From: Butyribacter intestini
GTDB lineage: Bacteria > Bacillota > Clostridia > Lachnospirales > Lachnospiraceae
Reading direction: 5' to 3'
NCBI GenBank assembly: GCA_001414325.1
Contig: LLKB01000005.1
Span: 481,060-545,059, forward strand
DNA: 64,000 nt
Below, piece after piece: positions 1 to 64,000 of the stretch. The notes under the pieces were generated by a model. That model saw nothing but the letters and a program-made list of their open reading frames with translations. It was not told where the DNA came from and ran no database searches. Numbering within the stretch: the stretch's first letter is position 1; every line of letters begins with the position of its first letter. Position numbers and translations under genes: made by a program.

Positions 1-14
1 CAATTTTAATCTGC

Positions 15-518
15 TTAATCGAAATCATCAAGCATTACCTCAGCACCTCTGCTTAGTCCTGCAATACCTGTTCTCACAAGTTCCTTGATCTCATAACCGT
101 CAAGAAGTTTGATAAATGCATTAAGCTTTGTCTGATTTCCGGTAAGTTCTATCATCATAGTGTCAACTCCGACATCTACTATCTTACCTCTGAATGTATC
201 AGCTATAGCTATTATCTCAGGTCTGTTTGATGCCTCTACACCAACTGTAATCAAAACCAGCTCCCTGCATACTGAATGTCCGCTCTTAAGTTCCTTGACA
301 CATCTTACATCCTCAAGCTTTGCAAGCTGTTTTTCAATCTGGTCAAGGATGTGGTCATCTCCCCTGACTACGACAGTCATGCGTGAATACTCAGCATTTT
401 CTGTTTCACCAACCGTGAGACTGTCTATATTGTAACCACGTCTGCTGAACAATCCCGATATACGGCTAAGTACACCTGACGTGTTATCAACCAATATTGA
501 TAATACTTTCTTTTTCAT
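15..518 (-). CDS. ilvN: Acetolactate synthase small (regulatory) subunit
   Basis: Regulatory subunit of acetohydroxyacid synthase, first committed step of valine, leucine and isoleucine synthesis; it binds the catalytic IlvB subunit and mediates valine feedback. The 167-residue product has the usual small-subunit length: an N-terminal ACT domain (LSILVDNTSGVLSRISGLFSRRGYNI, broken here only by residue choice) followed by the C-terminal subunit domain (FRGKIVDVG, ELTGNQTKL). The start at 518 is chosen because a GGAGG lies just upstream; an in-frame extension to 563 would need a TTG without a site. It is first after a good promoter with about 100 bases of leader, so the rest of an ilv operon probably lies beyond the window's left end. 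Confidence 0.95.
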   Translation of the reverse strand: MKKKVLSILVDNTSGVLSRISGLFSRRGYNIDSLTVGETENAEYSRMTVVVRGDDHILDQIEKQLAKLEDVRCVKELKSGHSVCRELVLITVGVEASNRPEIIAIADTFRGKIVDVGVDTMMIELTGNQTKLNAFIKLLDGYEIKELVRTGIAGLSRGAEVMLDDFD

Positions 519-564
519 AAGTTTCCTCCAAAACAGGATTTTAAATCGATAACAGTCCGTCAAT

Positions 565-596
565 ATTTAATATTTATAATCGTGTAAATATTAAAT
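565..596. repeat. AT-rich 12-bp inverted repeat in the ilvN leader
   Basis: ATTTAATATTTA and its exact complement TAAATATTAAAT are separated by 8 bases. It lies between the predicted ilvN transcription start and the ribosome site, so it could be an RNA hairpin or an operator; it has no U tract and is not a terminator. Confidence 0.6.
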
Positions 597-622
597 GAAC
601 TTTATCTTAACTACCATGTTTC

Positions 623-651
623 ATTTTAGCAATATGACAATGGTTTGTCAA
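623..651 (-). promoter_or_regulatory. Sigma-A promoter of ilvN
   Basis: On the minus strand a perfect -35 TTGACA (651-646) is followed after 17 bases by TAAAAT (628-623). Transcription would begin near 616 and give a leader of about 100 bases. The leader holds a 12-bp AT-rich inverted repeat (565-576 with 585-596, loop of 8). It is too short for a T-box and shows no leader peptide rich in branched-chain residues. Confidence 0.7.
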
Positions 652-676
652 TAAACTAAAAAATAAAAAAACATAT

Positions 677-1927
677 TTATGTCATTCCACTTTTCTTTAC
701 TTTGAGCAAACCGCTTTTTACTTTACTTTTTTTAGTATTTTTCACTACATACTTAATTTTACCTGATGAATACTTTAATTGTGTTATATAGTATGAATTT
801 CCGTATTTTTTAACGGGACTCCATATAAGTTTTGCATTTTTTTCTTTGTAGTTAAAAATATAAAGCCTGTTATAAGCCGTATAATAATACTTATTGCTGT
901 TAAACTTTATAAAACAACTGCCTTTTACTTTTAACAGACATTTTGCTTTTCCGGAACTGATATGTGCCCTTTTATATATTCCTGAATTATTCATAAACAC
1001 CCAGTAACTTCCCCTGTAATCAAATGCACTCGTCACTTTCTTAAAATAAGCCGTATCATAAATTTTGCTGTTCACACCAGATGAATCAAACCCTGAATAT
1101 CCATGATTTCTCATATATTTATCACTCGCAAGAAAATACTTGTGATACACCACTCCATCCTGATTTTTGCCGTTGTCACTGTCAACAGAATCATCCCATG
1201 TAACATCAACATTATACCAGTTTGAACCTATCTTAATCTGATTCCACACATGATCCATATACTCCGAATCAACGAAATGCACTGAGAATCCCAGTTTTTC
1301 CATAACCGCAGCATATGCAAGTGAATAACCCTGGCAGTTTCCTTTATGTTTTACCAGGACACCATACTCGGTAAGTCTTGAATTATTTGAACCCTTATCC
1401 TCATATGAAGTATCCTTTGCTATCTGGTCATGAACAAAAAGAGCCTTGTCAACACTGTTCATCCCAGGCTTTATCTTAGAAGTTATCTTGTTTATCTCTT
1501 TATTTAGCTTTGCTGCAGCTTTTTTTATAGCAGCCTCTTTTACTGAACCGTTTGTTTTTTTATATTCTGATGCATAACCAAGTTCTATCTTTGTTATTTT
1601 TCCGGTTGTCCCTGTATATTCCAGAGAATAGCTGTGATTGTTATAAAATATCATTGTTGTCTTATTTACAACCTCAGTCATAATCTCTTTTATAGTGCTT
1701 TTATCACTGTCAACATAAAGTTCAAAAGAACTTACATCCACTTCTGTTTTATAATTTTTGTATGCCTGTATGACTTTTGTTTTCAACCTTTCATAATCCG
1801 TCTTTTCCATTGCCGATACTCTTTGCCCAAGAGCATCTGAAAAACACATGAGCATACATATAAGCATACAGCAGATGTATATACATCTGCTGTGTCTAAA
1901 ACATATGTCTTTCTTCAACATAAACAT
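677..1927 (-). CDS. Secreted transglutaminase-like cysteine protease-fold protein
   Basis: Probable exported protein with a transglutaminase-like core. The catalytic Cys is in GNCQGYSLAY, the His in MDHVWNQI and the Asp in YNVDVTWDDS, the usual C-H-D order. C-terminal to this is a Lys/Tyr-rich region of short strand-like repeats (YWVFMNNSGIYK, CFIKFNSNKYYY, RLYIFNYKEKN) that may bind the cell wall or form a small propeller. The start at 1927 gives a signal-peptide-like N-terminus (charged KKD/RHSR then a CIYICCMLICMLMCF core); the frame is open to 2029, but neither start has a strong ribosome site. Substrate unknown; bacterial members may be proteases or cross-linkers at the envelope. Confidence 0.75.
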   Translation of the reverse strand: MFMLKKDICFRHSRCIYICCMLICMLMCFSDALGQRVSAMEKTDYERLKTKVIQAYKNYKTEVDVSSFELYVDSDKSTIKEIMTEVVNKTTMIFYNNHSYSLEYTGTTGKITKIELGYASEYKKTNGSVKEAAIKKAAAKLNKEINKITSKIKPGMNSVDKALFVHDQIAKDTSYEDKGSNNSRLTEYGVLVKHKGNCQGYSLAYAAVMEKLGFSVHFVDSEYMDHVWNQIKIGSNWYNVDVTWDDSVDSDNGKNQDGVVYHKYFLASDKYMRNHGYSGFDSSGVNSKIYDTAYFKKVTSAFDYRGSYWVFMNNSGIYKRAHISSGKAKCLLKVKGSCFIKFNSNKYYYTAYNRLYIFNYKEKNAKLIWSPVKKYGNSYYITQLKYSSGKIKYVVKNTKKSKVKSGLLKVKKSGMT

Positions 1928-2032
1928 ATCTGTGATATATTTTTCTCTTTTCTCATTTAATATCTCTTTAGTTCTTATAGCAATACACCTGCCTAACCAT
2001 TGATAATCCTGCGTGCAGAAATATACCATCTT

Positions 2033-3352
2033 TTAATCATCTGCAACACCTATAAGATGGTTGATAAACTGCTGCGCCGTACGGCCTGAAATACCGCCGT
2101 GGCTTAATTCCCACTTGTTTGCCTCAAGCCTTAACTCGTCCTCTGTAAGCTTAATCTCAGGATATTTCTTTGCAAGATTGATAACAATATCAAAATATTC
2201 CTGCTGTGATGGTCTGTAGTAACCAATCGTAACACCAAATCTTGCAACAAGCGATAACTTCTCCTGCATGGTATCTGAGCGGTGAAGTTCATCCTTCGAC
2301 ATATCGGAACGGTCGCTCCATGTCTCTCTTATAAGATGTCTTCTGTTTGAAGTTGCATATATAAGAATATTGTCAGGTTTCGTTTCAAGACCGCCCTCTA
2401 TAACAGCTTTAAGATATTTATATTCAATCTCAAATTCCTCAAATGAGAGATCATCCATATAGATTATAAATCTATAATTTCTGTTCTTTATCTCAGAGAT
2501 TATCGTCGAGAGATCTTTAAATTCATGCTTATAAACCTCTATCATTCTAAGTCCCTGACTGTAATATTTATTTAAGATAGCCTTGATACTCGTTGACTTT
2601 CCTGTACCTGCATCACCGAAAAGAAGAACATTGTTTGCTTTCTTTCCCTTTACGAATGCCTCAGTGTTTTCAATAAGTTTCTGTTTCTGTGACTCATATC
2701 CTATAAGGTCATCAAGTGACATATTTCCCGTTGTCGTGATAGGCTCTAATATCTCACCTGCCTGTCTCGTATTCTCATTGTGATTTACTCTGAATGCCTT
2801 ATTAAGACCAAACTTTCCGACACCGTAAGTCCTGTAAAAATCTGTTACTATCTTATACATCTCAGACTCATCTTCTGCCTTTTCAATATCAGTGCTAAGC
2901 TGCTGGACTTTCTCGCTTACGCTCTTATTAAATATCTGCTCACTTTTAACGATTGCCTTGTAATTTAACACAACACTGAAACAGTCGATTCCAAGCTCTT
3001 TTTCAATAGCCGAAAAATCATAGTCAAAAAGCTGTTTGAATATGGCAAAATCTCCCTTTGCAAACTCGTTTACCGTACCCTCGTTCGCTCCAACTTTCTC
3101 AGAGACGAGAGTGAATGGATTTTCACTCATCGCAAGGAGAAATGCAAGGTAATTATGCCAGAGATTTTTGTCAAAACCATAGCGTGTTGAAAGGTCAAGA
3201 AGATTATGTATCTGGTCATATATCTCCGTAATAAGATCCTCTTTCACATACTGACCTGTTGAAAACCTCTGAAAAATGTCGGCAAGCTTAAATAAAATGC
3301 TGTCTTTTCCTATATTTCTGTAAATTACAAGTTTTGATGTCAAACGATACAT
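2033..3352 (-). CDS. DUF815 family AAA ATPase
   Basis: Cytoplasmic P-loop ATPase of the DUF815 family. The Walker A motif is GDAGTGKST at about residue 247, Walker B is [12 protein letters not shown], and a sensor-type ATSNRRH follows; an arginine-rich stretch before [10 protein letters not shown] closes the AAA module. The first 200 residues are a helical domain particular to the family. Length (439) is typical. The biochemical function of DUF815 proteins is not established. A GGAGG ten bases upstream supports the start. The transglutaminase-like gene begins about 100 bases downstream, so the two may be cotranscribed. Confidence 0.85.
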
Positions 3353-3490
3353 CGAAAAATCGCCTCCAATTTTTAACTTCTGTTATTTATTTCTAAAACC
3401 AACTCTTAGCTGTATATCTTATGCAATTACGATTGCACAGATTTCTAACATCTAATCATAGTTACATTTTAATTTATAAATTTAATTTTT

Positions 3491-5257
3491 TTACATTCTC
3501 TCAGGTGCTTCAAGTCCTAAAAGATCGATAGCTGTTTCAAGAACTTTTCCAACCAATGCACTGAGTTTTATATATGAGTCTCTCTGCTTTTCATTTTCAT
3601 TTGTCACTATCTTATTTTCATGATAGAACTTATTGAATGTATCTGAAAGTTCATATACGAACTGGCATATCTTGTGCGGTGCGTGCTCCTCAAATGCAGC
3701 GTTTACTGTCTCTGACCACTTTGTGAGGGCGAGCATCACATCTGTTTCAGATTTGCTGTCAGCAGGCTCAATAGCTGATTTTTCATCAACAGTTATATTC
3801 TGTGCTTTTACTTTTGCAAGAAGTGATTTTGTGCGGACTATCGTATATAAGATATATGGTCCTGTATTTCCCTCAAATGATGTAAATCTGTCAACATCGA
3901 ATATATAATCTTTTGATGCCTGATTGCTTAAGTCACCGTATTTGATGGCTGCAAGGCTTATCTTAGCTGCCGCATCATCTATCATATCCTTGTCCATATC
4001 CCTGTCTTTCATCTTGTCAAGTACCTGTTCATTTACATCTTCAAGAAGTTTTTCAAGCCTTAACACTCCGCCGTCACGAGTCTTAAATGGTTTGCCGTCC
4101 TTGCCGTTCATAGTACCAAATCCTACGAACTCAAGTTTTACATCTTCACCGATTATCTTTGTCTTTCTCGCACATCTGAATACCTGCTCAAAGTAAAGTG
4201 ACTGTCTCTTATCAACTACATAGATTATCTCATCAGGATCAAAAAGTCTGCGTCTCTCAACGATAGTCGCAAGGTCAGTTGTATTGTAAAGAGTTGCTCC
4301 GTTTGATTTAAGAATCATACAAGGTGGTATTTCTTTTGTGTCAGTCTCCTCTTTTACATCAACGACAAGTGCCCCCTGATCGATGTGTGCATATCCACCG
4401 TCTTTCATATCCTGCACCATCTGTGGAATATATGGCTGTGCATCAGACTCTTTCTTCCAGAGGTCAAACTCTACGTTTAACTTTGTATAAATCTTCTTTA
4501 AATCTGCAACAGACACATTGATAATGTGCTGCCAGAGTGCAAGATAACCTTTTCTTCCCGACTGGAGTTCGGCTGTTGCTGTCTGTGCTTCCTCTTTATA
4601 CTCCGGATGCTCTTTTGAATAACCTGATGCATAAGGATATATCTCCTCGAGGTCAGACATTGTAAATGGAGGCTCTGTAGGATATTCCCCGTCAAAACTC
4701 TCATCAAAATATACAAGTTCAGGTTTGCGGTGTTTTAACTCTGTAATGATAAGACCTATCTGAAGTCCCCAGTCTCCAAGATGAACATCACCGATTACCT
4801 TATGTCCAAGATAACGCGCCGTTCTCTTTATGCTCTCACCGATAACTGCTGAGCGAAGATGCCCCACATGGAGTGGTTTTGCAACATTTGCTCCGCCGTA
4901 GTCGATAACTATTGTTTCCGGATTTTCGGCTTTATCAAGACCGAGTGTCTCTGATGCCGCCATCTTATTTATGTAATCAGCAAGAAATCTGTCACTTACA
5001 CTCATATTTATAAATCCTGGTGCCTGTGCAGCTATCTCCTTAAAACTTTCACTGTCTTTTAAAAATTCAACAACTTCATTTGCCATCTGTATAGGAGCTT
5101 TGTGGTACTCTTTAGCTGCCGCAAGCGCTCCGTTACACTGATACTGGCAAAGATCAGGTCTATTTGAAACACCAACCTTTGCATATTTCTTATCATAGCC
5201 CGCTTTTTCAAAAGCAGCACTAAGTTCTTCCTGTAATATCTCGATTACTTTTTTCAT
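3491..5257 (-). CDS. argS: Arginyl-tRNA synthetase
   Basis: Class I synthetase charging tRNA-Arg. The 588-residue protein has the N-terminal Arg-tRNA additional domain, the HIGH-like signature (PLHVGHLRSA, about residue 128) in the Rossmann core, and the C-terminal DALR anticodon-binding domain ending in the characteristic LGLEAPERM. Its ribosome site (GGAGGAAT) lies inside the 3' end of aroA, only 6 bases separating the two frames, so translation is probably coupled to aroA. No T-box leader is seen. Confidence 0.98.
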   Translation of the reverse strand: MKKVIEILQEELSAAFEKAGYDKKYAKVGVSNRPDLCQYQCNGALAAAKEYHKAPIQMANEVVEFLKDSESFKEIAAQAPGFINMSVSDRFLADYINKMAASETLGLDKAENPETIVIDYGGANVAKPLHVGHLRSAVIGESIKRTARYLGHKVIGDVHLGDWGLQIGLIITELKHRKPELVYFDESFDGEYPTEPPFTMSDLEEIYPYASGYSKEHPEYKEEAQTATAELQSGRKGYLALWQHIINVSVADLKKIYTKLNVEFDLWKKESDAQPYIPQMVQDMKDGGYAHIDQGALVVDVKEETDTKEIPPCMILKSNGATLYNTTDLATIVERRRLFDPDEIIYVVDKRQSLYFEQVFRCARKTKIIGEDVKLEFVGFGTMNGKDGKPFKTRDGGVLRLEKLLEDVNEQVLDKMKDRDMDKDMIDDAAAKISLAAIKYGDLSNQASKDYIFDVDRFTSFEGNTGPYILYTIVRTKSLLAKVKAQNITVDEKSAIEPADSKSETDVMLALTKWSETVNAAFEEHAPHKICQFVYELSDTFNKFYHENKIVTNENEKQRDSYIKLSALVGKVLETAIDLLGLEAPERM

Positions 5258-5263
5258 TAAAAT

Positions 5264-6703
5264 TTATTCCTCCAATCTGTCTATTTCATCAAAAAATCCC
5301 GCAAATGTCTTTTTACAGCACATAGGATTTAATATTGTCATTCCATCACCTGCAAGTCCGGTAACCGCAAATGACATTGCAACTCTGTGGTCATTATATG
5401 TCTCTATATTTGTATTTTTAGGTGTACCGGGATGTATCTTTACACCGTCAGGCAGTTCATTACATAATATCCCCATCTTAGCCAGTTCGTCAACAATAAC
5501 TTTTATCCTGTCGGATTCCTGACCTCTTATATGTGCTATCCCCGTTATAGTAACTTCCGAGTCAGCAAAAGGTGCTATCGCCGCAAGCGTAAGAGCCTGG
5601 TCTGAAAAATCTGACATTTTAACTTCCATTCCCTTTAACTTACCGTCAGGTCCCTTAAGCCAGAGATTTTGTCTGCCATCACGCTCCCAGCTTACAGTGC
5701 ATCCCATCTTTTCAAGCAGTTTTATAAACTTCATGTCACCCTGAAGCGACTCTTTACGCATACGCTTAACCATAGCCCACTTTCCTGTCGCCGCCGCAAG
5801 TGCATAAAAATAACACGCCGCCGATACATCAGGCTCTATATCATAATCCCTTGCAATATAATCTCCACCTCTTACACGGTAGCTGTCATTTTCAAGTTTT
5901 TCAACACCCCTATGCCCAAACTGTTTCATCATCTGCTCAGTCATCTCAACATATGACCTTGCCTCTCTCGTCCCTGTCATTTTAATAGTAACATCATCAA
6001 ATGCAATCGGTAAGACCATCAAAAGTGCACTTAAAAACTGACTGCTCCTGTCTATGTTTAGAGCAACAGCCTTAGGCTCATTTATTCTTTCTATATTTAA
6101 TAATTTTTTCTTAGGTTCATCTGCCTTATCATTATTTAATTTTACTTTTCCTGATATATCAGTCCTGTTTTTTTCAGGTTCATCCGAATATATCTCAGCT
6201 TTTTCTTTAACATCTCCGACAGGATTTCTTCCATATAAAATACCTCTTACTTTCATCGGGAAAGTATATTCTTCACCGAGCCATGTAAACTCTGCCCCAA
6301 GACTTTCAAGTGCCTCAAGCAGTTCACGCATAGGCCTTTTTCTCATCTGGTCTGACGAATCAAGCACATACTCACCATCCCCCATTGCCGTAAAAGCCGT
6401 AAGAAACCTTGCCGCAGTTCCTGCACTGCCCACATATATCCCGGCAGTTTTATTTGGAATATTTCCTCCATGCCCCTCTATTATGACAGTGCACCTTTTC
6501 TCATCAGCTTCAACTTTAAATCCCATACTTTCAAGTGCCTTTAAAAAGTGAACCGAGTCCTCACTAAACGCTGCTCCCTCAAGCCTCGATGTTCCGTCTG
6601 CCATCGCAGCGAGCAGAAGTGCCCTGTTTGTCATGCTTTTTGAACCTGGAACTTCTGCCACTATATCTTCTTTTAAATATTTTTTTACTTTGTAACTTGT
6701 CAT
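5264..6703 (-). CDS. aroA: EPSP synthase with a charged insertion
   Basis: 3-phosphoshikimate 1-carboxyvinyltransferase of the shikimate pathway. Family marks are PGSKSMTNRALLLAA, GSAGTAARFLTA, RKRPMRELLEAL, SSQFLSALLM, SDFSDQALTLAA and NDHRVAMSFAVTGL. The 479 residues exceed the usual 420-440 because about 50 residues, rich in Lys, Asp, Glu and Asn, are inserted at roughly 160-212, between the strand FPMKVRG and the conserved SSQFLSALLM. The insertion is in frame and the domains on both sides look intact. A promoter lies just upstream at 6812-6840; argS follows in the same operon. Confidence 0.96.
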   Translation of the reverse strand: MTSYKVKKYLKEDIVAEVPGSKSMTNRALLLAAMADGTSRLEGAAFSEDSVHFLKALESMGFKVEADEKRCTVIIEGHGGNIPNKTAGIYVGSAGTAARFLTAFTAMGDGEYVLDSSDQMRKRPMRELLEALESLGAEFTWLGEEYTFPMKVRGILYGRNPVGDVKEKAEIYSDEPEKNRTDISGKVKLNNDKADEPKKKLLNIERINEPKAVALNIDRSSQFLSALLMVLPIAFDDVTIKMTGTREARSYVEMTEQMMKQFGHRGVEKLENDSYRVRGGDYIARDYDIEPDVSAACYFYALAAATGKWAMVKRMRKESLQGDMKFIKLLEKMGCTVSWERDGRQNLWLKGPDGKLKGMEVKMSDFSDQALTLAAIAPFADSEVTITGIAHIRGQESDRIKVIVDELAKMGILCNELPDGVKIHPGTPKNTNIETYNDHRVAMSFAVTGLAGDGMTILNPMCCKKTFAGFFDEIDRLEE

Positions 6704-6811
6704 TATCTTAATCCTTGTTTTTATGATGTTTAATGTATTGCATTATTAATATTTTCCAAATAAATTTTTAATCCTCACATCATTTTTATTTATTAGAAAT
6801 TGCTATCTTAT

Positions 6812-6840
6812 AGTGTACGATACAGCAAAGATTTAGTCAA
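6812..6840 (-). promoter_or_regulatory. Probable promoter of aroA-argS
   Basis: Minus-strand TTGACT (6840-6835), 17-base spacer, TACACT (6817-6812). It starts 2 bases past the stop codon of pdxR and would give a leader of about 100 bases for aroA. The -10 box matches consensus at four of six positions only. Confidence 0.5.
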
Positions 6841-6841
6841 A

Positions 6842-8335
6842 TTATTTCTTTATAGCTATTATCTTACATAATTTCTCCACCGTTTTTTCTATATTACTCT
6901 CTTCGACACCGAGATAATTCATCACAAATATATGCTCTGTTCTGTTTTCTTTCAGATGGTAAAAGCCCGACAGCGGTGACATTTTTATCCCCTCTTTTGC
7001 TGCCCGTCTTACAAATTCTTCATCACTGTATTTCGTTTTTATCTCCATCAAAAACTGCAGCCCTGCATCCTCTTCATGCACTGTAACATATTTGTTAAGT
7101 TTACTTTTCTTTATAGCCAAAAACAGTTTTTTTCGCTTGTCCGAATAATATTTTCTCATTCTGTTTATATGCTTCTCAAAACACCCCTCGTCTATAAACT
7201 TTGCAAGCGTGTACTGTTCAAAATTTGACACTGTACATGAATAGAAAAACAGCGTTTTATAAAATTTATCCAACAATTTTTCCGGCAGTACCATATAACT
7301 AATTCTGACTGTTGACGAAAGTGTTTTTGTAAATGTATTTATGTAGATGACTTTCTCCGACACATCTATACTTTGCAATGCAGGTATTGGCTGTCCGTTC
7401 AGCCTAAGCTCACTGTCATAATCATCTTCTATTATATATCTTTCTTCATCCTGATTTGCCCATCCTAAAAGTTCATATCTCCTGCTTATCGGCATTACTA
7501 TTCCTGTCGGGAAATGATGCGACGGTGTGATATGAAGTATGTCTATCTTTTTTTCACTTATCTGCGATGGAATAACACCGTACTCATCCATTCCTATATA
7601 ATCCTGTTTTACACCGTGACACCTGTAAATTTTTGAAATCTTATCGTATCCGGGATCTTCAACACCGTATTTCTTGTCCATTCCAAGAAGCTGTATGATA
7701 AGACCATAAAGATACTCAGTACCCGCTCCGACTATTATCTGTTCGGGGGCAACTATCATTCCCCTGAACTCCTTAAGATGCTTTGCTATTGCCCTTCTAA
7801 GCTCCATAGCACCACCACTTGGTGGATTTGTCATAAGTGCATTTTGCTGTTCTGATAAAACCTGCCTTATCAGTTTTGTCCATATGGTAAAAGGAAACAT
7901 ATCGGAAATCATTTTGTTTTTTGTAAAATCCGCAATATATCTTCCCTCTGTCCGAGCCTGTGAAATTGCAAATTCCTCATCAATCCTGTCACACATTTTT
8001 TCTTTCACAAGATTTATATGCTCAACACCATTTTTAATAGAAGTCTTTTCCCTCTCATTTTCCATTGCACTACTGTCCCAGATATAACCACTTTTAATAT
8101 CAGAAACATAATAGCCTTTTTTGGCAATCGAATATATATATCCCTCGGCAAGCAACTGGGCATATGCATTCTCAACTGTAATGACGCTTATACCCAGATT
8201 TTTTGCAAGACTTCTCTTTGACGGAAGTTTTTCATTTTTCTCCAAGACCCCTTTTTTTATATCATTTTTGATACATTTATATAAATGTTCATAAAGTGAA
8301 TCTGAACCTATATCTGCAAATGAATATGTAAGCAT
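6842..8335 (-). CDS. pdxR: MocR/PdxR-type regulator of vitamin B6 synthesis
   Basis: GntR-type winged helix (residues about 5-75, including KLPSKRSLAKNLGISVITVENAY) fused to an aminotransferase class I fold that binds pyridoxal phosphate. The PLP lysine lies in TFTKTLSSTVRISY and the Asp/Asn region in IIEDDYDSELR. In PdxR regulators the fused domain senses PLP and the protein activates pdxST while repressing itself (family knowledge). Divergence from pdxS here supports that role. The start at 8335 has AAAGGA eight or nine bases upstream; the frame is open for 40 more codons but crosses the promoter. Confidence 0.93.
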   Translation of the reverse strand: MLTYSFADIGSDSLYEHLYKCIKNDIKKGVLEKNEKLPSKRSLAKNLGISVITVENAYAQLLAEGYIYSIAKKGYYVSDIKSGYIWDSSAMENEREKTSIKNGVEHINLVKEKMCDRIDEEFAISQARTEGRYIADFTKNKMISDMFPFTIWTKLIRQVLSEQQNALMTNPPSGGAMELRRAIAKHLKEFRGMIVAPEQIIVGAGTEYLYGLIIQLLGMDKKYGVEDPGYDKISKIYRCHGVKQDYIGMDEYGVIPSQISEKKIDILHITPSHHFPTGIVMPISRRYELLGWANQDEERYIIEDDYDSELRLNGQPIPALQSIDVSEKVIYINTFTKTLSSTVRISYMVLPEKLLDKFYKTLFFYSCTVSNFEQYTLAKFIDEGCFEKHINRMRKYYSDKRKKLFLAIKKSKLNKYVTVHEEDAGLQFLMEIKTKYSDEEFVRRAAKEGIKMSPLSGFYHLKENRTEHIFVMNYLGVEESNIEKTVEKLCKIIAIKK

Positions 8336-8405
8336 ATCTGTTAATCCTTTCAAACTGACCTTTTTGAATATGTTTATTTTGACGATTTTTTTATATCCAG
8401 ATACT

Positions 8406-8434
8406 ATTATAATCTTGTGTATGCTGAATGTAAA
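8406..8434 (-). promoter_or_regulatory. Promoter of pdxR
   Basis: Minus strand: -35 TTTACA (8434-8429), 17-base spacer, perfect -10 TATAAT (8411-8406). The -35 box lies inside the palindrome ATGTAA-N6-TTACAT at 8428-8445, which is a candidate regulator-binding site. Confidence 0.65.
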
Positions 8435-8445
8435 GAATATTACAT
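8428..8445. promoter_or_regulatory. Candidate PdxR operator (inverted repeat)
   Basis: ATGTAA, six bases, TTACAT: a 6-bp inverted repeat covering the -35 box of pdxR and lying about 60-80 bases upstream of the likely pdxS transcription start. Position fits a site that represses pdxR and activates pdxS. MocR regulators often use direct repeats, so the assignment to PdxR is inference. Confidence 0.4.
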
Positions 8446-8463
8446 AGTGATTCAAAACTATGC

Positions 8464-8500
8464 GTAACAGTTCAGCTTTCCATTTATTACATTTTCATAC
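8464..8500. mobile_element. Fragment of the 184-bp MITE-like element (one end)
   Basis: Begins with GTAACAGTTCAGC, the terminal repeat of the complete elements at 48650 and 53000, and continues to match them for about 37 bases (CATTTATTACATT is identical to the element at 53000 read on the minus strand). The rest of the element is absent. It lies directly in the pdxS promoter region. Confidence 0.7.
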
Positions 8501-8540
8501 AAATTTAAAATAAACATTTACGAATTTTGGAGGAAAAACG

Positions 8541-9413
8541 ATGAATAAAAGATATGAACTTAATAAAGAACTTGCACAGATGTTAAAAGGCGGAGTTATC
8601 ATGGATGTAACTACTCCTGAGCAGGCAAAGATTGCACAGGAAGCCGGTGCTTGTGCTGTTATGGCACTTGAGAGAATCCCTGCTGACATAAGAGCAGCCG
8701 GTGGTGTTTCAAGAATGAGTGACCCAAAAATGATAAAAGGTATTCAGGAAGCAGTTTCAATCCCTGTAATGGCAAAATGCCGTATCGGTCACTTTGCAGA
8801 AGCCCAGGTACTTGAAGCCATTGAGATTGATTACATAGATGAAAGCGAAGTATTATCGCCAGCCGATGATGTTTACCATATCAACAAGAGAGATTTCAAA
8901 GTTCCTTTCGTATGTGGAGCAAAAGATCTCGGCGAGGCACTCAGAAGAATCAACGAAGGTGCATCTATGATTAGAACAAAAGGCGAACCGGGAACAGGTG
9001 ACATTGTTCAGGCTGTAAGACATATGCGTATGATGAACAGTGCAATACGAAAGCTCACAAGCCTTAGAGAAGATGAACTTTTTGAAGCGGCAAAACAGTA
9101 TCAGGTACCTTATGAACTTGTAGAGTATGTTCACGAGAACGGTAAACTTCCTGTTGTAAACTTCGCAGCCGGCGGCGTTGCTACTCCTGCTGATGCAGCA
9201 CTTATGATGCAGCTTGGTGCTGAAGGTGTATTCGTAGGTTCCGGTATATTCAAATCAGGAAATCCTGCAAAAAGAGCCGCTGCTATCGTAAAGGCAGTAA
9301 CAAACTATACAGATGCAAAACTTATAGCAGAACTTTCAGAGGACTTAGGAGAAGCAATGGTCGGTATCAATGAACAGGAAATTGCACTTCTTATGGCTGA
9401 AAGAGGTAAATAA
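8541..9413 (+). CDS. pdxS: Pyridoxal 5'-phosphate synthase, synthase subunit
   Basis: Makes PLP from ribose 5-phosphate, glyceraldehyde 3-phosphate and ammonia delivered by PdxT, the DXP-independent B6 route. The 290-residue TIM barrel has the family's [20 protein letters not shown] opening, the active-site Lys in [13 protein letters not shown], and the phosphate-binding [19 protein letters not shown] with [17 protein letters not shown] eight bases upstream fixes the start. pdxT follows after 69 bases. Expression is probably controlled by the divergent pdxR; a weak promoter (TTTATT, 17 bases, TAAAAT at 8506-8511) overlaps the MITE fragment. Confidence 0.98.
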
Positions 9414-9482
9414 GGAGAAAAAATCATATACGCAAATTTTTTCACTAAATAAATTTGAAAATCAGAAAAGAGGGATACGGCT

Positions 9483-10067
9483 ATGAATATTGGAGTCTTA
9501 GCTTTACAGGGTGCTTTTATTGAGCATGAAAAGGTACTTGATAAACTTGGTGTTGATTATACGGAGCTTCGTCAGAAATCTGACCTTGATACCAAACTTG
9601 ACGGTATCATTCTTCCCGGCGGTGAGAGTACGGTTCAGGGAAAACTTTTAAGAGAGCTGGATATGTTTGAGAATATAAAAGAACAGATTGAGGATGGTCT
9701 TCCCGTTCTCGCCACTTGTGCCGGTATGATTCTTCTTGCTAAGGATATTGAAGATGATGACACTAAACACCTCTCAACACTTCCTATCACAGTTAAAAGA
9801 AATGCTTACGGCAGACAGCTCGGAAGTTTTTATACGGAAAGTGATTATGAGGGACTTGGTGAAATCCCGATGACTTTTATACGCGCACCCTTTGTTGCCG
9901 AGGCAAAACCGGAAGTCGATGTAACGGCTGTTGTCAATGACAATATCGTAGGAGTTGAATATAAAAATCAAATTGCCATCTCTTTCCATCCTGAACTTGA
10001 TGAGAGTACGAAAATTCATGAAAGATTTTTGAAAATGTGTGAAAGTCCCACTGTTGCACAAGCATAA
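9483..10067 (+). CDS. pdxT: Pyridoxal 5'-phosphate synthase, glutaminase subunit
   Basis: Class I glutaminase that hydrolyses glutamine and channels ammonia to PdxS. The N-terminus MNIGVLALQGAFIEHE, the oxyanion segment GGESTVQGKL, the nucleophile Cys in LATCAGMILL and the His/Glu pair in ISFHPELDES are all present. The length of 194 is normal. GAGGG precedes the start. It forms a two-gene operon with pdxS that ends at the terminator at 10132-10167. Confidence 0.97.
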   Translation: MNIGVLALQGAFIEHEKVLDKLGVDYTELRQKSDLDTKLDGIILPGGESTVQGKLLRELDMFENIKEQIEDGLPVLATCAGMILLAKDIEDDDTKHLSTLPITVKRNAYGRQLGSFYTESDYEGLGEIPMTFIRAPFVAEAKPEVDVTAVVNDNIVGVEYKNQIAISFHPELDESTKIHERFLKMCESPTVAQA

Positions 10068-10131
10068 ATTTGAGATATAATGTAAAATCATCTATACTCA
10101 ATAAATAAAATACACTTTATGTTGCAAATTA

Positions 10132-10167
10132 AAAAGCTGCTTGTTTTAATTTTAACAGGCAGCTTTT
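10132..10167 (+). terminator. Terminator of pdxST
   Basis: A 14-bp stem with one G-U pair (10132-10145 with 10154-10167), built on AAAAGCTGC and GCAGCTTTT, with an 8-base loop and a T-rich right arm. The A-rich left arm could also let it act for minus-strand transcripts. Confidence 0.8.
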
Positions 10168-10337
10168 ATTAAAACTGTAAAATTATTAAAATTCTCCCCA
10201 CTCAAACCCATTTGTTTTTATGATACACAATCTCTCACTTAGTATATTTCTATACATATTATCTTAATACAAAAATATATACACCTGAAATAATTCCGCC
10301 CACAATTTTGATGTTAAAATATTACATCCATCTATAA

Positions 10338-11615
10338 TCATGCATCCTGTTTTCTCAACTCCCTGACTTTCTGCATAAACACCGGCTTATTGGCAAATAC
10401 AAAACTGCGCTTACTGTAATTATAATTTATCACATCAAGCATATCATCTTCCGTTCTCAATATGCAGTCATTTATATCTATGTAAATCTTTTCTCCTGAA
10501 AGGTCGTCTATATCAAATATATTATCACATATGACTATCTCTTTTACACCAGCCGCCGCTTTTTCGCACCACTTTATGTCATATCCCAAATTCTTTGCAA
10601 GAATTCTTACTCTCTCTGCCATTACGGAATGTTCATTTTCATTTATATAAAAACTGTCTGCACTTTCAAAAAGTTCCCTGAAAGGCTTCTCATTGAAATC
10701 AAGTTCAAATATTCTGTTTTCACCTGCTTTTCCGGTAATTCCATGAATGGCATCATCGTATGCGAGCATTACCGTTTTTGCCCGGTTGTATTCGCCATTG
10801 TGAAGTCCCTCATATACTATCTGGAACATTGAATTTAAAAATGTGTCTGTCATTCTGTCTAGGTCTTTTTCAGTTGTGTACTTTACAAAGAAATTTATCC
10901 AGTTTCTCCACGCATAATATGTAGGAAATGTGTTTACAGTTTCCTTTTTTGCCCCCATTGCATGAAGTGCTTTTGATGTTCCTACAGATGCCACTTTCAT
11001 TCCTGACTTATTGCAAAGATAACACCACTCCGTATCATCCCAGTAAAGAAAATTTTCTTCAGGCATAAATCCAATCTTATCTATCGTGCTTCTTCTTATC
11101 ATAAGCGAGCAGGCAGCTACACTGTCTACATAAAGATAATCAGGCATGGATCCATCCTCATACATATCAAGATGAGGTACATCCGTACAGAAATATTCAA
11201 AATCTATCGTCTGTCCGAACTGCTGAATATAATCAGGTGCTTCAAGATGATATATCTTTGATGCCGCCATACCCACTTCGTCATGCTCCTCAAGAAATTC
11301 ATATAGATTTCCTATTGCATTTTCATCGAGCATCGCATCATTGTCAACACACATAAGATATTCATATCCCTCTTTGTATGCCGCACGAAGTCCTGTATTA
11401 AATCCGCCCGAACCACCAAGATTTTCTTTATTTACAATAAGTCTTACCTTATCACCGTATTTTTCCTTAATAGCCTCCGGTGCACCATCTGTTGACGCAT
11501 TGTCAACCACATACAGATCATAATCAGTAAATTTATTTTCAAGGATACACTGAATACATTCAAGCACCTTGTCAACTTTATTAAAATTACATATTACTAT
11601 ACCTATTTTCTTCAA
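10338..11615 (-). CDS. Family 2 glycosyltransferase
   Basis: Inverting GT-A glycosyltransferase resembling rhamnosyl/galactofuranosyl transferases that build cell-surface glycans. Seen are IVICNFNKVDKVLECI at the N-terminus, DLYVVDNASTDGAPE, a DXD-like CVDNDAMLD and WDDTEWCYL for the acceptor site. About 300 residues form the catalytic part, and the C-terminal 130 are of unknown fold. The start codon is TTG at 11615 with a GGGG-containing site located inside the 3' end of thiM, two bases upstream; it is therefore cotranscribed with thiM although the functions appear unrelated. Confidence 0.85.
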   Translation of the reverse strand: MKKIGIVICNFNKVDKVLECIQCILENKFTDYDLYVVDNASTDGAPEAIKEKYGDKVRLIVNKENLGGSGGFNTGLRAAYKEGYEYLMCVDNDAMLDENAIGNLYEFLEEHDEVGMAASKIYHLEAPDYIQQFGQTIDFEYFCTDVPHLDMYEDGSMPDYLYVDSVAACSLMIRRSTIDKIGFMPEENFLYWDDTEWCYLCNKSGMKVASVGTSKALHAMGAKKETVNTFPTYYAWRNWINFFVKYTTEKDLDRMTDTFLNSMFQIVYEGLHNGEYNRAKTVMLAYDDAIHGITGKAGENRIFELDFNEKPFRELFESADSFYINENEHSVMAERVRILAKNLGYDIKWCEKAAAGVKEIVICDNIFDIDDLSGEKIYIDINDCILRTEDDMLDVINYNYSKRSFVFANKPVFMQKVRELRKQDA

Positions 11616-11617
11616 TA

Positions 11618-12814
11618 TTATATCCCCTTTCCGATTATTCCTTCCAGTTCATTAAATAACAAACTGTGATATGTGCCTATAGTACCTTTCCCTACACTTT
11701 TTATATCGGTCGAAACACCGGTATTCTTTGCTGTTTCTTTCCAGACTTTTCCTGCTGAGTATGCCGTATAAAAATACTTCTCACTTAATCCATGTTTTCT
11801 GTCATATTTACTTCCATTTATTCCAGTTTCTGTTTTATTGTCCGCTGTTTCTGCAAATTGAATTTTGCTCCTATCGCCCGCCGCAGATACATGAGACAAA
11901 TATGCCCCCGCTGCAAACAATGCACAGAGAGCAGACAGCATACATCCCGTTCCGCTGACTTTTCTCATCCTGCTGTCCCCACCATCTATTTTTAACACAT
12001 TTTCCCCATCGGAGATAATGTCAATATTTCCACTTATAAAAGCAACCGTATTATATTTACCGGCAAGAGCCATTGCTGCTCTTTCCTGTTCCTCCTCCGA
12101 CAGTTTTATACTACTCTCCACTCCGTTTGATTTGATTTTTATATTTTCTTTATCTTCTGACAACCCTATTTTATTTTCAGAAAAATCACTCTTTAATCTT
12201 TCTTTAGTGCTAAAATCTGCTTCTTCTATGTTAAGTTTTTCAAAATCAAATAAATTCTTTGCTTCTCTGCCAAAATTTTTAAATTCAAGCAAAATCTTTG
12301 CCTCTTCCTGGTTACATCTTATTATGTCAGGGTGCACATTTGCAAGTATGTCCTTTGCACATTTTTTTCTATAATTACTTGCACCGACTCCGACAGGGTC
12401 AAATATCACCGGATGTCCGAGTTTATTTGCAAATTTTCCTGCCGCAATATATGCCGCTATCTTTTCATCAGACGGCACTCCCATATTTAAAAGCGTTGCC
12501 GATGTAATCTGCGTTATCTCCTCCATTTCCTTTATGTCCTGTGCCATTATCGCACTTCCACCTGCTGCAAGCAGCATATTTGCAACATCCTGCATAGTCA
12601 CAACATTTGTAAGGCAGTGCACATTTGGAGCTGTGCTTTTTATATACCCGATATTTTCATTTACTATATTTTCCAGGGCTCGTTTGCTCTTTATGACACT
12701 GCTTTTGATACTGCCACTTTTTGTAGTATCATTCTTCGCCTCATCTTTCTTAAACTTTTCACCAAATTTATTTTTTTCATTATCTGAGTCTTTAGACTTT
12801 TCATCTATCATCAT
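11618..12814 (-). CDS. thiM: Hydroxyethylthiazole kinase with three charged insertions
   Basis: Phosphorylates 4-methyl-5-(2-hydroxyethyl)thiazole in thiamin salvage. The core is clear: APNVHCLTNVVTMQDVANMLLAAGGSAIMAQ, VIFDPVGVGAS, RCNQEEAKILL and the anion-hole/catalytic Cys region VSGTGCMLSAL. At 398 residues it is about 130 longer than usual. The extra sequence is a charged N-terminal extension (about 1-46), an insertion of about 65 residues after the NQEE segment (about 178-245) and one of about 33 near 312-345, all rich in Lys, Glu, Asp, Asn and Ser. They stay in frame and avoid the catalytic motifs. It is followed by a glycosyltransferase and preceded by thiW. Confidence 0.93.
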   Translation of the reverse strand: MMIDEKSKDSDNEKNKFGEKFKKDEAKNDTTKSGSIKSSVIKSKRALENIVNENIGYIKSTAPNVHCLTNVVTMQDVANMLLAAGGSAIMAQDIKEMEEITQITSATLLNMGVPSDEKIAAYIAAGKFANKLGHPVIFDPVGVGASNYRKKCAKDILANVHPDIIRCNQEEAKILLEFKNFGREAKNLFDFEKLNIEEADFSTKERLKSDFSENKIGLSEDKENIKIKSNGVESSIKLSEEEQERAAMALAGKYNTVAFISGNIDIISDGENVLKIDGGDSRMRKVSGTGCMLSALCALFAAGAYLSHVSAAGDRSKIQFAETADNKTETGINGSKYDRKHGLSEKYFYTAYSAGKVWKETAKNTGVSTDIKSVGKGTIGTYHSLLFNELEGIIGKGI

Positions 12815-12853
12815 AATAAACTTCCTTATTTTTATACAATATGTTCATCACAT

Positions 12854-13351
12854 CTACTCAAAAAACTCCGTCACTCCACTCTTTTTAAGTGCAGTCACAA
12901 GTACAAATGCAAGAATACTTCCTGCTACAGTTGATATAAGAAACGGAACAACATACACAAACATTCCTATATCCTGAAGTCCCATCGCATATTTTGCCAC
13001 CGGATAAGCCGCTATTCCACCAAGCACACCTGTTCCAAATGCCTCGGCAACACAGGTAGGAAGCACCTTTTTTGAAAATTTATAGACAAGACCACAGCAT
13101 AAAGCACCGACCATACTTCCCGGAAATGCAAGAAAACTTCCAAGCCCTAAGATATTTCTGAGCAAACTTGCCACAAAAGCAATACCGACACTGTAACCGG
13201 GTCCTAAAAGAACCGCCGACAAAATATTTATCATGTGCTGAACAGGTGCACACTTACTTGATGCAACAGGCACACTAAGCATACTTCCCACCACCGCAAG
13301 AGCCGTAAAAACACCTGCCATAGCTAGTTTCTTTGTTGTTTTTGATTTCAT
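12854..13351 (-). CDS. thiW: ThiW, ECF transporter S component for thiazole
   Basis: Substrate-binding membrane subunit of an energy-coupling-factor transporter. The 165-residue protein has five or six hydrophobic segments, and carries the ThiW pattern KLAMAGVFTALAVVGS, CAPVQHMINILSAVLLGPGY and PGSMVGALCCGLVY. ThiW is thought to import the thiazole moiety of thiamin, which fits the thiM gene 39 bases downstream. The shared ECF ATPases and EcfT are not in this window. I looked for a TPP riboswitch upstream and did not find its conserved blocks. Confidence 0.9.
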   Translation of the reverse strand: MKSKTTKKLAMAGVFTALAVVGSMLSVPVASSKCAPVQHMINILSAVLLGPGYSVGIAFVASLLRNILGLGSFLAFPGSMVGALCCGLVYKFSKKVLPTCVAEAFGTGVLGGIAAYPVAKYAMGLQDIGMFVYVVPFLISTVAGSILAFVLVTALKKSGVTEFFE

Positions 13352-13622
13352 TTTTATCCTCTTTTCTTATTATATGTACTCTCGGTATCTCCTCAAAACG
13401 AGTCATTTATCCCTCAAAAAAACACTCCCAAAGCAATACTTTTTCGGGTTTAATACAAAATTTACTCATTTACACAAGTCTGGCAGTCACTGTCAAACCA
13501 TTGAATAAATAACAACCTTTAGGGTATTCACTTTGAGAGTGTATATATTTACTTGTAAATATATTTTTAGACTGTAAACATAAATGTACTTAATGTATCA
13601 TTGAGCCCGTACACCAATTATA

Positions 13623-14564
13623 TTAAGCCATAAATTCTTTAACTTTTGCGTAGATACCTTCACTGTCAAGACCGTATTTCTTGATAAGTTCTACTGCAGG
13701 ACCAGACTCGCCGTAAGTATCATTTACACCAATCTTAAGAACCTTAGTTGGTGCTTTTGCACTGAGACAATCACATACTGCACTTCCAAGTCCACCAATA
13801 ACAGAGTGTTCCTCAATAGTAACAACTTTTCCTGTCTCCTTAGCAGCCGCAACTATGAGTTCCTCATCGAGAGGTTTGATAGTATGAATATTGATAACTT
13901 TCGCATCAATTCCATCTGCTGCAAGTTTTTCTGCTGCCGCAAGTGTCTCAGAAACCTCAAGTCCTGTTGCAACAAGTGTTACATCTTTTCCTTCGCGGAG
14001 AACAACACCTTTTCCAAGTTCAAATTTGTAATCAGGTCTGTCGTTTATTACAGGTACGGCAAGTCTTCCGAAACGGATATATACCGGACCTTCATGGTCA
14101 AGTGCTGCCTTTACTGCTGCTTTTGCTTCAACATCATCTGATGGATTCATAACTACCATTCCCGGAATTGTACGCATAAGTGCAAGGTCTTCACAACACT
14201 GATGTGTCGCACCGTCTTCACCTACTGAAATTCCTGCATGAGTTGCACCAATCTTTACATTGAGTTTCGGATATCCTACTGAGTTGCGAACCTGCTCAAA
14301 AGCACGTCCTGCTGCAAACATTGCAAATGAACTTACAAATGGGATTTTTCCTGTTGTTGCAAGTCCTGCCGCAATACCCATCATGTTACACTCAGCAATA
14401 CCACAATCTATATGTCTTTCAGGATAAGCTTTCTTGAAGATACCTGTCTTTGTTGCTGCTGCTAAGTCAGCATCAAGTACAACAAGATTTGGATACTGCT
14501 CTGCAAGCTCTGTCAAAGCATTACCATAGCTTTCTCTTGTAGCAATTTTCTTTACTTCTGCCAT
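13623..14564 (-). CDS. Transketolase, C-terminal subunit
   Basis: Second half of a split transketolase: pyrimidine-binding and C-terminal domains (313 residues). Marks are VVLDADLAAATKT, HIDCGIAECNMMGIAAGLA with the catalytic Glu, SSFAMFAAGRAFEQVRN, GATHAGISVGEDGATHQ and VYIRFGR. With the N-terminal subunit (18 bases upstream) it makes the ThDP enzyme of the non-oxidative pentose phosphate pathway. AGGAGG precedes the start. Split transketolases are common in Clostridia and should not be read as a frameshift. Confidence 0.96.
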   Translation of the reverse strand: MAEVKKIATRESYGNALTELAEQYPNLVVLDADLAAATKTGIFKKAYPERHIDCGIAECNMMGIAAGLATTGKIPFVSSFAMFAAGRAFEQVRNSVGYPKLNVKIGATHAGISVGEDGATHQCCEDLALMRTIPGMVVMNPSDDVEAKAAVKAALDHEGPVYIRFGRLAVPVINDRPDYKFELGKGVVLREGKDVTLVATGLEVSETLAAAEKLAADGIDAKVINIHTIKPLDEELIVAAAKETGKVVTIEEHSVIGGLGSAVCDCLSAKAPTKVLKIGVNDTYGESGPAVELIKKYGLDSEGIYAKVKEFMA

Positions 14565-14581
14565 TTTTTCCTCCTATCTGC

Positions 14582-15412
14582 TTATTTCAAGCCCTCACCG
14601 ATTTTTTCAAGGTCAGCCATTGCCTGTGCATACTGCTCATCATTTGGAGCTGTACCATGCCAGCTTACATTGTTCTCCATGAAAGATACACCTTTACCTT
14701 TCACACTCTTCATAATGATAGCCGTAGGCATTCCTTTAGTTTCTCTTGCTTTCTTAAATGCATCTGCAATCTGTTCAAAATCGTGTGCATCAATCTCAAT
14801 AACATTGAAATTAAATGCCTTAAACTTGTCTGTAATAGGATATGGTGAACAAACATCCTCAATCTTTCCGTCAATCTGAAGTCCGTTATTATCAACAATA
14901 ACACAAAGATTATCAAGTTTTCTTGCTCCGGCAAACATAGAAGCCTCCCAGACCTGTCCTTCCTGAATCTCACCATCACCAAGAAGTGTATATACTCTGT
15001 ATGATGCATCATCAAGCTTTGCTGAAAGAGCCATACCAACTGCTGCTGATATACCCTGTCCGAGTGAACCGCTTGACATATCAACGCCCGGAATATGCTT
15101 CATGTCAGGATGCCCCTGAAGATATGAACCTACATGACGGAGTGTCTTTAAATCTTCAACTGGGAAAAATCCTCTCTGTGCAAGTGTTGAATATAAACCT
15201 GGTGCGATATGACCTTTTGATAAAACGAAACGATCTCTGTCTGCTTTCTTAGGATCTTTAGGGTCGATATTCATCTCCTCAAAATATAAATATGTTAAGA
15301 GGTCTGCTGCAGATAAAGATCCACCCGGATGTCCTGATTTTGCGCTGTGTACTGCTGTAACAATGCCCTTGCGGACTTCATTTGCAGTTTTCTTTAATGC
15401 TAAAATATCCAT
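14582..15412 (-). CDS. Transketolase, N-terminal subunit
   Basis: ThDP pyrophosphate-binding half of split transketolase (276 residues). It shows HSAKSGHPGGSLSAADLLTYLYF, LSKGHIAPGLYSTLA, the ThDP/Mg motif LLGDGEIQEGQVWEA and VDNNGLQIDG. The start at 15412 is chosen for AAAGGAAG placed six bases upstream; the frame continues to 15457 without a site. It lies second in the operon tal-tktN-tktC. The 162-base gap before it contains two inverted repeats. Confidence 0.96.
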   Translation of the reverse strand: MDILALKKTANEVRKGIVTAVHSAKSGHPGGSLSAADLLTYLYFEEMNIDPKDPKKADRDRFVLSKGHIAPGLYSTLAQRGFFPVEDLKTLRHVGSYLQGHPDMKHIPGVDMSSGSLGQGISAAVGMALSAKLDDASYRVYTLLGDGEIQEGQVWEASMFAGARKLDNLCVIVDNNGLQIDGKIEDVCSPYPITDKFKAFNFNVIEIDAHDFEQIADAFKKARETKGMPTAIIMKSVKGKGVSFMENNVSWHGTAPNDEQYAQAMADLEKIGEGLK

Positions 15413-15480
15413 GATATCTTCCTTTCTCTCAAAATTATTTTTATATGCCATACTCAATCTGTTATTACGGCACTTTCAAG

Positions 15481-15525
15481 TTTGTGCAAAGCACAAATCT
15501 TGTGCATGAAAATTTATTTTCATGC
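15481..15525. repeat. Two small inverted repeats between tal and tktN
   Basis: TTTGTGC-AAA-GCACAAA (15481-15497) and GCATGAAAA-TTTA-TTTTCATGC (15504-15525). Both lie inside the predicted tal-tktN-tktC transcript. Neither is followed by a U tract, so they may be stabilising or processing hairpins rather than terminators. Confidence 0.5.
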
Positions 15526-15574
15526 TTTATTCTCCAAAAACAGCTATGCTGTCATTTCCGGTATTCTCAGCTTA

Positions 15575-16234
15575 CTATTTACCAAAGACAGCTATGTAGT
15601 CCTTCTGGAATTTTTCAATACCCTGATCTGTAAGAGGATGCTTTGTCATCTGTTCTATTACACTGTAAGGAACTGTTGCAATGTCTGCACCTGCAAGTGC
15701 ACAGTCTGTTACATGGATAGGGTTACGAACGCTTGCTGCAATTATCTCTGTCTTAATCTCAGGATAGTTTGCAAAAATATCTGCAATGCTCTGGATAAGA
15801 TCGATACCAGGTGTTGAAATATCATCAAGACGGCCGAGGAATGGTGAAACATAAGCTGCACCTGCTCTTGCTGCAAGAAGTGCCTGGTTTGCTGAGAAGA
15901 TAAGTGTTACATTACATTTAATTCCCTCACTTGAAAGAACTTTTGTTGCCTTAAGACCTTCAACTGTCATAGGAATCTTAACGATCATGTTCTTGTGAAG
16001 TTTTGCAATTTCTCTTCCTTCTTTAATCATTCCCTCTGCATCTACTGTTGTAGCTTTAACCTCTCCACTGATAGGTCCGTCAACGATTTCAGCGATTTCT
16101 TTTAAAACTTCTTCCTGGCTCTTTCCACCCTCTTTTGCGATAAGTGACGGATTTGTTGTTACACCACAGATAACTCCCATATCATTGGCTTTCTTAATGT
16201 CCTCAATCTTTGCTGTGTCTACGAAAAATTTCAT
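15575..16234 (-). CDS. tal: Transaldolase (TalC/Fsa type)
   Basis: Short 219-residue class I aldolase. The Schiff-base Lys is in [15 protein letters not shown] (about residue 84), with [14 protein letters not shown] at the start, [43 protein letters not shown] and the C-terminal signature. The subfamily contains both transaldolases and fructose-6-phosphate aldolases; linkage to both transketolase subunits favours transaldolase. AAGGAGG precedes the start. It is the first gene of the operon, behind a strong promoter. Confidence 0.92.
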
Positions 16235-16315
16235 ACTCTTATTTCCTCCTTAAAATATCATTGTTTATTTTTTTTTAAATTATTATATAAAACTCTAAAC
16301 GAGTTTGTTAATGTG

Positions 16316-16344
16316 ATTATACAACTTTTACTACCTAAGGTCAA
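16316..16344 (-). promoter_or_regulatory. Sigma-A promoter of the tal-transketolase operon
   Basis: Minus strand: TTGACC (16344-16339), 17-base spacer, perfect TATAAT (16321-16316). Start predicted near 16309. An inverted repeat AAACTC-N5-GAGTTT (16290-16306) sits just downstream of the start and is a candidate operator. Confidence 0.75.
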
Positions 16345-16436
16345 CGATATGATTAAATTCATTTGACAAAATTTTAATTTGCCGCATTTTCTCCTCAGCC
16401 GGCTTATAACCTTTAACATATATTTTACAGAAAAAA

Positions 16437-18281
16437 TCAATAAAACCAGAAGTTTTTCCAGTCATTCTTATATACCCTGTAAGGTCTGCCGCCGGTTTTA
16501 AAGCCTTTTATCAGCTTTCCTGCCGAATCAGTTTCAATAAACTTTCCTTTATCACTGCAGCAATATATATATCTGCTGTCTCCTTTTATTATATTGCCAT
16601 TATTTGATGTTTTTTCAAAAGCCTTTTTTTCCGAAACACGATAATTTTTTGCAGATTCATTTACCTTAAACTGGTAATAATATGACTTATCATTTGATTT
16701 CTTTGCATATTTTCCTGCATTATTGTTCAACATTGTTATCAGAGTGCCTGACGAATTGCTGGTAAGTGCATTTTGTCCATACTGTGATCTAAACGGATCA
16801 GGCTTTTTCTTTCCCTGATTTAAAATAGACTCTATACTGTCAGTATCGTCTGTTGCTGAAGGATCTGCAGTTGCCGACTCATCTGCATCATCTTTAGAAT
16901 ATTTCTTAAGAACTTTTTTCTTAAGATTTTTACATTTTGCCCATATGTCCTTATCGGCAATAATGTAATCAAGCTTTGGAAGCAGACTTCCCACATTGCT
17001 GACCTTAAATATACTTGACAGCGATTTTGAACTTATAATAAGTTTGTTCGTTCCGCAGACCTGAACTGAATTTATATCTATCCAGTTTGCCTTTTTACCG
17101 GATTTTTTATACATCTCTGAAAGAAAATTATCAAAATCAAGTGCAAGACTTACTTTTCCCGTCTCAAGCTCAAGGCTCATTATCCTGCTGTTTCTTGAAG
17201 TCTTTTTTCCGAGTGCACTAGCTATAAAATATATATTTCCATAACCGTCATAAGCAAACTCTCCATCCTGCTTATATCCGTTTACCTGATAAATTCTTGT
17301 AACCTGACCGAGATCATTTATCCTTGTAAATTTATTTGCTGAACACGGATAAACAATATTGTCATATATTATCTGCATATTTTTTGCCACATTAGCTTCA
17401 AGCGGCATCTCACTCCTTAAAACTCCTGAGTTGTCATACATTGCAATAACATTTTTTCTGACTTTCTTTGTAACTGTCTTTTTGACACGCTTTGTTACTT
17501 TTTTGCCATTCTTTGTAACTTTTTTTGTAACAATCTTTACTGATTTTTGTGCTGTCGTCCTTCCATTACCAAATACCGTATAAAGACCATTGCTTATTTC
17601 CTGTCTGCTTCTTCCATCACATGTTGAAATTCTTGTTTTCGCCTGTGTAGCACTCTTAGGTATATCTACCGCATATACTATACTTTTTGATAACTGGTCT
17701 TTTCTGTTGTACAGCTTTAATGTTATGTAATTTCTCATTCCCGGAACAAGACCTATAAGCTGATATTCATGCTCTGTTGATACATTGCCGCTGCCGTCTG
17801 CTATAAGTGTTCTCGTAAAATCAGGAATTTTGCGGTCTTTAACGGAAATCGTATATTTACAATAACATCTTCCATCCGTCTTAAAATACACATACATAGA
17901 ACAATAATTTGTTCCATAAGGATTATATGCCCACAGTGCATCTTCAGGCGTATAATCTTTTGCTTTCTTTTTGATATTTGTGATATTCTCCTCAGCTCTT
18001 GCTGAATTGCTCTGATTATAAACATCTTTAATTGATTTATAATTTATCGTAACCACATTTTTATGTCGTCCTGACAGATAAAGATTGTTTATATCAAGCT
18101 GCTTTACATCATCTATTGCCTTTCCATGTTGATCGGCAAGCAGGTCTTTTTCTTCTTTTATCTTTGCCTTATCTTCGCCACTAAGTCCGTTTGATATGTC
18201 ACTCATTTTCCATACGAATATTCCCATACCTGCAAGCATAACTATACTTGTGATCAATATCGTCATCAATTTTTTCTTCAT
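16437..18281 (-). CDS. Arylsulfotransferase-like secreted protein lacking family histidines
   Basis: Exported 614-residue protein: KKK plus hydrophobic segment (about 6-25) as signal or anchor, then an N-terminal beta domain (LWAYNPYGTNYCSMYVYFKT, EYQLIGLVPGMRNYITL) and a propeller-like region as in bacterial AssT arylsulfate sulfotransferases. Where active AssT proteins carry histidines, this one reads FAYDGYGNIYFI (about 342-353), NWIDINSV (399-406), SSKSLS (417-422) and YGQNAL, so the catalytic set appears lost. A lysine-rich repeat segment at about 248-277 (KKVTKNGKKVTKR) and an Asp/Ser/Thr-rich linker near 460-485 are added. Likely a binding or structural surface protein; its role is unknown. 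Confidence 0.65.
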   Translation of the reverse strand: MKKKLMTILITSIVMLAGMGIFVWKMSDISNGLSGEDKAKIKEEKDLLADQHGKAIDDVKQLDINNLYLSGRHKNVVTINYKSIKDVYNQSNSARAEENITNIKKKAKDYTPEDALWAYNPYGTNYCSMYVYFKTDGRCYCKYTISVKDRKIPDFTRTLIADGSGNVSTEHEYQLIGLVPGMRNYITLKLYNRKDQLSKSIVYAVDIPKSATQAKTRISTCDGRSRQEISNGLYTVFGNGRTTAQKSVKIVTKKVTKNGKKVTKRVKKTVTKKVRKNVIAMYDNSGVLRSEMPLEANVAKNMQIIYDNIVYPCSANKFTRINDLGQVTRIYQVNGYKQDGEFAYDGYGNIYFIASALGKKTSRNSRIMSLELETGKVSLALDFDNFLSEMYKKSGKKANWIDINSVQVCGTNKLIISSKSLSSIFKVSNVGSLLPKLDYIIADKDIWAKCKNLKKKVLKKYSKDDADESATADPSATDDTDSIESILNQGKKKPDPFRSQYGQNALTSNSSGTLITMLNNNAGKYAKKSNDKSYYYQFKVNESAKNYRVSEKKAFEKTSNNGNIIKGDSRYIYCCSDKGKFIETDSAGKLIKGFKTGGRPYRVYKNDWKNFWFY

Positions 18282-18371
18282 CTTTGTATGCCCTCATTTC
18301 TCTAAAACTTAATTTCTGCCGGTCATGCTATAGCCGCAAATGGCAGCACCTAATCTAATACTAAGCAATCT

Positions 18372-18794
18372 TTATAAATCAACCTCTTCTTTTAATCTTT
18401 TATATATATCAGGATAATTTCTTTTTATATTGACTGGTTTCATATCCGCATCAAGCAGACAATGCTCACTTTTTCCCGTTGTGACAAGCTCCCCAGCCTC
18501 ATTTGTAATATTGTACTCCACACTTAATTTCATACCATTATATTTTACAAGTCTTGAGCTTATAATTGCTTTATCTCCAAAATGAAGCGGTTTAATATAT
18601 TTACACTCTACTCCAAGCACAGGCATTATAAGTCCCATATCCTCGACTTTTTTATAATCAAGTCCTATTTTCTTTAGATAATCTATTCTCGCTTCTTCAA
18701 AAAAGCGTATATAATTAGAATGATGTACTATCCCCATTCTGTCAGTCTCATAATAATTTATTGTGTGCTCATACACAGTACCCTTTTCATCCAT
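18372..18794 (-). CDS. Hotdog-fold acyl-CoA thioesterase (YbgC/FadM type)
   Basis: 140-residue 4-hydroxybenzoyl-CoA thioesterase family protein. It has INYYETDRMGIVHHSNYIRFFEEAR, with the catalytic Asp in the TDRMGIVHHSNY motif, and KPLHFGDKAIISSRLVKY. It would hydrolyse short or medium acyl-CoA; the exact substrate cannot be read from sequence. GGAGG precedes the start. It is transcribed divergently from the ABC-F gene. Confidence 0.88.
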   Translation of the reverse strand: MDEKGTVYEHTINYYETDRMGIVHHSNYIRFFEEARIDYLKKIGLDYKKVEDMGLIMPVLGVECKYIKPLHFGDKAIISSRLVKYNGMKLSVEYNITNEAGELVTTGKSEHCLLDADMKPVNIKRNYPDIYKRLKEEVDL

Positions 18795-18887
18795 AACTTA
18801 CTGCCTCCCAAAATAATGGTTTTCTTTTGCACCCGCAGTGCTGACAATAACAAATAGTTGTTGCTTTACTTATCCATACCTATTATA

Positions 18888-18916
18888 ATTATAACTTATT
18901 AAAAGTTGCTTTGCAA
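18888..18916 (-). promoter_or_regulatory. Promoter of the thioesterase gene
   Basis: Minus strand: TTGCAA (18916-18911), 17-base spacer, perfect TATAAT (18893-18888). The hexamer TTGCAA is its own complement and also serves as the -35 box of a plus-strand promoter. Confidence 0.55.
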
Positions 18917-18940
18917 TAACAAAGGACATACATTTATAAA
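18911..18940 (+). promoter_or_regulatory. Promoter of the ABC-F gene
   Basis: Plus strand: TTGCAA (18911-18916), 18-base spacer, TATAAA (18935-18940). The leader to the ATG at 19059 would be about 110 bases. The -35 hexamer is shared with the divergent promoter. Confidence 0.5.
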
Positions 18941-19058
18941 CTATTAACAAGTGTGCATTACCGATTATTGTTTTGTGACGGCTTTTCTAAAAAATTTACG
19001 GCTGTCTTTAACCAAAAACATAAACAATAATCACTCAGTACACGGAAATGAGGATTTT

Positions 19059-20903
19059 ATGAATCTTATTACGGCAGAACATCTCACACATTCATATACC
19101 GAAAGGCTTTTACTCGATGATACTTCATTTAGTCTGGGAGAAAACGAAAAAGTCGGTATTATAGGAATAAACGGAACAGGCAAATCAACTCTGCTTAAAA
19201 TACTCGCCGGAATTGTTGAGCCTGACAGTGGAAAGATAACGATGGGGCGAAACTTAAGAATAGGCTACCTTTCACAGAAACCTGAATTTGCAAACAAAAT
19301 AACTGCTCTTGAAGCAGCACTTCCGCTAAAAAAGGATATAGCTGATTCTCCGGCAAATTACGAACCACAGGCAAAAAATATGATGAACAAACTCGGTTTT
19401 AAAAATCATACCCAGCCGATAGAGGAACTCTCCGGAGGCCAGCGCAAAAGAATTGCTCTTATCAGAACACTTCTCACACCGGCTGATATACTTATTCTTG
19501 ATGAGCCAACAAACCACCTTGACAGTGCAATGAACGAATGGCTTGAGGATTATCTGAAAAAATACCGCGGTGCACTCATTATGATAACACATGACAGATA
19601 TTTTCTTGATACTGTTGTAAACCGCATCGTTGAGATAGACAAAGGAAAACTCTACAGCTACGAATGTAATTATCTTGGATTTCTTGAGCGAAAGGCACAG
19701 AGAGAAGAAATCGCAAATGCAACCGAGAGAAAAAGACAAAGTCTGTTAAAAACCGAGATTGCATGGATGATGCGTGGTGCAAGAGCGCGTTCCACAAAAC
19801 AGAAAGCTCACATACAGAGATATGAAAATCTTCGTGACATGAAAGCCCCTGCCACTGACAGCACCATAGAGATAAGTTCAGCTTCGTCAAGACTTGGAAA
19901 GACAACGATAGAACTTGAACATATCTCAAAATCATATGACAACATCCCTGTAATTTCCGATTTTACATATTTCTTTTTAAGAAATGACCGTGTAGGTATC
20001 ATCGGTCCAAATGGCTGCGGCAAATCAACACTTATGAACATCATCACCGGAAATGTCACTCCTGATTCCGGTATCGTCACCATCGGTCAGACCGTAAAAA
20101 TAGGCTATTTCTCGCAGGAAAATGAAGCGATGGACGAGTCTTTAAGAGTTATTGACTATGTAAGAGAGGGCGGCGAAGTGATACATACGAAAGACGGCAC
20201 TGTATCAGCATCCGTAATGCTCGAAAGATTCTTATTCCCGCCCGACCAGCAGTATTCCATTATCGGCAAACTGTCGGGCGGTGAAAAAAGACGGTTATAT
20301 CTTCTTAGAATACTTATGGAAGCACCTAATATACTTATACTCGACGAGCCTACTAACGACCTTGATATAGCTACTCTCACACGACTTGAAGATTATCTCG
20401 ATTCTTTTGAGGGAATCGTAATCACGGTCTCGCATGACCGCTATTTCCTTGACAGGGTCGTTTCAAGGATATTCTGCTTTGAAAACGGCACGATAAAGCA
20501 GTATGAGGGCGGTTACACAGATTATCTCAATCACACAACACATAAACTTGATGTAACTGATGCAGGCATTTCTTCATCTGAGAAAAATTCACCTGATGAC
20601 GATACAGCAGAGGAAACAGACAAACCTAAAGTGACAAAAGATAACTGGAAAGACGGTCAGACAAAAAAACTTAAAATGTCTTATAAAGAAGAAAAGGAAT
20701 TTGAAACGATAGAAAACGATATTGCAACACTTGAACAGCAGATTGAAGATACTGACAATGAAATGTTAAAAGCTGCAAATGATTTTGTCAAACTCGGAGA
20801 ATTATCAGCCAAAAAAGAGGAATTGCAAAAAGAGCTTGAACACAAAATGGACCGCTGGATGTATCTTGAAGAACTTGCAGATAAAATAGCCGGCAACGCG
20901 TGA
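19059..20903 (+). CDS. ABC-F family ATPase (Uup/YfmR-like)
   Basis: Soluble ribosome-associated ATPase with two nucleotide-binding domains in one chain: first Walker A GINGTGKST, signature LSGGQRKRIALIR, DEPTNHLDS; an arginine/lysine-rich linker (MMRGARARSTKQKAHIQRYENL, broken by the P-site tRNA interaction motif region); second Walker A GPNGCGKST, signature LSGGEKRRLYLLR, DEPTNDLD. The C-terminal 80 residues form a charged coiled coil like Uup/YfmR, which act on stalled translation. The 614-residue start at 19059 has GAGG nine bases upstream; the open frame to 18951 covers the promoter. ABC-F antibiotic-resistance proteins are the alternative, but the coiled-coil tail points to the housekeeping type. 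Confidence 0.88.
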   Translation: MNLITAEHLTHSYTERLLLDDTSFSLGENEKVGIIGINGTGKSTLLKILAGIVEPDSGKITMGRNLRIGYLSQKPEFANKITALEAALPLKKDIADSPANYEPQAKNMMNKLGFKNHTQPIEELSGGQRKRIALIRTLLTPADILILDEPTNHLDSAMNEWLEDYLKKYRGALIMITHDRYFLDTVVNRIVEIDKGKLYSYECNYLGFLERKAQREEIANATERKRQSLLKTEIAWMMRGARARSTKQKAHIQRYENLRDMKAPATDSTIEISSASSRLGKTTIELEHISKSYDNIPVISDFTYFFLRNDRVGIIGPNGCGKSTLMNIITGNVTPDSGIVTIGQTVKIGYFSQENEAMDESLRVIDYVREGGEVIHTKDGTVSASVMLERFLFPPDQQYSIIGKLSGGEKRRLYLLRILMEAPNILILDEPTNDLDIATLTRLEDYLDSFEGIVITVSHDRYFLDRVVSRIFCFENGTIKQYEGGYTDYLNHTTHKLDVTDAGISSSEKNSPDDDTAEETDKPKVTKDNWKDGQTKKLKMSYKEEKEFETIENDIATLEQQIEDTDNEMLKAANDFVKLGELSAKKEELQKELEHKMDRWMYLEELADKIAGNA

Positions 20904-20955
20904 ACAACAGATGCCGTTTTTGCGGTAAAATAAAGCATTACAGTGTAAAAATGCG

Positions 20956-20984
20956 TTGACACTAATCATTTTATATGATAGATT
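20956..20984 (+). promoter_or_regulatory. Promoter of the cold-shock gene
   Basis: Perfect -35 TTGACA (20956-20961), 17-base spacer, TAGATT (20979-20984). Start predicted near 20991, giving a leader of about 90 bases that contains a 9-bp hairpin. Confidence 0.7.
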
Positions 20985-21023
20985 TAATGTGTCGGCGGGT
21001 ATATAAATCCTCTGACAGCCCAA

Positions 21024-21045
21024 GTCGTGCCGCCCACGGCATGAC
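21024..21045 (+). promoter_or_regulatory. Hairpin in the cold-shock mRNA leader
   Basis: GTCGTGCCG-CCCA-CGGCATGAC, nine pairs including one G-U, followed by ACAAATATTTTTT and then the ribosome site. Structured leaders control translation of csp mRNAs at low temperature (family knowledge); this could be such a thermoresponsive leader or a weak attenuator. Confidence 0.5.
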
Positions 21046-21079
21046 ACAAATATTTTTTAAAGTTTTAGGAGGCAGTACA

Positions 21080-21280
21080 ATGAAGGGTACAGTTAAGTGG
21101 TTTAACGCAAAAAAGGGTTTTGGTTTCATTTCAGATGAGACAGGCAAGGATGTATTTGTACATTACTCAGCACTTCAGATGGATGGTTTCAAAGTTCTTG
21201 ACGAAGGTGAAGAAGTGGAATTTGACGTAGTAAACGGCGAAAAAGGACCACAGGCTTCAAATGTTGTAAAGATTGGCTAA
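21080..21280 (+). CDS. cspA: Cold-shock protein
   Basis: 66-residue single cold-shock domain, an RNA chaperone. The RNP1 motif KGFGFIS and RNP2 DVFVHYSAL are intact, with the usual [14 protein letters not shown] opening and [10 protein letters not shown] ending. TAGGAGG eight bases upstream fixes the start. Own promoter at 20956 and terminator at 21392. Confidence 0.97.
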
Positions 21281-21391
21281 TTCATCTTTACATTTATTAT
21301 AATCGAAGCATGGATCCATTCTTATTTTTATAGATAAACAAAATTTATTTTAATATTTTTGATTTTTTGACAAGATTATAATGAGACATTA

Positions 21392-21430
21392 AAAAAGGAG
21401 CTGCCGCTGATGATGCGACAGTTCCTTTTT
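21392..21430. terminator. Bidirectional terminator between cspA and fucosidase
   Basis: A 16-bp stem with one mismatch and one G-U pair (21392-21407 with 21415-21430), an A run on the left and T run on the right. The converging genes on both sides end just outside it. Confidence 0.85.
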
Positions 21431-21454
21431 AATATTATGATGTTAGGTTCAAAA

Positions 21455-22912
21455 CTATTTAAGTCTCATTCTATAGACAACCGGCTTATCACTCTTTACA
21501 AATGGAGCTTTTATTATCATTCTGTCATCTTCCCTGATAAACTCAGGCTGCTCATCATAACCGAGTGCGGTAAATTCTTCAATGATACCGTGGAAGTCTT
21601 TGCTGTTTTCTCCCATGCTCTTTACGATTATGTCCTCTCCATTCTGCTTCATAGGGATTATGTAGATGCAGTCCGCCTTACAGGTAAATCTTATATCCTC
21701 AGATGTAAAGTCTTTTCTGCCCTCCTCCGAGAACATTCCCTCTACTACCTCGGTACTTCCCTCCTCCTGCACTCTCCACGGATGAGTTCCATATATTGCT
21801 TCACCGTTTACATACATCCACTCTCCGATTTCTTCCATTATCTTTATTTCTTCATCACAGATGGTTCCATCTGCTTTCGGTCCTACATTGAGTAAGAGGC
21901 AGCCATTCTTGCTGACAATATCAACCAGATCCTGCAAAATATCACTTGATTTCTTAAATCTGTTCTGCTCAGTATAACACCACGAATTAAATGCCATTGA
22001 TGTGTCAGCCTGCCAGTAGAATGGCTTTGCTTCTGAAAAGTGACCTCTCTCCATATCAAGTATTCCCGTTCCCAGCATCATTGCATCATGCTTGTATGAA
22101 ATACCTACTTTCATGTTCCATTCCTCTGCACGATTATAATAATATGCGGCAAATTTCTTTAAATACTCTTTTACTGAATCATGTTGTATCCACCAGTCAA
22201 AATAGACCATTGACGGCTTGTATTTTTCAACAAGCTCACAGTTTCTTGCAAGCCAGTCCTCAAGAAATTCCTTTGGAGGTGCAGGACTGAAAAGATCCTG
22301 ATTGTCAGGTTCAGGCATTGCCGGCCAATAAAAGTCACCAAGTTTCATAGGCTGTTTTATATCACTCTCAAACTCGCAGCCATGTCCCATAAAGAAAGCG
22401 TGCTCAACTCGATGATTTGACTCGCAGAAAACAAGTCCCTCATCCTGTATTGCCTCTTTAAGTTCTCCTAAGACATCCCTTCTCATAGCCTTTTTTACGC
22501 TTGTCCACTCACTTATCTCACTGTCATACATCTGAAATCCGTCGTGGTGCTCGGCAACAGGCATAATATATTTTGCCCCTGCTTTTTTGAACAATTTAAC
22601 CCACTCTTTAGGGTCAAACTTTGGTGCAGTAAACATTGGTATAAAGTCCTTATATCCAAACTTTGTATGCTCGCCGAAAGTTTCTCTGTGGTGTTTCCAC
22701 TCCTCCATATCCTGAATATACATATTTCTTGAATACCATTCATTGTTGAAGGCAGGAACACTGAAGAGTCCCCAGTGGATAAAAATTCCAAACTTTGCAT
22801 CCCTGAACCACTTTGGTGCTTCATATTCAGACAAGGAAACCCAGTCAGGCTTATAAGGTCCTTTTTCTATTACTTCGTCAACAATCTTTAAATATTTTTC
22901 CTGTATTGTCAT
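21455..22912 (-). CDS. GH29 alpha-L-fucosidase
   Basis: Retaining alpha-L-fucosidase of family GH29, 485 residues, without a signal peptide and so probably intracellular. Landmarks are KWFRDAKFGIFIHWGLFSVP, GAKYIMPVAEHHDGFQMYDS, and the nucleophile Asp239 in YKPSMVYFDWWIQ; SKNGCLLLNVGPKADGTI follows as in the family. It would release fucose from host or plant oligosaccharides. No transporter or fucose-catabolic gene is adjacent. Its leader contains a 61-bp element shared with the LTA-synthase-like gene at 60142. Confidence 0.93.
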   Translation of the reverse strand: MTIQEKYLKIVDEVIEKGPYKPDWVSLSEYEAPKWFRDAKFGIFIHWGLFSVPAFNNEWYSRNMYIQDMEEWKHHRETFGEHTKFGYKDFIPMFTAPKFDPKEWVKLFKKAGAKYIMPVAEHHDGFQMYDSEISEWTSVKKAMRRDVLGELKEAIQDEGLVFCESNHRVEHAFFMGHGCEFESDIKQPMKLGDFYWPAMPEPDNQDLFSPAPPKEFLEDWLARNCELVEKYKPSMVYFDWWIQHDSVKEYLKKFAAYYYNRAEEWNMKVGISYKHDAMMLGTGILDMERGHFSEAKPFYWQADTSMAFNSWCYTEQNRFKKSSDILQDLVDIVSKNGCLLLNVGPKADGTICDEEIKIMEEIGEWMYVNGEAIYGTHPWRVQEEGSTEVVEGMFSEEGRKDFTSEDIRFTCKADCIYIIPMKQNGEDIIVKSMGENSKDFHGIIEEFTALGYDEQPEFIREDDRMIIKAPFVKSDKPVVYRMRLK

Positions 22913-22923
22913 TCAACTCCTCA

Positions 22924-22984
22924 TTTCTGCACATGCTTTTTTGTGCCTATCAAGTTTGTGTCAAGTGTGCGCAGACACTATTCC
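22924..22984 (-). promoter_or_regulatory. Shared 61-bp leader element, copy upstream of fucosidase
   Basis: Lies 11 bases upstream of the fucosidase ATG and matches 60154-60214, also just upstream of a minus-strand start, at about three quarters of positions by eye. Both copies contain GTGTC..GACAC-type and GCAC..GTGC-type inverted repeats. Function is unknown; location suggests a cis-acting mRNA leader. Confidence 0.55.
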
Positions 22985-23052
22985 AAATATTATCTTACAC
23001 CTTATACAGCCTGCCATACTACATTAATAATTCAAAATATTTTATATTAAAT

Positions 23053-24294
23053 TTATTTGCTCTCTTCTTTAACTCGAATAAGGTTCATAATCTCAGGTTT
23101 CTCGCTCAGAAGTATCCTAACAAGTTCTCCCGGATGAGGGCAGCTCTCGACTTTCTCACCTTTTTCATTTTTCATGTCGAGCACTTTTACCATCACATTT
23201 TCACCCGATGGCTTCATTATCTCTATCTCATCACCAACACAGAATTTATTTTTCTGTTCAATAAGTGCATATCCTTCTTTATCAATATCCCTTATTATTC
23301 CTAAAAATACATATCCCCTTACATATGTGTTATTGTCATATATCTGAGTCTCATGAGTAGTAGGTCCATAGAAAAATCCTGTTGTGAACTGTCTGTAAGT
23401 ACATTTTGAGATTTCTTCCATATAATATTCTTTCTTTGACTCATAAAGCTTTGGTGACTCAAAATAATCGTCAATCGCCTGACGATATGTTCTTGCAACA
23501 TCTGCAACATATAATGCTGTTTTCATTCGTCCCTCTATCTTGAAACTGTCGATACCCGCATCTACAAGGTCAGGAATATGTTCTATCATGCAGAGGTCTT
23601 TTGAATTAAAGATATATGTTCCTCTCTCATTTTCTTCGATAGGGAGATACTCACCCGGTCTGCTCTCCTCAACAATATGATATTTCCATCTGCAAGGGTG
23701 TGTGCAGGCTCCGAGATTTGCATCCCTGCCCGTAAAATAATTGCTCAAAAGACATCTTCCCGAATATGAGATACACATTGCACCATGAACAAACGTTTCT
23801 ATTTCTAAGTCATCAGGAATATTTGCTCTTATCTCCTTAATCTCTTTTACGGAAAGCTCTCTCGCCGAAACAACTCTCTTTGCACCTAATCTCTGCCAGA
23901 AAAGATAATCGGCATAATTTACATTATTTGCCTGTGTGCTTATGTGAATTTCAATCTCAGGACATACTTCCTTTGCTATGGTAAACACACCAGGGTCTGA
24001 AATTATAAGTGCATCAGGTTTTATCTCTTTTAATTCCTCAAAATATTTTCTGACACCCTCAAGATCTCTGTTGTGTGCCGTGATATTTGCCGTTATAAAT
24101 ACTCTTTTTCCGTACTTGTGTGCAAATTCTATTCCGGCTTTTATATCCTCGTTTGAAAAACTCTTTGCCTTTGCCCTTAATCCATACATTTCTCCGCCGA
24201 TATATACTGCATCTGCACCATACATAACGGCAACCTTTAAAACATCAAGACTGCTTGCAGGTACAAGCAGCTCCGGTTTTCCATTTGCTAACAT
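23053..24294 (-). CDS. trhP: U32-family protein (tRNA hydroxylation, TrhP/YrrO-like)
   Basis: 413-residue peptidase U32 family protein. The family signature is complete: ETFVHGAMCISYSGRCLLSNY followed by GACTHPCRWKY, with further conserved Cys residues for an iron-sulfur cluster. In B. subtilis the yrrN-yrrO U32 proteins, beside trmR, make 5-hydroxyuridine at tRNA position 34 (family knowledge); the trmR gene lies directly upstream here. Only one U32 gene is present, and a true protease role seems unlikely. C-terminal domain (from about 325) has the OB-like GDEIEIMKPSG segment. Confidence 0.85.
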   Translation of the reverse strand: MLANGKPELLVPASSLDVLKVAVMYGADAVYIGGEMYGLRAKAKSFSNEDIKAGIEFAHKYGKRVFITANITAHNRDLEGVRKYFEELKEIKPDALIISDPGVFTIAKEVCPEIEIHISTQANNVNYADYLFWQRLGAKRVVSARELSVKEIKEIRANIPDDLEIETFVHGAMCISYSGRCLLSNYFTGRDANLGACTHPCRWKYHIVEESRPGEYLPIEENERGTYIFNSKDLCMIEHIPDLVDAGIDSFKIEGRMKTALYVADVARTYRQAIDDYFESPKLYESKKEYYMEEISKCTYRQFTTGFFYGPTTHETQIYDNNTYVRGYVFLGIIRDIDKEGYALIEQKNKFCVGDEIEIMKPSGENVMVKVLDMKNEKGEKVESCPHPGELVRILLSEKPEIMNLIRVKEESK

Positions 24295-24414
24295 ATATTT
24301 TCCCTGCTAAAATTTATAGCTTTTCCTTTCTTTAAATCTTATGATGTTTGATTTTTTCTCAACTGATGCCAAAGATTATTTTTATTCCTGCATCATTTTG
24401 CCAGTTTCCATGTC

Positions 24415-25086
24415 TTATTCTTTTTTTCTGTCCGCCCGGATTACCTGTGACAAAGCCGCCCCATCACCAACAGGCAATACTACCGTCTTAAACCTTTCCG
24501 AATGTGTCAGAAAATAAAGATACTCTCTCATCCTGCCGTGTATCGTCCTGTCACGCTTTGTGATGGCATACCTTGACTGTATTATATCTCCATCCTGAAG
24601 TACATTGTCTGTCACTAAAAGTCCATCATCAGTAAGCATATCAAGAACCGGTTCAAGGAAATTAAGATACTGCCCCTTAGCTGCATCCATAAAAATAAAA
24701 TCATATTTTCTTCCCTCAGCGGCAAGCTTTTTAAGAACATCAACCGCATCTCCCTCATACAAAGTTATCCTGTCATTCTTCCCGTATCTCTCAAAATTTT
24801 CTTTAGCACATTTAATCCTTATCGGAACTTTTTCTATCGTATCTATAATTGTATCTTCCGGCACATATTCACTCATAAACATACTTGAAAAACCGACTGC
24901 GGTACCTATCTCAAGCACGGCATTCGGTTTTTTCATTTCTAAAAGGAATGATATAAGTGATTGCATCGAACGCCTTATTATAGGCACTTCATCAGCTAAT
25001 GCCGCTTTTTCAACTTCCTTTAAATATTTTGGTATGTCCCATGATATTGAATCAATATATGTCGATAATCTTTCATCGATGATCAA
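24415..25086 (-). CDS. trmR: tRNA 5-hydroxyuridine methyltransferase
   Basis: 223-residue class I O-methyltransferase (YrrM). The SAM site reads VLEIGTAVGFSSMFMSEY, with DTIEKVPIRIKCAKENFER and the metal-binding FIFMDAAKGQYLNFL then LVTDNVLQDGD. It methylates 5-hydroxyuridine to 5-methoxyuridine at the tRNA wobble base in Firmicutes, matching the U32 gene downstream. The start is TTG at 25086 with AGAGG upstream. It follows the MltG-like gene after 17 bases. Confidence 0.9.
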   Translation of the reverse strand: MIIDERLSTYIDSISWDIPKYLKEVEKAALADEVPIIRRSMQSLISFLLEMKKPNAVLEIGTAVGFSSMFMSEYVPEDTIIDTIEKVPIRIKCAKENFERYGKNDRITLYEGDAVDVLKKLAAEGRKYDFIFMDAAKGQYLNFLEPVLDMLTDDGLLVTDNVLQDGDIIQSRYAITKRDRTIHGRMREYLYFLTHSERFKTVVLPVGDGAALSQVIRADRKKE

Positions 25087-25103
25087 AATCTTTTCCTCTC
25101 TTT

Positions 25104-25493
25104 TTATTCACTTTGAGTAAGAATGTCAAGTATCTCCTCATATCCCATGCTCGTATTTAATGTATAAATTCCAGGTTTTAACTTAATCTCATCCTTGTCC
25201 ATCAATCTTGTTCTAGCATAAAATGAATATTTATTTACTATGAGTCCTTTATTATAAAGAGTGTCCGCAACTTTATGCATAGATTCACCTTTTGACACGG
25301 AAAACTCTTTATCCGTCCCCGGTGCTTCCTCCACCACAACAGGCCCATATATCTCATAACCAAGATTGTAAAATGCCCTGCAGGCGTGAAAAAGTATAAA
25401 AATTATAAACAAAAATACAAGTATATTTACAAGAAGCAGTAAACCTCTGCATAAAAGCTTCAATGCCTGATCTGATTTTTTGTTTTTTCCCAT
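25104..25493 (-). CDS. Short membrane protein with MltG-type LysM-like domain, no catalytic domain
   Basis: 129 residues: charged N-terminus, one transmembrane helix (about 15-38), then an extracellular segment (KEFSVSKGESMHKVADTLYNKGLIV, KLKPGIYTLNTSMGYEEILDILTQ) matching the LysM-like domain that precedes the YceG catalytic domain in MltG. The lytic transglycosylase domain is missing. It occupies the position of mltG (yrrL) in the B. subtilis gene order, so it is probably a reduced MltG relative kept for a non-catalytic role. GGAGGG precedes the start. Confidence 0.7.
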   Translation of the reverse strand: MGKNKKSDQALKLLCRGLLLLVNILVFLFIIFILFHACRAFYNLGYEIYGPVVVEEAPGTDKEFSVSKGESMHKVADTLYNKGLIVNKYSFYARTRLMDKDEIKLKPGIYTLNTSMGYEEILDILTQSE

Positions 25494-25495
25494 AC

Positions 25496-25837
25496 CTATC
25501 CCTCCAAAAAATCAGTCTCGATATTTATCTGTTCGAGATAACGCTCCTGAATTTCTCTTATCATCATACAATATTGATGTTCTGCTGCAAAATATTCATT
25601 TGAAAGCCCTATATTTAGCAGATCCGAAAAACGTTTCTGCAGCTCATTATTTTCCTGAATAAAATTTTCATTATCCGAAAGCTGCAGGGCGAGGCTCTGT
25701 CTTCTATAATCACATATTCTGCCATATAATTCCGGCTCATTTTTTACTTTATTTAAAAGTGTCTGATACTGATTATATTCTTTTGTTGACTTTATAGTAT
25801 CTATCAATGTGTTTAAAGCATCCTCAATCTCTCTCAT
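25496..25837 (-). CDS. YlbF/YmcA family protein
   Basis: 113-residue all-helical protein of the YlbF/YmcA family (IEDALNTLIDTIKSTKEYNQY, EPELYGRICDYRRQSLALQL). In B. subtilis YlbF, YmcA and YaaT form the RicAFT complex that influences RNase Y processing, competence and sporulation. Here it sits downstream of RNase J, a suggestive RNA-metabolism context. The MltG-like gene starts 2 bases after its stop. Confidence 0.8.
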   Translation of the reverse strand: MREIEDALNTLIDTIKSTKEYNQYQTLLNKVKNEPELYGRICDYRRQSLALQLSDNENFIQENNELQKRFSDLLNIGLSNEYFAAEHQYCMMIREIQERYLEQINIETDFLEG

Positions 25838-25922
25838 AAAACCTTTTCCTCCCCACAGCTCTAAAATCAGGCTACAATAAAAATGTTACCGTTCGCACCT
25901 ATGATGCGGGCAATACAAAAAT

Positions 25923-27752
25923 CTACTCAACTTCCATGATTATAGGTAATATCATTGGATTACGCTTCATCTTCTTCCAGAGATAATCACTAAGACTGTC
26001 TTTTATCTCGGTCTTTATCTTGCTCCAGTCTGAAACCTTATTGTCAAGGCATCTCTCAAGTGCCGCATAAACGATACTCTTTGCTTCATCCATAAGATAC
26101 TCTGACTCCCTTACATAGACAAACCCTCTTGAAACAATATCCGGTCCTGCAAGAAGCTGATTTGTATATTTTTCAAGTGTAAGCACGATAATGATAAGAC
26201 CATTTTCTGAAAGATGCTGTCTGTCTCGTAAAACGATATTTCCAACATCACCTACACCGAGTCCGTCAACCATGATTCCCTGTGCCTGTACTTTACCGAT
26301 GAGTGTTGCTCTCTCCTGTGTAAGTTCAAGAACATCACCTGAAGATAAAACTATTGTATTTTCCTTTGGTATGCCCATCCCCTGTGCAAGCTCTGCATGA
26401 GCTTTAAGATGCTGATATTCACCATGAACCGGAATAGCATACTTAGGTCTTGTAAGAGAATATATAAGTTTTATCTCCTCCTGCGAAGCATGACCCGATA
26501 CATGAGTATCCTGTACGATTACTTTTGCACCTTTCTGTGCGAGTTCGTTTATAACCTTTGATACATTTTTTTCATTTCCCGGAATTGGTCGTGAACTGAA
26601 TATAACAGTATCTCCCGGCTCTATGCTGACTTTACGGTGAAGATTTGCTGCCATTCTTGAAAGAGCCGCCATAGCCTCACCCTGACTTCCTGTTGTTATA
26701 AGTACAAGTTTTTCCGGCGGATAATTCTTCATCTGCTCCATTTCTATAATTATATTTTTAGGAACATCAAGATAGCCGAGTTCTGCCGCTGTTGAGATAA
26801 CATTTACCATACTTCGTCCCTCAACGACAACTTTTCTTCCGTATTTTTCGGCTGAATTTATTATCTGCTGTACTCTGTCAACATTTGAAGCAAATGTCGC
26901 TACTATAATCCTGTGCTTTTCATTGTCTGCAAAAATATTATCAAATGTCTTTCCAACTGTCCTCTCCGACATCGTGTAACCCGGCTTCATTACATTTGTA
27001 CTGTCACACATAAGTGCGAGTACACCTTTTTTACCAAGTTCCGCAAATCTCTGAAGATCTATAGTTTCTCCGTTTACAGGAGTATAATCAACCTTAAAGT
27101 CTCCGGTGTGAACTACTATTCCTGCCGGTGAGAATATCGCAAGTGCTGCTGCATCTGATATACTGTGGTTCGTTCTGATAAATTCTATTCTGAAACATCC
27201 GAGATTTATCGACTGACCGTACTTTACAACTTTTCTCTTAACCGGTTTTGGAAGAACATGCTCCTTTAACTTGTTTTCGATAAGTCCCATAGTCAGCTTT
27301 GTCGCATATACAGGTACATTTATCTCTTTAAGCACATAGGGAAGTGCACCTATATGATCCTCGTGTCCGTGTGTTATCACAAAACCTTTAACTTTATCTA
27401 TATTTTCTTTAAGATATGTTATATCCGGTATAACAAGGTCTATACCAAGCATTTCATCTTCCGGAAATGATAACCCGCAGTCTACTACAACTATGCTGTC
27501 ATCATACTCAAATGCCGTGATATTCATTCCGATCTGTTCAAGTCCGCCAAGCGGTATTATCTTAAGACCTTTGCCAAGTGGTGCATCTTCTTTTTTCTTT
27601 GCTCCCCTTGTCTGTGTTCTTTTTACTGCTGCCGGTTTATCATTAGTTGTCTTTCTTCTTGGTCTTCCCGGTCTTTTGACAACTTTTTCTTCAACTTCAA
27701 TATTCTCATTTTGAGAATTTTCTGTCTCCGGATTTTTATTATTACTATTCAA
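25923..27752 (-). CDS. rnj: Ribonuclease J
   Basis: Metallo-beta-lactamase/beta-CASP endo- and 5'-exoribonuclease for mRNA decay and rRNA maturation. The zinc motif HGHEDHIGALP, VHTGDFKVD, the beta-CASP segments (CDSTNVMKPG, TTGSQGEAMAALSRMA) and HVSGHASQEEI, PVHGEYQHL are intact. A basic Lys/Arg-rich tail of about 60 residues precedes the catalytic domain (RPGRPRRKTTNDK), often disordered and RNA-binding. I prefer TTG at 27752, 22 bases past the upstream stop with a GGCAGGG-type site; an ATG at 27797 lies within the upstream gene and lacks a site. Confidence 0.93.
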   Translation of the reverse strand: MNSNNKNPETENSQNENIEVEEKVVKRPGRPRRKTTNDKPAAVKRTQTRGAKKKEDAPLGKGLKIIPLGGLEQIGMNITAFEYDDSIVVVDCGLSFPEDEMLGIDLVIPDITYLKENIDKVKGFVITHGHEDHIGALPYVLKEINVPVYATKLTMGLIENKLKEHVLPKPVKRKVVKYGQSINLGCFRIEFIRTNHSISDAAALAIFSPAGIVVHTGDFKVDYTPVNGETIDLQRFAELGKKGVLALMCDSTNVMKPGYTMSERTVGKTFDNIFADNEKHRIIVATFASNVDRVQQIINSAEKYGRKVVVEGRSMVNVISTAAELGYLDVPKNIIIEMEQMKNYPPEKLVLITTGSQGEAMAALSRMAANLHRKVSIEPGDTVIFSSRPIPGNEKNVSKVINELAQKGAKVIVQDTHVSGHASQEEIKLIYSLTRPKYAIPVHGEYQHLKAHAELAQGMGIPKENTIVLSSGDVLELTQERATLIGKVQAQGIMVDGLGVGDVGNIVLRDRQHLSENGLIIIVLTLEKYTNQLLAGPDIVSRGFVYVRESEYLMDEAKSIVYAALERCLDNKVSDWSKIKTEIKDSLSDYLWKKMKRNPMILPIIMEVE

Positions 27753-27774
27753 TCTTTTTCCCTGCCTTTCTGTA

Positions 27775-28038
27775 CTAACCTTCAAAGTCCACATCATCTA
27801 ATAATTCCGCAAAAACCTTTGAAAGTGCATTTATTTTTTCTTCATCTTCGACCATCTCGTAAAAACTGTCGTTTTCGTTCTCAGAAACTTCTCTAAATAT
27901 ATATGCATCCGCCTCATCTTCCTCACTGTCCGTTACAAGAAGATAATTTTCACCTGCTATCTTAGTTTCTTCTACCACAAAAAAAGGAACTTCCTCTCCC
28001 TCATCTGTTGTAAAATAAACAACTTTGTTTTCTTCCAT
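27775..28038 (-). CDS. DUF1292 protein (YrzB-like)
   Basis: 87-residue acidic protein with the DUF1292 pattern VVYFTTDEGEEVPFFVVEETKIAGENY (split across strands) and an acidic middle. Its function is unknown, but the gene follows ruvX in many Firmicutes, as it does here with a 19-base gap. Confidence 0.85.
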   Translation of the reverse strand: MEENKVVYFTTDEGEEVPFFVVEETKIAGENYLLVTDSEEDEADAYIFREVSENENDSFYEMVEDEEKINALSKVFAELLDDVDFEG

Positions 28039-28057
28039 ATTTAATTGTATCCTTTCA

Positions 28058-28483
28058 TTAATTCCGTTCTAAACCGTCTAAATAACTCTGTAAGATCAAT
28101 GATGCCGCCATCTTGTCAATATACTGCTTTCTGTTCTCTTTACGAACTCCTCCCTCAGCAAGTACATTGTCAGCCTGAACGGTCGTAAGCCTCTCATCCT
28201 GATAGATAACCTCAAGACCACTTCTTCTCTCCACCATCTCGCCAAACTCTCTCGTCTTTTCGCAGCGGTCACCCTCCTCATTATTGAGTTTTTTAGGCAG
28301 ACCGATAACAACCTTATCAATATCATAATCTTTCATAAGGCTTTCGATTCTTGCAAGAGTCTGTCTGAGTTTAGCAGGTCGCTCGCGCCGTATCGTTTCG
28401 ATAGGCTGTGCCGTAAGAAGCATCTCATCACTTATCGCAACACCAACCGTCTTTGCACCATAATCAAGACCCATTATTCTCAT
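28058..28483 (-). CDS. ruvX: RuvX/YqgF RNase H-fold nuclease
   Basis: 141-residue RNase H-fold protein, called Holliday junction resolvase-like or pre-16S rRNA nuclease. N-terminal MGLDYGAKTVGVAIS carries the catalytic Asp; VIGLPKKLNNEEGDRC and YQDERLTT hold the further acidic residues. The start at 28483 has GGGTGA upstream; a start four codons earlier is possible. It lies downstream of the hairpin repeat array and upstream of DUF1292. Confidence 0.93.
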   Translation of the reverse strand: MRIMGLDYGAKTVGVAISDEMLLTAQPIETIRRERPAKLRQTLARIESLMKDYDIDKVVIGLPKKLNNEEGDRCEKTREFGEMVERRSGLEVIYQDERLTTVQADNVLAEGGVRKENRKQYIDKMAASLILQSYLDGLERN

Positions 28484-28546
28484 AAATTCACCCATTTAAT
28501 CTTTCTATATATTCAATTTTATAAATTCGCACTCATTATCTGTTTT

Positions 28547-28856
28547 ACGAAGTTTTGCAGAAACTTTTTAATATTTTGTATCTGTTATATGCACATCTGT
28601 TTTTACGAAGTTTCGCAAAAACTTTTTAATATCTTGTGCCTGTTATATGCACTTATACTTAACGAAGTTTCGCAGAAACTTTTTAATATCTTGTACCTGT
28701 TATATGCACTTATACTTAACGAAGTTTCGCAGAAACTTTTTAATATCTTGTACCTGTTATATGCACTTATACCTAACGAAGTTTCGCAGAAACTTTTTAA
28801 TATCTTGTACCTGTTATATGCACATCTGTTTTTACGAAGTTTCGCAGAAACTTCTA
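28547..28856. repeat. Tandem array of six hairpin repeats between ireB and ruvX
   Basis: Six copies of ACGAAGTTTCGCAGAAACTT begin at 28547, 28605, 28662, 28719, 28776 and 28834, so periods are 58, 57, 57, 57 and 58. Each contains AAGTTTC-GCA-GAAACTT, a 7-bp perfect hairpin with a three-base loop, followed on the plus strand by TTTTAAT. Between hairpins lies a near-identical 30-base stretch (CTTGTACCTGTTATATGCAC). Two linker types occur: one containing CATCTGTTTTT before copies 2 and 6, one containing CTTATACTTA before copies 3-5. It fills the 385-base gap between the two genes. Confidence 0.95.
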
Positions 28857-28868
28857 ATAACAACAACT

Positions 28869-29129
28869 TTACTTAAAGTTGTTGTTTATATAGTCCTCCA
28901 GCAAAAGCTCGATTATCTCATCTCTCTCTACACGCCTGATAAGACTTCTGGCACCCTTGTGGCTTGTGATATATGTCGGATCTCCACTCATGACATAACC
29001 GACTATCTGGTTTACAGGGTTGTACCCCTTTTCTGTAAGAGCTTCATATACTCTTGCTATAACATCTTTAACTTCTATTACCTGGTCTTTCTGTACTTTA
29101 AAATATTGTGTATTGTTTATTTCCTGCAT
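28869..29129 (-). CDS. IreB family regulatory phosphoprotein (UPF0297/YrzL)
   Basis: 86 residues, the usual UPF0297 length: NTQYFKVQKDQVIEVKDVIARVYEAL, GYNPVNQIVGYVMSGDPTYITSHK and LIRRVERDEIIELLLEDYI. The Enterococcus member IreB is a substrate of the Ser/Thr kinase IreK. In Firmicutes it precedes ruvX and DUF1292, an order retained here apart from the intervening repeat array. GGAGGG precedes the start. Confidence 0.93.
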   Translation of the reverse strand: MQEINNTQYFKVQKDQVIEVKDVIARVYEALTEKGYNPVNQIVGYVMSGDPTYITSHKGARSLIRRVERDEIIELLLEDYINNNFK

Positions 29130-29215
29130 AAAGGCAACTGCCCTCCATTTCTTTTCACGTTCAAAATATATATTTATATACTAATATATCCCGTAAAAAA
29201 AAACAACATAATTTT

Positions 29216-30604
29216 TTAAATGTTATCATTTATTTTTCCGAGAATCATATCATCATCATCTGCTTTTCCGATGATTTCAACATCAGTTATAGTATTGCAT
29301 TTACTCTGTGCATCCTTGATTTCATCGGCATTTACGGCAATTCTTATATATCTCTCATTATATCCTATGATATATTTTTTACCGCCTATTTCTGTTATCT
29401 CCTCAAACAAAACTTTTTCATTTTTCTTAAGTGCCCTGTCCATATATTCATTTTCAAGACGCTTTTCACATTTAAGAAGTCTATCACTTCTCAATGATTT
29501 TTCATGTTCGGTTATCTGTCCGTCCATCCTGTCTGCGACAGTCCCCTGTCTTCTTGAATACTTAAACACATGAATCTGTGCAAAACGCACCTCTTTGGCA
29601 AACTGAACAGTTTCTAAAAATTCTTCCTCTGTCTCCATCGGAAAACCTACTATTATATCAGTCGTTACTGCCGGATTTTCAAAATATTTTTCTAATATCT
29701 TTACACCGTCTAAATATTCCTGTGGTGAATAATGTCTGTTCATCCTCTTCAAAACGCTCTCACTTCCGCTTTGTAGTGAAAGATGAAAGTGAGGACAAAT
29801 CGTTTTTATCTTAGAAAGTCTGCTTGCAAACCCGTCAGTGATTATCCTCGGTTCAAGCGAGCCAAGTCTTATCCTCTCCACACCCTCAACGCTGTCTATC
29901 GTTTCAAGTGCTTCAAGCAGCGGTTTCCCGGCTTTTTCAAGAAATTCCCCTGATTTTTTTCCATTTACTCCATATGACGAGAGATGTATTCCGGTTACAA
30001 CTATCTCTTTATAACCTGCTGCCGCAAGCTTTGTAACCTCATCCCTTATATCCTCAAGAGACTTACTTCTCAATGGTCCTCTCACATATGGGATTATGCA
30101 GTATGTGCAATACTGATTGCAGCCATCCTGTATTTTAATATACGCTCTTGTGTGTTCCTCTTTAATTGCTGCTTCAGACATATTTTCATGAACTAAGCTG
30201 TTTAACTGTATATCTGCACGACAATTATTTTGAACATTCTGCTCTAAAGTCTGGTCGTTTATCTGATATAATTTTTCTAAAACTATCTCTACAAGATTAT
30301 CCTTGTCGCTATTTGATATAAAAAGGTCAACACTCTCATCCACTTCACCCTTTGCCTTAGCAGAATCAACATAACAGCCGGTGGCAACTACGACAGCTTC
30401 AGGATTTAAGCGTTTTGCCCGGTGAAGCATTTTTCTGGATTTTCTGTCAGCAATATTAGTAACCGTGCAGGTATTTATTATATAGGCATCTGCTTCCTCA
30501 TTAAATGCTACAACGCTGTGACCTTTTTTTTCAAAATTAATCTTCATTTTTTCCGTTTCGTAAGAATTTACCTTACATCCTAATGTTAAAAAAGCTACAC
30601 GCAC
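29216..30604 (-). CDS. mtaB: tRNA t6A37 methylthiotransferase
   Basis: Radical SAM enzyme converting t6A37 to ms2t6A37 in tRNAs reading ANN codons. The N-terminal UPF0004 domain begins FLTLGCKVNSYETEKM and supplies the second cluster's Cys residues (INTCTVTNIADRKSRK, GCYVDSA); the radical SAM site is GCNQYCTYCIIPYVRGPLRS; a C-terminal TRAM domain follows. The start codon is GTG with GGAGGAAAAAA upstream. Length 462 is normal. Confidence 0.95.
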   Translation of the reverse strand: MRVAFLTLGCKVNSYETEKMKINFEKKGHSVVAFNEEADAYIINTCTVTNIADRKSRKMLHRAKRLNPEAVVVATGCYVDSAKAKGEVDESVDLFISNSDKDNLVEIVLEKLYQINDQTLEQNVQNNCRADIQLNSLVHENMSEAAIKEEHTRAYIKIQDGCNQYCTYCIIPYVRGPLRSKSLEDIRDEVTKLAAAGYKEIVVTGIHLSSYGVNGKKSGEFLEKAGKPLLEALETIDSVEGVERIRLGSLEPRIITDGFASRLSKIKTICPHFHLSLQSGSESVLKRMNRHYSPQEYLDGVKILEKYFENPAVTTDIIVGFPMETEEEFLETVQFAKEVRFAQIHVFKYSRRQGTVADRMDGQITEHEKSLRSDRLLKCEKRLENEYMDRALKKNEKVLFEEITEIGGKKYIIGYNERYIRIAVNADEIKDAQSKCNTITDVEIIGKADDDDMILGKINDNI

Positions 30605-30796
30605 TTTTTTCCTCCTGATACTTTATATGTAAACTATTTTTTTACAGTTCAACTTCACATTTTTCTGTAAACTCTACTATATTTTTCACCTTATTTTTGT
30701 AACATATCACAAATTTTTTTGTTCTTTCCATATTTATTGTCGTTCTAATGGTAACTATACACACACTACAGACCATTTTTTTGGCAACATTGTATA

Positions 30797-30825
30797 TTGA
30801 CTTTTCGCTGTTCAATGTCTAGTAT
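30797..30825 (+). promoter_or_regulatory. Promoter of the HPr-like gene
   Basis: TTGACT (30797-30802), 17-base spacer, TAGTAT (30820-30825), about 35 bases upstream of the start codon. The gene is alone on its strand. Confidence 0.65.
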
Positions 30826-30859
30826 TATATGTGAACAAAATATAAGGGAGGTAGTTAGT

Positions 30860-31093
30860 ATGAAAACCGTAAAGATTTCTTTAAACTCTATCGACAAAGT
30901 AAAGGCATTTGTAAATGATGTAACTAAATTCAACACAGATTTTGATTTAGTTTCAGGAAGATATGTTATCGATGCAAAATCTATCATGGGAATTTTCAGT
31001 CTTGACCTTTCAAAGGCTATCGACTTAAACATTCACGATGATGACAACATGGATGATATCCTTAAAACATTAGCACCTTACATCGTTGAGTAA
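30860..31093 (+). CDS. HPr-like protein without the phosphorylatable histidine
   Basis: 77-residue HPr-fold protein. The Ser46 region is well kept (DAKSIMGIFSLDL), but when aligned without gaps from that motif the position of HPr His15 holds Ser10 (LNSIDKVKAF instead of the GLHARPA loop). It therefore cannot take a phosphate from PEP-dependent enzyme I as HPr does. A Crh-like role, through HPr kinase acting on the serine, is possible but inferred. GGGAGGT precedes the start; promoter and terminator make it monocistronic. Confidence 0.8.
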   Translation: MKTVKISLNSIDKVKAFVNDVTKFNTDFDLVSGRYVIDAKSIMGIFSLDLSKAIDLNIHDDDNMDDILKTLAPYIVE

Positions 31094-31180
31094 AAGAGTT
31101 TGTCATTAATGACACAACAGTTTATACTAAACACCGGGAAGGCTGAGCCTTCTCAATTTAAAATTTAAAATGTAATTTCA

Positions 31181-31224
31181 GAGAACACCTTATGATACAT
31201 ATTATTCATATCTTTGGTGTTCTC
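31181..31224 (+). terminator. Terminator of the HPr-like gene
   Basis: GAGAACACC (31181-31189) pairs perfectly with GGTGTTCTC (31216-31224), then TTTTAT. The 26-base loop contains a second short inverted repeat. A GAAGGC..GCCTTC hairpin lies 35 bases before it. Confidence 0.75.
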
Positions 31225-31243
31225 TTTTATCTATTATTCTTTA

Positions 31244-32425
31244 TTATTTTCCGATTTCGATTATCTCGATGGTATCAAGTGCTTCTTTTACCATCTCATC
31301 AATCTTCTCGGTAAGATTTTCCTCTGATTTGTTTATCGCTTTAAGATTTGGTTTTGTGACAGGATGTTTTGCAACAAATATCGTACAACAGTCTTCGTAT
31401 GGCTGTATAGAAGTCTCATATGTTCCGATTTTTTCTGAAATATCAACTATATCCTGCTTGTCAAATGCTATAAGCGGTCTGTAAACCGGTATGTCACAAA
31501 CTTCATTTGTAGCTGCAAGACTCTGCATTGTCTGGCTTGCCACCTGACCTATGCTCTCTCCCGTGACAAGACCAAGACAGCCGTTTTCTTTAGCAAGATG
31601 CTGTGCTATCCTCATCATATATCTTCTCATTATAATAGTGAGTTCCTCATGAGGACACTGCTCATAAATATACATCTGAATGTCAGTGAAATTGACAACA
31701 TGAAGTCTTATCTTTCCTGTATATCTTGAGACAAGTTTTGCAAGGTCTACAACTTTCTGTTTTGCTCTCTCACTTGTGTATGGTGGGGCATGGAAATATA
31801 CCGCATCTATCCAGACACCTCTCTTAGAAATCATATATCCCGCAACGGGACTGTCGATTCCTCCTGATAGAAGAAGCATTGCTTTTCCTGCAGTTCCAAG
31901 AGGCATACCGCCTATTCCCTTATATACCTTTGAATAAATATAGGCTTTTTCTCTTATCTCCACCCATATATAAACATCAGGATTGTGCACATCTACCGAA
32001 AGTTCCGGAAAACGGTCAAGAAGATAGCCGCCCATCTCAACACACACCTCAGGTGATGTGTACGGATAATGCTTGTCACTTCTCTTTGATTTTACCTTAA
32101 ATGAAAAATCGCATTTATCGTACTGTTTTTCTACGAAGTCTCCTACCGCCTTTGTCACATTGTCCCAGTTTTTGTCCTCGACAACCTCGACCGGACTTAT
32201 TCCTGCAAGACCAAACACTCTTTGTAAAGTCTCGATAACTTCATCAAAATCAAAGTCACCATCAGCCTGAACAAACACTCGTCCTGATTCTTTTTGAACC
32301 GTAAAATCACCGTCTATAAATGAAAGTCTTAATCTTATCTGATCACATAACGCATCTTCAAATTTATAACGGTTCTTTCCCTTAACGCCTATCTCTGCGT
32401 ATTTTAATAAAAATCCCTGTGCCAT
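31244..32425 (-). CDS. thiI: tRNA 4-thiouridine sulfurtransferase
   Basis: 393-residue ThiI: N-terminal ferredoxin-like/THUMP part, then the PP-loop ATP pyrophosphatase (LLSGGIDSPVAGYMISKRG) and VTGESIGQVASQTMQSL. The C-terminal rhodanese domain of the E. coli enzyme is absent, as in most Firmicutes, where the cysteine desulfurase delivers sulfur directly. The matching desulfurase gene ends 16 bases upstream. The start at 32425 follows GGAGG; a four-codon longer form is unlikely because the site would lie inside it. Confidence 0.95.
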   Translation of the reverse strand: MAQGFLLKYAEIGVKGKNRYKFEDALCDQIRLRLSFIDGDFTVQKESGRVFVQADGDFDFDEVIETLQRVFGLAGISPVEVVEDKNWDNVTKAVGDFVEKQYDKCDFSFKVKSKRSDKHYPYTSPEVCVEMGGYLLDRFPELSVDVHNPDVYIWVEIREKAYIYSKVYKGIGGMPLGTAGKAMLLLSGGIDSPVAGYMISKRGVWIDAVYFHAPPYTSERAKQKVVDLAKLVSRYTGKIRLHVVNFTDIQMYIYEQCPHEELTIIMRRYMMRIAQHLAKENGCLGLVTGESIGQVASQTMQSLAATNEVCDIPVYRPLIAFDKQDIVDISEKIGTYETSIQPYEDCCTIFVAKHPVTKPNLKAINKSEENLTEKIDEMVKEALDTIEIIEIGK

Positions 32426-32441
32426 CTTTTCCTCCATATGT

Positions 32442-33635
32442 TTACTGTTTAATAAATCTCTTAAGTATCGGAAGCTGTTTTTTTAGTACCTCCAATGCAT
32501 ACTCAACCTGTTCTTTTGTCGTTTCTACCGAAAAACTGAACCTTATCGTGGAATCGAGAAGTTCATCACTTACACCTATTGCTTTTAATGTGCCGCTAAG
32601 TTCGGGATGATTTGATGAACACGCCGAACCTGACGATACATAAACACCTTTTGCCGCAAGTGCATGAAGCAGAACCTCACTCTTTATCCCATAAAACGAT
32701 GCACTTATGACATGAGGAGCAGTTTCTTTTATATCAATACCATCTATTCCATTTATAACAACACCACACGAGCCGTCAGCACATTTATTATCATCACCTA
32801 TCTTGTAAAGACCGTCAATAAGCATCTTCTTTAATTCATAAAGTTTTTCTGTCTTTTCACTGTGCCCCCCATATATGAGCTTTGCCGCAAGTCCAAGTCC
32901 TGCTATTGCCGGAACATTCTCAGTTCCCGAACGCATACCTTTCTGCTGTCCCCCGCCAAAGATTATAGGCCTTATCTTTGTATTTTCTTTTATATATAAA
33001 AATCCGCTTCCCTTAGGTCCGTGAATTTTATGACCGCTTACTGACATAAGATCTATGCCCATTTTTTTAGGCACTATCTTATATTTGCCGTATGCCTGTA
33101 TCGCATCCACATGAAAGAGCGTATTTTTATTTTTGCTTTTAATTATCTCAGATATTTTTTTTATATCCTCAACTGCACCCATCTCATTATTCACAAACAT
33201 AATTGAAACAATAACCGTATCATCCCTTATGGCTTCTTTCAGTTCTTCCAAATCAATATGACCGAGCCTGTCCACCTTAAGATAAGTCACCTCATAACCC
33301 ATCTCCTCAAGAAATGCAAGCGGCTCATGGATTGACGCGTGTTCTATTCTTGTCGTTATTATATGCTTTCCTGCCCTTTTATTTGCCATAACAGTGCCAA
33401 TAAGAGCCATATTGTTTGACTCTGTTCCGCCCGATGTAAATACAATCTCTTTTGGCTGGCATTTAAGCGTTGCTGCTATATTTTCCTTTGCCTCATTTAT
33501 ATAATTTTCTGCCTCCATTCCCTTTGTATGCTTTGATGACGGGTTTCCAAAATCAGTCATCATAACTCTTTTAACTATGTCACAAACCTCCGGGAATGTC
33601 TGTGTTGTGGCAGCATTATCAAGATAAGCCTCCAT
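32442..33635 (-). CDS. Cysteine desulfurase (NifS/IscS family)
   Basis: PLP enzyme that takes sulfur from cysteine. Seen are AYLDNAATTQTFPEV, FTSGGTESNNMALIGT, the PLP-lysine motif SVSGHKIHGPKGSGFLY, and the active-site Cys in VSSGSACSSNHPELSGTL. Being adjacent to thiI, it probably serves 4-thiouridine formation like NifZ of B. subtilis. GGAGG ten bases upstream supports the start at 33635. The gene lies between rsmE and thiI in one run. Confidence 0.94.
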   Translation of the reverse strand: MEAYLDNAATTQTFPEVCDIVKRVMMTDFGNPSSKHTKGMEAENYINEAKENIAATLKCQPKEIVFTSGGTESNNMALIGTVMANKRAGKHIITTRIEHASIHEPLAFLEEMGYEVTYLKVDRLGHIDLEELKEAIRDDTVIVSIMFVNNEMGAVEDIKKISEIIKSKNKNTLFHVDAIQAYGKYKIVPKKMGIDLMSVSGHKIHGPKGSGFLYIKENTKIRPIIFGGGQQKGMRSGTENVPAIAGLGLAAKLIYGGHSEKTEKLYELKKMLIDGLYKIGDDNKCADGSCGVVINGIDGIDIKETAPHVISASFYGIKSEVLLHALAAKGVYVSSGSACSSNHPELSGTLKAIGVSDELLDSTIRFSFSVETTKEQVEYALEVLKKQLPILKRFIKQ

Positions 33636-33654
33636 TTGTCTTATTCCTCCGTAC

Positions 33655-34392
33655 CTAGTCCTGCATCTCAAACATCATTATTGAAACAACCGCTATTCCG
33701 GCAGTCTCCGTCCTTAATATCCTCTTACCGAGAGATATAGGCTTTATCCCTCTTGATACAGCCTCTTCAACTTCTTCTTTTTCAAAACCGCCCTCCGGTC
33801 CGATAAAAATTCCAACTGATTTTTTCGTGCAGCCTTCTTTTACTATTTCTCTTGACTTTTCTATTCCGTCCTGTAACTCATATGGTATCATATTGTACTC
33901 TAAGCCGCACGCAATGTCAAATGCCTCTTTGATATTTACAGGATTTGTCACTTCCGGAATAATCCCCCTGCCACTCTGTTTTGCGGCTGCTTCTGCTATC
34001 GTCTGCCAGCGTTTTGCCTTTTTGTCGGCCTTTTTATCATCAAGCCTCACAACGCACCTTTTCATTGCCACAGGAACTATCTTGGACACACCGAGTTCAA
34101 CCGCCTTTTGAATGATAAACTCCATTTTGTCTTTCTTAGGAAGTCCCTGAAACAACACTATCTTACATGGAAGTTCGGTATCCGAGTCCTGAACCTTCTC
34201 AATATTAAGCACTACCCTTTCAGAAGATATATCACTTATCCTTGAAACATAATCCATTCCTTCTTTGTCACAGGCAATTATCCAGTCGCCCTTTTCAAGC
34301 CTTAAAACATTTTTTATATGATTTACATCCGTCCCATCTATATAAACTTTATCATCTGTAATCTGCTCTTTGGATACATAAAAACGATACAT
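33655..34392 (-). CDS. rsmE: 16S rRNA m3U1498 methyltransferase
   Basis: 245-residue SPOUT-fold methyltransferase with an N-terminal PUA-like domain (YIDGTDVNHIKNVLRLEKGD) and the SPOUT knot segments VLFQGLPKKDKMEFIIQKAVELG, IFIGPEGGFEKEEVE and SLGKRILRTETAGIAVVSI. AAAGGA upstream selects 34392. PrmA, its usual neighbour, is not present. Confidence 0.95.
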   Translation of the reverse strand: MYRFYVSKEQITDDKVYIDGTDVNHIKNVLRLEKGDWIIACDKEGMDYVSRISDISSERVVLNIEKVQDSDTELPCKIVLFQGLPKKDKMEFIIQKAVELGVSKIVPVAMKRCVVRLDDKKADKKAKRWQTIAEAAAKQSGRGIIPEVTNPVNIKEAFDIACGLEYNMIPYELQDGIEKSREIVKEGCTKKSVGIFIGPEGGFEKEEVEEAVSRGIKPISLGKRILRTETAGIAVVSIMMFEMQD

Positions 34393-34421
34393 ATTTTTTC
34401 CTTTCATTACATAAAAATACA

Positions 34422-34634
34422 TAGGTAATTGCGAAACTAACTATATGTTGTGTCAATTGCACAGCTATAACAAATAATATCGTCGGCACGCTTTCGCTAT
34501 GTTGTCGTTCGTAGCAGTACATAAATCAGCAAAAAACGCTGATTAAGTGCTGACGACGACAAAAATGCCGACTAACACTATTTGTTATATCTGCACAATT
34601 TAATCAAGATTTATGACAGTTTCGCAAATACCTA
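34422..34634. mobile_element. 213-bp imperfect palindromic element (MITE-like)
   Basis: Ends read TAGGTAATTGCGAAACT at the left and AGTTTCGCAAATACCTA at the right, an inverted pair with one mismatch. Further blocks pair in nested order: TATAACAAATA (34466-34476 with 34579-34589), GTCGGCA (34482-34488 with 34566-34572) and AATCAGC (34524-34530 with 34538-34544) at the centre. It occupies the gap between rsmE and the FliD-like gene and codes for nothing. Confidence 0.75.
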
Positions 34635-34641
34635 CATAAAG

Positions 34642-34681
34642 ATACAGGCATGACAGAATTTTTATCCATACATGCCTGTAT
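34642..34681. terminator. Hairpin terminator downstream of the FliD-like gene
   Basis: ATACAGGCATG (34642-34652) pairs perfectly with CATGCCTGTAT (34671-34681), followed on the plus strand by a T-rich run and on the minus strand by CTTTATGT. It lies about 90 bases past the stop at 34770. Confidence 0.6.
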
Positions 34682-34769
34682 TTTTATTTTTACTTTGTTC
34701 TGCGATTTCCATTCATTTATATATTACAGTCCAGTGAACACCTGCTGTTTAAGAACAGTAACATAAGCT

Positions 34770-35522
34770 TTACATAAGGCCGTTAAACCAGTTATTGCTG
34801 TTTGCAAATGTAGAATACGCACCACTGTAAGTATATGTAGCAGCATGACCCATTGTAAATGCTGCACTATTGGCAAGGCCGAAACTTTCACCTGCCTTTG
34901 AAGATATGGTATCTCCGAGTGAACCAACACCACTGAACAATGTCTTTAACACATTTACATCAGTTTTTTTCAAGGTATCCTCATCAAGTGTAAGTTTATT
35001 GTCCTTTCCGATACTGATTCCGCTCTTTGAAAGAAGCACTGAATTTGCACTTGTATTATTTACCATGCTGACACTTCTTCTTAATATTCCTGTTGAGTCA
35101 ACTTTTGAACTTGAATCAACATAATTGTTATATGCTTCTACAAATCCCTTTACCGCACTTGTGATGGCATCCCTGTCGTAGTCCTTATTGCCATCTTTGT
35201 CCGTTTTCTTTTCGTATAATGAAGAGTCAGACAATTTTGATAATGACTCCTTTAACTTAGTTGAATTTGTCTTTACCTCAAGTAAAGCCGACTTAGAATC
35301 AGAAGCCGATGATGTGCTGCTGCCCGATGCCGTACTGTCTTTTTTTTGTGAAGCATAATACGCTGTCAAAAGTTTCTTATATCCACCGGACTTTATCATG
35401 GCGTAATCGCCAAGTAATGAACTTGTATTGCCAAAAATTGATGATGCTGAATTCTGTGTGCTATTGCTGCTGTCGGCAAAGAACATACTGCCTGCACCAT
35501 TTATTGAAAATATTGATGACAT
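34770..35522 (-). CDS. Small FliD C-terminal-domain-like protein
   Basis: 250-residue Ser/Ala/Asn-rich protein without Cys. Residues about 110-200 follow the pattern of the flagellar cap protein FliD C-terminal domain (FVEAYNNYVDSSSKVDSTGILRRSV, ISIGKDNKLTLDEDTLKK), but the variable middle domain and N-terminal D0 part are lacking, and no flagellar gene is near. It may be a secreted filament-associated or adhesin-like protein. The ATG at 35522 stands ten bases from AAAGGAG. No signal peptide is seen, which suits flagellar-type export but does not prove it. Confidence 0.6.
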   Translation of the reverse strand: MSSIFSINGAGSMFFADSSNSTQNSASSIFGNTSSLLGDYAMIKSGGYKKLLTAYYASQKKDSTASGSSTSSASDSKSALLEVKTNSTKLKESLSKLSDSSLYEKKTDKDGNKDYDRDAITSAVKGFVEAYNNYVDSSSKVDSTGILRRSVSMVNNTSANSVLLSKSGISIGKDNKLTLDEDTLKKTDVNVLKTLFSGVGSLGDTISSKAGESFGLANSAAFTMGHAATYTYSGAYSTFANSNNWFNGLM

Positions 35523-35592
35523 AATGATCACACTCCTTTTATTTTTTCCGCCTGATTATCTATATTTTATATCGTCTGTTTTTTAATAAACT

Positions 35593-37692
35593 TTATCTTT
35601 TTTTGCTTTTTGCTCTTTTTCTATTGTTTGACAACGCCCCACCTTTATTACCTGCTCTATCACTTATTTTGGCATTTTTATTACCTCTGCCGTTTGTTCC
35701 ATTTGATGCAGAATTTTTTCTGTTTCCATACATATTTTCCAAACCGGTATTTCGTCTGTCAGACTTTTTGCAGCCATTCGCTTTTTTACCTGGTCTGTCA
35801 TTTTTTCCTGACTTTTCTCCCGACCTTAAACTGCTTCCTGACCTCGATTTTTTCTCCCACGCTTCTTCCCTCCATTTTTCCTTTCTCGGTCTTATAAGAC
35901 ATTTTTCATCAAAACCGATAAGATCCTCCCTGCCGGCTTTTATAAGTGCTTCTTTTACAAGGTCATAATTCTTAGGATTTTTATACTGTATAAGTGCCCT
36001 CTGCATAGCCTTTTCGTGAGGATTTACAGGTGTGTAAACTTTTTTCATTGTTCTTGGATCAACACCCGTATAATACATACAAGTTGATATTGTCGACGGT
36101 GTCGGATAAAAATCCTGTACCTGTTCAGGCATATAACCTAAATCCCTAAGATGAACCGCAAGCTCCACGGCTTCTTTAAGTGTAGAACCCGGATGTGATG
36201 ACATAAGATAAGGCACGACAAACTGCTTTTTACCGACTTTTTTATTTATCCTGTCATATCTTCTCTTAAATGCTTCATACACGGCATTTTCAGGTTTTCC
36301 CATATTTCTAAGAACTTCATCGGATATATGCTCCGGTGCAACCCTTAACTGACCGCTTATGTGGTACTCGCAAAGTTCTTTTAAGAATGTATCATCACTG
36401 TCTGCCATTATATAATCAAACCTAAGACCTGAACGCACAAAAACTTTTTTTACTCCGTCAAGTTTTCTGAGTTTACGCAAAAGCTTAAGGTAATCGCTGT
36501 GGTCAACTTTAAGATTTGGACACGGTTTTGGAAAAAGACACTGCCTGTTCATACATACACCGTGCTCAACCTGTTTGTCACACGCTCTCCCCCTGAAATC
36601 AGCCGTCGGACCTCCGACATCATGTATATACCCCTTAAAATCCGGCTCTTTTATCATCTGCTTTGCTTCTGCTATTATCGATTCATGGCTTCTTGTTTGC
36701 AAAACCCTGCCCTGATGAAATGTAAGTGCACAAAAACTGCAGCCCCCAAAACACCCTCTGTTGCTTGTAAGACTAAACTTTATTTCAGACAAAGCAGGTA
36801 CACCACCGTCTTTCTCATACATCGGGTGATATGCCCTCATATACGGCAATGCATACACATCATCCATTTCAAGCTGTGTAAGCGGTCTTGCCGGAGGATT
36901 TTGCACCACATAAAGATGGTCGTTATACTTTTCCACAAGTCTGCTCGCCGTAATAGAGTCTGTATTACAATACTGTATATAAAAACTTTTTGCATACTCA
37001 AGCTTATTATTCTGCATTGTCTCAAAATCAGGCAGCGTTTTTGCATCATAAACACTATCCAGATTTTTGGCTCTGTAAACAGTTCCGTTTACAAAAGTAA
37101 TATCCGACACATCAATCCCGCTTTCAAGAGCATCTGCTATCTCGACAACTGAAAGTTCACCCATTCCGTATATACATATATCCGCCTGCGAATCGACAAG
37201 TATCGAATGTTTGAGTTTGTCAGACCAGTAATCATAATGAGCAAGTCTCCTAAGACTCGCCTCAATACCTCCAATAATAATAGGCACTTTCTTATAAACT
37301 TTTCTTATAAGATTGCAATAAACAATAGTCGCATAATCCGGTCTTTTTCCTATAACACCCCCCGGAGTATATGCATCCGAACTTCTCCTCTTTTTAGATA
37401 CGGTATAATGATTAACCATCGAATCCATATTGCCTGCCGACACAAGAAAACCAAGTCTTGGCATACCAAACACTTTGATACTCTCCTCATCTTTCCAGTC
37501 AGGCTGTGCGATAAAACCTATCTTATATCCGTGACTCTCCAAAACCCTCGTAATAATAGCTGCACCAAAAGACGAATGATCCACATAGGCATCACCGCAG
37601 ATGTAAACAAAATCAACCTGTTCCCAGCCACGCCTAAGCATATCCTCTCTGCAAACCGGCAAAAAATCTCTCTCATCATTATCGTAACTCAT
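35593..37692 (-). CDS. YgiQ family radical SAM protein
   Basis: 699-residue UPF0313/YgiQ protein. The N-terminal cobalamin-binding-like region ([23 protein letters not shown]) precedes the radical SAM cluster motif [30 protein letters not shown] and the C-terminal DUF3362 part ([21 protein letters not shown]) are also present. The last 80 residues are a basic Lys/Arg/Asn/Ser tail. The reaction is not known. Length is normal for the family. Confidence 0.9.
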
Positions 37693-37725
37693 CTATAAAA
37701 ACCTCATTTCTAATCTTTTAACATT

Positions 37726-37800
37726 GTAACCTTTCAGCCATAAAAAGATAATCGGCAATACAATGAACTTGTTTATTGTATGCCAAATTCTCTTTTTATT
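37726..37800. mobile_element. Fragment of the 184-bp MITE-like element (hairpin end)
   Basis: Begins GTAACCTTTCAGCC, a degenerate form of the terminal repeat GTAACAGTTCAGCC, then matches the hairpin end of the element at 48650 read on the opposite strand (ATAAAAAGATAAT, GCAATACAATGA). Its hairpin arms have diverged together. The other half of the element is missing. It fills part of the 300-base gap between the YgiQ and HAD genes. Confidence 0.7.
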
Positions 37801-37992
37801 ACTAAACAAAAACATTATAATTGACTAAAACATACCATGTGCTATATAATAAACACCGCTGAAATTGTCATAAATAACAACACAGGAAAGTTACTTTATA
37901 ATCATTAAACACATTACAAATAACTACATAAACAACTTAACTAAAAATCTCACCACCTCAAATTATTATAACAATATCGAAAGGATTTGCAT

Positions 37993-38793
37993 ATGAGAAA
38001 ATTATTATTTTTTGATGTAGACGGAACACTCGCAGACAGAGTCGGCAAAAAAAATGTAGTTCCACAGTCAGCGAAAGATGCAATTAAAAAGCTTCAGGAA
38101 AACGGCCACCTCTGTTTTGTAAATACAGGTCGTTCATTATCTGAAATAGATGTATATCTCAAAGAATTAAATATGGATGGTTTTGTGTGCGGATGCGGTA
38201 CTTATATTTTATATAAGAATGAAGTCCTTTTTTCACAGACAGTACCCTTTGAAATCGGTAATGAACTTGTAAGCGACCTTGAAAAATACAACATTGAATG
38301 GCTTCTTGAGGGCGAGAAAACGCTTTATTACAGAAATAAACCTTACACAACACATATTGGTGATTTTAAAGATGAGCAAAAGCATCTTTACCCTTCTGCC
38401 TATAAAGAACTTGAACCATCAAAGGCTTCTGACCTTGTATTTGACAAATTCTGCATAGGTATTCACAAAAACAGTGATTTCAAGTCATTTGAAGCAAAAT
38501 ATTCAAAAATATTTACAATAATAGACCGTGGCAATAATTTCTATGAAATTGTTCCTGCCAACTGTTCAAAAGCAACCGGTATGGAATTTCTGATGAAGCA
38601 TTTCAATGTAGATAAAAAAGATACTATTGCAATAGGTGACAGCACGAATGATCTTACCATGCTTGAATTTGCCGGCACCAGCATAGCCATGAAACACAGC
38701 AGTCCTATTGTTCTTGAAAAAGCTGATTATGTGACAGACGATGTATTTGACGATGGCATATATAATGCCATGAAACATTTTGAACTTATCTAA
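37993..38793 (+). CDS. HAD family hydrolase (Cof type)
   Basis: 266-residue haloacid-dehalogenase phosphatase with a type IIB cap. Motif I is LLFFDVDGTLA, motif II FVNTGRS, the Lys is in NCSKATGMEFLM and motif IV reads IAIGDSTNDLTMLEFAG. Likely acts on sugar phosphates or a cofactor; the substrate is not determinable. AAAGGA precedes ATG 37993. One of few plus-strand genes. Confidence 0.9.
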   Translation: MRKLLFFDVDGTLADRVGKKNVVPQSAKDAIKKLQENGHLCFVNTGRSLSEIDVYLKELNMDGFVCGCGTYILYKNEVLFSQTVPFEIGNELVSDLEKYNIEWLLEGEKTLYYRNKPYTTHIGDFKDEQKHLYPSAYKELEPSKASDLVFDKFCIGIHKNSDFKSFEAKYSKIFTIIDRGNNFYEIVPANCSKATGMEFLMKHFNVDKKDTIAIGDSTNDLTMLEFAGTSIAMKHSSPIVLEKADYVTDDVFDDGIYNAMKHFELI

Positions 38794-38922
38794 TCATTGA
38801 CACTTAAACCTAAAAGTCAGTAAAAAAGCCTGCGTTTTGCCATCCAAAAATTGCTTTGCAATTCTCGTTGGTTTCCCACTATGTTATTAGCATTTTCCTA
38901 TAGCTTAAAAAATCATATTATC

Positions 38923-38966
38923 AAAAAAGATACTTTGCTAAAAACACTATGCAAAGTATCTTTTTT
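38923..38966. terminator. Bidirectional terminator
   Basis: AAAAAAGATACTTTGC (38923-38938) and GCAAAGTATCTTTTTT (38951-38966) are perfect complements, 16 bp with a 12-base loop, placed between convergent genes. Confidence 0.9.
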
Positions 38967-38977
38967 AATAAGCAGAT

Positions 38978-39421
38978 TTACCTTATCTTTTCAAGGACAG
39001 TCTTGTATATCATTATCAGATATGCATCTATAAAACAGAATTTATTTTCCAAAAATTCCAATAATTTATACAAAAATGCTGCTCCGAGAAATGCCACGCT
39101 AATGCAGGTGACATAATAGTCAAGATTAAGTGCAAGAAGCACTATATTCCCCACAACATACGCAGAAAGCACCCCCGTAAACTTTCTTGCAATTTGCAAT
39201 GCTTTATAAAGTGTGCATGACAGATTTTCAAGTTTTTCCGTTGTAACTTTCTTTGGGTCTTTTGATAAAACCTCATACATATCTTTGTAAATCTTTTTAC
39301 TTTCTATATCATTTTTTATATTGGCATAATTTTTCACTTCTTCATTAAAGAGGTCAACATAATGTTCATATCCTTTTTTTCCAAATTCCTTACGCAAACA
39401 CTTTTTAAAGACATTCATCAT
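38978..39421 (-). CDS. Small membrane protein of unknown family
   Basis: 147 residues: a charged helical first 80 residues (KKCLRKEFGKKGYEHYV), two adjacent transmembrane helices (about 88-108 and 110-125), and a short tail. I do not recognise the family. Its ATG overlaps the stop codon of the REC-Hpt gene (shared base at 39421), so the two are translationally coupled and may work together in signalling. Confidence 0.65.
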   Translation of the reverse strand: MMNVFKKCLRKEFGKKGYEHYVDLFNEEVKNYANIKNDIESKKIYKDMYEVLSKDPKKVTTEKLENLSCTLYKALQIARKFTGVLSAYVVGNIVLLALNLDYYVTCISVAFLGAAFLYKLLEFLENKFCFIDAYLIMIYKTVLEKIR

Positions 39422-40446
39422 TAATTCTCCGTCACATTATTTAATATTTCAAGGGCAGTATCGTACTCAAAATTCTGCACATTATCATACACATCATTTA
39501 AAATACTCTGCGTTTCAGCCGATGCACTTCCCATCATTTTTTCTAATAATTCAATAATATCTATATAGTTGAAATCCTCAATATATTCCTTTAGTCTTTC
39601 AATATTCTGCATAAATTCCGTTGCAGGCATAACTTCAATTTTACTTTTATTTATATCCTGCTCCTTATAAAAAATACATGCCTGTTCAAGTTCATCATGG
39701 AATTTTTTGACTTTGTCAAGATAACCATCCATCATCTCATGAACATAAGGATTTTCAAACTCTCTTGCTGCAAATTCCATACGTTTTGACTGCCCAGCAA
39801 GTTCATCTGCACCTATATTCAAAAATATACCTTTTAAGCTATGAAAATAAAGCGTCATTGTTTCCATCTGCTCAGTATTTCTTATCACATCAATCATATT
39901 ATAATTTTCAATTATATTTCTGACACTGACTGCGAGCACTTTCATATAATTTTCAAGACTGCCTGCCATAAGTGAAAGACCCTCTTGATAATTGAGTCCC
40001 TCAACTGCATTTAAAAACATTGTCCTGTCCTTTTCTTCTTCCTCTTCAACTTCTATCGTGTCAATCTCAATTCCATTCGCCGAGAAAACTTCCTCTAAAT
40101 TTTCTTTCCTGACCGGTTTTCTGAGTACATCTGAAGCACCTGCTGCCCGAAACATTTCCATAACCTGATTGTCTACTGTTGCGGATACTCCAAAATAGAG
40201 AGTATTGTCATTATCTCCTGCAACAAACTTTATCTGCCTTATACTTTCCACTCCATCCATATCAGGCATAAGATAATCCATCAGAACTATATCATAACTT
40301 TTAGAACATGACATTTCAATCGCTTCCATGCCGGACTCAGCGGTATCTGCATTTGCACCATATCTTTCGATCATAGCCTTAAGAACGAGTGTATTTGCAC
40401 TATTGTCATCAACAACAAGAACATCTAATTCACTAAGCTTCTTCAT
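39421..40446 (-). CDS. Response regulator with C-terminal Hpt domain
   Basis: 341 residues. The receiver domain (1-120) has the acidic pair in VLVVDDNSAN, the phospho-acceptor Asp57 in VLMDYLMPDMDG, Ser/Thr in FGVSAT and the Lys in LRKPV. After an acidic linker (EVEEEEEKD) a histidine phosphotransfer domain follows, with His202 in LYFHSLKGIFLNIGA. It has neither a DNA-binding nor a kinase domain, so it acts as a phosphorelay intermediate for a kinase encoded elsewhere. A small membrane protein gene overlaps its end. Confidence 0.88.
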   Translation of the reverse strand: MKKLSELDVLVVDDNSANTLVLKAMIERYGANADTAESGMEAIEMSCSKSYDIVLMDYLMPDMDGVESIRQIKFVAGDNDNTLYFGVSATVDNQVMEMFRAAGASDVLRKPVRKENLEEVFSANGIEIDTIEVEEEEEKDRTMFLNAVEGLNYQEGLSLMAGSLENYMKVLAVSVRNIIENYNMIDVIRNTEQMETMTLYFHSLKGIFLNIGADELAGQSKRMEFAAREFENPYVHEMMDGYLDKVKKFHDELEQACIFYKEQDINKSKIEVMPATEFMQNIERLKEYIEDFNYIDIIELLEKMMGSASAETQSILNDVYDNVQNFEYDTALEILNNVTEN

Positions 40447-40493
40447 CTATGTTCAACTATCCTCCCTGTGATAAATCTCATATCTATACAATA

Positions 40494-40520
40494 AAGTGTC
40501 AATAACAACTTTTGACACTT
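40494..40520. repeat. 9-bp inverted repeat between galM and the REC-Hpt gene
   Basis: AAGTGTCAA and TTGACACTT, exact complements separated by 9 bases, 4 bases past the stop codon of galM. There is little T tract on either strand, so it may be a weak terminator or an operator for the downstream gene. Confidence 0.5.
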
Positions 40521-40523
40521 ACA

Positions 40524-41588
40524 TCATATAATAGAAAAACGAAATACTGTAGTAGTAGTATATTCATCTCCAGCCTTTAATACCGCATTTGGAAATCCTT
40601 TAGTATTTATGGCATTTGGAAAATTCTGTGACTCAAAGCACGCACCACAGAAATTAGCATAATTTATACCGTCTTTTGAATTTTCCGTCGTAAGTCCACC
40701 TGCCGTATAAAGCTGTAATCCCGGCTGATCCGTATATACTTCCATCATTCTGCCTGTCTCTTTGCAAACAAACTGTGCTGCCTTTGCAACATCACATACA
40801 TCGTCTCCATTAAGTACAAAGTTATGATCATACTCGGTAACGGTCTTTTCGTCTTTGTCATACGCACCAAGACCTTCACGCACCGGCTTTCCGTTTCTAA
40901 AATCAAGTGCTGTACCTTCAACACTCTTAATCTCACCGGTAGGCACCAATATATCGTTTACCGGAGTATAATTATCAGCATAAATTGTAATCTCCTGGTC
41001 GAGAATATCCTTACACTTATGTCCGCCTTTTCCTAGATTGAAATACGAATGATTTGTCATATTTACGATGGTATCTTCATCACCAACTGCATAATAATCT
41101 ATCATAAGTTCATTGTCATCATTTAATGTATATGTAATGGCAACTGTGAGATTTCCCGGAAATCCCTGCTCACCGTCAGGACTCAGTCTTGAAAATGTAA
41201 TACTGTCACCATTCTCAACCACATCCGTCTCTGCATTATACATCATGCGGTTGTATCTCGTATTTCCTCCATGGAGACAGTTTGTGCTCTCATTCTTATC
41301 AAGCTTATACTCTTTTCCATTAAGGGTAAATATGGCATTTGACACTCTGTTTGCATATCTTCCCAGTGGTGCACCAAAACTTGGCATATTTACCTCATAC
41401 TCAGCTACTGTATCATATCCGAGTACAATATCATCAATATTTCCATCCTTGTCCGGCATCATCAGATTGGTAATAACGCCACCCAGATCAATAAATGAAA
41501 CTTCTATACCATTATTATTTTTCAAAGTATATTTTGTAACCTCGTCCCCATTTGCCGTAACTCCAAATTTTATTTTTGATATGCTCAT
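40524..41588 (-). CDS. galM: Aldose 1-epimerase (galactose mutarotase)
   Basis: Interconverts alpha and beta anomers of hexoses. 354 residues with ISFIDLGGVITNLMMPD-type opening, GRYANRVSNAIFTLNGKEY, NCLHGG, the catalytic His in NHSYFNLG, DFRNGKPV, and the catalytic Glu in FCGACFESQNFPNAIN. No galactose operon is present; the upstream alpha-xylosidase gene suggests a role with sugars freed from plant oligosaccharides. Confidence 0.94.
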   Translation of the reverse strand: MSISKIKFGVTANGDEVTKYTLKNNNGIEVSFIDLGGVITNLMMPDKDGNIDDIVLGYDTVAEYEVNMPSFGAPLGRYANRVSNAIFTLNGKEYKLDKNESTNCLHGGNTRYNRMMYNAETDVVENGDSITFSRLSPDGEQGFPGNLTVAITYTLNDDNELMIDYYAVGDEDTIVNMTNHSYFNLGKGGHKCKDILDQEITIYADNYTPVNDILVPTGEIKSVEGTALDFRNGKPVREGLGAYDKDEKTVTEYDHNFVLNGDDVCDVAKAAQFVCKETGRMMEVYTDQPGLQLYTAGGLTTENSKDGINYANFCGACFESQNFPNAINTKGFPNAVLKAGDEYTTTTVFRFSII

Positions 41589-41714
41589 ATATCGTACCTC
41601 CTGAAATTTATACTGTTTACCTAATAGTGTTGAATTTTATATCGTTTTTTGTAAAAATAAGTCTATTTATATTATTATAGCAATTTCTTACATTTTTTAC
41701 AACAGCCAAAACAA

Positions 41715-41756
41715 AACCCCGCAGCATAAAGCAGTCCGCCTCAATGCTACGGGGTT
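41715..41756 (-). terminator. Terminator of the alpha-xylosidase gene
   Basis: A 13-bp stem with one mismatch (41715-41727 with 41744-41756) built on AACCCCG/CGGGGTT; on the minus strand it is followed by TTTGTTTTGG. It separates GH31 from galM. Confidence 0.75.
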
Positions 41757-41793
41757 CATTATCTATATCTTTTTAATTTAACATGGCTTTTTA

Positions 41794-44157
41794 TTACAAT
41801 GTAATCTCAACGCTTGTTGTTCCGGCTTTAGCTTCTACAGTCTTTCCTTCTGCTGTTACAGTAAAGTTCTTATCTGTAGAGTTATAAGATACTGTTATGA
41901 CATTTGCGTTACGCTCAGCTTTTATGTCTGTAAGTTTGTTTGACTCACTGTCATAGATAGTTGCTGTCGCACTCTTTCCATCTTCAAGACCGTAAATGAC
42001 CGCATCAGCTTTTTCAAGATAATCATAAACTACTGTCATCTTGTCTTCTGCATCAAAATTACCATATGTGACAATGCTGTTTGGACGGGCAAGGATAGGT
42101 GTCTGGAAGTAGTCACACTGTCTCTTGTAATATTTTCCGCCCTCGTATGTTTCACCGCTCTGAATGTCTGTCCATGTTCCGCAATCAGGTACATAGAATT
42201 CTGCAATTCCTTCTTCATTCATAACAGGTACGATACAGAGATTGTCACCGAGCATATACTGCTGGTCAAGATACTTGCAAGCTGTATCATCAGAGAATGC
42301 AACTATCATTGAACGCATCATAGGAACACCAACATTGTGTGTCTTGTTTGCCTGTGCCCAGAGGTAAGGCATAAGTCTTCCTTTAAGGACTGTATAGTGA
42401 CGAAGTACATCACAAGCTTCTGTATCACCATCTTCGTCGTAAACCCAAGGTACTCTGTAAGATGTTGAACCATGTAAACGGCTGTGTGTAGAGAGAAGTC
42501 CGAATGCACACCATCTCTTATAAACATCAGCAGGTGCAGTAGCTTCAAATCCACCCATATCGTGTGAGAAGAAACCGAATCCAGATGAGCAGAGTGAAAG
42601 TCCGCCACGGAGAGTCTCGGACATTGCTGAATACTCAGCGTAGCAGTCACCGCCCCAGTGAACAGGGAATTTCTGTGCGCCTACTGTTGCACTTCTCGCA
42701 AAGAGACAAGCCTTATCTTTTCCATAGTAATCTTCAAGAGCTTCAAATACACACTTGTTGTAAAGGTATGTATAGTAGTTGTGCATCTTGATAGGATCCA
42801 TTCCATTGTAATATTTGCACTTTGTAGGTATTCTCTCACCAAAGTCTGTCTTGATGTTATTTACACCCATATCAAAAAGTTTCTTAAGTAATCCCTTGAA
42901 CCACTCACAAGCCTCAGGATTTGTAAAGTCAACGATAGCCATACCAGGCTGCCACATATCTGACTGGAATACGCTTCCGTCAAGGTTTTTGATGAAATAT
43001 CCCTTTTCTTTTCCGATGTCAAAAAGTTTTGACTGCTGTCCGATGTATGAGTTAATCCATACGCAGACTTCAAGACCTTTTTCATTGTGAAGCTTGTCTA
43101 AAAGTCCCTTAGGATCCGGGAACATATCCTTATCCCACTCAAAGTTACACCACTCATACTCTTTCATCCAGAAGCAATCGAAATGGAATACCTGAAGCGG
43201 AATCTTACGCTCTTTCATCCCATCGATAAAACTCATAACTGTCTTTTCATCATAGCTTGTAGTAAATGATGTTGAAAGCCATAAACCAAATGTATATGCT
43301 GGTGGAAGTGCAGGCTTTCCTGTAAGTGTAGTATAGTTTTCAAGAACATGCTCAAGGTTTTCTCCACCAATGATAAAGTATTCAAGTTCCTCTCCAGGTA
43401 CCGTAAATGTAACTTTTGATACTGTATCTGAGTTTACTTCAAATGAAACCTTGTCTGAACTATTTACAAGTACACCGTAGCTCTTTGATGAAATGTAGAA
43501 CGGTACTGTCTTGTAACTCTGGTCTGAACAGGTACCACCATCGCAGTTCCATGTCTCAACTGTCTGACCATTCTTTACAAATGGTGTGAACTTCTCACCG
43601 AAACCATAAATACACTCACCTATGTCTGTCTTTAACTGTTCTCTGAGATATGTTGTATGAGCATCCTGTGGATAGTTGAAGAACTCGTCATCTTCCTGAA
43701 GATTCATGCGTGCATTAGCCGTGAACTGACTCTCTGAAATGATAGATGTTGCTCTCCATGCACCGCCTGTAAGGTGTCTGTCTTTGTAATAGAACTGAAC
43801 ATCCCAGTCATCGCCAATCTTAATCTCAACTCTTGTATCACCTGAAGTAAGTGCAACCTTATCTTCTGTTCTCTCAATTACCGGAGTATAACCTGTATCC
43901 TCATTGAGCTCATAACGAGGACTATTGTCAAGCCCTCCCCTGTAATGGTCAATATGAACTTTAATGATGTTTTCTGAAGTAGAGCTGTATGTAATCTCAA
44001 GGTTTGGTCCTCCGAGAGTCATACCTCTGTTCATAACCGTATAAGGTGTTGCAAGAACCTTAATGGAATTTTCAGTAGTTTCAACTTTGTATGCCTGTGA
44101 AGCATAGTTTACATTATAACCTTTTTTACTTAACCAAAATCCGTCTGCTACTTTCAT
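41794..44157 (-). CDS. GH31 alpha-xylosidase (YicI type)
   Basis: 787-residue retaining alpha-glycosidase. The nucleophile Asp (about 438) is in NNIKTDFGERIPT and the acid/base Asp (about 504) in VHWGGDCYAEYSAM, 66 residues apart as in E. coli YicI; IYGFGEKFTPF and FFSHDMGGFEATAPADVYKRW are also typical. The KTDFGE motif favours alpha-xyloside over alpha-glucoside substrates such as isoprimeverose. There is no signal peptide, so the enzyme is intracellular. The start at 44157 has AAAGGAG upstream. It has its own promoter and terminator. Confidence 0.93.
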   Translation of the reverse strand: MKVADGFWLSKKGYNVNYASQAYKVETTENSIKVLATPYTVMNRGMTLGGPNLEITYSSTSENIIKVHIDHYRGGLDNSPRYELNEDTGYTPVIERTEDKVALTSGDTRVEIKIGDDWDVQFYYKDRHLTGGAWRATSIISESQFTANARMNLQEDDEFFNYPQDAHTTYLREQLKTDIGECIYGFGEKFTPFVKNGQTVETWNCDGGTCSDQSYKTVPFYISSKSYGVLVNSSDKVSFEVNSDTVSKVTFTVPGEELEYFIIGGENLEHVLENYTTLTGKPALPPAYTFGLWLSTSFTTSYDEKTVMSFIDGMKERKIPLQVFHFDCFWMKEYEWCNFEWDKDMFPDPKGLLDKLHNEKGLEVCVWINSYIGQQSKLFDIGKEKGYFIKNLDGSVFQSDMWQPGMAIVDFTNPEACEWFKGLLKKLFDMGVNNIKTDFGERIPTKCKYYNGMDPIKMHNYYTYLYNKCVFEALEDYYGKDKACLFARSATVGAQKFPVHWGGDCYAEYSAMSETLRGGLSLCSSGFGFFSHDMGGFEATAPADVYKRWCAFGLLSTHSRLHGSTSYRVPWVYDEDGDTEACDVLRHYTVLKGRLMPYLWAQANKTHNVGVPMMRSMIVAFSDDTACKYLDQQYMLGDNLCIVPVMNEEGIAEFYVPDCGTWTDIQSGETYEGGKYYKRQCDYFQTPILARPNSIVTYGNFDAEDKMTVVYDYLEKADAVIYGLEDGKSATATIYDSESNKLTDIKAERNANVITVSYNSTDKNFTVTAEGKTVEAKAGTTSVEITL

Positions 44158-44202
44158 TAGAAATCTCCTTTCTTTTTTTCCCATTTACTTAACTTTGATT
44201 AC

Positions 44203-44231
44203 ATTATATAAGCACTTTTTTGGTTCGTCTA
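44203..44231 (-). promoter_or_regulatory. Promoter of the alpha-xylosidase gene
   Basis: Minus strand TAGACG (44231-44226), 17-base spacer, perfect TATAAT (44208-44203). An imperfect inverted repeat with AGTG..CACT arms lies directly upstream of the -35 box and could bind a sugar regulator. Confidence 0.5.
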
Positions 44232-44343
44232 TAATTATTAGTGCGATTTTTAACACTATTATGATAACATACACACTTATGTATCTATACAGAAAGTTTC
44301 GCTGTAACTTCACCGTACATATCAGTGATAATACCAGATATTT

Positions 44344-45210
44344 CTAATCAGTTCTCTGGGCTTTCATCTTTACTTTCATCTCATACATACGCTCATCTGC
44401 CCTTGAACAGACTCCGTCAGTTTTCGGCATATCAAATTCCTCACTGCCTGCTATTCCATAAGAAGTCTGCATAAAATACCTATTCCCGCCTTTATTATCC
44501 TCATCGATAAATTCAAGCATTTTGTTGATACATTTCTTTATTTTTATATCATTCATCGACTTTTTGATGATGACACAGAACTCATCTCCACCCATGCGGC
44601 AGACCGTGCCTATATCATCAAAAGCATTTTTTAATATCCCGGAAAATCTCGTGATAAGCATATCCCCTTCTTCATGACCATATCTGTCATTTGTTCTTTT
44701 CAGATAATTCAGATCAAGCCACACCACACAATACGCTTCACTTCCATTGTCAAGTTTTTCAAATTCTTCCATCGACTTCGCCCTGTTGTATAGTCCGGTC
44801 ATGGAATCAGTATATGCCATCCTAAGCAACACTTGTCGTTCAACATCATCCTTAAAAACTTTCATATAATTCATAAGATAGCTGAATAATAATGCTAATA
44901 TTATGTAAATATTTCCTACAGGCATAAGATATACAGGCAAATCTGACATACCACCCGGATTTTTTGAAAGAACAAATGAAAGCAGTGGTATCGTATTACT
45001 TATTATAAGTACCCATAACACAGATGCTCTCAACTTGTCATCAACATTGTTGAATATTCTCCTAAAATTAGCAATAAACAGGCTTAAAAGTCCCATTATC
45101 ATAAATACCCGGTAATATCCTGACACCCGGTTTAAATGAAAATCATAGAAGAAATAAGCAATTACTGTTACAAATGTTGCCGCTATATCAACCATAACAT
45201 ATATTTTCAT
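44344..45210 (-). CDS. Membrane-bound diguanylate cyclase (GGDEF)
   Basis: 288 residues. Four or five transmembrane helices fill the first 115 residues, then a GGDEF domain with DSMTGLYNRAK, WLDLNYLKRTND and the active loop RMGGDEF at 205-211. The RxxD inhibitory site five residues before the motif is absent, so the usual product inhibition is not expected. It makes cyclic di-GMP; no EAL or HD-GYP gene is nearby. The ATG at 45210 lacks a strong ribosome site, and ATG 45195 is an alternative. Confidence 0.87.
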   Translation of the reverse strand: MKIYVMVDIAATFVTVIAYFFYDFHLNRVSGYYRVFMIMGLLSLFIANFRRIFNNVDDKLRASVLWVLIISNTIPLLSFVLSKNPGGMSDLPVYLMPVGNIYIILALLFSYLMNYMKVFKDDVERQVLLRMAYTDSMTGLYNRAKSMEEFEKLDNGSEAYCVVWLDLNYLKRTNDRYGHEEGDMLITRFSGILKNAFDDIGTVCRMGGDEFCVIIKKSMNDIKIKKCINKMLEFIDEDNKGGNRYFMQTSYGIAGSEEFDMPKTDGVCSRADERMYEMKVKMKAQRTD

Positions 45211-45248
45211 GTACCATCTGAATCTGCATCACCCTGACTTATGTCTCT

Positions 45249-46214
45249 CTAACCTTTAAATTTAAGTGCTTTTTTAAGCAGCTTTATATTTTCATTCATA
45301 AGCTCAATGTAAGACACACCGTTTTTTAACTGTTTTGCCGATACCATGTGACAGGTATTAAATACCTCTACTTTTGCCCCTGTCTTTTTTGCTATCTTCT
45401 CTGCCACATCTGACTTATCATTCTCACTTTTAAATATAACCGGAATTTTTTCTTCCTTTATTCTCTCTTCAAGATAAGATATTGTCTGCTTTTTAGGTTT
45501 CTGATATCCACCACAGACAGGATATGCCGCACTATAAGCAAGGCCAAGTTCGCTTGCCATGTATCTCATCGAAAATCCATCGGCAAATATAAGATGCTTA
45601 ATTCCTGCATTTTCGGACACTTCTCTAAGCTCATAATCTACATCTTCAAGTTTCTTTATATATTTTTTAGCATTTTTCTTATAATAATCTGCATTTTCTT
45701 TATCGGCATCACAAAGCTTTTCCTCTATAATTGAAACAATCTTTTTTGCACATACCGGTGAAGTCCACAAATGTTCATCATATTCACGCTGTCCTGTCTG
45801 CTCCTTTATGTCGCCATCTTCATTCAGCGAACTCACAATATCTGACGCATTATCCATCATAGGAACTTTTTTAATTTTCTTTGCTTCTTTACTTTTTACT
45901 TTCAAAAGGCTGTCAACCCATTTTTCAGAAGTTCCACTATTGTAAATAAGAACATCCGCCTTTAATACATTTGACATATCCGTTGAATCCGGTTTAAATG
46001 AATGTAAATCCTGTCCAGCCGGAACTATCATCGAAAGCTCCACTTTGTCACCTGCTATATTCTTCACAAAATCATAATATGGGAATATTGTCGTCACCAC
46101 CGATAATTTCCCACTTTTTTCATTATCCTTTTGTGAGCCTTTCTTGCAGCCTGCAAGTGAACATATGCAAATAAGCAAAAGCGTACAAACAAGTAATCTC
46201 TTTTTAAGTTTCAT
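45249..46214 (-). CDS. znuA: Zinc/metal ABC transporter substrate-binding lipoprotein
   Basis: 321-residue cluster A-I (ZnuA/AdcA/TroA) lipoprotein. It has a lysine-rich signal peptide with lipobox SLAGC, VVTTIFPYYDFVKNIAGDKVEL, and probable metal ligands in PAGQDLHSFKP, YDEHLWTSP and KHLIFADGFS. AGGAGG six bases before ATG 46214 marks it as a separately initiated gene. The frame, however, runs on upstream with no stop through a truncated DUF1016 gene, so a 500-residue fusion is also possible by readthrough of the same frame. The permease and ATPase genes normally beside it are missing. Confidence 0.88.
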   Translation of the reverse strand: MKLKKRLLVCTLLLICICSLAGCKKGSQKDNEKSGKLSVVTTIFPYYDFVKNIAGDKVELSMIVPAGQDLHSFKPDSTDMSNVLKADVLIYNSGTSEKWVDSLLKVKSKEAKKIKKVPMMDNASDIVSSLNEDGDIKEQTGQREYDEHLWTSPVCAKKIVSIIEEKLCDADKENADYYKKNAKKYIKKLEDVDYELREVSENAGIKHLIFADGFSMRYMASELGLAYSAAYPVCGGYQKPKKQTISYLEERIKEEKIPVIFKSENDKSDVAEKIAKKTGAKVEVFNTCHMVSAKQLKNGVSYIELMNENIKLLKKALKFKG

Positions 46215-46751
46215 ATCTTTCCTCCTGAGTTTTTCTTTTTTCTGTGTCTTGAGCATACGATAATAATACTGAGAAGAAATATTTCTTTGCAAAGTGCGGA
46301 CACTCCAAGTCTGTTCTGCAGCTTCTTTCTCATACCATGCACGGGCATCATGGTCTTTGACCTGCAATAAAGCCGAGTAATGCGACCATGACAATAACCC
46401 AACAGATTTTCCAGACGGTGTCTGGAAAATTTCAGGATAAGTCTTATAAAAAGAATAAAAGCTATATAAATTTGATTTTGTATAACCTCTTCCATATTCA
46501 GCCGACAATTCTTTTGCCAGCTTTTTTATAACTTCAGCTCCATATTTTGCCCTGTCCTCACCCTGTAATTCTTCTTCTGCAATTCGATACCCAAGCAGCC
46601 AGTTTCTCTGTATCAGTGTTGTATTGACCGCCTGATATGCAGCTTTTTGTGAAGACTCAATAATCCCACACATATCATTTAAAATGTCATCAGTTTTAAC
46701 AAAATTATCCATAAGACTATTTTGTCCTGTTTTTTGTAATTTATTATCCAT
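46215..46751 (-). pseudogene. Truncated YhcG/DUF1016 nuclease gene, fused in frame to znuA
   Basis: The encoded 179 residues match the N-terminal DUF1016 domain of YhcG-type proteins (ALNTTLIQRNWLLGYRIAEEEL-like region, GRGYTKSNLYSFYSFYKTYPEIFQ, SWSHYSALLQVKDHDARAWYEKEA, SSQYYYRMLKTQKKE). The PDDEXK nuclease half that normally follows is gone; after KKEKLRRKD the frame passes straight into the znuA signal peptide. AAAGGAG before ATG 46751 and a promoter at 46781-46810 are still intact. It looks like the remnant of a deletion that joined the two genes. Confidence 0.8.
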
Positions 46752-46780
46752 AGCCACCGCTCCTTTGGATTTCGATTTCA

Positions 46781-46810
46781 ATTAAAACACTATTTTCCAA
46801 AAGTTGTCAA
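46781..46810 (-). promoter_or_regulatory. Promoter of the yhcG fragment and znuA
   Basis: Minus strand perfect TTGACA (46810-46805), 18-base spacer, TTTAAT (46786-46781), about 30 bases from ATG 46751. No other promoter was seen before znuA, so it probably drives both. Confidence 0.5.
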
Positions 46811-46848
46811 TCTCTACTACTAATCTCTCATCTATAATCATATTTTTA

Positions 46849-46905
46849 AAATAAGGCTACCGCAATCCCACTGGCTTTAGACGATGGGTTAAGGTAGCCT
46901 TATTT
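46849..46905. terminator. Bidirectional hairpin downstream of cysS
   Basis: AAATAAGGCTACC (46849-46861) and GGTAGCCTTATTT (46893-46905) are perfect 13-bp complements. The 31-base loop itself has a CCCA..TGGG pair, so the structure is a compound hairpin. It lies 45 bases past the cysS stop and upstream of the znuA-region promoter. Confidence 0.7.
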
Positions 46906-46950
46906 CAATCACCGGTACAATCTACAATAAATAATTAGTTTTTTATTGTG

Positions 46951-48357
46951 CTAAATCAATTTCCAGACTGTACCCTCTCTTGTATCTTTTATTTCAATTC
47001 CTTTAGAAAGAAGTTCATCTCTTATGGCATCTGCTGCCGCAAAATCCTTTTCTTTGCGTGCTGCATTTCTCTTTGCTATCATATCTTCAACCATTGCCTT
47101 AAGTCCGTCATCCGCTGTCTTTTCTTCCTGCTCTTTCAAAAGGTCAAGTGATAAAACACTATCAAAATCTTCTACAAGTGCTCTCTTTGTAGCATCATTT
47201 GTATCTGCCTTTAACACATCATAGAGAACAGTAACCGCCTGTGATGTATTAAGGTCATTTCCCATTGCATCAGCAAATTCATTCTGATACTTTTCAAATA
47301 TCTCTTTGTCAACCTCACCCTCTTTAGAAAGTGATGATGTTCTCTTGACGAGTTTTTCGTAAGTCGTCTTTACATTGTCCATTACATCATAGCTGAACAA
47401 AAGCGGCTTGCGGTAATGTGACTGTAAGCAGAAAAGTCTGTAAACAAGCGGATTGTAGCCTTTTTCCTCAAGAAGTGATACGGTAAGGAACTCTCCTTTT
47501 GACTTGCTCATCTTTCCTGACTTGTCATTTAAGTGCTGGACATGGAACCAGTAATTGCACCATTTATGACCGATGTATGATTCACTCTGGGCTATCTCGT
47601 TTGTGTGATGTGGGAAAATATTATCGACACCGCCGCAGTGAATATCCAGATACTCGCCAAGATGTTTCATGCTTATGCACGAACACTCAATATGCCATCC
47701 CGGATAACCTACTCCCCACGGACTGTCCCACTTAAGTTCCTGTGAGTCAAACTTTGATTTTGTGAACCAGAGGACGAAATCCGTTTTGTTTTTCTTATTG
47801 TCATCCTCCTCTACATCGTCACGCACACCGACCTGAAGTTCCTCCTCATTCTGGTTTGACAAAACATAATACTCTTTGAGTTTTGATGTGTCAAAATAAA
47901 CATTTCCTCCTGCCACATAAGCATATCCCTTTTCGATAAGCACTTCTATCATATGAATGAACTCAGGAATACAATTTGTCGCAGGTTCAACAACATCAGG
48001 TGTCTTAATGTTTAACTTGCCGCAGTCGCTGAAAAATGCGTCTCTGTAAAACTTTGCGATTTCCATGACTGTCTTATGCTCTCTTTTTGCACCCTTGAGC
48101 ATCTTATCCTCACCGCTGTCCGCATCACTTGTCAAATGACCTACATCCGTGATGTTCATAACTCTCTTTACATCATATCCCGCATAACGCAGATATTTTT
48201 CAAGAATGTCCTCGACAAGATAACTCCTTAAATTTCCAATATGTGCAAAATGATATACCGTAGGACCACAGGTGTACATCTTGACCTTTCCCGGCTCATT
48301 TGGTACAAATTTATCAACTTTTTTCGTCAATGTATTATAAATATTGATGTCTCTCAA
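46951..48357 (-). CDS. cysS: Cysteinyl-tRNA synthetase
   Basis: Class I synthetase, 468 residues. The HIGH motif is YHFAHIGNLRSY, with zinc ligands in TCGPTVY, the ECSCISMKHLG segment and HTNEIAQSE; the KMSKS motif is DKSGKMSKSKGEF. The C-terminal DALR domain ends with KDTREGTVWKLI. GGAGG precedes the start. No T-box leader is seen in the upstream region. Confidence 0.98.
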   Translation of the reverse strand: MRDINIYNTLTKKVDKFVPNEPGKVKMYTCGPTVYHFAHIGNLRSYLVEDILEKYLRYAGYDVKRVMNITDVGHLTSDADSGEDKMLKGAKREHKTVMEIAKFYRDAFFSDCGKLNIKTPDVVEPATNCIPEFIHMIEVLIEKGYAYVAGGNVYFDTSKLKEYYVLSNQNEEELQVGVRDDVEEDDNKKNKTDFVLWFTKSKFDSQELKWDSPWGVGYPGWHIECSCISMKHLGEYLDIHCGGVDNIFPHHTNEIAQSESYIGHKWCNYWFHVQHLNDKSGKMSKSKGEFLTVSLLEEKGYNPLVYRLFCLQSHYRKPLLFSYDVMDNVKTTYEKLVKRTSSLSKEGEVDKEIFEKYQNEFADAMGNDLNTSQAVTVLYDVLKADTNDATKRALVEDFDSVLSLDLLKEQEEKTADDGLKAMVEDMIAKRNAARKEKDFAAADAIRDELLSKGIEIKDTREGTVWKLI

Positions 48358-48477
48358 CTTGCTTCCTCCATTTATCTGTTATATTTGTACTGTCAGCACA
48401 ACATACATATTATAGCATTACGATTTTAATTACACACTATTTTTCTATGTTAAAAAAATGCATATATGTTTCTTTTC

Positions 48478-48557
48478 GTAACAGTCCAACCTTGCATTTC
48501 TTACATTCATAAACCTGCCGGCGAGCTGTCAGTCGCTGCTTTGCAGCTTTTATTTAT
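48478..48557. mobile_element. Fragment of the 184-bp MITE-like element (left half)
   Basis: GTAACAGTCCAACC followed by about 65 bases almost identical to the left half of the complete element 92 bases further on (CTTGCATTTCTTACATTCAT, CTGTCAGTCGCTGCTTTGCA). Same orientation as that copy. The hairpin half is absent. Confidence 0.85.
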
Positions 48558-48649
48558 GTAAAAAAAGATATAATTATTTTTTTCATTGTATATGGTACTA
48601 AATTTTCCCGCATTTATCAAGTCCGTTATTGAAATAAACAGCATAATGT

Positions 48650-48833
48650 GTAACAGTTCAGCCTTGCATTTCTTACATTCATAAACCTGCCAGCGAGCTG
48701 TCAGTCGCTGCTTTGCAGCTTTTGTTTATTTCATTTCAGAAATGAAAGGCTATTCTACCATAAAAAGGTACTTAACAATACAATGAACAAGCTCATTGTA
48801 TTGCCAATTATCTTTTTATGGCTGAACTGTTAC
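48650..48833. mobile_element. Complete 184-bp MITE-like element, copy 1
   Basis: Ends are GTAACAGTTCAGCC and GGCTGAACTGTTAC, perfect 14-bp inverted repeats. The outside 7-mers are ATAATGT and ATAATAT, like a target duplication with one change. It encodes no protein. The left half has small hairpins (AGCGA..TCGCT, TTTCATTTC-A-GAAATGAAA); the right half folds into a long hairpin (CCATAAAAAG..CTTTTTATGG enclosing CAATACAATGA..TCATTGTATTG). It lies in the 630-base gap between cysS and the 48988 gene. Confidence 0.88.
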
Positions 48834-48889
48834 ATAATATTCATATTATTTACCTTTCCTCCCTTGAAACATCTTGCGATAAACTATAT

Positions 48890-48929
48890 AATGATGTTGG
48901 GGTCAAAATACCTTTTGACCCCAACATCA
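48890..48929. repeat. Perfect 18-bp hairpin upstream of the 185-residue unknown gene
   Basis: ATGATGTTGGGGTCAAAA and TTTTGACCCCAACATCAT are perfect complements with the loop TACC. No T tract follows on either strand, so it is not an ordinary terminator. It ends 58 bases before the start codon of the next gene and may be an operator or a leader structure. Confidence 0.8.
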
Positions 48930-48987
48930 TATAATATATTTAAGTAATTTATGAAAAATCATCTTATAATAATGGAGGTGTTAGTTT

Positions 48988-49545
48988 ATGAGCAATACAC
49001 AAAATTCAAGTTTTTCACTTTTAAACCAGAAAGAGATTGATTCCCTCATAGGTTTCCTCTCAGAGCAGAAAAATTCTTTAGACAGTGATGTATTAAGCCA
49101 GAAAAGCATAGATAAACTTATTAAACTTATTTCAAGTGACAGTGACAGGATTATCACGGATGTATTTGATCCATTTGCACATGTTGACAACTCTGTACTT
49201 GCAACTCTTGGTTTCCGAGAGGATGTTTCACAGTTATGCGAACTTAAGTTTTCTGTCAATGAAACTACAGATTACATCATCCTCACGGCTTACAACACTG
49301 TTACGAATAAGGAGCTTGTCATAACTCCAAATCTTATCAATGCAAATGATACTACTGACTGGGGCTGTTCTATTTCGCCTGTATTTTTCAATCGTATAGC
49401 AAAAGTATTTTCATTTAAATACACACAACAGACTCATGATGCCGTATGTAACTGTTTTGCTAAACACACATACGGTGATGCAAACCATAAGATTCCTGAG
49501 ATTTATCTTCCGGTAAATGAAAAACTTTTAGAGTGCCTTATCTGA
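48988..49545 (+). CDS. Protein of unknown function, 185 residues
   Basis: I do not recognise this protein. It is acidic and soluble, without signal peptide or membrane segment. The N-terminal 65 residues look helical (LLNQKEIDSLIGFLSEQKNSL, SIDKLIKLISSD), and the rest mixes strands with two Cys near DAVCNCFAKH. The motif RIITDVFDPFAHVDNSVLATLGFR might be a conserved core. GGAGG nine bases upstream and a terminator downstream mark it as an expressed single gene; a perfect 18-bp hairpin stands in its upstream region. Confidence 0.7.
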   Translation: MSNTQNSSFSLLNQKEIDSLIGFLSEQKNSLDSDVLSQKSIDKLIKLISSDSDRIITDVFDPFAHVDNSVLATLGFREDVSQLCELKFSVNETTDYIILTAYNTVTNKELVITPNLINANDTTDWGCSISPVFFNRIAKVFSFKYTQQTHDAVCNCFAKHTYGDANHKIPEIYLPVNEKLLECLI

Positions 49546-49648
49546 TGATAAGTTGACGGTATTATGAGTCGTCAGCATAGCTGATTGCAAATATCTGCCT
49601 GATTTATCATGCATCAAAGCAAGCACAAAAAACTCAGGCGTATATTCT

Positions 49649-49696
49649 AAAATAACTTAGCATAAATATTATTTACTCTTTATGCTAAGTTATTTT
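49649..49696. terminator. Bidirectional terminator
   Basis: AAAATAACTTAGCATAAA (49649-49666) and TTTATGCTAAGTTATTTT (49679-49696) are perfect 18-bp complements followed by TT; it separates two convergent genes. Confidence 0.9.
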
Positions 49697-49724
49697 TTGT
49701 CTTTATCTATCTTTCGATTTATTT

Positions 49725-52181
49725 CTACTCCCCTTCACTCAACATCCGACTTACTGTTTCATCTTTTTTTCTATAATATGATATGAGCCTGCAAACATAA
49801 GTAATTCCTACGGTCAATCCGACAGAAACAATTATTTGCCTGCTTGTCAATGTCCCATTTGTAAATGCATATTTTCCTAAAAACATATTTAAAGCACACG
49901 CAAACAAAATGCTACTGCTATATCTAAAAAATACTTTTCTCTGTAACTGAGCATAACTCATTCCAAAACTTCGCAATACCCCATATTCATATCTGTGTTT
50001 CTCCCAATCTATATAAATACTCAAATTAATATAGATACATATGATAATTGCACAAAACAGCAATATTGTATTACTTAGAACTGATGTATAAGCTGCCATC
50101 AGCTTATCATCACTTTCTCTGTTTTCTGAAGAATCTAACAAGCCTCCCTGTATTGATGCCATTGTAAACATAACATTTTTATCCACTTCTTTTTGTATAA
50201 ATAACGGTGCGTCTTTTTTCATTTCTATTGTTATTGTGTTACATCCCAAAACCGTTCTGCTTTTTATAGCTGTTTTCTCATCCATAACTATTTCTATGCC
50301 ATTGTACTCTTCACTACTTCCACTAAGCACAGCACCAACATTAAATTTTTCTGAATAAAACCTTACTTTTTTCTCATCACCTCTTATTCCCCCGAGCCGT
50401 ATCATCCCATTTTCTTTAATTGACGGATTTGCTATCTCTTTATAGTCCGGCAAAATAACTATACAGGATTTTGATTTATTGTTTTCAAAACAGGGATTTT
50501 TAATTTCTTTCTTTTTCACAAAGTCTTTAAATTCTTTTTCTCTTAAAACTGTCACAAGCACATTATCTGATACCGGCTTGTACTTTTCTGTTTTAACCGA
50601 AACCTGTTTCCACAATCTATTATTTTTTTCTTTAGTTTCGGCATCACTTTCATCTAAAGAATACAATCTGTTTTCTTTTATATAATTTTTAAAATACTCA
50701 TCTACATTATTTTTATCCAATAATATTGAACATTGCTTTGTTTCCGCTTCGATGGACATACTTATTTTATCCTTATACTTATCAAATACATTTAAAACAT
50801 CAAACCCAAAATACTCTTCTCCATCTGTCCCTATATAATACCCCCTCAACGGATATGCACTTGCATCACTTTTGCTGCACAAATAATACTCAATATTTTC
50901 TGATTTGCAACTAAAAGTATTCATAAAATAAAATGAAGCAATCGCAAAAAAAATACATACTGTCTGAACAACAATAATACTTATGTCTATTTTTCTAAAT
51001 TTGTATTTTCTGTGTTTTCTAAAATTATTATTAGAAAATAACCTGGAATGCTGCTCTGTTCCCATAAGTATAAAATAACTATATATTGAAATTACTGCAA
51101 ATACTATCATCATTATCAAAACATTATTATTTAATGAGCTTAGATAATATCTGCCATATTCCCCAAAAACATTACTTATATATGTGTTGCCAATAATCAC
51201 TGATAATATATATCCTGTCAGCACTCCAAACCATATAAATATCTGCATTATATAAAAGAAAAGTCTTTTTATTTCTTTTGTTGTCATTCCTAATACCTGA
51301 AATAAATGAAATGTATTTTGATTGCGAATAACAAATGCTCTTATCACTACAGCCTGCTCTAATAATAGCATTATTCCCAGTAAGATAGGATACCAAATAT
51401 TTATATTTATCATATCTTCATTATCACTATATCCATGCCAATGTAGTTTTTCATTAGCACATATAACTTCTTCGGAAATGTTTTGAAATAAGACATTTTC
51501 TATATCACTCTTTGCTTTTTTAAAATCAAGTTTTTTCTGCAAAATAACTAAAGAGTTTTTTACATCTTTATCATTTTTCTGTCCACATATAATTGACGGA
51601 TATACTTTTGTTTCCAACTCTTTGTCATATGATGTTGATATAACTGATGAATAATTTGAAATAACTCCAGTAACCTTATAATTTATAAATCTGCCATCCT
51701 TTTTTAATTTTATATCAAAAGGTAATTGTGTATTTTCTTTTCCAAATAACTTAAGTAAATATTCTTCGACAACAATCTGATCAGATCCTTTTACCCATTT
51801 TCCTTTAATCAATTTAAAAGCAAGTGTCGCACCCATATCTTCTGTCATCGTTCCAATAGTTATTTTTTTGTTTGCATATTCTACATTTCCAACCACTCCA
51901 AAATGTTCATATTTAAAATCACCACATTTTTGCTTTATTTCCTTTTCACTTTCATTATCAATATCCGGTAAAACCATAAGAAATTTTCCATATTTGTTTA
52001 CTGTATTATCCTGCTTTGTCTTTATAATAGTTCCACTAAGCGAACTAACCATAAACATAAATGTAAATCCTACAATAACAGAAACAAAACTACAAAGCAT
52101 CAGCTTTTTTTCATTGCCAATAAGCACCCCTATTAACTTAATTTGTTTTTTTATTTTTTTATTCAACTGTAATCTCACCAT
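49725..52181 (-). CDS. FtsX-like ABC transporter permease
   Basis: 818-residue permease of the MacB/FtsX-like type. There is an N-terminal transmembrane helix (about 25-48), a large extracytoplasmic domain, a block of helices in the middle (about 270-410), a second extracytoplasmic domain (about 430-690), and three C-terminal helices. FtsX-like patterns include GMTTKEIKRLFFYIMQ and YGVLRSFGMSYAQLQRKVFF. It forms an exporter or mechanotransmission complex with the ATPase upstream, overlapping it by 23 bases. The ATG at 52181 is very close to AAAGG; TTG 52166 behind GGTGAG is an alternative start. The substrate is unknown. Confidence 0.85.
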   Translation of the reverse strand: MVRLQLNKKIKKQIKLIGVLIGNEKKLMLCSFVSVIVGFTFMFMVSSLSGTIIKTKQDNTVNKYGKFLMVLPDIDNESEKEIKQKCGDFKYEHFGVVGNVEYANKKITIGTMTEDMGATLAFKLIKGKWVKGSDQIVVEEYLLKLFGKENTQLPFDIKLKKDGRFINYKVTGVISNYSSVISTSYDKELETKVYPSIICGQKNDKDVKNSLVILQKKLDFKKAKSDIENVLFQNISEEVICANEKLHWHGYSDNEDMININIWYPILLGIMLLLEQAVVIRAFVIRNQNTFHLFQVLGMTTKEIKRLFFYIMQIFIWFGVLTGYILSVIIGNTYISNVFGEYGRYYLSSLNNNVLIMMIVFAVISIYSYFILMGTEQHSRLFSNNNFRKHRKYKFRKIDISIIVVQTVCIFFAIASFYFMNTFSCKSENIEYYLCSKSDASAYPLRGYYIGTDGEEYFGFDVLNVFDKYKDKISMSIEAETKQCSILLDKNNVDEYFKNYIKENRLYSLDESDAETKEKNNRLWKQVSVKTEKYKPVSDNVLVTVLREKEFKDFVKKKEIKNPCFENNKSKSCIVILPDYKEIANPSIKENGMIRLGGIRGDEKKVRFYSEKFNVGAVLSGSSEEYNGIEIVMDEKTAIKSRTVLGCNTITIEMKKDAPLFIQKEVDKNVMFTMASIQGGLLDSSENRESDDKLMAAYTSVLSNTILLFCAIIICIYINLSIYIDWEKHRYEYGVLRSFGMSYAQLQRKVFFRYSSSILFACALNMFLGKYAFTNGTLTSRQIIVSVGLTVGITYVCRLISYYRKKDETVSRMLSEGE

Positions 52182-52842
52182 CCTTTATGCGAATTGTCTG
52201 AGTACAATTCTCCATGAGATTTTCTTCATGTGTAACTATTATATAAGTGGTTTTATATTCTTTGTTTAGTTTACTAAATAATTCCGTTATTATCATGGTA
52301 TTTTCAGAATCAAGATTTCCGGTCGGCTCATCTGCAAACACAATCTTTGGTTTTAAAAGCATCGCTCGGGCTATTGCTACACGCTGTTGTTCCCCACCAG
52401 ATAATTGATATGATGTTTTCTTTGTTAATTTATTTATTCCTAATTCCTGTAACAGATACGCATAATATTCCCTGTCATATTTCTTTCCATTAATATAAGC
52501 AGGACACAAAATATTCTCTTCTACACTTATGCGTGGTATTAAATGATATCCCTGAAACACAAAACCAAAATTATTTCCTCTCAGCTTTGCCAATTTACTC
52601 TCTCCCATAGAGCCATATCTTTTCCCACAATAATAAACATTTCCCTGAGACGCCTTATCAATACCGGCAAGAATATTTAGAAGTGTTGTTTTTCCACTAC
52701 CACTCTTTCCATATATCAAATTGACAGATTCATTTTTTATCTCAATACTTACATGCTTCAATACATTTGTTCTAGAATTTCCGTTTTCATATGATTTTGA
52801 AATATCATCACATGACAATATTATTTCATCCTTTTTTATCAT
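52159..52842 (-). CDS. ABC transporter ATPase (LolD/MacB-like)
   Basis: 227-residue ATPase: Walker [15 protein letters not shown]-loop [18 protein letters not shown], signature [16 protein letters not shown], Walker [17 protein letters not shown]-loop IIVTHEENL. It is the partner of the FtsX-like permease downstream. No two-component genes flank the pair, as they often do in peptide-resistance modules. Confidence 0.92.
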
Positions 52843-52999
52843 TATTTCCCACCCGTATTATACTTTATTTTAAAGCTCCGGCTTTTGACCGGAACTAATA
52901 TTAGATTTGCAAATTTTATGCTGTATATTTGTTTCATTCAAACTTTATCATACAAAACATTTTTTGTCAAATAGTTTTGTAATCAAAATATTATTTCAA

Positions 53000-53183
53000 G
53001 TAACAGTTCAGCCCAAAAAAGATAAGTCAATAATACATGAGCTTGCTCAATGTATTATTGACTTGTTTTTTGGGGCTGAATAGCCTTTCATTTATGAAAT
53101 GAAGTAAACACAAGCTGCATAGCAGCGACTGACAGCTTGCTGGCAGGTTTACGAATGTAATAAATGAGAGGCTGAACTGTTAC
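53000..53183. mobile_element. Complete 184-bp MITE-like element, copy 2 (inverted)
   Basis: Same length and same 14-bp terminal repeats (GTAACAGTTCAGCC, GGCTGAACTGTTAC) as the copy at 48650, in opposite orientation. Flanking 7-mers are ATTTCAA and AGTTCAA. The hairpin end here pairs CCCAAAAAA with TTTTTTGGG and AGTCAATAATACAT with ATGTATTATTGACT, a different sequence from copy 1 but again fully paired. It lies in the 376-base gap between the ABC ATPase and chemoreceptor genes. Confidence 0.88.
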
Positions 53184-53218
53184 AGTTCAACAATATTTAT
53201 TATATCCTTACATTGATA

Positions 53219-54949
53219 TCAAAGCTTTACAAAGCACTCAGTTTCTTTTCTGAGTTTGTCAGATACATTCTGATTTGTATCCATTTCTTTGTTTACATCA
53301 TTCATATCTGCAACTAATGAATCAACGCTCATGGCTGCACTTGTCACTCCATCAGCACTTTCCTCTACAGCCTTAGTAATTCCATTTATGGCATCGACCA
53401 TAGATTTTATTGTCTTTTGCATATCATTAGACAATCCGGTAAACTCATCCATTATATTTTTTATATGAGTTGAATCATCATTATACTGCTTACCACTGGA
53501 TACAAAATCATCATAATCAGGAAGTATCGTTTCATCTACATAATCAACAATCTTATTTGATGATGAAATAAGACCTTCAACTGCTGAGATAACCATCTCA
53601 TTTATCTCCTGAATGTTGTTTGCCGTATTTCTGCTGGATTCTGCAAGCTCTCTTATCTCATCTGCAACAACCGCAAAGCCTTTTCCTGCCTCGCCCGCCC
53701 TTGCAGCCTCGATAGAGGCATTTAACGCAAGAAGATTTGTCTGACTTGATATACTTAAAATATCTGAGGTAAGCTGTGATATTTTTTCAACCTTTTTGCT
53801 TTCTTTCATTGCATTCTTAAGTTCTTCGATAATAGAGCCTACCATCTTAGTTGTCTCATCCTTGTTTGCCTGAGCAGTCTCCTGAAGCTTTATCGCTCTC
53901 TCATTCATCTCATTGGAATAATCTACTACATTGCCTGTCTCAACCGTCATCTTGTCAACCTTAGTATTTGCAACAGCAGTATTTTCATCTATATTTTTCA
54001 CCGTTGCGGCAACCTCTTCCATTGTAGCAGAAAGTTCTTCCATAACAGCCGATATATCACAGGCACTTCCATTCGCCGTATTTACTTTACCTACAACATT
54101 ACCTACCGTCTCATCAAGCTGTTTTGAATTTGATGTTATCTTTTGCATTATAGTCTGAAGTTTTTCTATAAATACATTGATATTTGTCGCAACTTTGCCG
54201 ATTTCATCTTTTCTGTTAATGTTTATTCTCTTTGTGAGATCTCCTCTGTCCTGATTTATCTCATCTATAATAACACCAAGCTCTTTGTCTATCTTTTTTA
54301 ACGGTTTTATGACAATAAGCTCAATACATAATACTACTGCTATTATAATTATAATAACCATGATAAATGCAGTTGTGATAACTAAATTTGCCTGTGAACT
54401 CTTAGCCGAAAAATCTCTTACCTGTGATTTTGTTATCTTATCATTTGACGCTATCATTTTATCTGCCATACTTTCAACAGCAGTACCATATTTGCCAAGT
54501 GTTCTGTTTGCATCCTCAAGTGCTGTCATAGCATCTGTCGAAGCAATCTCTCGTATCTCATCGACCTTTTTTTCATATGTCCGGTAATTAGCTTCTAATG
54601 TATCAAGCTGTTTTTCCAGTTCATCCGACTGGAGCATGGTATTCAATTTTTTAAGATATGATTCTGTATCATTCTTTAATCTGGTTATGTTCTTGACAAC
54701 ACTTTCACGCTGTGAATCCTGAGTGATAAGACAATATGACATTACTTCCTTTTGCATCTCGATAACATTTGATTTGACTGCATCAAGACAACTTACACTG
54801 TTTATCTGCTTTTGAGCTATATTTTTACTTACATTACTCACACTCCTTAGCGAAACACCTGTCATTGCAAGTGACACCATACTGCATATTCCAAGTATCA
54901 ATACCGGAATCACAAGATAAATCCTTACACTCCTAAACTTCATACTCAT
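53219..54949 (-). CDS. Methyl-accepting chemotaxis protein
   Basis: 576-residue transmembrane receptor. The first transmembrane helix is about 10-30, a four-helix-bundle-type sensor domain follows to 190, and the second helix is about 192-215. A HAMP linker ([20 protein letters not shown] region) leads to a long coiled-coil signalling domain with the hairpin tip [40 protein letters not shown]. It would feed CheW/CheA encoded elsewhere. GAGG precedes the start. It implies chemotaxis, probably flagellar motility. Confidence 0.93.
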
Positions 54950-54995
54950 AATATTACCTCTTTCTCTATAGTCTGTTCTTATCTATAGTCTTCTC

Positions 54996-55496
54996 TTAAT
55001 AACTACTTATTTTTTCTGATTCATCATCACTCTTATCAATATTTCTGATAACAGCATAATAACCATCTGAATCATTTATTTTTATATACACTCTGTCTCC
55101 AACCTTGTGCTTCATAAGACTTCTTCCTATCGGGGACTCAATGCTTACCATATTGTTTATCGCATCAGATCTTATAGTCGTTACTATCTTAAAACATTCT
55201 TCCATATCATCTTCTTCTATATAAATAGTAACAGAATCATTTAATCCGACCTGACTTTCATCAGAATCATCTTCAATAATCTTTGCAGTTTTTATCATCT
55301 TTTCAAGATACCTGATACGACTCTCATTTCTGTTTTTGAACTGCTTTGCCGCCTTGTATTCAAAATTCTCACTCAAGTCTCCCTGTGCTCTTGCCTCTTT
55401 AACATCCTCAAGTGCCTGTTTTCTGACAACAAGTTTTCTTTCTTCCACCTCCTTCTTCATTTTTTCAACATCTTTTCTGGTCAATCTGTCATACAC
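54996..55496 (-). CDS. greA: GreA/GreB-type transcription factor
   Basis: 166 residues. The N-terminal coiled coil ends in the tip ARAQGDLSENFEYKAAKQ, with the acidic residues that enter the RNA polymerase secondary channel and stimulate transcript cleavage. The C-terminal FKBP-like domain includes IESPIGRSLMKHKVGDRVYI. It is somewhat divergent in the middle and ends with an acidic tail, so a second paralogue may exist elsewhere. GGAG precedes the start. Confidence 0.88.
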   Translation of the reverse strand: MYDRLTRKDVEKMKKEVEERKLVVRKQALEDVKEARAQGDLSENFEYKAAKQFKNRNESRIRYLEKMIKTAKIIEDDSDESQVGLNDSVTIYIEEDDMEECFKIVTTIRSDAINNMVSIESPIGRSLMKHKVGDRVYIKINDSDGYYAVIRNIDKSDDESEKISSY

Positions 55497-55777
55497 GAAA
55501 ACATCTCCTTCAATCTTTTAATCATATACATATATTAACATTATTTTTTAGAAAAAACTATAGTATTTTATATATTGTTAAACTTTTTGGTAACAATTCA
55601 TTGCCGGACAACAATGCAAATCTCAAATGCATTTCACCACATAACAAAATCAATCAATCAAAATCTGTTTTATGTAACACACAAAAAAATCATGAATATA
55701 TTCTTATTAAAAGTAGAGTATTACAACTTTTTGCAATATATCTTCTTTAATTTTATTTATATACAGGAGGAAAATTT

Positions 55778-56632
55778 ATGGCACTCTTTTTTAATCAGGC
55801 TACCCTTTCACACAATGGAACATCAACAGTTTCAAACATCACTACCGGAGAAATCATCGAAGCCTTAACAGCAACAAAAACAGCCGTTGTACCGACTTAC
55901 AACGCCAACAGCACCATAACTTATGTCCTTAGTCTATTAAATTCAAGTCAGGCAGCAATATCAGGTCTTACAATCACTGATACACTTGGTTCTTACCCAT
56001 TTGGTGCCCTCACTTTAAAACCGCTTGACTATATTGAGGGTTCAGTCAAATACTATATAAACGGTGTATTACAGGCGGCTCCTGCTGCCACAACCATTCC
56101 TGAACTTGCTTTTTCAAATATAACTGTTCCCGCAGGCGGCAATACCACTATCATATATGATGCAAAAATAAACAATTTCGCTCCTTTGTCAACAGACTCT
56201 ACAATTACAAATACAGCATCAATATCAGGCAATGATATTGCAAATCCTGTTACGGCTGCTGAAACAATTTCTACTGAAAATGGAACAAACTTAAGTATAA
56301 ACAAATCCCTCTCACCTACAACAATTACAGAAAACGGTCAGATAACTTATACTTTTGTAATAGAAAACTTTGGCAATACTGCCGCTGCTGCTGAGGATCT
56401 GCTTAGTATCTCGGATGTATTTACACCGGCTCTCAACAATATTTCCGTGACTTACAACTCTGCACCATGGGCTGAAACAGGCAACTACACATATGATGCC
56501 ACTACAGGAAGTTTTGAAACTGTTGCCGGTAAAATAACAGTTCCCGCTGCCACATACACACAGGATCCTGCAACCGGAGCCTGGAGTATAGCACCGGGAA
56601 CAACAACCATCACTATTACAGGACGAATCTAA
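55778..56632 (+). CDS. DUF11-repeat protein, possible spore or surface structural protein
   Basis: 284 residues rich in Thr, Ala, Asn and Ile, with no Cys and no signal peptide. Two DUF11-type beta-sandwich repeats are visible: one around ITYVLSLLNSSQAAISGLTITDTLG and one around ITYTFVIENFGNTAAAAEDLL, each followed by a D-V/T-L strand pattern. Lack of a signal is usual for spore-coat or exosporium members of this group, but an extracellular role is only inferred. AGGAGG fixes ATG 55778. A 10-bp hairpin spans the stop codon. Confidence 0.7.
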   Translation: MALFFNQATLSHNGTSTVSNITTGEIIEALTATKTAVVPTYNANSTITYVLSLLNSSQAAISGLTITDTLGSYPFGALTLKPLDYIEGSVKYYINGVLQAAPAATTIPELAFSNITVPAGGNTTIIYDAKINNFAPLSTDSTITNTASISGNDIANPVTAAETISTENGTNLSINKSLSPTTITENGQITYTFVIENFGNTAAAAEDLLSISDVFTPALNNISVTYNSAPWAETGNYTYDATTGSFETVAGKITVPAATYTQDPATGAWSIAPGTTTITITGRI

Positions 56633-56643
56633 GGATTCGTCCT
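56620..56643 (+). repeat. Hairpin spanning the stop codon of the DUF11 gene
   Basis: AGGACGAATC and GATTCGTCCT are exact complements around TAAG, so the TAA stop lies in the loop. A third, similar arm (AACGATTCGTCC) follows within 16 bases and could pair instead. There is no T tract; it might protect the mRNA 3' end or be an unusual terminator. Confidence 0.6.
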
Positions 56644-56687
56644 AGAATCTAACGATTCGTCCCCAAATTTACTGTTTCATTCCGGAA

Positions 56688-58175
56688 CTAATTTTCCTGA
56701 ATATCGTCTATTGTTATCTTACTTTCGTGTGGTATTGGTTTCCACTCGACTTTCTTAAAGAGCGCTATGTATTTTACATAGCGTTCTATCACATCATAGA
56801 GAGGCCATGTAAGACAATATAATACTTTTTTCCAAAAACTTACTTTTTGGATTCGTTTTCTTTCTATTATAAATATGTATATTGCCATCCATATATTTGC
56901 AAGATACATCCCTATTCTGTAGAAAATTCTCATCCATATAACAAGCAAAACGCATATCGCATATGACTTCCATCCCGGTTCAAGATTTATGGTAACATTT
57001 CCCGTGAACTGTCTGACAAGCTTTGAAAGCCATGTACCGTTTCTGAATATATACATCTGTCCGCCTGCATTGTAAATGGTGAAAGGAAATAAAAATAAAT
57101 TCCAGAAAAGCCACTTAAATGCGGTAACTATCTGTTTTGGCAGAAGCTGTGCAAAAGTATCAAACGACATAAATCTGTGTCTTATGGTACGCCATAAAAA
57201 TCTGTACCATGTATCATCTTTTTCCCACTTTGTATTTTTGTCTATAAAAATATTTTTAAATAATCCCCAGCCACTTTCCCCAAATGCCTGAAGATGTCCC
57301 TTAGCCCATCTTAAACGCTGGCGCAAAGCAACTTTTAAGCTTGTAGGCTGCTCATCATAAAATATCGCATCGTTGTTATATGAAATCTCATAGCCATTTA
57401 CCACGCAGTCGGCTGTCAGTGATCTATCCTCTGTAAGTGATGTATATTTCCAGCCGTCCTTTACTATCTCATTTGCGAACAAAAATCCAGTACCCTGAAT
57501 ATTCGTAGCAAGATGAAGAAATGATCTTGTGCGGTGACGCTGTCTTATCGAACGGAGCCAATGAATTGCATAAAGTGATGCTATCCATCCCTCAGTAAGA
57601 TTTTTTGTACTTCTATATGATGTGATTATCTTCTCCCCTGCATCAAATGAATCGTTCATTCTTGATATGTAATCTCTTTTTAAAAGATTATCAGAGTCAA
57701 ATATAAAATACCCCTCAAATGACTGTATTCCATAATCTTTTTCAATCTGCTCAAAAAGATATTTAAGACCAAATCCCTTTGTCCTCTCATCAGGATTATT
57801 ATGCTCATAACAGATTGCACCAAGCTCTTGTGCTATCTTTGCCGTATTATCCGTACAGTTGTCAGCAACGACAAAAATCGTTAAGAGTTCCTGCGGATAA
57901 TCCTGCTTTTTTATGCTGTTTATAAGATTTCCTATAACAGGCTCCTCATTTCTAGCCGGAATAAGCACCGCATATTTGTGATTATTCTTAGCCGGTTTAA
58001 ACTTTCTTGTACAGAAAAGCCCTATTATCATATATGGAACATTATGTATGCTCAATATTTTCATAAACATCCCGATAGCCGTAAACAAAAACAGGCTGGG
58101 AGTATAAATATTGCCTAAAAAATGTCCTATATCGTCTATAATTCCAACACTTAACAACACATTTGTAATATTCAT
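56688..58175 (-). CDS. Membrane-bound family 2 glycosyltransferase
   Basis: 495 residues. One or two N-terminal membrane segments precede a processive-type GT2 domain (YAVLIPARNEEPVIGNLINSI, VADNCTDNTAK, the DXD motif in YFIFDSDNLL, SLTEDRSLTADCV with the catalytic Asp, and the QRLRWAKG motif equivalent to QxxRW), followed by C-terminal transmembrane helices. It resembles synthases of extracellular polysaccharides. The LTA-synthase-like gene ends 35 bases upstream, so the pair probably builds a wall or membrane polymer. The ATG at 58175 has GGAGAGA upstream. Confidence 0.88.
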   Translation of the reverse strand: MNITNVLLSVGIIDDIGHFLGNIYTPSLFLFTAIGMFMKILSIHNVPYMIIGLFCTRKFKPAKNNHKYAVLIPARNEEPVIGNLINSIKKQDYPQELLTIFVVADNCTDNTAKIAQELGAICYEHNNPDERTKGFGLKYLFEQIEKDYGIQSFEGYFIFDSDNLLKRDYISRMNDSFDAGEKIITSYRSTKNLTEGWIASLYAIHWLRSIRQRHRTRSFLHLATNIQGTGFLFANEIVKDGWKYTSLTEDRSLTADCVVNGYEISYNNDAIFYDEQPTSLKVALRQRLRWAKGHLQAFGESGWGLFKNIFIDKNTKWEKDDTWYRFLWRTIRHRFMSFDTFAQLLPKQIVTAFKWLFWNLFLFPFTIYNAGGQMYIFRNGTWLSKLVRQFTGNVTINLEPGWKSYAICVLLVIWMRIFYRIGMYLANIWMAIYIFIIERKRIQKVSFWKKVLYCLTWPLYDVIERYVKYIALFKKVEWKPIPHESKITIDDIQEN

Positions 58176-58210
58176 TATTCTCTCCACTCCATAATACTTT
58201 TGTATCTTTT

Positions 58211-60142
58211 TTATTTATAATCTTTCAAAAAGTCATATTTTAATGTAAGATCATTCTTCTTAATAAGTTCACTCACAATACTGCTCTTTTTCTCAATCTG
58301 AGTTTTAGATATTCCTACACCATTAGTCACCTTGCCATCAGCTACATACGCATTTCCATCATACCAGCTTGAATCTGCGAAAAAAGCCAACGAACTATAG
58401 TCATTTGAAAGAATATCCTTACCTATATAATAGTTACTATTGTAATCAATACCAAAAAGATTTAGTACAGTAGGCAAAATATTCATCTGCATATTTGTCC
58501 TGTCAATCTTTTCTGCTTTCATGTCACTGCTCCATATAAAAAATGGTGTACGATTTATAAGATTATTATCAGTTTCTTTGTATTTATCAAGCACAGACTT
58601 GTCATTTATGGTATAAAGATAATGATCTGCATAAGCCACTATAACTGTATTATCATATAGATTATTATCCTTTAAAGCCTGCATCAGAAGTCCAACCATA
58701 TAATCAGTTTCACCAACCATAAGATCTGCCACCTGCTCCTCAGAAAGTTTTGGAATTTTTCCTTTTCCATACTTCATCTCAGCTACAAGCTTTCCAACTT
58801 CCTTTTCAGTCGTAAATGGCGTATGTGGCGTATAGGATATAATATAGTCAACAAATCTTTCACTGCCTTTAAACATTTTATTATAGAAAGTTTTATTCTC
58901 AATAAGCTTTCTATCAAGCTCATAACTAAGGTCATTTTTATCTTTACTGTCAAGTATATCCTTAAGACCATAATAATTGTCATAACCCCAGCTCTTATAG
59001 TTTATTCCTCTGGAATAAAACTCACTGCTGTTCATATGAAAAGCATTGACTGCATATCCCTCTTTTTTAAACAGTTTCGCCATGGTATTATTGAATGTAT
59101 TCTTATTAAATGTATATACATTTTCATTATATGAAATAGGTGTCGTAAAACCTGTATTCACAGCAAACTCTGAATTAAAAGTCGAACCACCTCCGGTATA
59201 AATAGAATAGTGATCCGTAAAATCAATGGACTCATTCTTGAGTTTATATAGATTTGGTGTGTTCTTCTTTGTCAGAAGCCATTCATCCATACCCTCCAGC
59301 TGCAAAAAAATCACATTCTTTCCTTTTAGCATACCGGTATATTTATTTGGCTTTTTCTCATCTTTCGCCTCATATATGTTTTTAAGGAATTTTCTGTCAC
59401 TGTCACTTATCTTTTCCTTTGGCTTTAAAAAAGTTATATATAAATTTCTTAAAGTATATTCATAAAGTCCGGCAACTTTCATACTCTTATTTGTATCACT
59501 AAATTCATTATAAACATTTCTTGCTTTTTTAAAGCTGTTCCACTTAAGATTTTTGTTTCCGCTTCCCATTGTAACCGGGATAATCAGATGCAGACATATA
59601 AATATTACAACTGCAGCTAAAAGTTTTTTCCACTGAAAACACTCACCTTTTTTCATGTTTTTTACCGCCACAATCGCAAGTACAAATATAAAAATTGCAA
59701 GAATATATACATAAACCGGTGTATTTTTTATAGTATCAGCTATATAAGAACTTCCCTCACTTGCCAGCTCCAGCAGAGAAAAATTAAAATAAAAGTTCGT
59801 GAGAGAATAATATACAGCATTAGTCAGAAACATCACAAAACTTATAATAAACATAAGGAAGTAAAAAATCTTTCCTATAACCCCCTTAAGATATTTTGCT
59901 AATGCAATAAACAGCCCTGTCCATATTATTGTAAAAAGATTTGGCTGAATATAATATGCCGGATAAAAATCTATTTTGTATCCCATGATACGGATACTTA
60001 AATCCATGATAAAAAAAGGCAGAAACATCAGAATCTCAATTTTGTGTGATGCAATAAATCTCAAAAAACTGCTGCCTTTAGAACTGCTTCCCAAACCCGA
60101 AAAACTAAGTCCGTGTTTTCTTTTAAATCCATATAAACTCAT
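58211..60142 (-). CDS. LTA synthase family sulfatase-fold enzyme
   Basis: 643 residues: five transmembrane helices in the first 190, then an extracellular alkaline-phosphatase/sulfatase domain. Recognised are NVIFLQLEGMDEWLL with the metal-binding Glu, the nucleophile Thr in YTGGGSTFNSEFAVNTGF, YTPHTPFTTEKEVG and VIVAYADHYLYTIND with Asp-His ligands. It would transfer glycerol-phosphate from phosphatidylglycerol to a growing teichoic-acid-like chain or a glycan. Own promoter at 60275-60303; the leader contains a 61-bp element shared with the fucosidase gene. Confidence 0.9.
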   Translation of the reverse strand: MSLYGFKRKHGLSFSGLGSSSKGSSFLRFIASHKIEILMFLPFFIMDLSIRIMGYKIDFYPAYYIQPNLFTIIWTGLFIALAKYLKGVIGKIFYFLMFIISFVMFLTNAVYYSLTNFYFNFSLLELASEGSSYIADTIKNTPVYVYILAIFIFVLAIVAVKNMKKGECFQWKKLLAAVVIFICLHLIIPVTMGSGNKNLKWNSFKKARNVYNEFSDTNKSMKVAGLYEYTLRNLYITFLKPKEKISDSDRKFLKNIYEAKDEKKPNKYTGMLKGKNVIFLQLEGMDEWLLTKKNTPNLYKLKNESIDFTDHYSIYTGGGSTFNSEFAVNTGFTTPISYNENVYTFNKNTFNNTMAKLFKKEGYAVNAFHMNSSEFYSRGINYKSWGYDNYYGLKDILDSKDKNDLSYELDRKLIENKTFYNKMFKGSERFVDYIISYTPHTPFTTEKEVGKLVAEMKYGKGKIPKLSEEQVADLMVGETDYMVGLLMQALKDNNLYDNTVIVAYADHYLYTINDKSVLDKYKETDNNLINRTPFFIWSSDMKAEKIDRTNMQMNILPTVLNLFGIDYNSNYYIGKDILSNDYSSLAFFADSSWYDGNAYVADGKVTNGVGISKTQIEKKSSIVSELIKKNDLTLKYDFLKDYK

Positions 60143-60153
60143 AATGCTCCCCG

Positions 60154-60214
60154 TTTCTGCACTTATCTTTTGTGCATATTAGAATTTGTTTCAAGTGTAC
60201 ACCGACACAAATCC
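60154..60214 (-). promoter_or_regulatory. Shared 61-bp leader element, copy upstream of the LTA-synthase-like gene
   Basis: Starts 12 bases upstream of the ATG at 60142 and matches 22924-22984. Identical blocks are TTTCTGCAC, TTTTGTGC, TCAAGTGT and GACAC, at nearly the same spacing. In this copy GCAC..GTGC again forms a hairpin just before the ribosome site. Confidence 0.55.
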
Positions 60215-60274
60215 TGAGTGTAAAAAAATTTCCACACTCATATCTTAAAAAGTAAATTTTTTCAAACAGATTTT

Positions 60275-60303
60275 AATATAACACATTACAAGCATTATTT
60301 CAA
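60275..60303 (-). promoter_or_regulatory. Promoter of the LTA-synthase-like gene
   Basis: Minus strand TTGAAA (60303-60298), 17-base spacer, TATATT (60280-60275). It gives a leader of about 125 bases that includes a GAGTGT..ACACTC hairpin (60215-60238) and the shared 61-bp element. Confidence 0.6.
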
Positions 60304-60352
60304 TCTTAATTGTTTTATCGTTTTTTTGCAAAGCAGTTCTTTTTTATTTTAA

Positions 60353-62134
60353 TTATTTAATGTAATTGCTACTATTTAATTGATAATAAAGACCTCTTTT
60401 TTCCATAAGTTCTCTATGATTTCCTTCCTCGGCAATTCCCTTGTCAGCTATATAAAGTATCCTGTCCGCATTTCTTATCGTCGAAAGCCTATGTGCCACT
60501 ATGAATGCTGTTTTTTCTGACAGTATAACATCAAGTGCTTTCTGTATCATATTTTCAGTTTCCGTATCTATCGAACTTGTCGCTTCGTCAAGTATTATCA
60601 CTGACGGATTTTTAAGTATTATCCTCGCAAAGCTGATAAGCTGTTTTTCTCCTGCTGAAAGTCCCTCCCCTCTCTCTTCGAGTTCCTCGTCATATCCATG
60701 TGGCAGTCTCCCGATAAATTCATCGGCATAAATATATTTTGCGGCTGCTATGCACTCCTCGTCCGTCGCATCAAGTCTGCCGTATCTTATATTCTCCATA
60801 ACAGTCCCTTTAAATATGAAAGGATCCTGCATAAGCACTCCTACTTCCTCTCTAAGTGACTCCAATGTTACTTTTCTTACATCATTTCCATCTATTTTTA
60901 CTGAACCTCCGGTCACATCATAAAATCTTGTTATAAGATTTATAATTGTAGTCTTTCCTGCACCCGTCGGTCCTACAAGTGCTATCGTCTCTCCGGGCTT
61001 TACATGGAGGTTCATATTCTCAAGAATATTTATATCATCCTCATATGAAAAAGTCATATTGTCAAAATCAACCTGACCTTTTACATTATCAAGCGATACA
61101 TCGCCCTCCTCATCTTTTATCTGCACTTCATAATCAATCGTATCAAACACCTGCTCAAGATTTGAGCTTACCTGTGCCATCTGCTGAATTATTATCGCTA
61201 TCTGTGTGAGTGGTCCGCTGAAAAGTCCCATATAGCTTATAAACGCAACAACCGTACCTGCATCTACCTGGCTGCTTCCATTTAATATAAGATAAAGTGC
61301 AACTCCGTAAAGACAAAGTGTCCCGATATTCCAGAATATTTCAACAATCGGCGTATTTAAGTTATTTAATTTGACAATTCCCCACCATACATTGACACTC
61401 TGATTATGCAAATCCTCATAAATCGACTTATTTTTCTCAACTCTGTTATAATTCTTTACTATCTTTTCGCCCATGATAGTCTCGATAAGAAAAGCTGAAC
61501 GGTTTGAAAGCTTCGCCCTGTGCCATGCAAATCTCCTTCTTATCTTATATCTCAACAAGAACACAAGAGCCATCATAGGAACTACCGTACACACGACAAT
61601 AATCGTAAGCTCCGGACTGAGTGAGAGCATAAATATCGTAACAATGACAATCTTTACAAGATAGACAAGAAACATCACGACATAATTCGTAAAGAAATTT
61701 GCAAGGTCATTTATATAATCAGTGACACGCACAACAATCTTTCCGTCAGGTCTGTTGTCAAAATACTCAAAAGGAAGTTCCTGCAATTTATAAAAAATAT
61801 CCTTTCTCATATCCGCAATAACACTGTGCCCCATCTGTCCCATCATACGCTGCTGTGCATAAGTAAGCCCTATATCCGTCGCAGCCAGAAAAACAAGACC
61901 ACACACAACATAAAAAAGCTTAGCCATACTTTTTTCAACAACAACATCATTTATAACATATCTAAGCAGCATCGGCGGCAGCAATGCAGTACACGCTGAA
62001 ACAAGCATAAGCACACAAACAATGATAAATATATGCTTATACGGCATTATATATTTTAAAATCCTGCCAAACTGCTTAATATCAATTTTTTTATGAACAA
62101 CCTCATCCTCAAAATATGTATTCCTCTTAGCCAT
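60353..62134 (-). CDS. ABC exporter half-transporter (heterodimer partner 2)
   Basis: 593 residues: six-helix exporter domain (1-330) fused to an ATPase with Walker A GPTGAGKTTI, signature LSAGEKQLISFAR, Walker B IILDEATSSID with the catalytic Glu, and VAHRLSTI. The signature departs from LSGGQ. Together with the upstream gene, whose Walker B is altered, this fits a heterodimeric exporter with one degenerate ATP site, as in BmrCD (family knowledge). GGAGG precedes the start. Substrates could be drugs, lipids or peptides. Confidence 0.92.
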   Translation of the reverse strand: MAKRNTYFEDEVVHKKIDIKQFGRILKYIMPYKHIFIIVCVLMLVSACTALLPPMLLRYVINDVVVEKSMAKLFYVVCGLVFLAATDIGLTYAQQRMMGQMGHSVIADMRKDIFYKLQELPFEYFDNRPDGKIVVRVTDYINDLANFFTNYVVMFLVYLVKIVIVTIFMLSLSPELTIIVVCTVVPMMALVFLLRYKIRRRFAWHRAKLSNRSAFLIETIMGEKIVKNYNRVEKNKSIYEDLHNQSVNVWWGIVKLNNLNTPIVEIFWNIGTLCLYGVALYLILNGSSQVDAGTVVAFISYMGLFSGPLTQIAIIIQQMAQVSSNLEQVFDTIDYEVQIKDEEGDVSLDNVKGQVDFDNMTFSYEDDINILENMNLHVKPGETIALVGPTGAGKTTIINLITRFYDVTGGSVKIDGNDVRKVTLESLREEVGVLMQDPFIFKGTVMENIRYGRLDATDEECIAAAKYIYADEFIGRLPHGYDEELEERGEGLSAGEKQLISFARIILKNPSVIILDEATSSIDTETENMIQKALDVILSEKTAFIVAHRLSTIRNADRILYIADKGIAEEGNHRELMEKRGLYYQLNSSNYIK

Positions 62135-62182
62135 TAAATTCCTCCGTTATAATCAAATCCCAACTAATTTCTCAAAAATATT

Positions 62183-62230
62183 TGCGAAACTTTCAATATA
62201 CTAACTTCTTAGCAAATCATAAGTTTCGCA
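62183..62230. repeat. Inverted repeat between the two ABC exporter genes
   Basis: TGCGAAACTT (62183-62192) and AAGTTTCGCA (62221-62230) are exact complements with a 28-base loop. The left arm and its flank (ATTTGCGAAACTTTCA) resemble the ends of the 213-bp palindrome at 34422-34634 (ATTTGCGAAACTGTCA), suggesting a small relative of that element. Confidence 0.65.
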
Positions 62231-62236
62231 TATCAT

Positions 62237-64000
62237 TTATGCCACCGTCTGCTTTGCCATCTGCGTCTTATACACACCAGCAAAATGTCCGTCAAGCTCC
62301 ATCAGTTCATCAAAGGTGCCCCTCTCAACAATTTTTCCATTGCTGAGATAAATTATCTCGTCACAATCGACAACGGATGACATTTTGTGTGCCGCTATAA
62401 GAATAGTTCTTTCCTTATAATATGTCCTCAAATTTTCAAGAAGTTTTCTTTCTGTCTCTGCATCAAGTGCACTTGTTGAATCATCAAATACAAATACCGG
62501 TGCATCCTTTAGCATTGCCCTGGCAATAGAAACCCTCTGTTTCTGACCTCCTGAAAGACCAAATCCTTTTTCACCTACTATCGTCTGATAGCCGTCAGAA
62601 AGTTCATTTATAAAATCATCTGCCATTGCTCTTTTTGCACATTCCCTCACCCTGCTCTCATCAACATCAGGGTTTGCAAATGCAATATTACTGTCAATGG
62701 TATTTGAAAATAAGAATGCATCCTGAAAAACATATGAGATTTTTTCCCTAAGCTCCGCTGTTTTATACTCCTTGACATTTGTTCCGTTCATTTTTATCTG
62801 ACCGTCATTTACATCATTTATCCTTACTATTGATTTTAATAAAATACTCTTTCCGCTTCCCGTTGCTCCGACAATACCGACCTTTTTGCCATAAGGAATC
62901 GAAAGATTTATATTGTCAAGAACCTTTTTCCCGCCAAGTTCCAATGTAACATTTTCAAACTCTATATCAGGCTTATCTATATCTTTTGCAGTTTTTTTGC
63001 CATCCTTAATCTTTGTCTTACAATCCATAAACCTCATTATCTTATCCCCTGCAACAATCTGCTGCTGCATCTGAAAGAGAAGATTGTTTATCTGTGATAC
63101 ATGATCCATTATTTTCATGACATAACCTGACGCTGCAACCAAAAATCCTACAAGCATCTCACCCTTTATAACAAGCAATGCACATAATGCGATAGTTCCA
63201 ATATAAGCAACCTGTTTTATCGAACTAAATATAACCTCAAAACCTGCCGAAAGTTTAACCTGATTTATATATGACTGTTTCATGTTCATATTTGATTTAT
63301 CAAACTTCTCTTTTTCCCTTCCCTCATTTGTAAATGACCTTACAAGACGGACAGCCTCTATATTTTCCTGAACTGTAAGATTCATATTACTGTTGCTGGT
63401 TCTTATGGCTCTGTAATTTTTCTGAGCCTTTTTCCTAAATTTCAAAAGTGCCACAACAAAAAATGGTGCAAGTATAACCGGAATTATAAGCAGTGTGATA
63501 TTTATCGATGTAAGCAATATTATACACGCACCAAACACAAACATACTGTCAAACATTCCCGGAATAATTCTTCCAAACAGGTCTTTCATCATAATCGTGT
63601 CAGTATGAAGCGTAGTTAAAAGTTCACCCGTGTTGTACTCAGATACAGTCTGGCTGTCAAGTTCCATCAGCTTATCAAAAGTTACAATTCGTAAATCCGT
63701 CTCAAACTTCAACGCATACTTTTCAAACATTGTGTTTTTGATATATATAAAAACAAGTCTGAAAACAAGAAGTCCGACAAACACCATCGCAATATTAAAA
63801 AACAATTCAAAACTGTGCCTTTTTCCGTAATCTCCATCAATCAAAAATGCAAAAACTCCACTCGCCTTATTGTCGTTATCCATAATAACAAAATCAACAA
63901 AAAGCTCCGACACAAACGGAATCAGCAAATCCGCAATAATTGCAAGAAAACTCACAAATTGCAGGACAACCGCCGCCACTATGTACTTTTTCCAGTATTT
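62237..64000 (-). CDS. ABC exporter half-transporter (heterodimer partner 1), 5' end outside window
   Basis: At least 587 residues; the reading frame is open to the window edge (codons read KYWKKYIV before AAVVLQF), so the true start lies beyond 64000. There is a six-helix membrane domain, then Walker A GATGSGKSI, signature LSGGQKQRVSIARAML and Walker B VFVFDDSTSALD, where Asp replaces the catalytic Glu. That marks the degenerate site of a heterodimer whose partner follows 102 bases downstream. Confidence 0.92.
   Translation of the reverse strand, partial: KYWKKYIVAAVVLQFVSFLAIIADLLIPFVSELFVDFVIMDNDNKASGVFAFLIDGDYGKRHSFELFFNIAMVFVGLLVFRLVFIYIKNTMFEKYALKFETDLRIVTFDKLMELDSQTVSEYNTGELLTTLHTDTIMMKDLFGRIIPGMFDSMFVFGACIILLTSINITLLIIPVILAPFFVVALLKFRKKAQKNYRAIRTSNSNMNLTVQENIEAVRLVRSFTNEGREKEKFDKSNMNMKQSYINQVKLSAGFEVIFSSIKQVAYIGTIALCALLVIKGEMLVGFLVAASGYVMKIMDHVSQINNLLFQMQQQIVAGDKIMRFMDCKTKIKDGKKTAKDIDKPDIEFENVTLELGGKKVLDNINLSIPYGKKVGIVGATGSGKSILLKSIVRINDVNDGQIKMNGTNVKEYKTAELREKISYVFQDAFLFSNTIDSNIAFANPDVDESRVRECAKRAMADDFINELSDGYQTIVGEKGFGLSGGQKQRVSIARAMLKDAPVFVFDDSTSALDAETERKLLENLRTYYKERTILIAAHKMSSVVDCDEIIYLSNGKIVERGTFDELMELDGHFAGVYKTQMAKQTVA

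Follow-up and report, generated by a model that had tools for sequence, protein, structure and literature searches.

The MITE family represented in the window (the whole stretch of 64,000 nucleotides analysed here) is very probably, with a probability of about 0.85, a non-autonomous element of the ISBst12 group of IS66, mobilised in trans by a single-gene transposase which recognises GTAACAGTTCAGCC as its end and duplicates 8 bp at the target. We class it so because of the 8-bp duplications at its insertion sites, an empty site in a relative and the presence in relatives of ISBst12-like elements with the same ends. This is in accordance with the original prediction, made from the window alone, of a mobile family dependent on an enzyme supplied from outside, which is borne out by the many copies, the target duplications, the empty site and the autonomous elements with matching ends.

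Copies, ends and target sites

The two complete window copies have the positions, the 184-bp length, the perfect 14-bp terminal inverted repeats (TIRs) and the inverted relative orientation which had been described for them, and they are 84% identical to each other. The copies and remnants in the window are:

48650 to 48833, + strand: complete 184-bp copy with a type A hairpin; on the + strand the branched half comes first, hairpin-first strand −; identical copy in the own genome (G000) at C5:838632-838815
48650 to 48663, + strand: TIR GTAACAGTTCAGCC of the type A copy
48820 to 48833, − strand: TIR of the type A copy
48643 to 48649: left flanking 7-mer ATAATGT, matching 48834-48840 at 6 of 7 positions; a weak or atypical target repeat
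48834 to 48840: right flanking 7-mer ATAATAT
53000 to 53183, − strand: complete 184-bp copy, hairpin type B; hairpin-first strand +; identical copy in G000 at C5:942988-943171
53000 to 53013, + strand: TIR of the type B copy
53170 to 53183, − strand: TIR of the type B copy
48478 to 48557, + strand: copy truncated to its left 80 bp, 95% identical
37726 to 37799, − strand: truncated copy, TIR and hairpin half, 84% identical
8464 to 8493, + strand: left-end remnant of 30 bp, 90% identical

The genome and its relatives were searched with the element, as had been proposed, and both many G000 copies and TIR-bearing relatives were found. The TIR has 183 exact occurrences in the 3.6 Mb of G000, and with at most one mismatch it gives 256 matches as opposed to one for the reversed control, which is far above chance. 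Dozens of these are copies of the gene-less MITE. Short length, TIRs, lack of a transposase and high copy number in G000, together with a non-coding interior, target site duplication and probable movement in trans, are features shared with bacterial MITEs generally, from which this family differs in an interior fold that is similar in outline across species despite sequence divergence and in the arm-templated hairpin changes of some copies. The TIR was also seen in at least 120 stretches of viral contigs, with one match each among the 80 listed.

Eighty two-ended elements, a sample of the G000 copies, were scored for flanking repeats. Repeats of 8 bp matching at seven or more positions flank 62 of them (0.9 expected), 37 have perfect 8-bp repeats (0.4 expected) and 13 have no duplication by the test used. 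From the 62 elements it follows that the target duplication of the family is 8 bp, and the 7-bp duplication claimed for it is ruled out by the same 80 elements. The observation behind that claim was correct, since the flanking 7-mers agree at six of seven positions in both window copies; these are exceptions, with flanks that fit 7 bp better than 8. The suggested comparison with empty sites was also informative. The orthologous clpX-lon site in the relative G013 is without the MITE, with the target word unreadable in its single copy at 79% flank identity. Further insertion differences between G000 and the relative were present within one syntenic block, and at the position of one G000 element G013 has a remnant of the TIR.

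It is hardly credible that the element is immobile, a dispersed intergenic repeat or a terminator hairpin spread by recombination. Many copies do form hairpins and lie next to open frames or in the gaps between them, and chimeric copies indicate that recombination among copies occurs, but the 8-bp duplications are flush with the TIRs and orthologous sites lack the element; the duplication statistics are the reason why we regard this reading as refuted in the main.

Transposases in the own genome and in relatives

The absence of a transposase from the window copies extends to the genome: none with the MITE ends was found in G000, and a search there for relatives of the ISBst12-like transposase at E 1e-10 returned none. 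The three PF03050 loci of G000 include one intact gene, a classical IS66 (C1:62647-63507), one end of which reads GTAAGCGC (also given as GTAAGCGCAAAAAACTCAGG). As a source of the MITE ends this element was rejected, because its own end differs and no MITE TIR within three mismatches lies beside the gene in a 6-kb stretch. Movement of the MITE by a different transposase, for example by this one, is thus very unlikely. IS66 makes 8-bp duplications, a classical IS66 is present in the genome and one of its ends also starts with GTAA; against this stand the differing end (the one end read) and the exact 14-bp MITE end being borne by single-gene elements in relatives.

The search for a transposase gene between the same TIRs succeeded in those relatives, which possess 1.8-kb elements with the same ends, each encoding one IS66-type (ISBst12-like) transposase. 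At locus L127 of G008 the TIRs, one with one mismatch, enclose a single PF03050 ORF, and the element itself is without a target duplication. Among the 15 PF03050 loci listed from 21 TIR-bearing relatives, L127 is the only one with the MITE end on both sides, and L133 has a similar end. A scan of genome contigs covering 20 loci gave 12 with both ends within two mismatches, 1.8-1.9 kb apart. Of the 11 autonomous elements with readable flanks, eight have a perfect 8-bp duplication and three have none. The partner transposase P0001 (485 aa) matches PF03050 at 2e-20 and scores 147.8 bits with NCBIfam NF033517, below the 180-bit cut-off. At L102 and L119, where the end is an odd one (CCG), inspection by eye showed no transposase-like ORF.

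ISDge4 is described in PMC12898284 as an ISBst12-group IS66 element which has the ends GTGACTACTCAGCA/GTAACTGCTCAGCA, encodes a single transposase of 449 aa and carries an 8-bp repeat. With this group (ISDge4 and the single-ORF elements of Lachnospiraceae) the MITE shares the GTAAC-GTTCAG end type, the 8-bp duplication and, in its partner, the PF03050 transposase; it differs in lacking a transposase and in an interior that is not shared. The MITE and the autonomous element were seen to share sequence at their ends alone, over about 14-18 bp as read by eye, and the one therefore does not seem to have arisen from the other by simple internal deletion.

To judge from these sequences, an ISBst12-like transposase would recognise the end GTAACAGTTCAGCC and move the MITE in trans. 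Such an enzyme may once have reached G000 and then been lost, or may have acted from an unsampled copy. It counts against this reading that, of the 10 genomes with at least ten exact TIRs, six (G000, G001, G005, G013, G015 and G030), some of them incomplete assemblies, gave no transposase match, and in another, G056, only fragments of the transposase were matched.

The folded interior and its paired changes

The long hairpins of the right half, predicted to be real and to differ in their arms between the two window copies, are located as follows:

48753 to 48826: long imperfect hairpin of the type A copy, arms 48753-48786 and 48793-48826, 82% complementary
53017 to 53071: long hairpin of the type B copy, arms 53017-53038 and 53050-53071, 91% complementary

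Both parts of that prediction are supported, whole-element folds of the window copies being 10-12 SD below those of 200 shuffles. The further statement that each copy stays paired is overstated for 48650-48833, whose hairpin has four mismatches in 29 pairs. Folding models suggest for the MITE interior a folded cassette in which the long hairpin comes first and a branched domain second, and single-sequence folds from five lineages give a similar outline of TIR stem, long hairpin and branched domain. The apical loop is GCTTGC in G000 type B, G015, G001 and G008, and GCTTGT in type A, while a GCTGC/GCAGC hairpin is conserved among the MITE bodies compared.

The pairing of the hairpin persists while subfamilies diverge. 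The covariation test suggested for the right half was run on an alignment of nine sequences, five of them from one genome, and found double changes in 15 of 29 consensus pairs, 14 of these 15 lying inside the long hairpin; 94.6% of cells pair, and none of 500 shuffles was as high. The original prediction attributed paired change either to selection or to arm-to-arm conversion, and both are in play, with arm-to-arm templating visible in two copies: C5:1163393 has three clustered substitutions in one arm copied from the other, and C5:1149793 a multi-base arm change copied from the opposite arm. Multi-base changes in one arm which copy the other are the mark of template-switch (quasipalindrome) correction, and template switching can cause compensatory change (PMC8794818).

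In 41 type A hairpins, with the polarity of arm changes resting on the majority type, 37 changes affect the eight bases whose pairs are mismatched in the consensus, and 24 affect the 50 bases of matched pairs; many are shared between copies, and with shared ones counted once the numbers are 12 and 20, respectively. A pair is left by 24 of the 37 changes when all are counted and by six of the 12 counted once, where four are expected by chance. As counting each shared change a single time leaves the arm statistics weak, there is still room for selection. We think that much of the matched change comes from template switching and that the structure is also under some selection.

We hold it possible rather than probable that natural selection alone keeps the pairing, the MITE body functioning as a structured RNA or as single-stranded DNA in folded form. 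The fold outline common to five lineages, the conserved loop and small hairpin, and the covariation and pairing values all favour such a function, although double changes in the long hairpin, where the covarying pairs are concentrated, can come from template switching too, five of the aligned sequences share a genome, and in the consensus folds the branched domain lacks its long-range stem. In addition, the hairpin-first strand gives the better fold in 64 of 65 G000 copies. This strand asymmetry, however, largely reflects shared ancestry, and G001 and G008 slightly favour the opposite strand. The hairpin-first strand is moreover in most cases antisense to the direction of genes on the leading strand (directions were read off stop-free frames 210 bases or longer within 500-base flanks and do not come from annotation), so that read-through would usually yield the other strand.

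The family is a natural test of how hairpins stay paired while their sequence changes. With dozens of closely related hairpin copies, and arm-templated events in single copies, template-switch correction could be separated from selection by strain sampling.

Likeness to the Clostridiales-1 RNA

The MITE body weakly resembles the Clostridiales-1 RNA of Rfam (RF01699). Full-length matches score 30-37 bits (best 37.3), below the gathering score of 48. In one search three of 10 loci matched at E<0.001, where miRNA hairpin models also reached E 0.00025-0.005, and in another five of 20 loci matched at E<0.01. All of these sub-threshold matches are confined to the hairpin-first strand, which would again favour a functional RNA. 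The two bodies seem to have in common a GCTTGC-looped long hairpin first, followed in the same strand order by a stem with an internal loop and a branch; RF01699 differs in an extra 3' stem-loop, in terminal repeats like TGATGTTGGGGTCAAAAG and in a 5-bp duplication. Among 47 RF01699 loci read, the distal end was found in 26, of which 20 have a perfect 5-bp duplication; the ends were first read by eye, the 20 of 26 was obtained with a fixed end word, and earlier scoring without it was mixed. One set of 20 RF01699 loci came from the head of a single listing, and 11 of this set, near-identical in score, belong to one genome.

In a good part of the loci read, RF01699 is the body of a transposable element. 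It is catalogued as an RNA family, and this affects the counts of 'sRNAs' in annotation. In the open-licence PMC literature we found neither a link between Clostridiales-1 and a transposon nor the MITE TIR printed in a transposon context. It is speculative, and in our opinion unlikely, that one kind of structured-RNA body, acting as RNA, has branched into the MITEs and the Clostridiales-1 'sRNAs' and has come to be enclosed by ends that belong to unrelated transposases. If this were true, the RNA fold and not the transposase would be the persisting unit, and the transposases would be an ISBst12-type IS66 with 8-bp duplications and another with 5-bp duplications. The window itself also carries a 38-bp stub of an RF01699 Clostridiales-1 element.

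Copies of the element and the target duplication

The two complete copies in the window belong to a new and well-supported family of ISBst12/IS66-type MITEs, of which the surprising part is a kept hairpin with arm-templated changes, together with a possible kinship to a mobile 'RNA' family. Their length of 184 bp, ends and inverse orientation had been noted correctly:

48650-48833, + strand, complete MITE copy of hairpin type A, ends and length checked
53000-53183, - strand, complete MITE copy of hairpin type B, ends and length checked

Identity between these copies is 84%, and the window contains three truncated relatives at other positions. The proposed search of the 3.61-Mb genome with the first copy gave at least 40 copies at 90-100% (best 40 of 221 candidates), while the second copy as query revealed the second hairpin type in 24 places absent from the first list. 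The exact 14-base terminal inverted repeat (TIR) occurs 183 times in this genome, many of these ends being unpaired; if one mismatch is allowed the count is 256, compared to 1 for the reversed control. Size classes are 180-187 bp, about 255 bp with an extra inserted block, and short forms of 86-119 bp, among which the 88-bp forms are almost only TIR and hairpin. Chimeras between hairpin types also occur, e.g. on contigs C6 (44577) and C1 (983058). A 30-bp end remnant (8464-8493) is located a short distance upstream of the start codon of an ORF which we take to be pdxS-like. By eye, three one-ended remnants of 25-30 bp on C1 (L083, L086 and L087) are still flanked by target-word repeats, as if deletion had extended from the element interior to the far target copy.

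The target duplication was examined in 80 elements from fetched stretches, with both ends at two mismatches or fewer; worse-ended pairs and one alternative long pairing were excluded. When lengths of 4 to 12 are compared, the flanks on the two sides agree best at 8, with an identity of 0.84, as opposed to 0.31-0.41 at the other lengths, so the 7-bp duplication originally predicted is replaced by one of 8 bp. All eight flanking bases match in 37 of the 80 elements and seven or eight match in 62, while 0.4 and 0.9, respectively, are expected when right flanks are re-dealt. The flanking 7-mers of the window copies do match best at six of seven positions, as was noted, and both copies are exceptions to the 8-bp pattern of the family. 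Sites without the element were found in a relative. A locus presumably formed by clpX and lon was compared with the genome G013, the nearest of 27 other members of the genus by gene comparison there; the two flanks align at 79% and 87%, respectively, and the element is absent. Within the same block element presence differs in both directions (by eye), and one element of our genome coincides with a TIR remnant in G013 (by eye), therefore not every site is clean.

A transposase with the same ends

The TIR is present in 22 of 116 genomes searched (our own included), all of one bacterial family; the 44 genomes from other families do not contain it. Three loci with the IS66-type transposase domain PF03050 are found in our genome, one of them intact; one of its ends reads GTAAGCGC, unlike that of the MITE, and the 6-kb stretch around this gene contains no flanking TIR at up to three mismatches. 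Just beyond the same gene (L039, about 1269-1316) we saw by eye a small repeated palindrome which is also present in the window at 49649-49696, the hairpin AAAATAACTTAGCATAAATATTA/TACTCTTTATGCTAAGTTATTTT. The anticipated transposase gene with MITE ends was found in G008, a genome of the same genus, as a 1,835-bp element with a single 485-aa PF03050 gene inside and the MITE end on both sides, one side with one mismatch. Among the 15 PF03050 loci listed for 21 relatives that carry the TIR, no other has this end on both sides; one further locus, L133, has an end similar to that of the MITE. The same transposase is present in a 'Bacterium D16-51' contig, and it also occurs in other named records such as a Blautia MAG and Sporofaciens musculi.

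A protein search with the G008 transposase gave related proteins in 12 of the 116 genomes; our own had none at E 1e-10. The exact TIR occurs ten times or more in 10 genomes, six of which have no transposase match and one fragments only. Among the contig records that include those named above, both ends (two mismatches or fewer), at 1.8-1.9 kb, were found for 12 of 20 transposase loci, and of the 11 of these 12 with readable flanks eight have perfect 8-bp duplications and three have none. The published ISBst12-group element ISDge4 (PMC12898284) agrees with these single-gene elements in its gene layout, in the type of its ends and in the length of its duplication.

Folded body and matched arm changes

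No likeness of the MITE interior to the transposase-bearing element was seen between the TIRs. The MITE folds into a long hairpin and a branched domain, and when folded whole the two window copies lie 10-12 SD below shuffled sequences. Interiors of types A and B, two types from the genome G015, and those from G001 and G008 fold 3.4-8.7 SD below 200 shuffles, with interior identity between lineages of 61-83% (aligned letters, gaps omitted). At minimum energy the branched domain of G015, G001 and G008 has two hairpins enclosed by a stem, and in our genome and the second G015 type the two hairpins are merged into one. Since neither the consensus fold of 65 copies from our genome nor that of nine cross-species sequences contains the long-range stem, likeness across lineages is in outline only. 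The suggested covariation check on these nine sequences (five from our genome) found double changes in 15 of 29 consensus pairs, 14 of them in the long hairpin; pairing cells amount to 94.6%, compared to at most 52% when slid. A second family in G008 (L305 and L306, 164 bp) has the same TIR and a fold different from the main MITE.

Out of 43 type-A hairpins 41 were used, two being skipped (other class or shifted). The consensus hairpin has four mismatched pairs, whose eight bases carry 37 changes, while the 50 bases of matched pairs carry 24. In 29 of these 37 the new base is the complement of the consensus base in the opposite arm, and 24 form a pair within their own copy. Many copies share changes, and with shared changes counted once (12 at mismatched and 20 at matched pairs) six of 12 pair compared to four by chance, which makes the general arm statistic weak. 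Single copies on contig C5 present a stronger case: at 1163393 one arm has a cluster of three substitutions, each agreeing with the other arm, and at 1149793 a multi-base arm change agrees with its own other arm and is present in no other type-B copy in the alignment. These changes are the footprint of template-switch correction, which is known from microbes and has been shown to generate compensatory changes in RNA genes (PMC8794818).

The strand on which the hairpin precedes the branched domain folds more stably in 64 of 65 aligned copies, which are related by ancestry; in G001 and G008 the other strand is slightly favoured. On contigs C1 and C5-C8 this hairpin-first strand is opposite to the G-rich (leading) strand in 56 of 74 copies (p ~1e-5; six of 80 could not be oriented). 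This bias could reflect insertion preference or loss of copies with the stronger fold on the lagging-strand template.

Possible kinship to Clostridiales-1 RNA

Rfam scans gave full-length matches to Clostridiales-1 RNA (RF01699) of 30-37 bits, below the cut-off of 48, in four of five own type-B copies scanned, in a G008 family and in one G015 element, all on the hairpin-first strand. Type A and the remaining own types that were scanned gave none, nor did G001, the main G015 type or L305/L306. Models of miRNA hairpins also score, so the resemblance is suggestive only, and the MITE body is possibly akin to this mobile 'RNA' family.

RF01699 itself has matches in 44 of the 116 genomes, with scores above the cut-off in 33, and in none of 14 controls. 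We read 47 loci (L337-L363 and L390-L409, from relatives except L361, which is from our genome), and 26 of them have a distal inverted end like TTTTGACCCCAACATCA within the 75 bases examined, an end which the remaining 21 lack. Flank identity peaks at length 5, and a perfect 5-bp duplication is present at 20 of the 26 loci, compared to 1.2 expected. Thus, in at least that subset, this catalogued candidate sRNA is the body of a transposable element. Its minimal end-to-end form is present in the window:

48892-48929, 38-bp palindrome TGATGTTGGGGTCAAAATACCTTTTGACCCCAACATCA, end-to-end, with the duplication TATAA at 48887-48891 and 48930-48934
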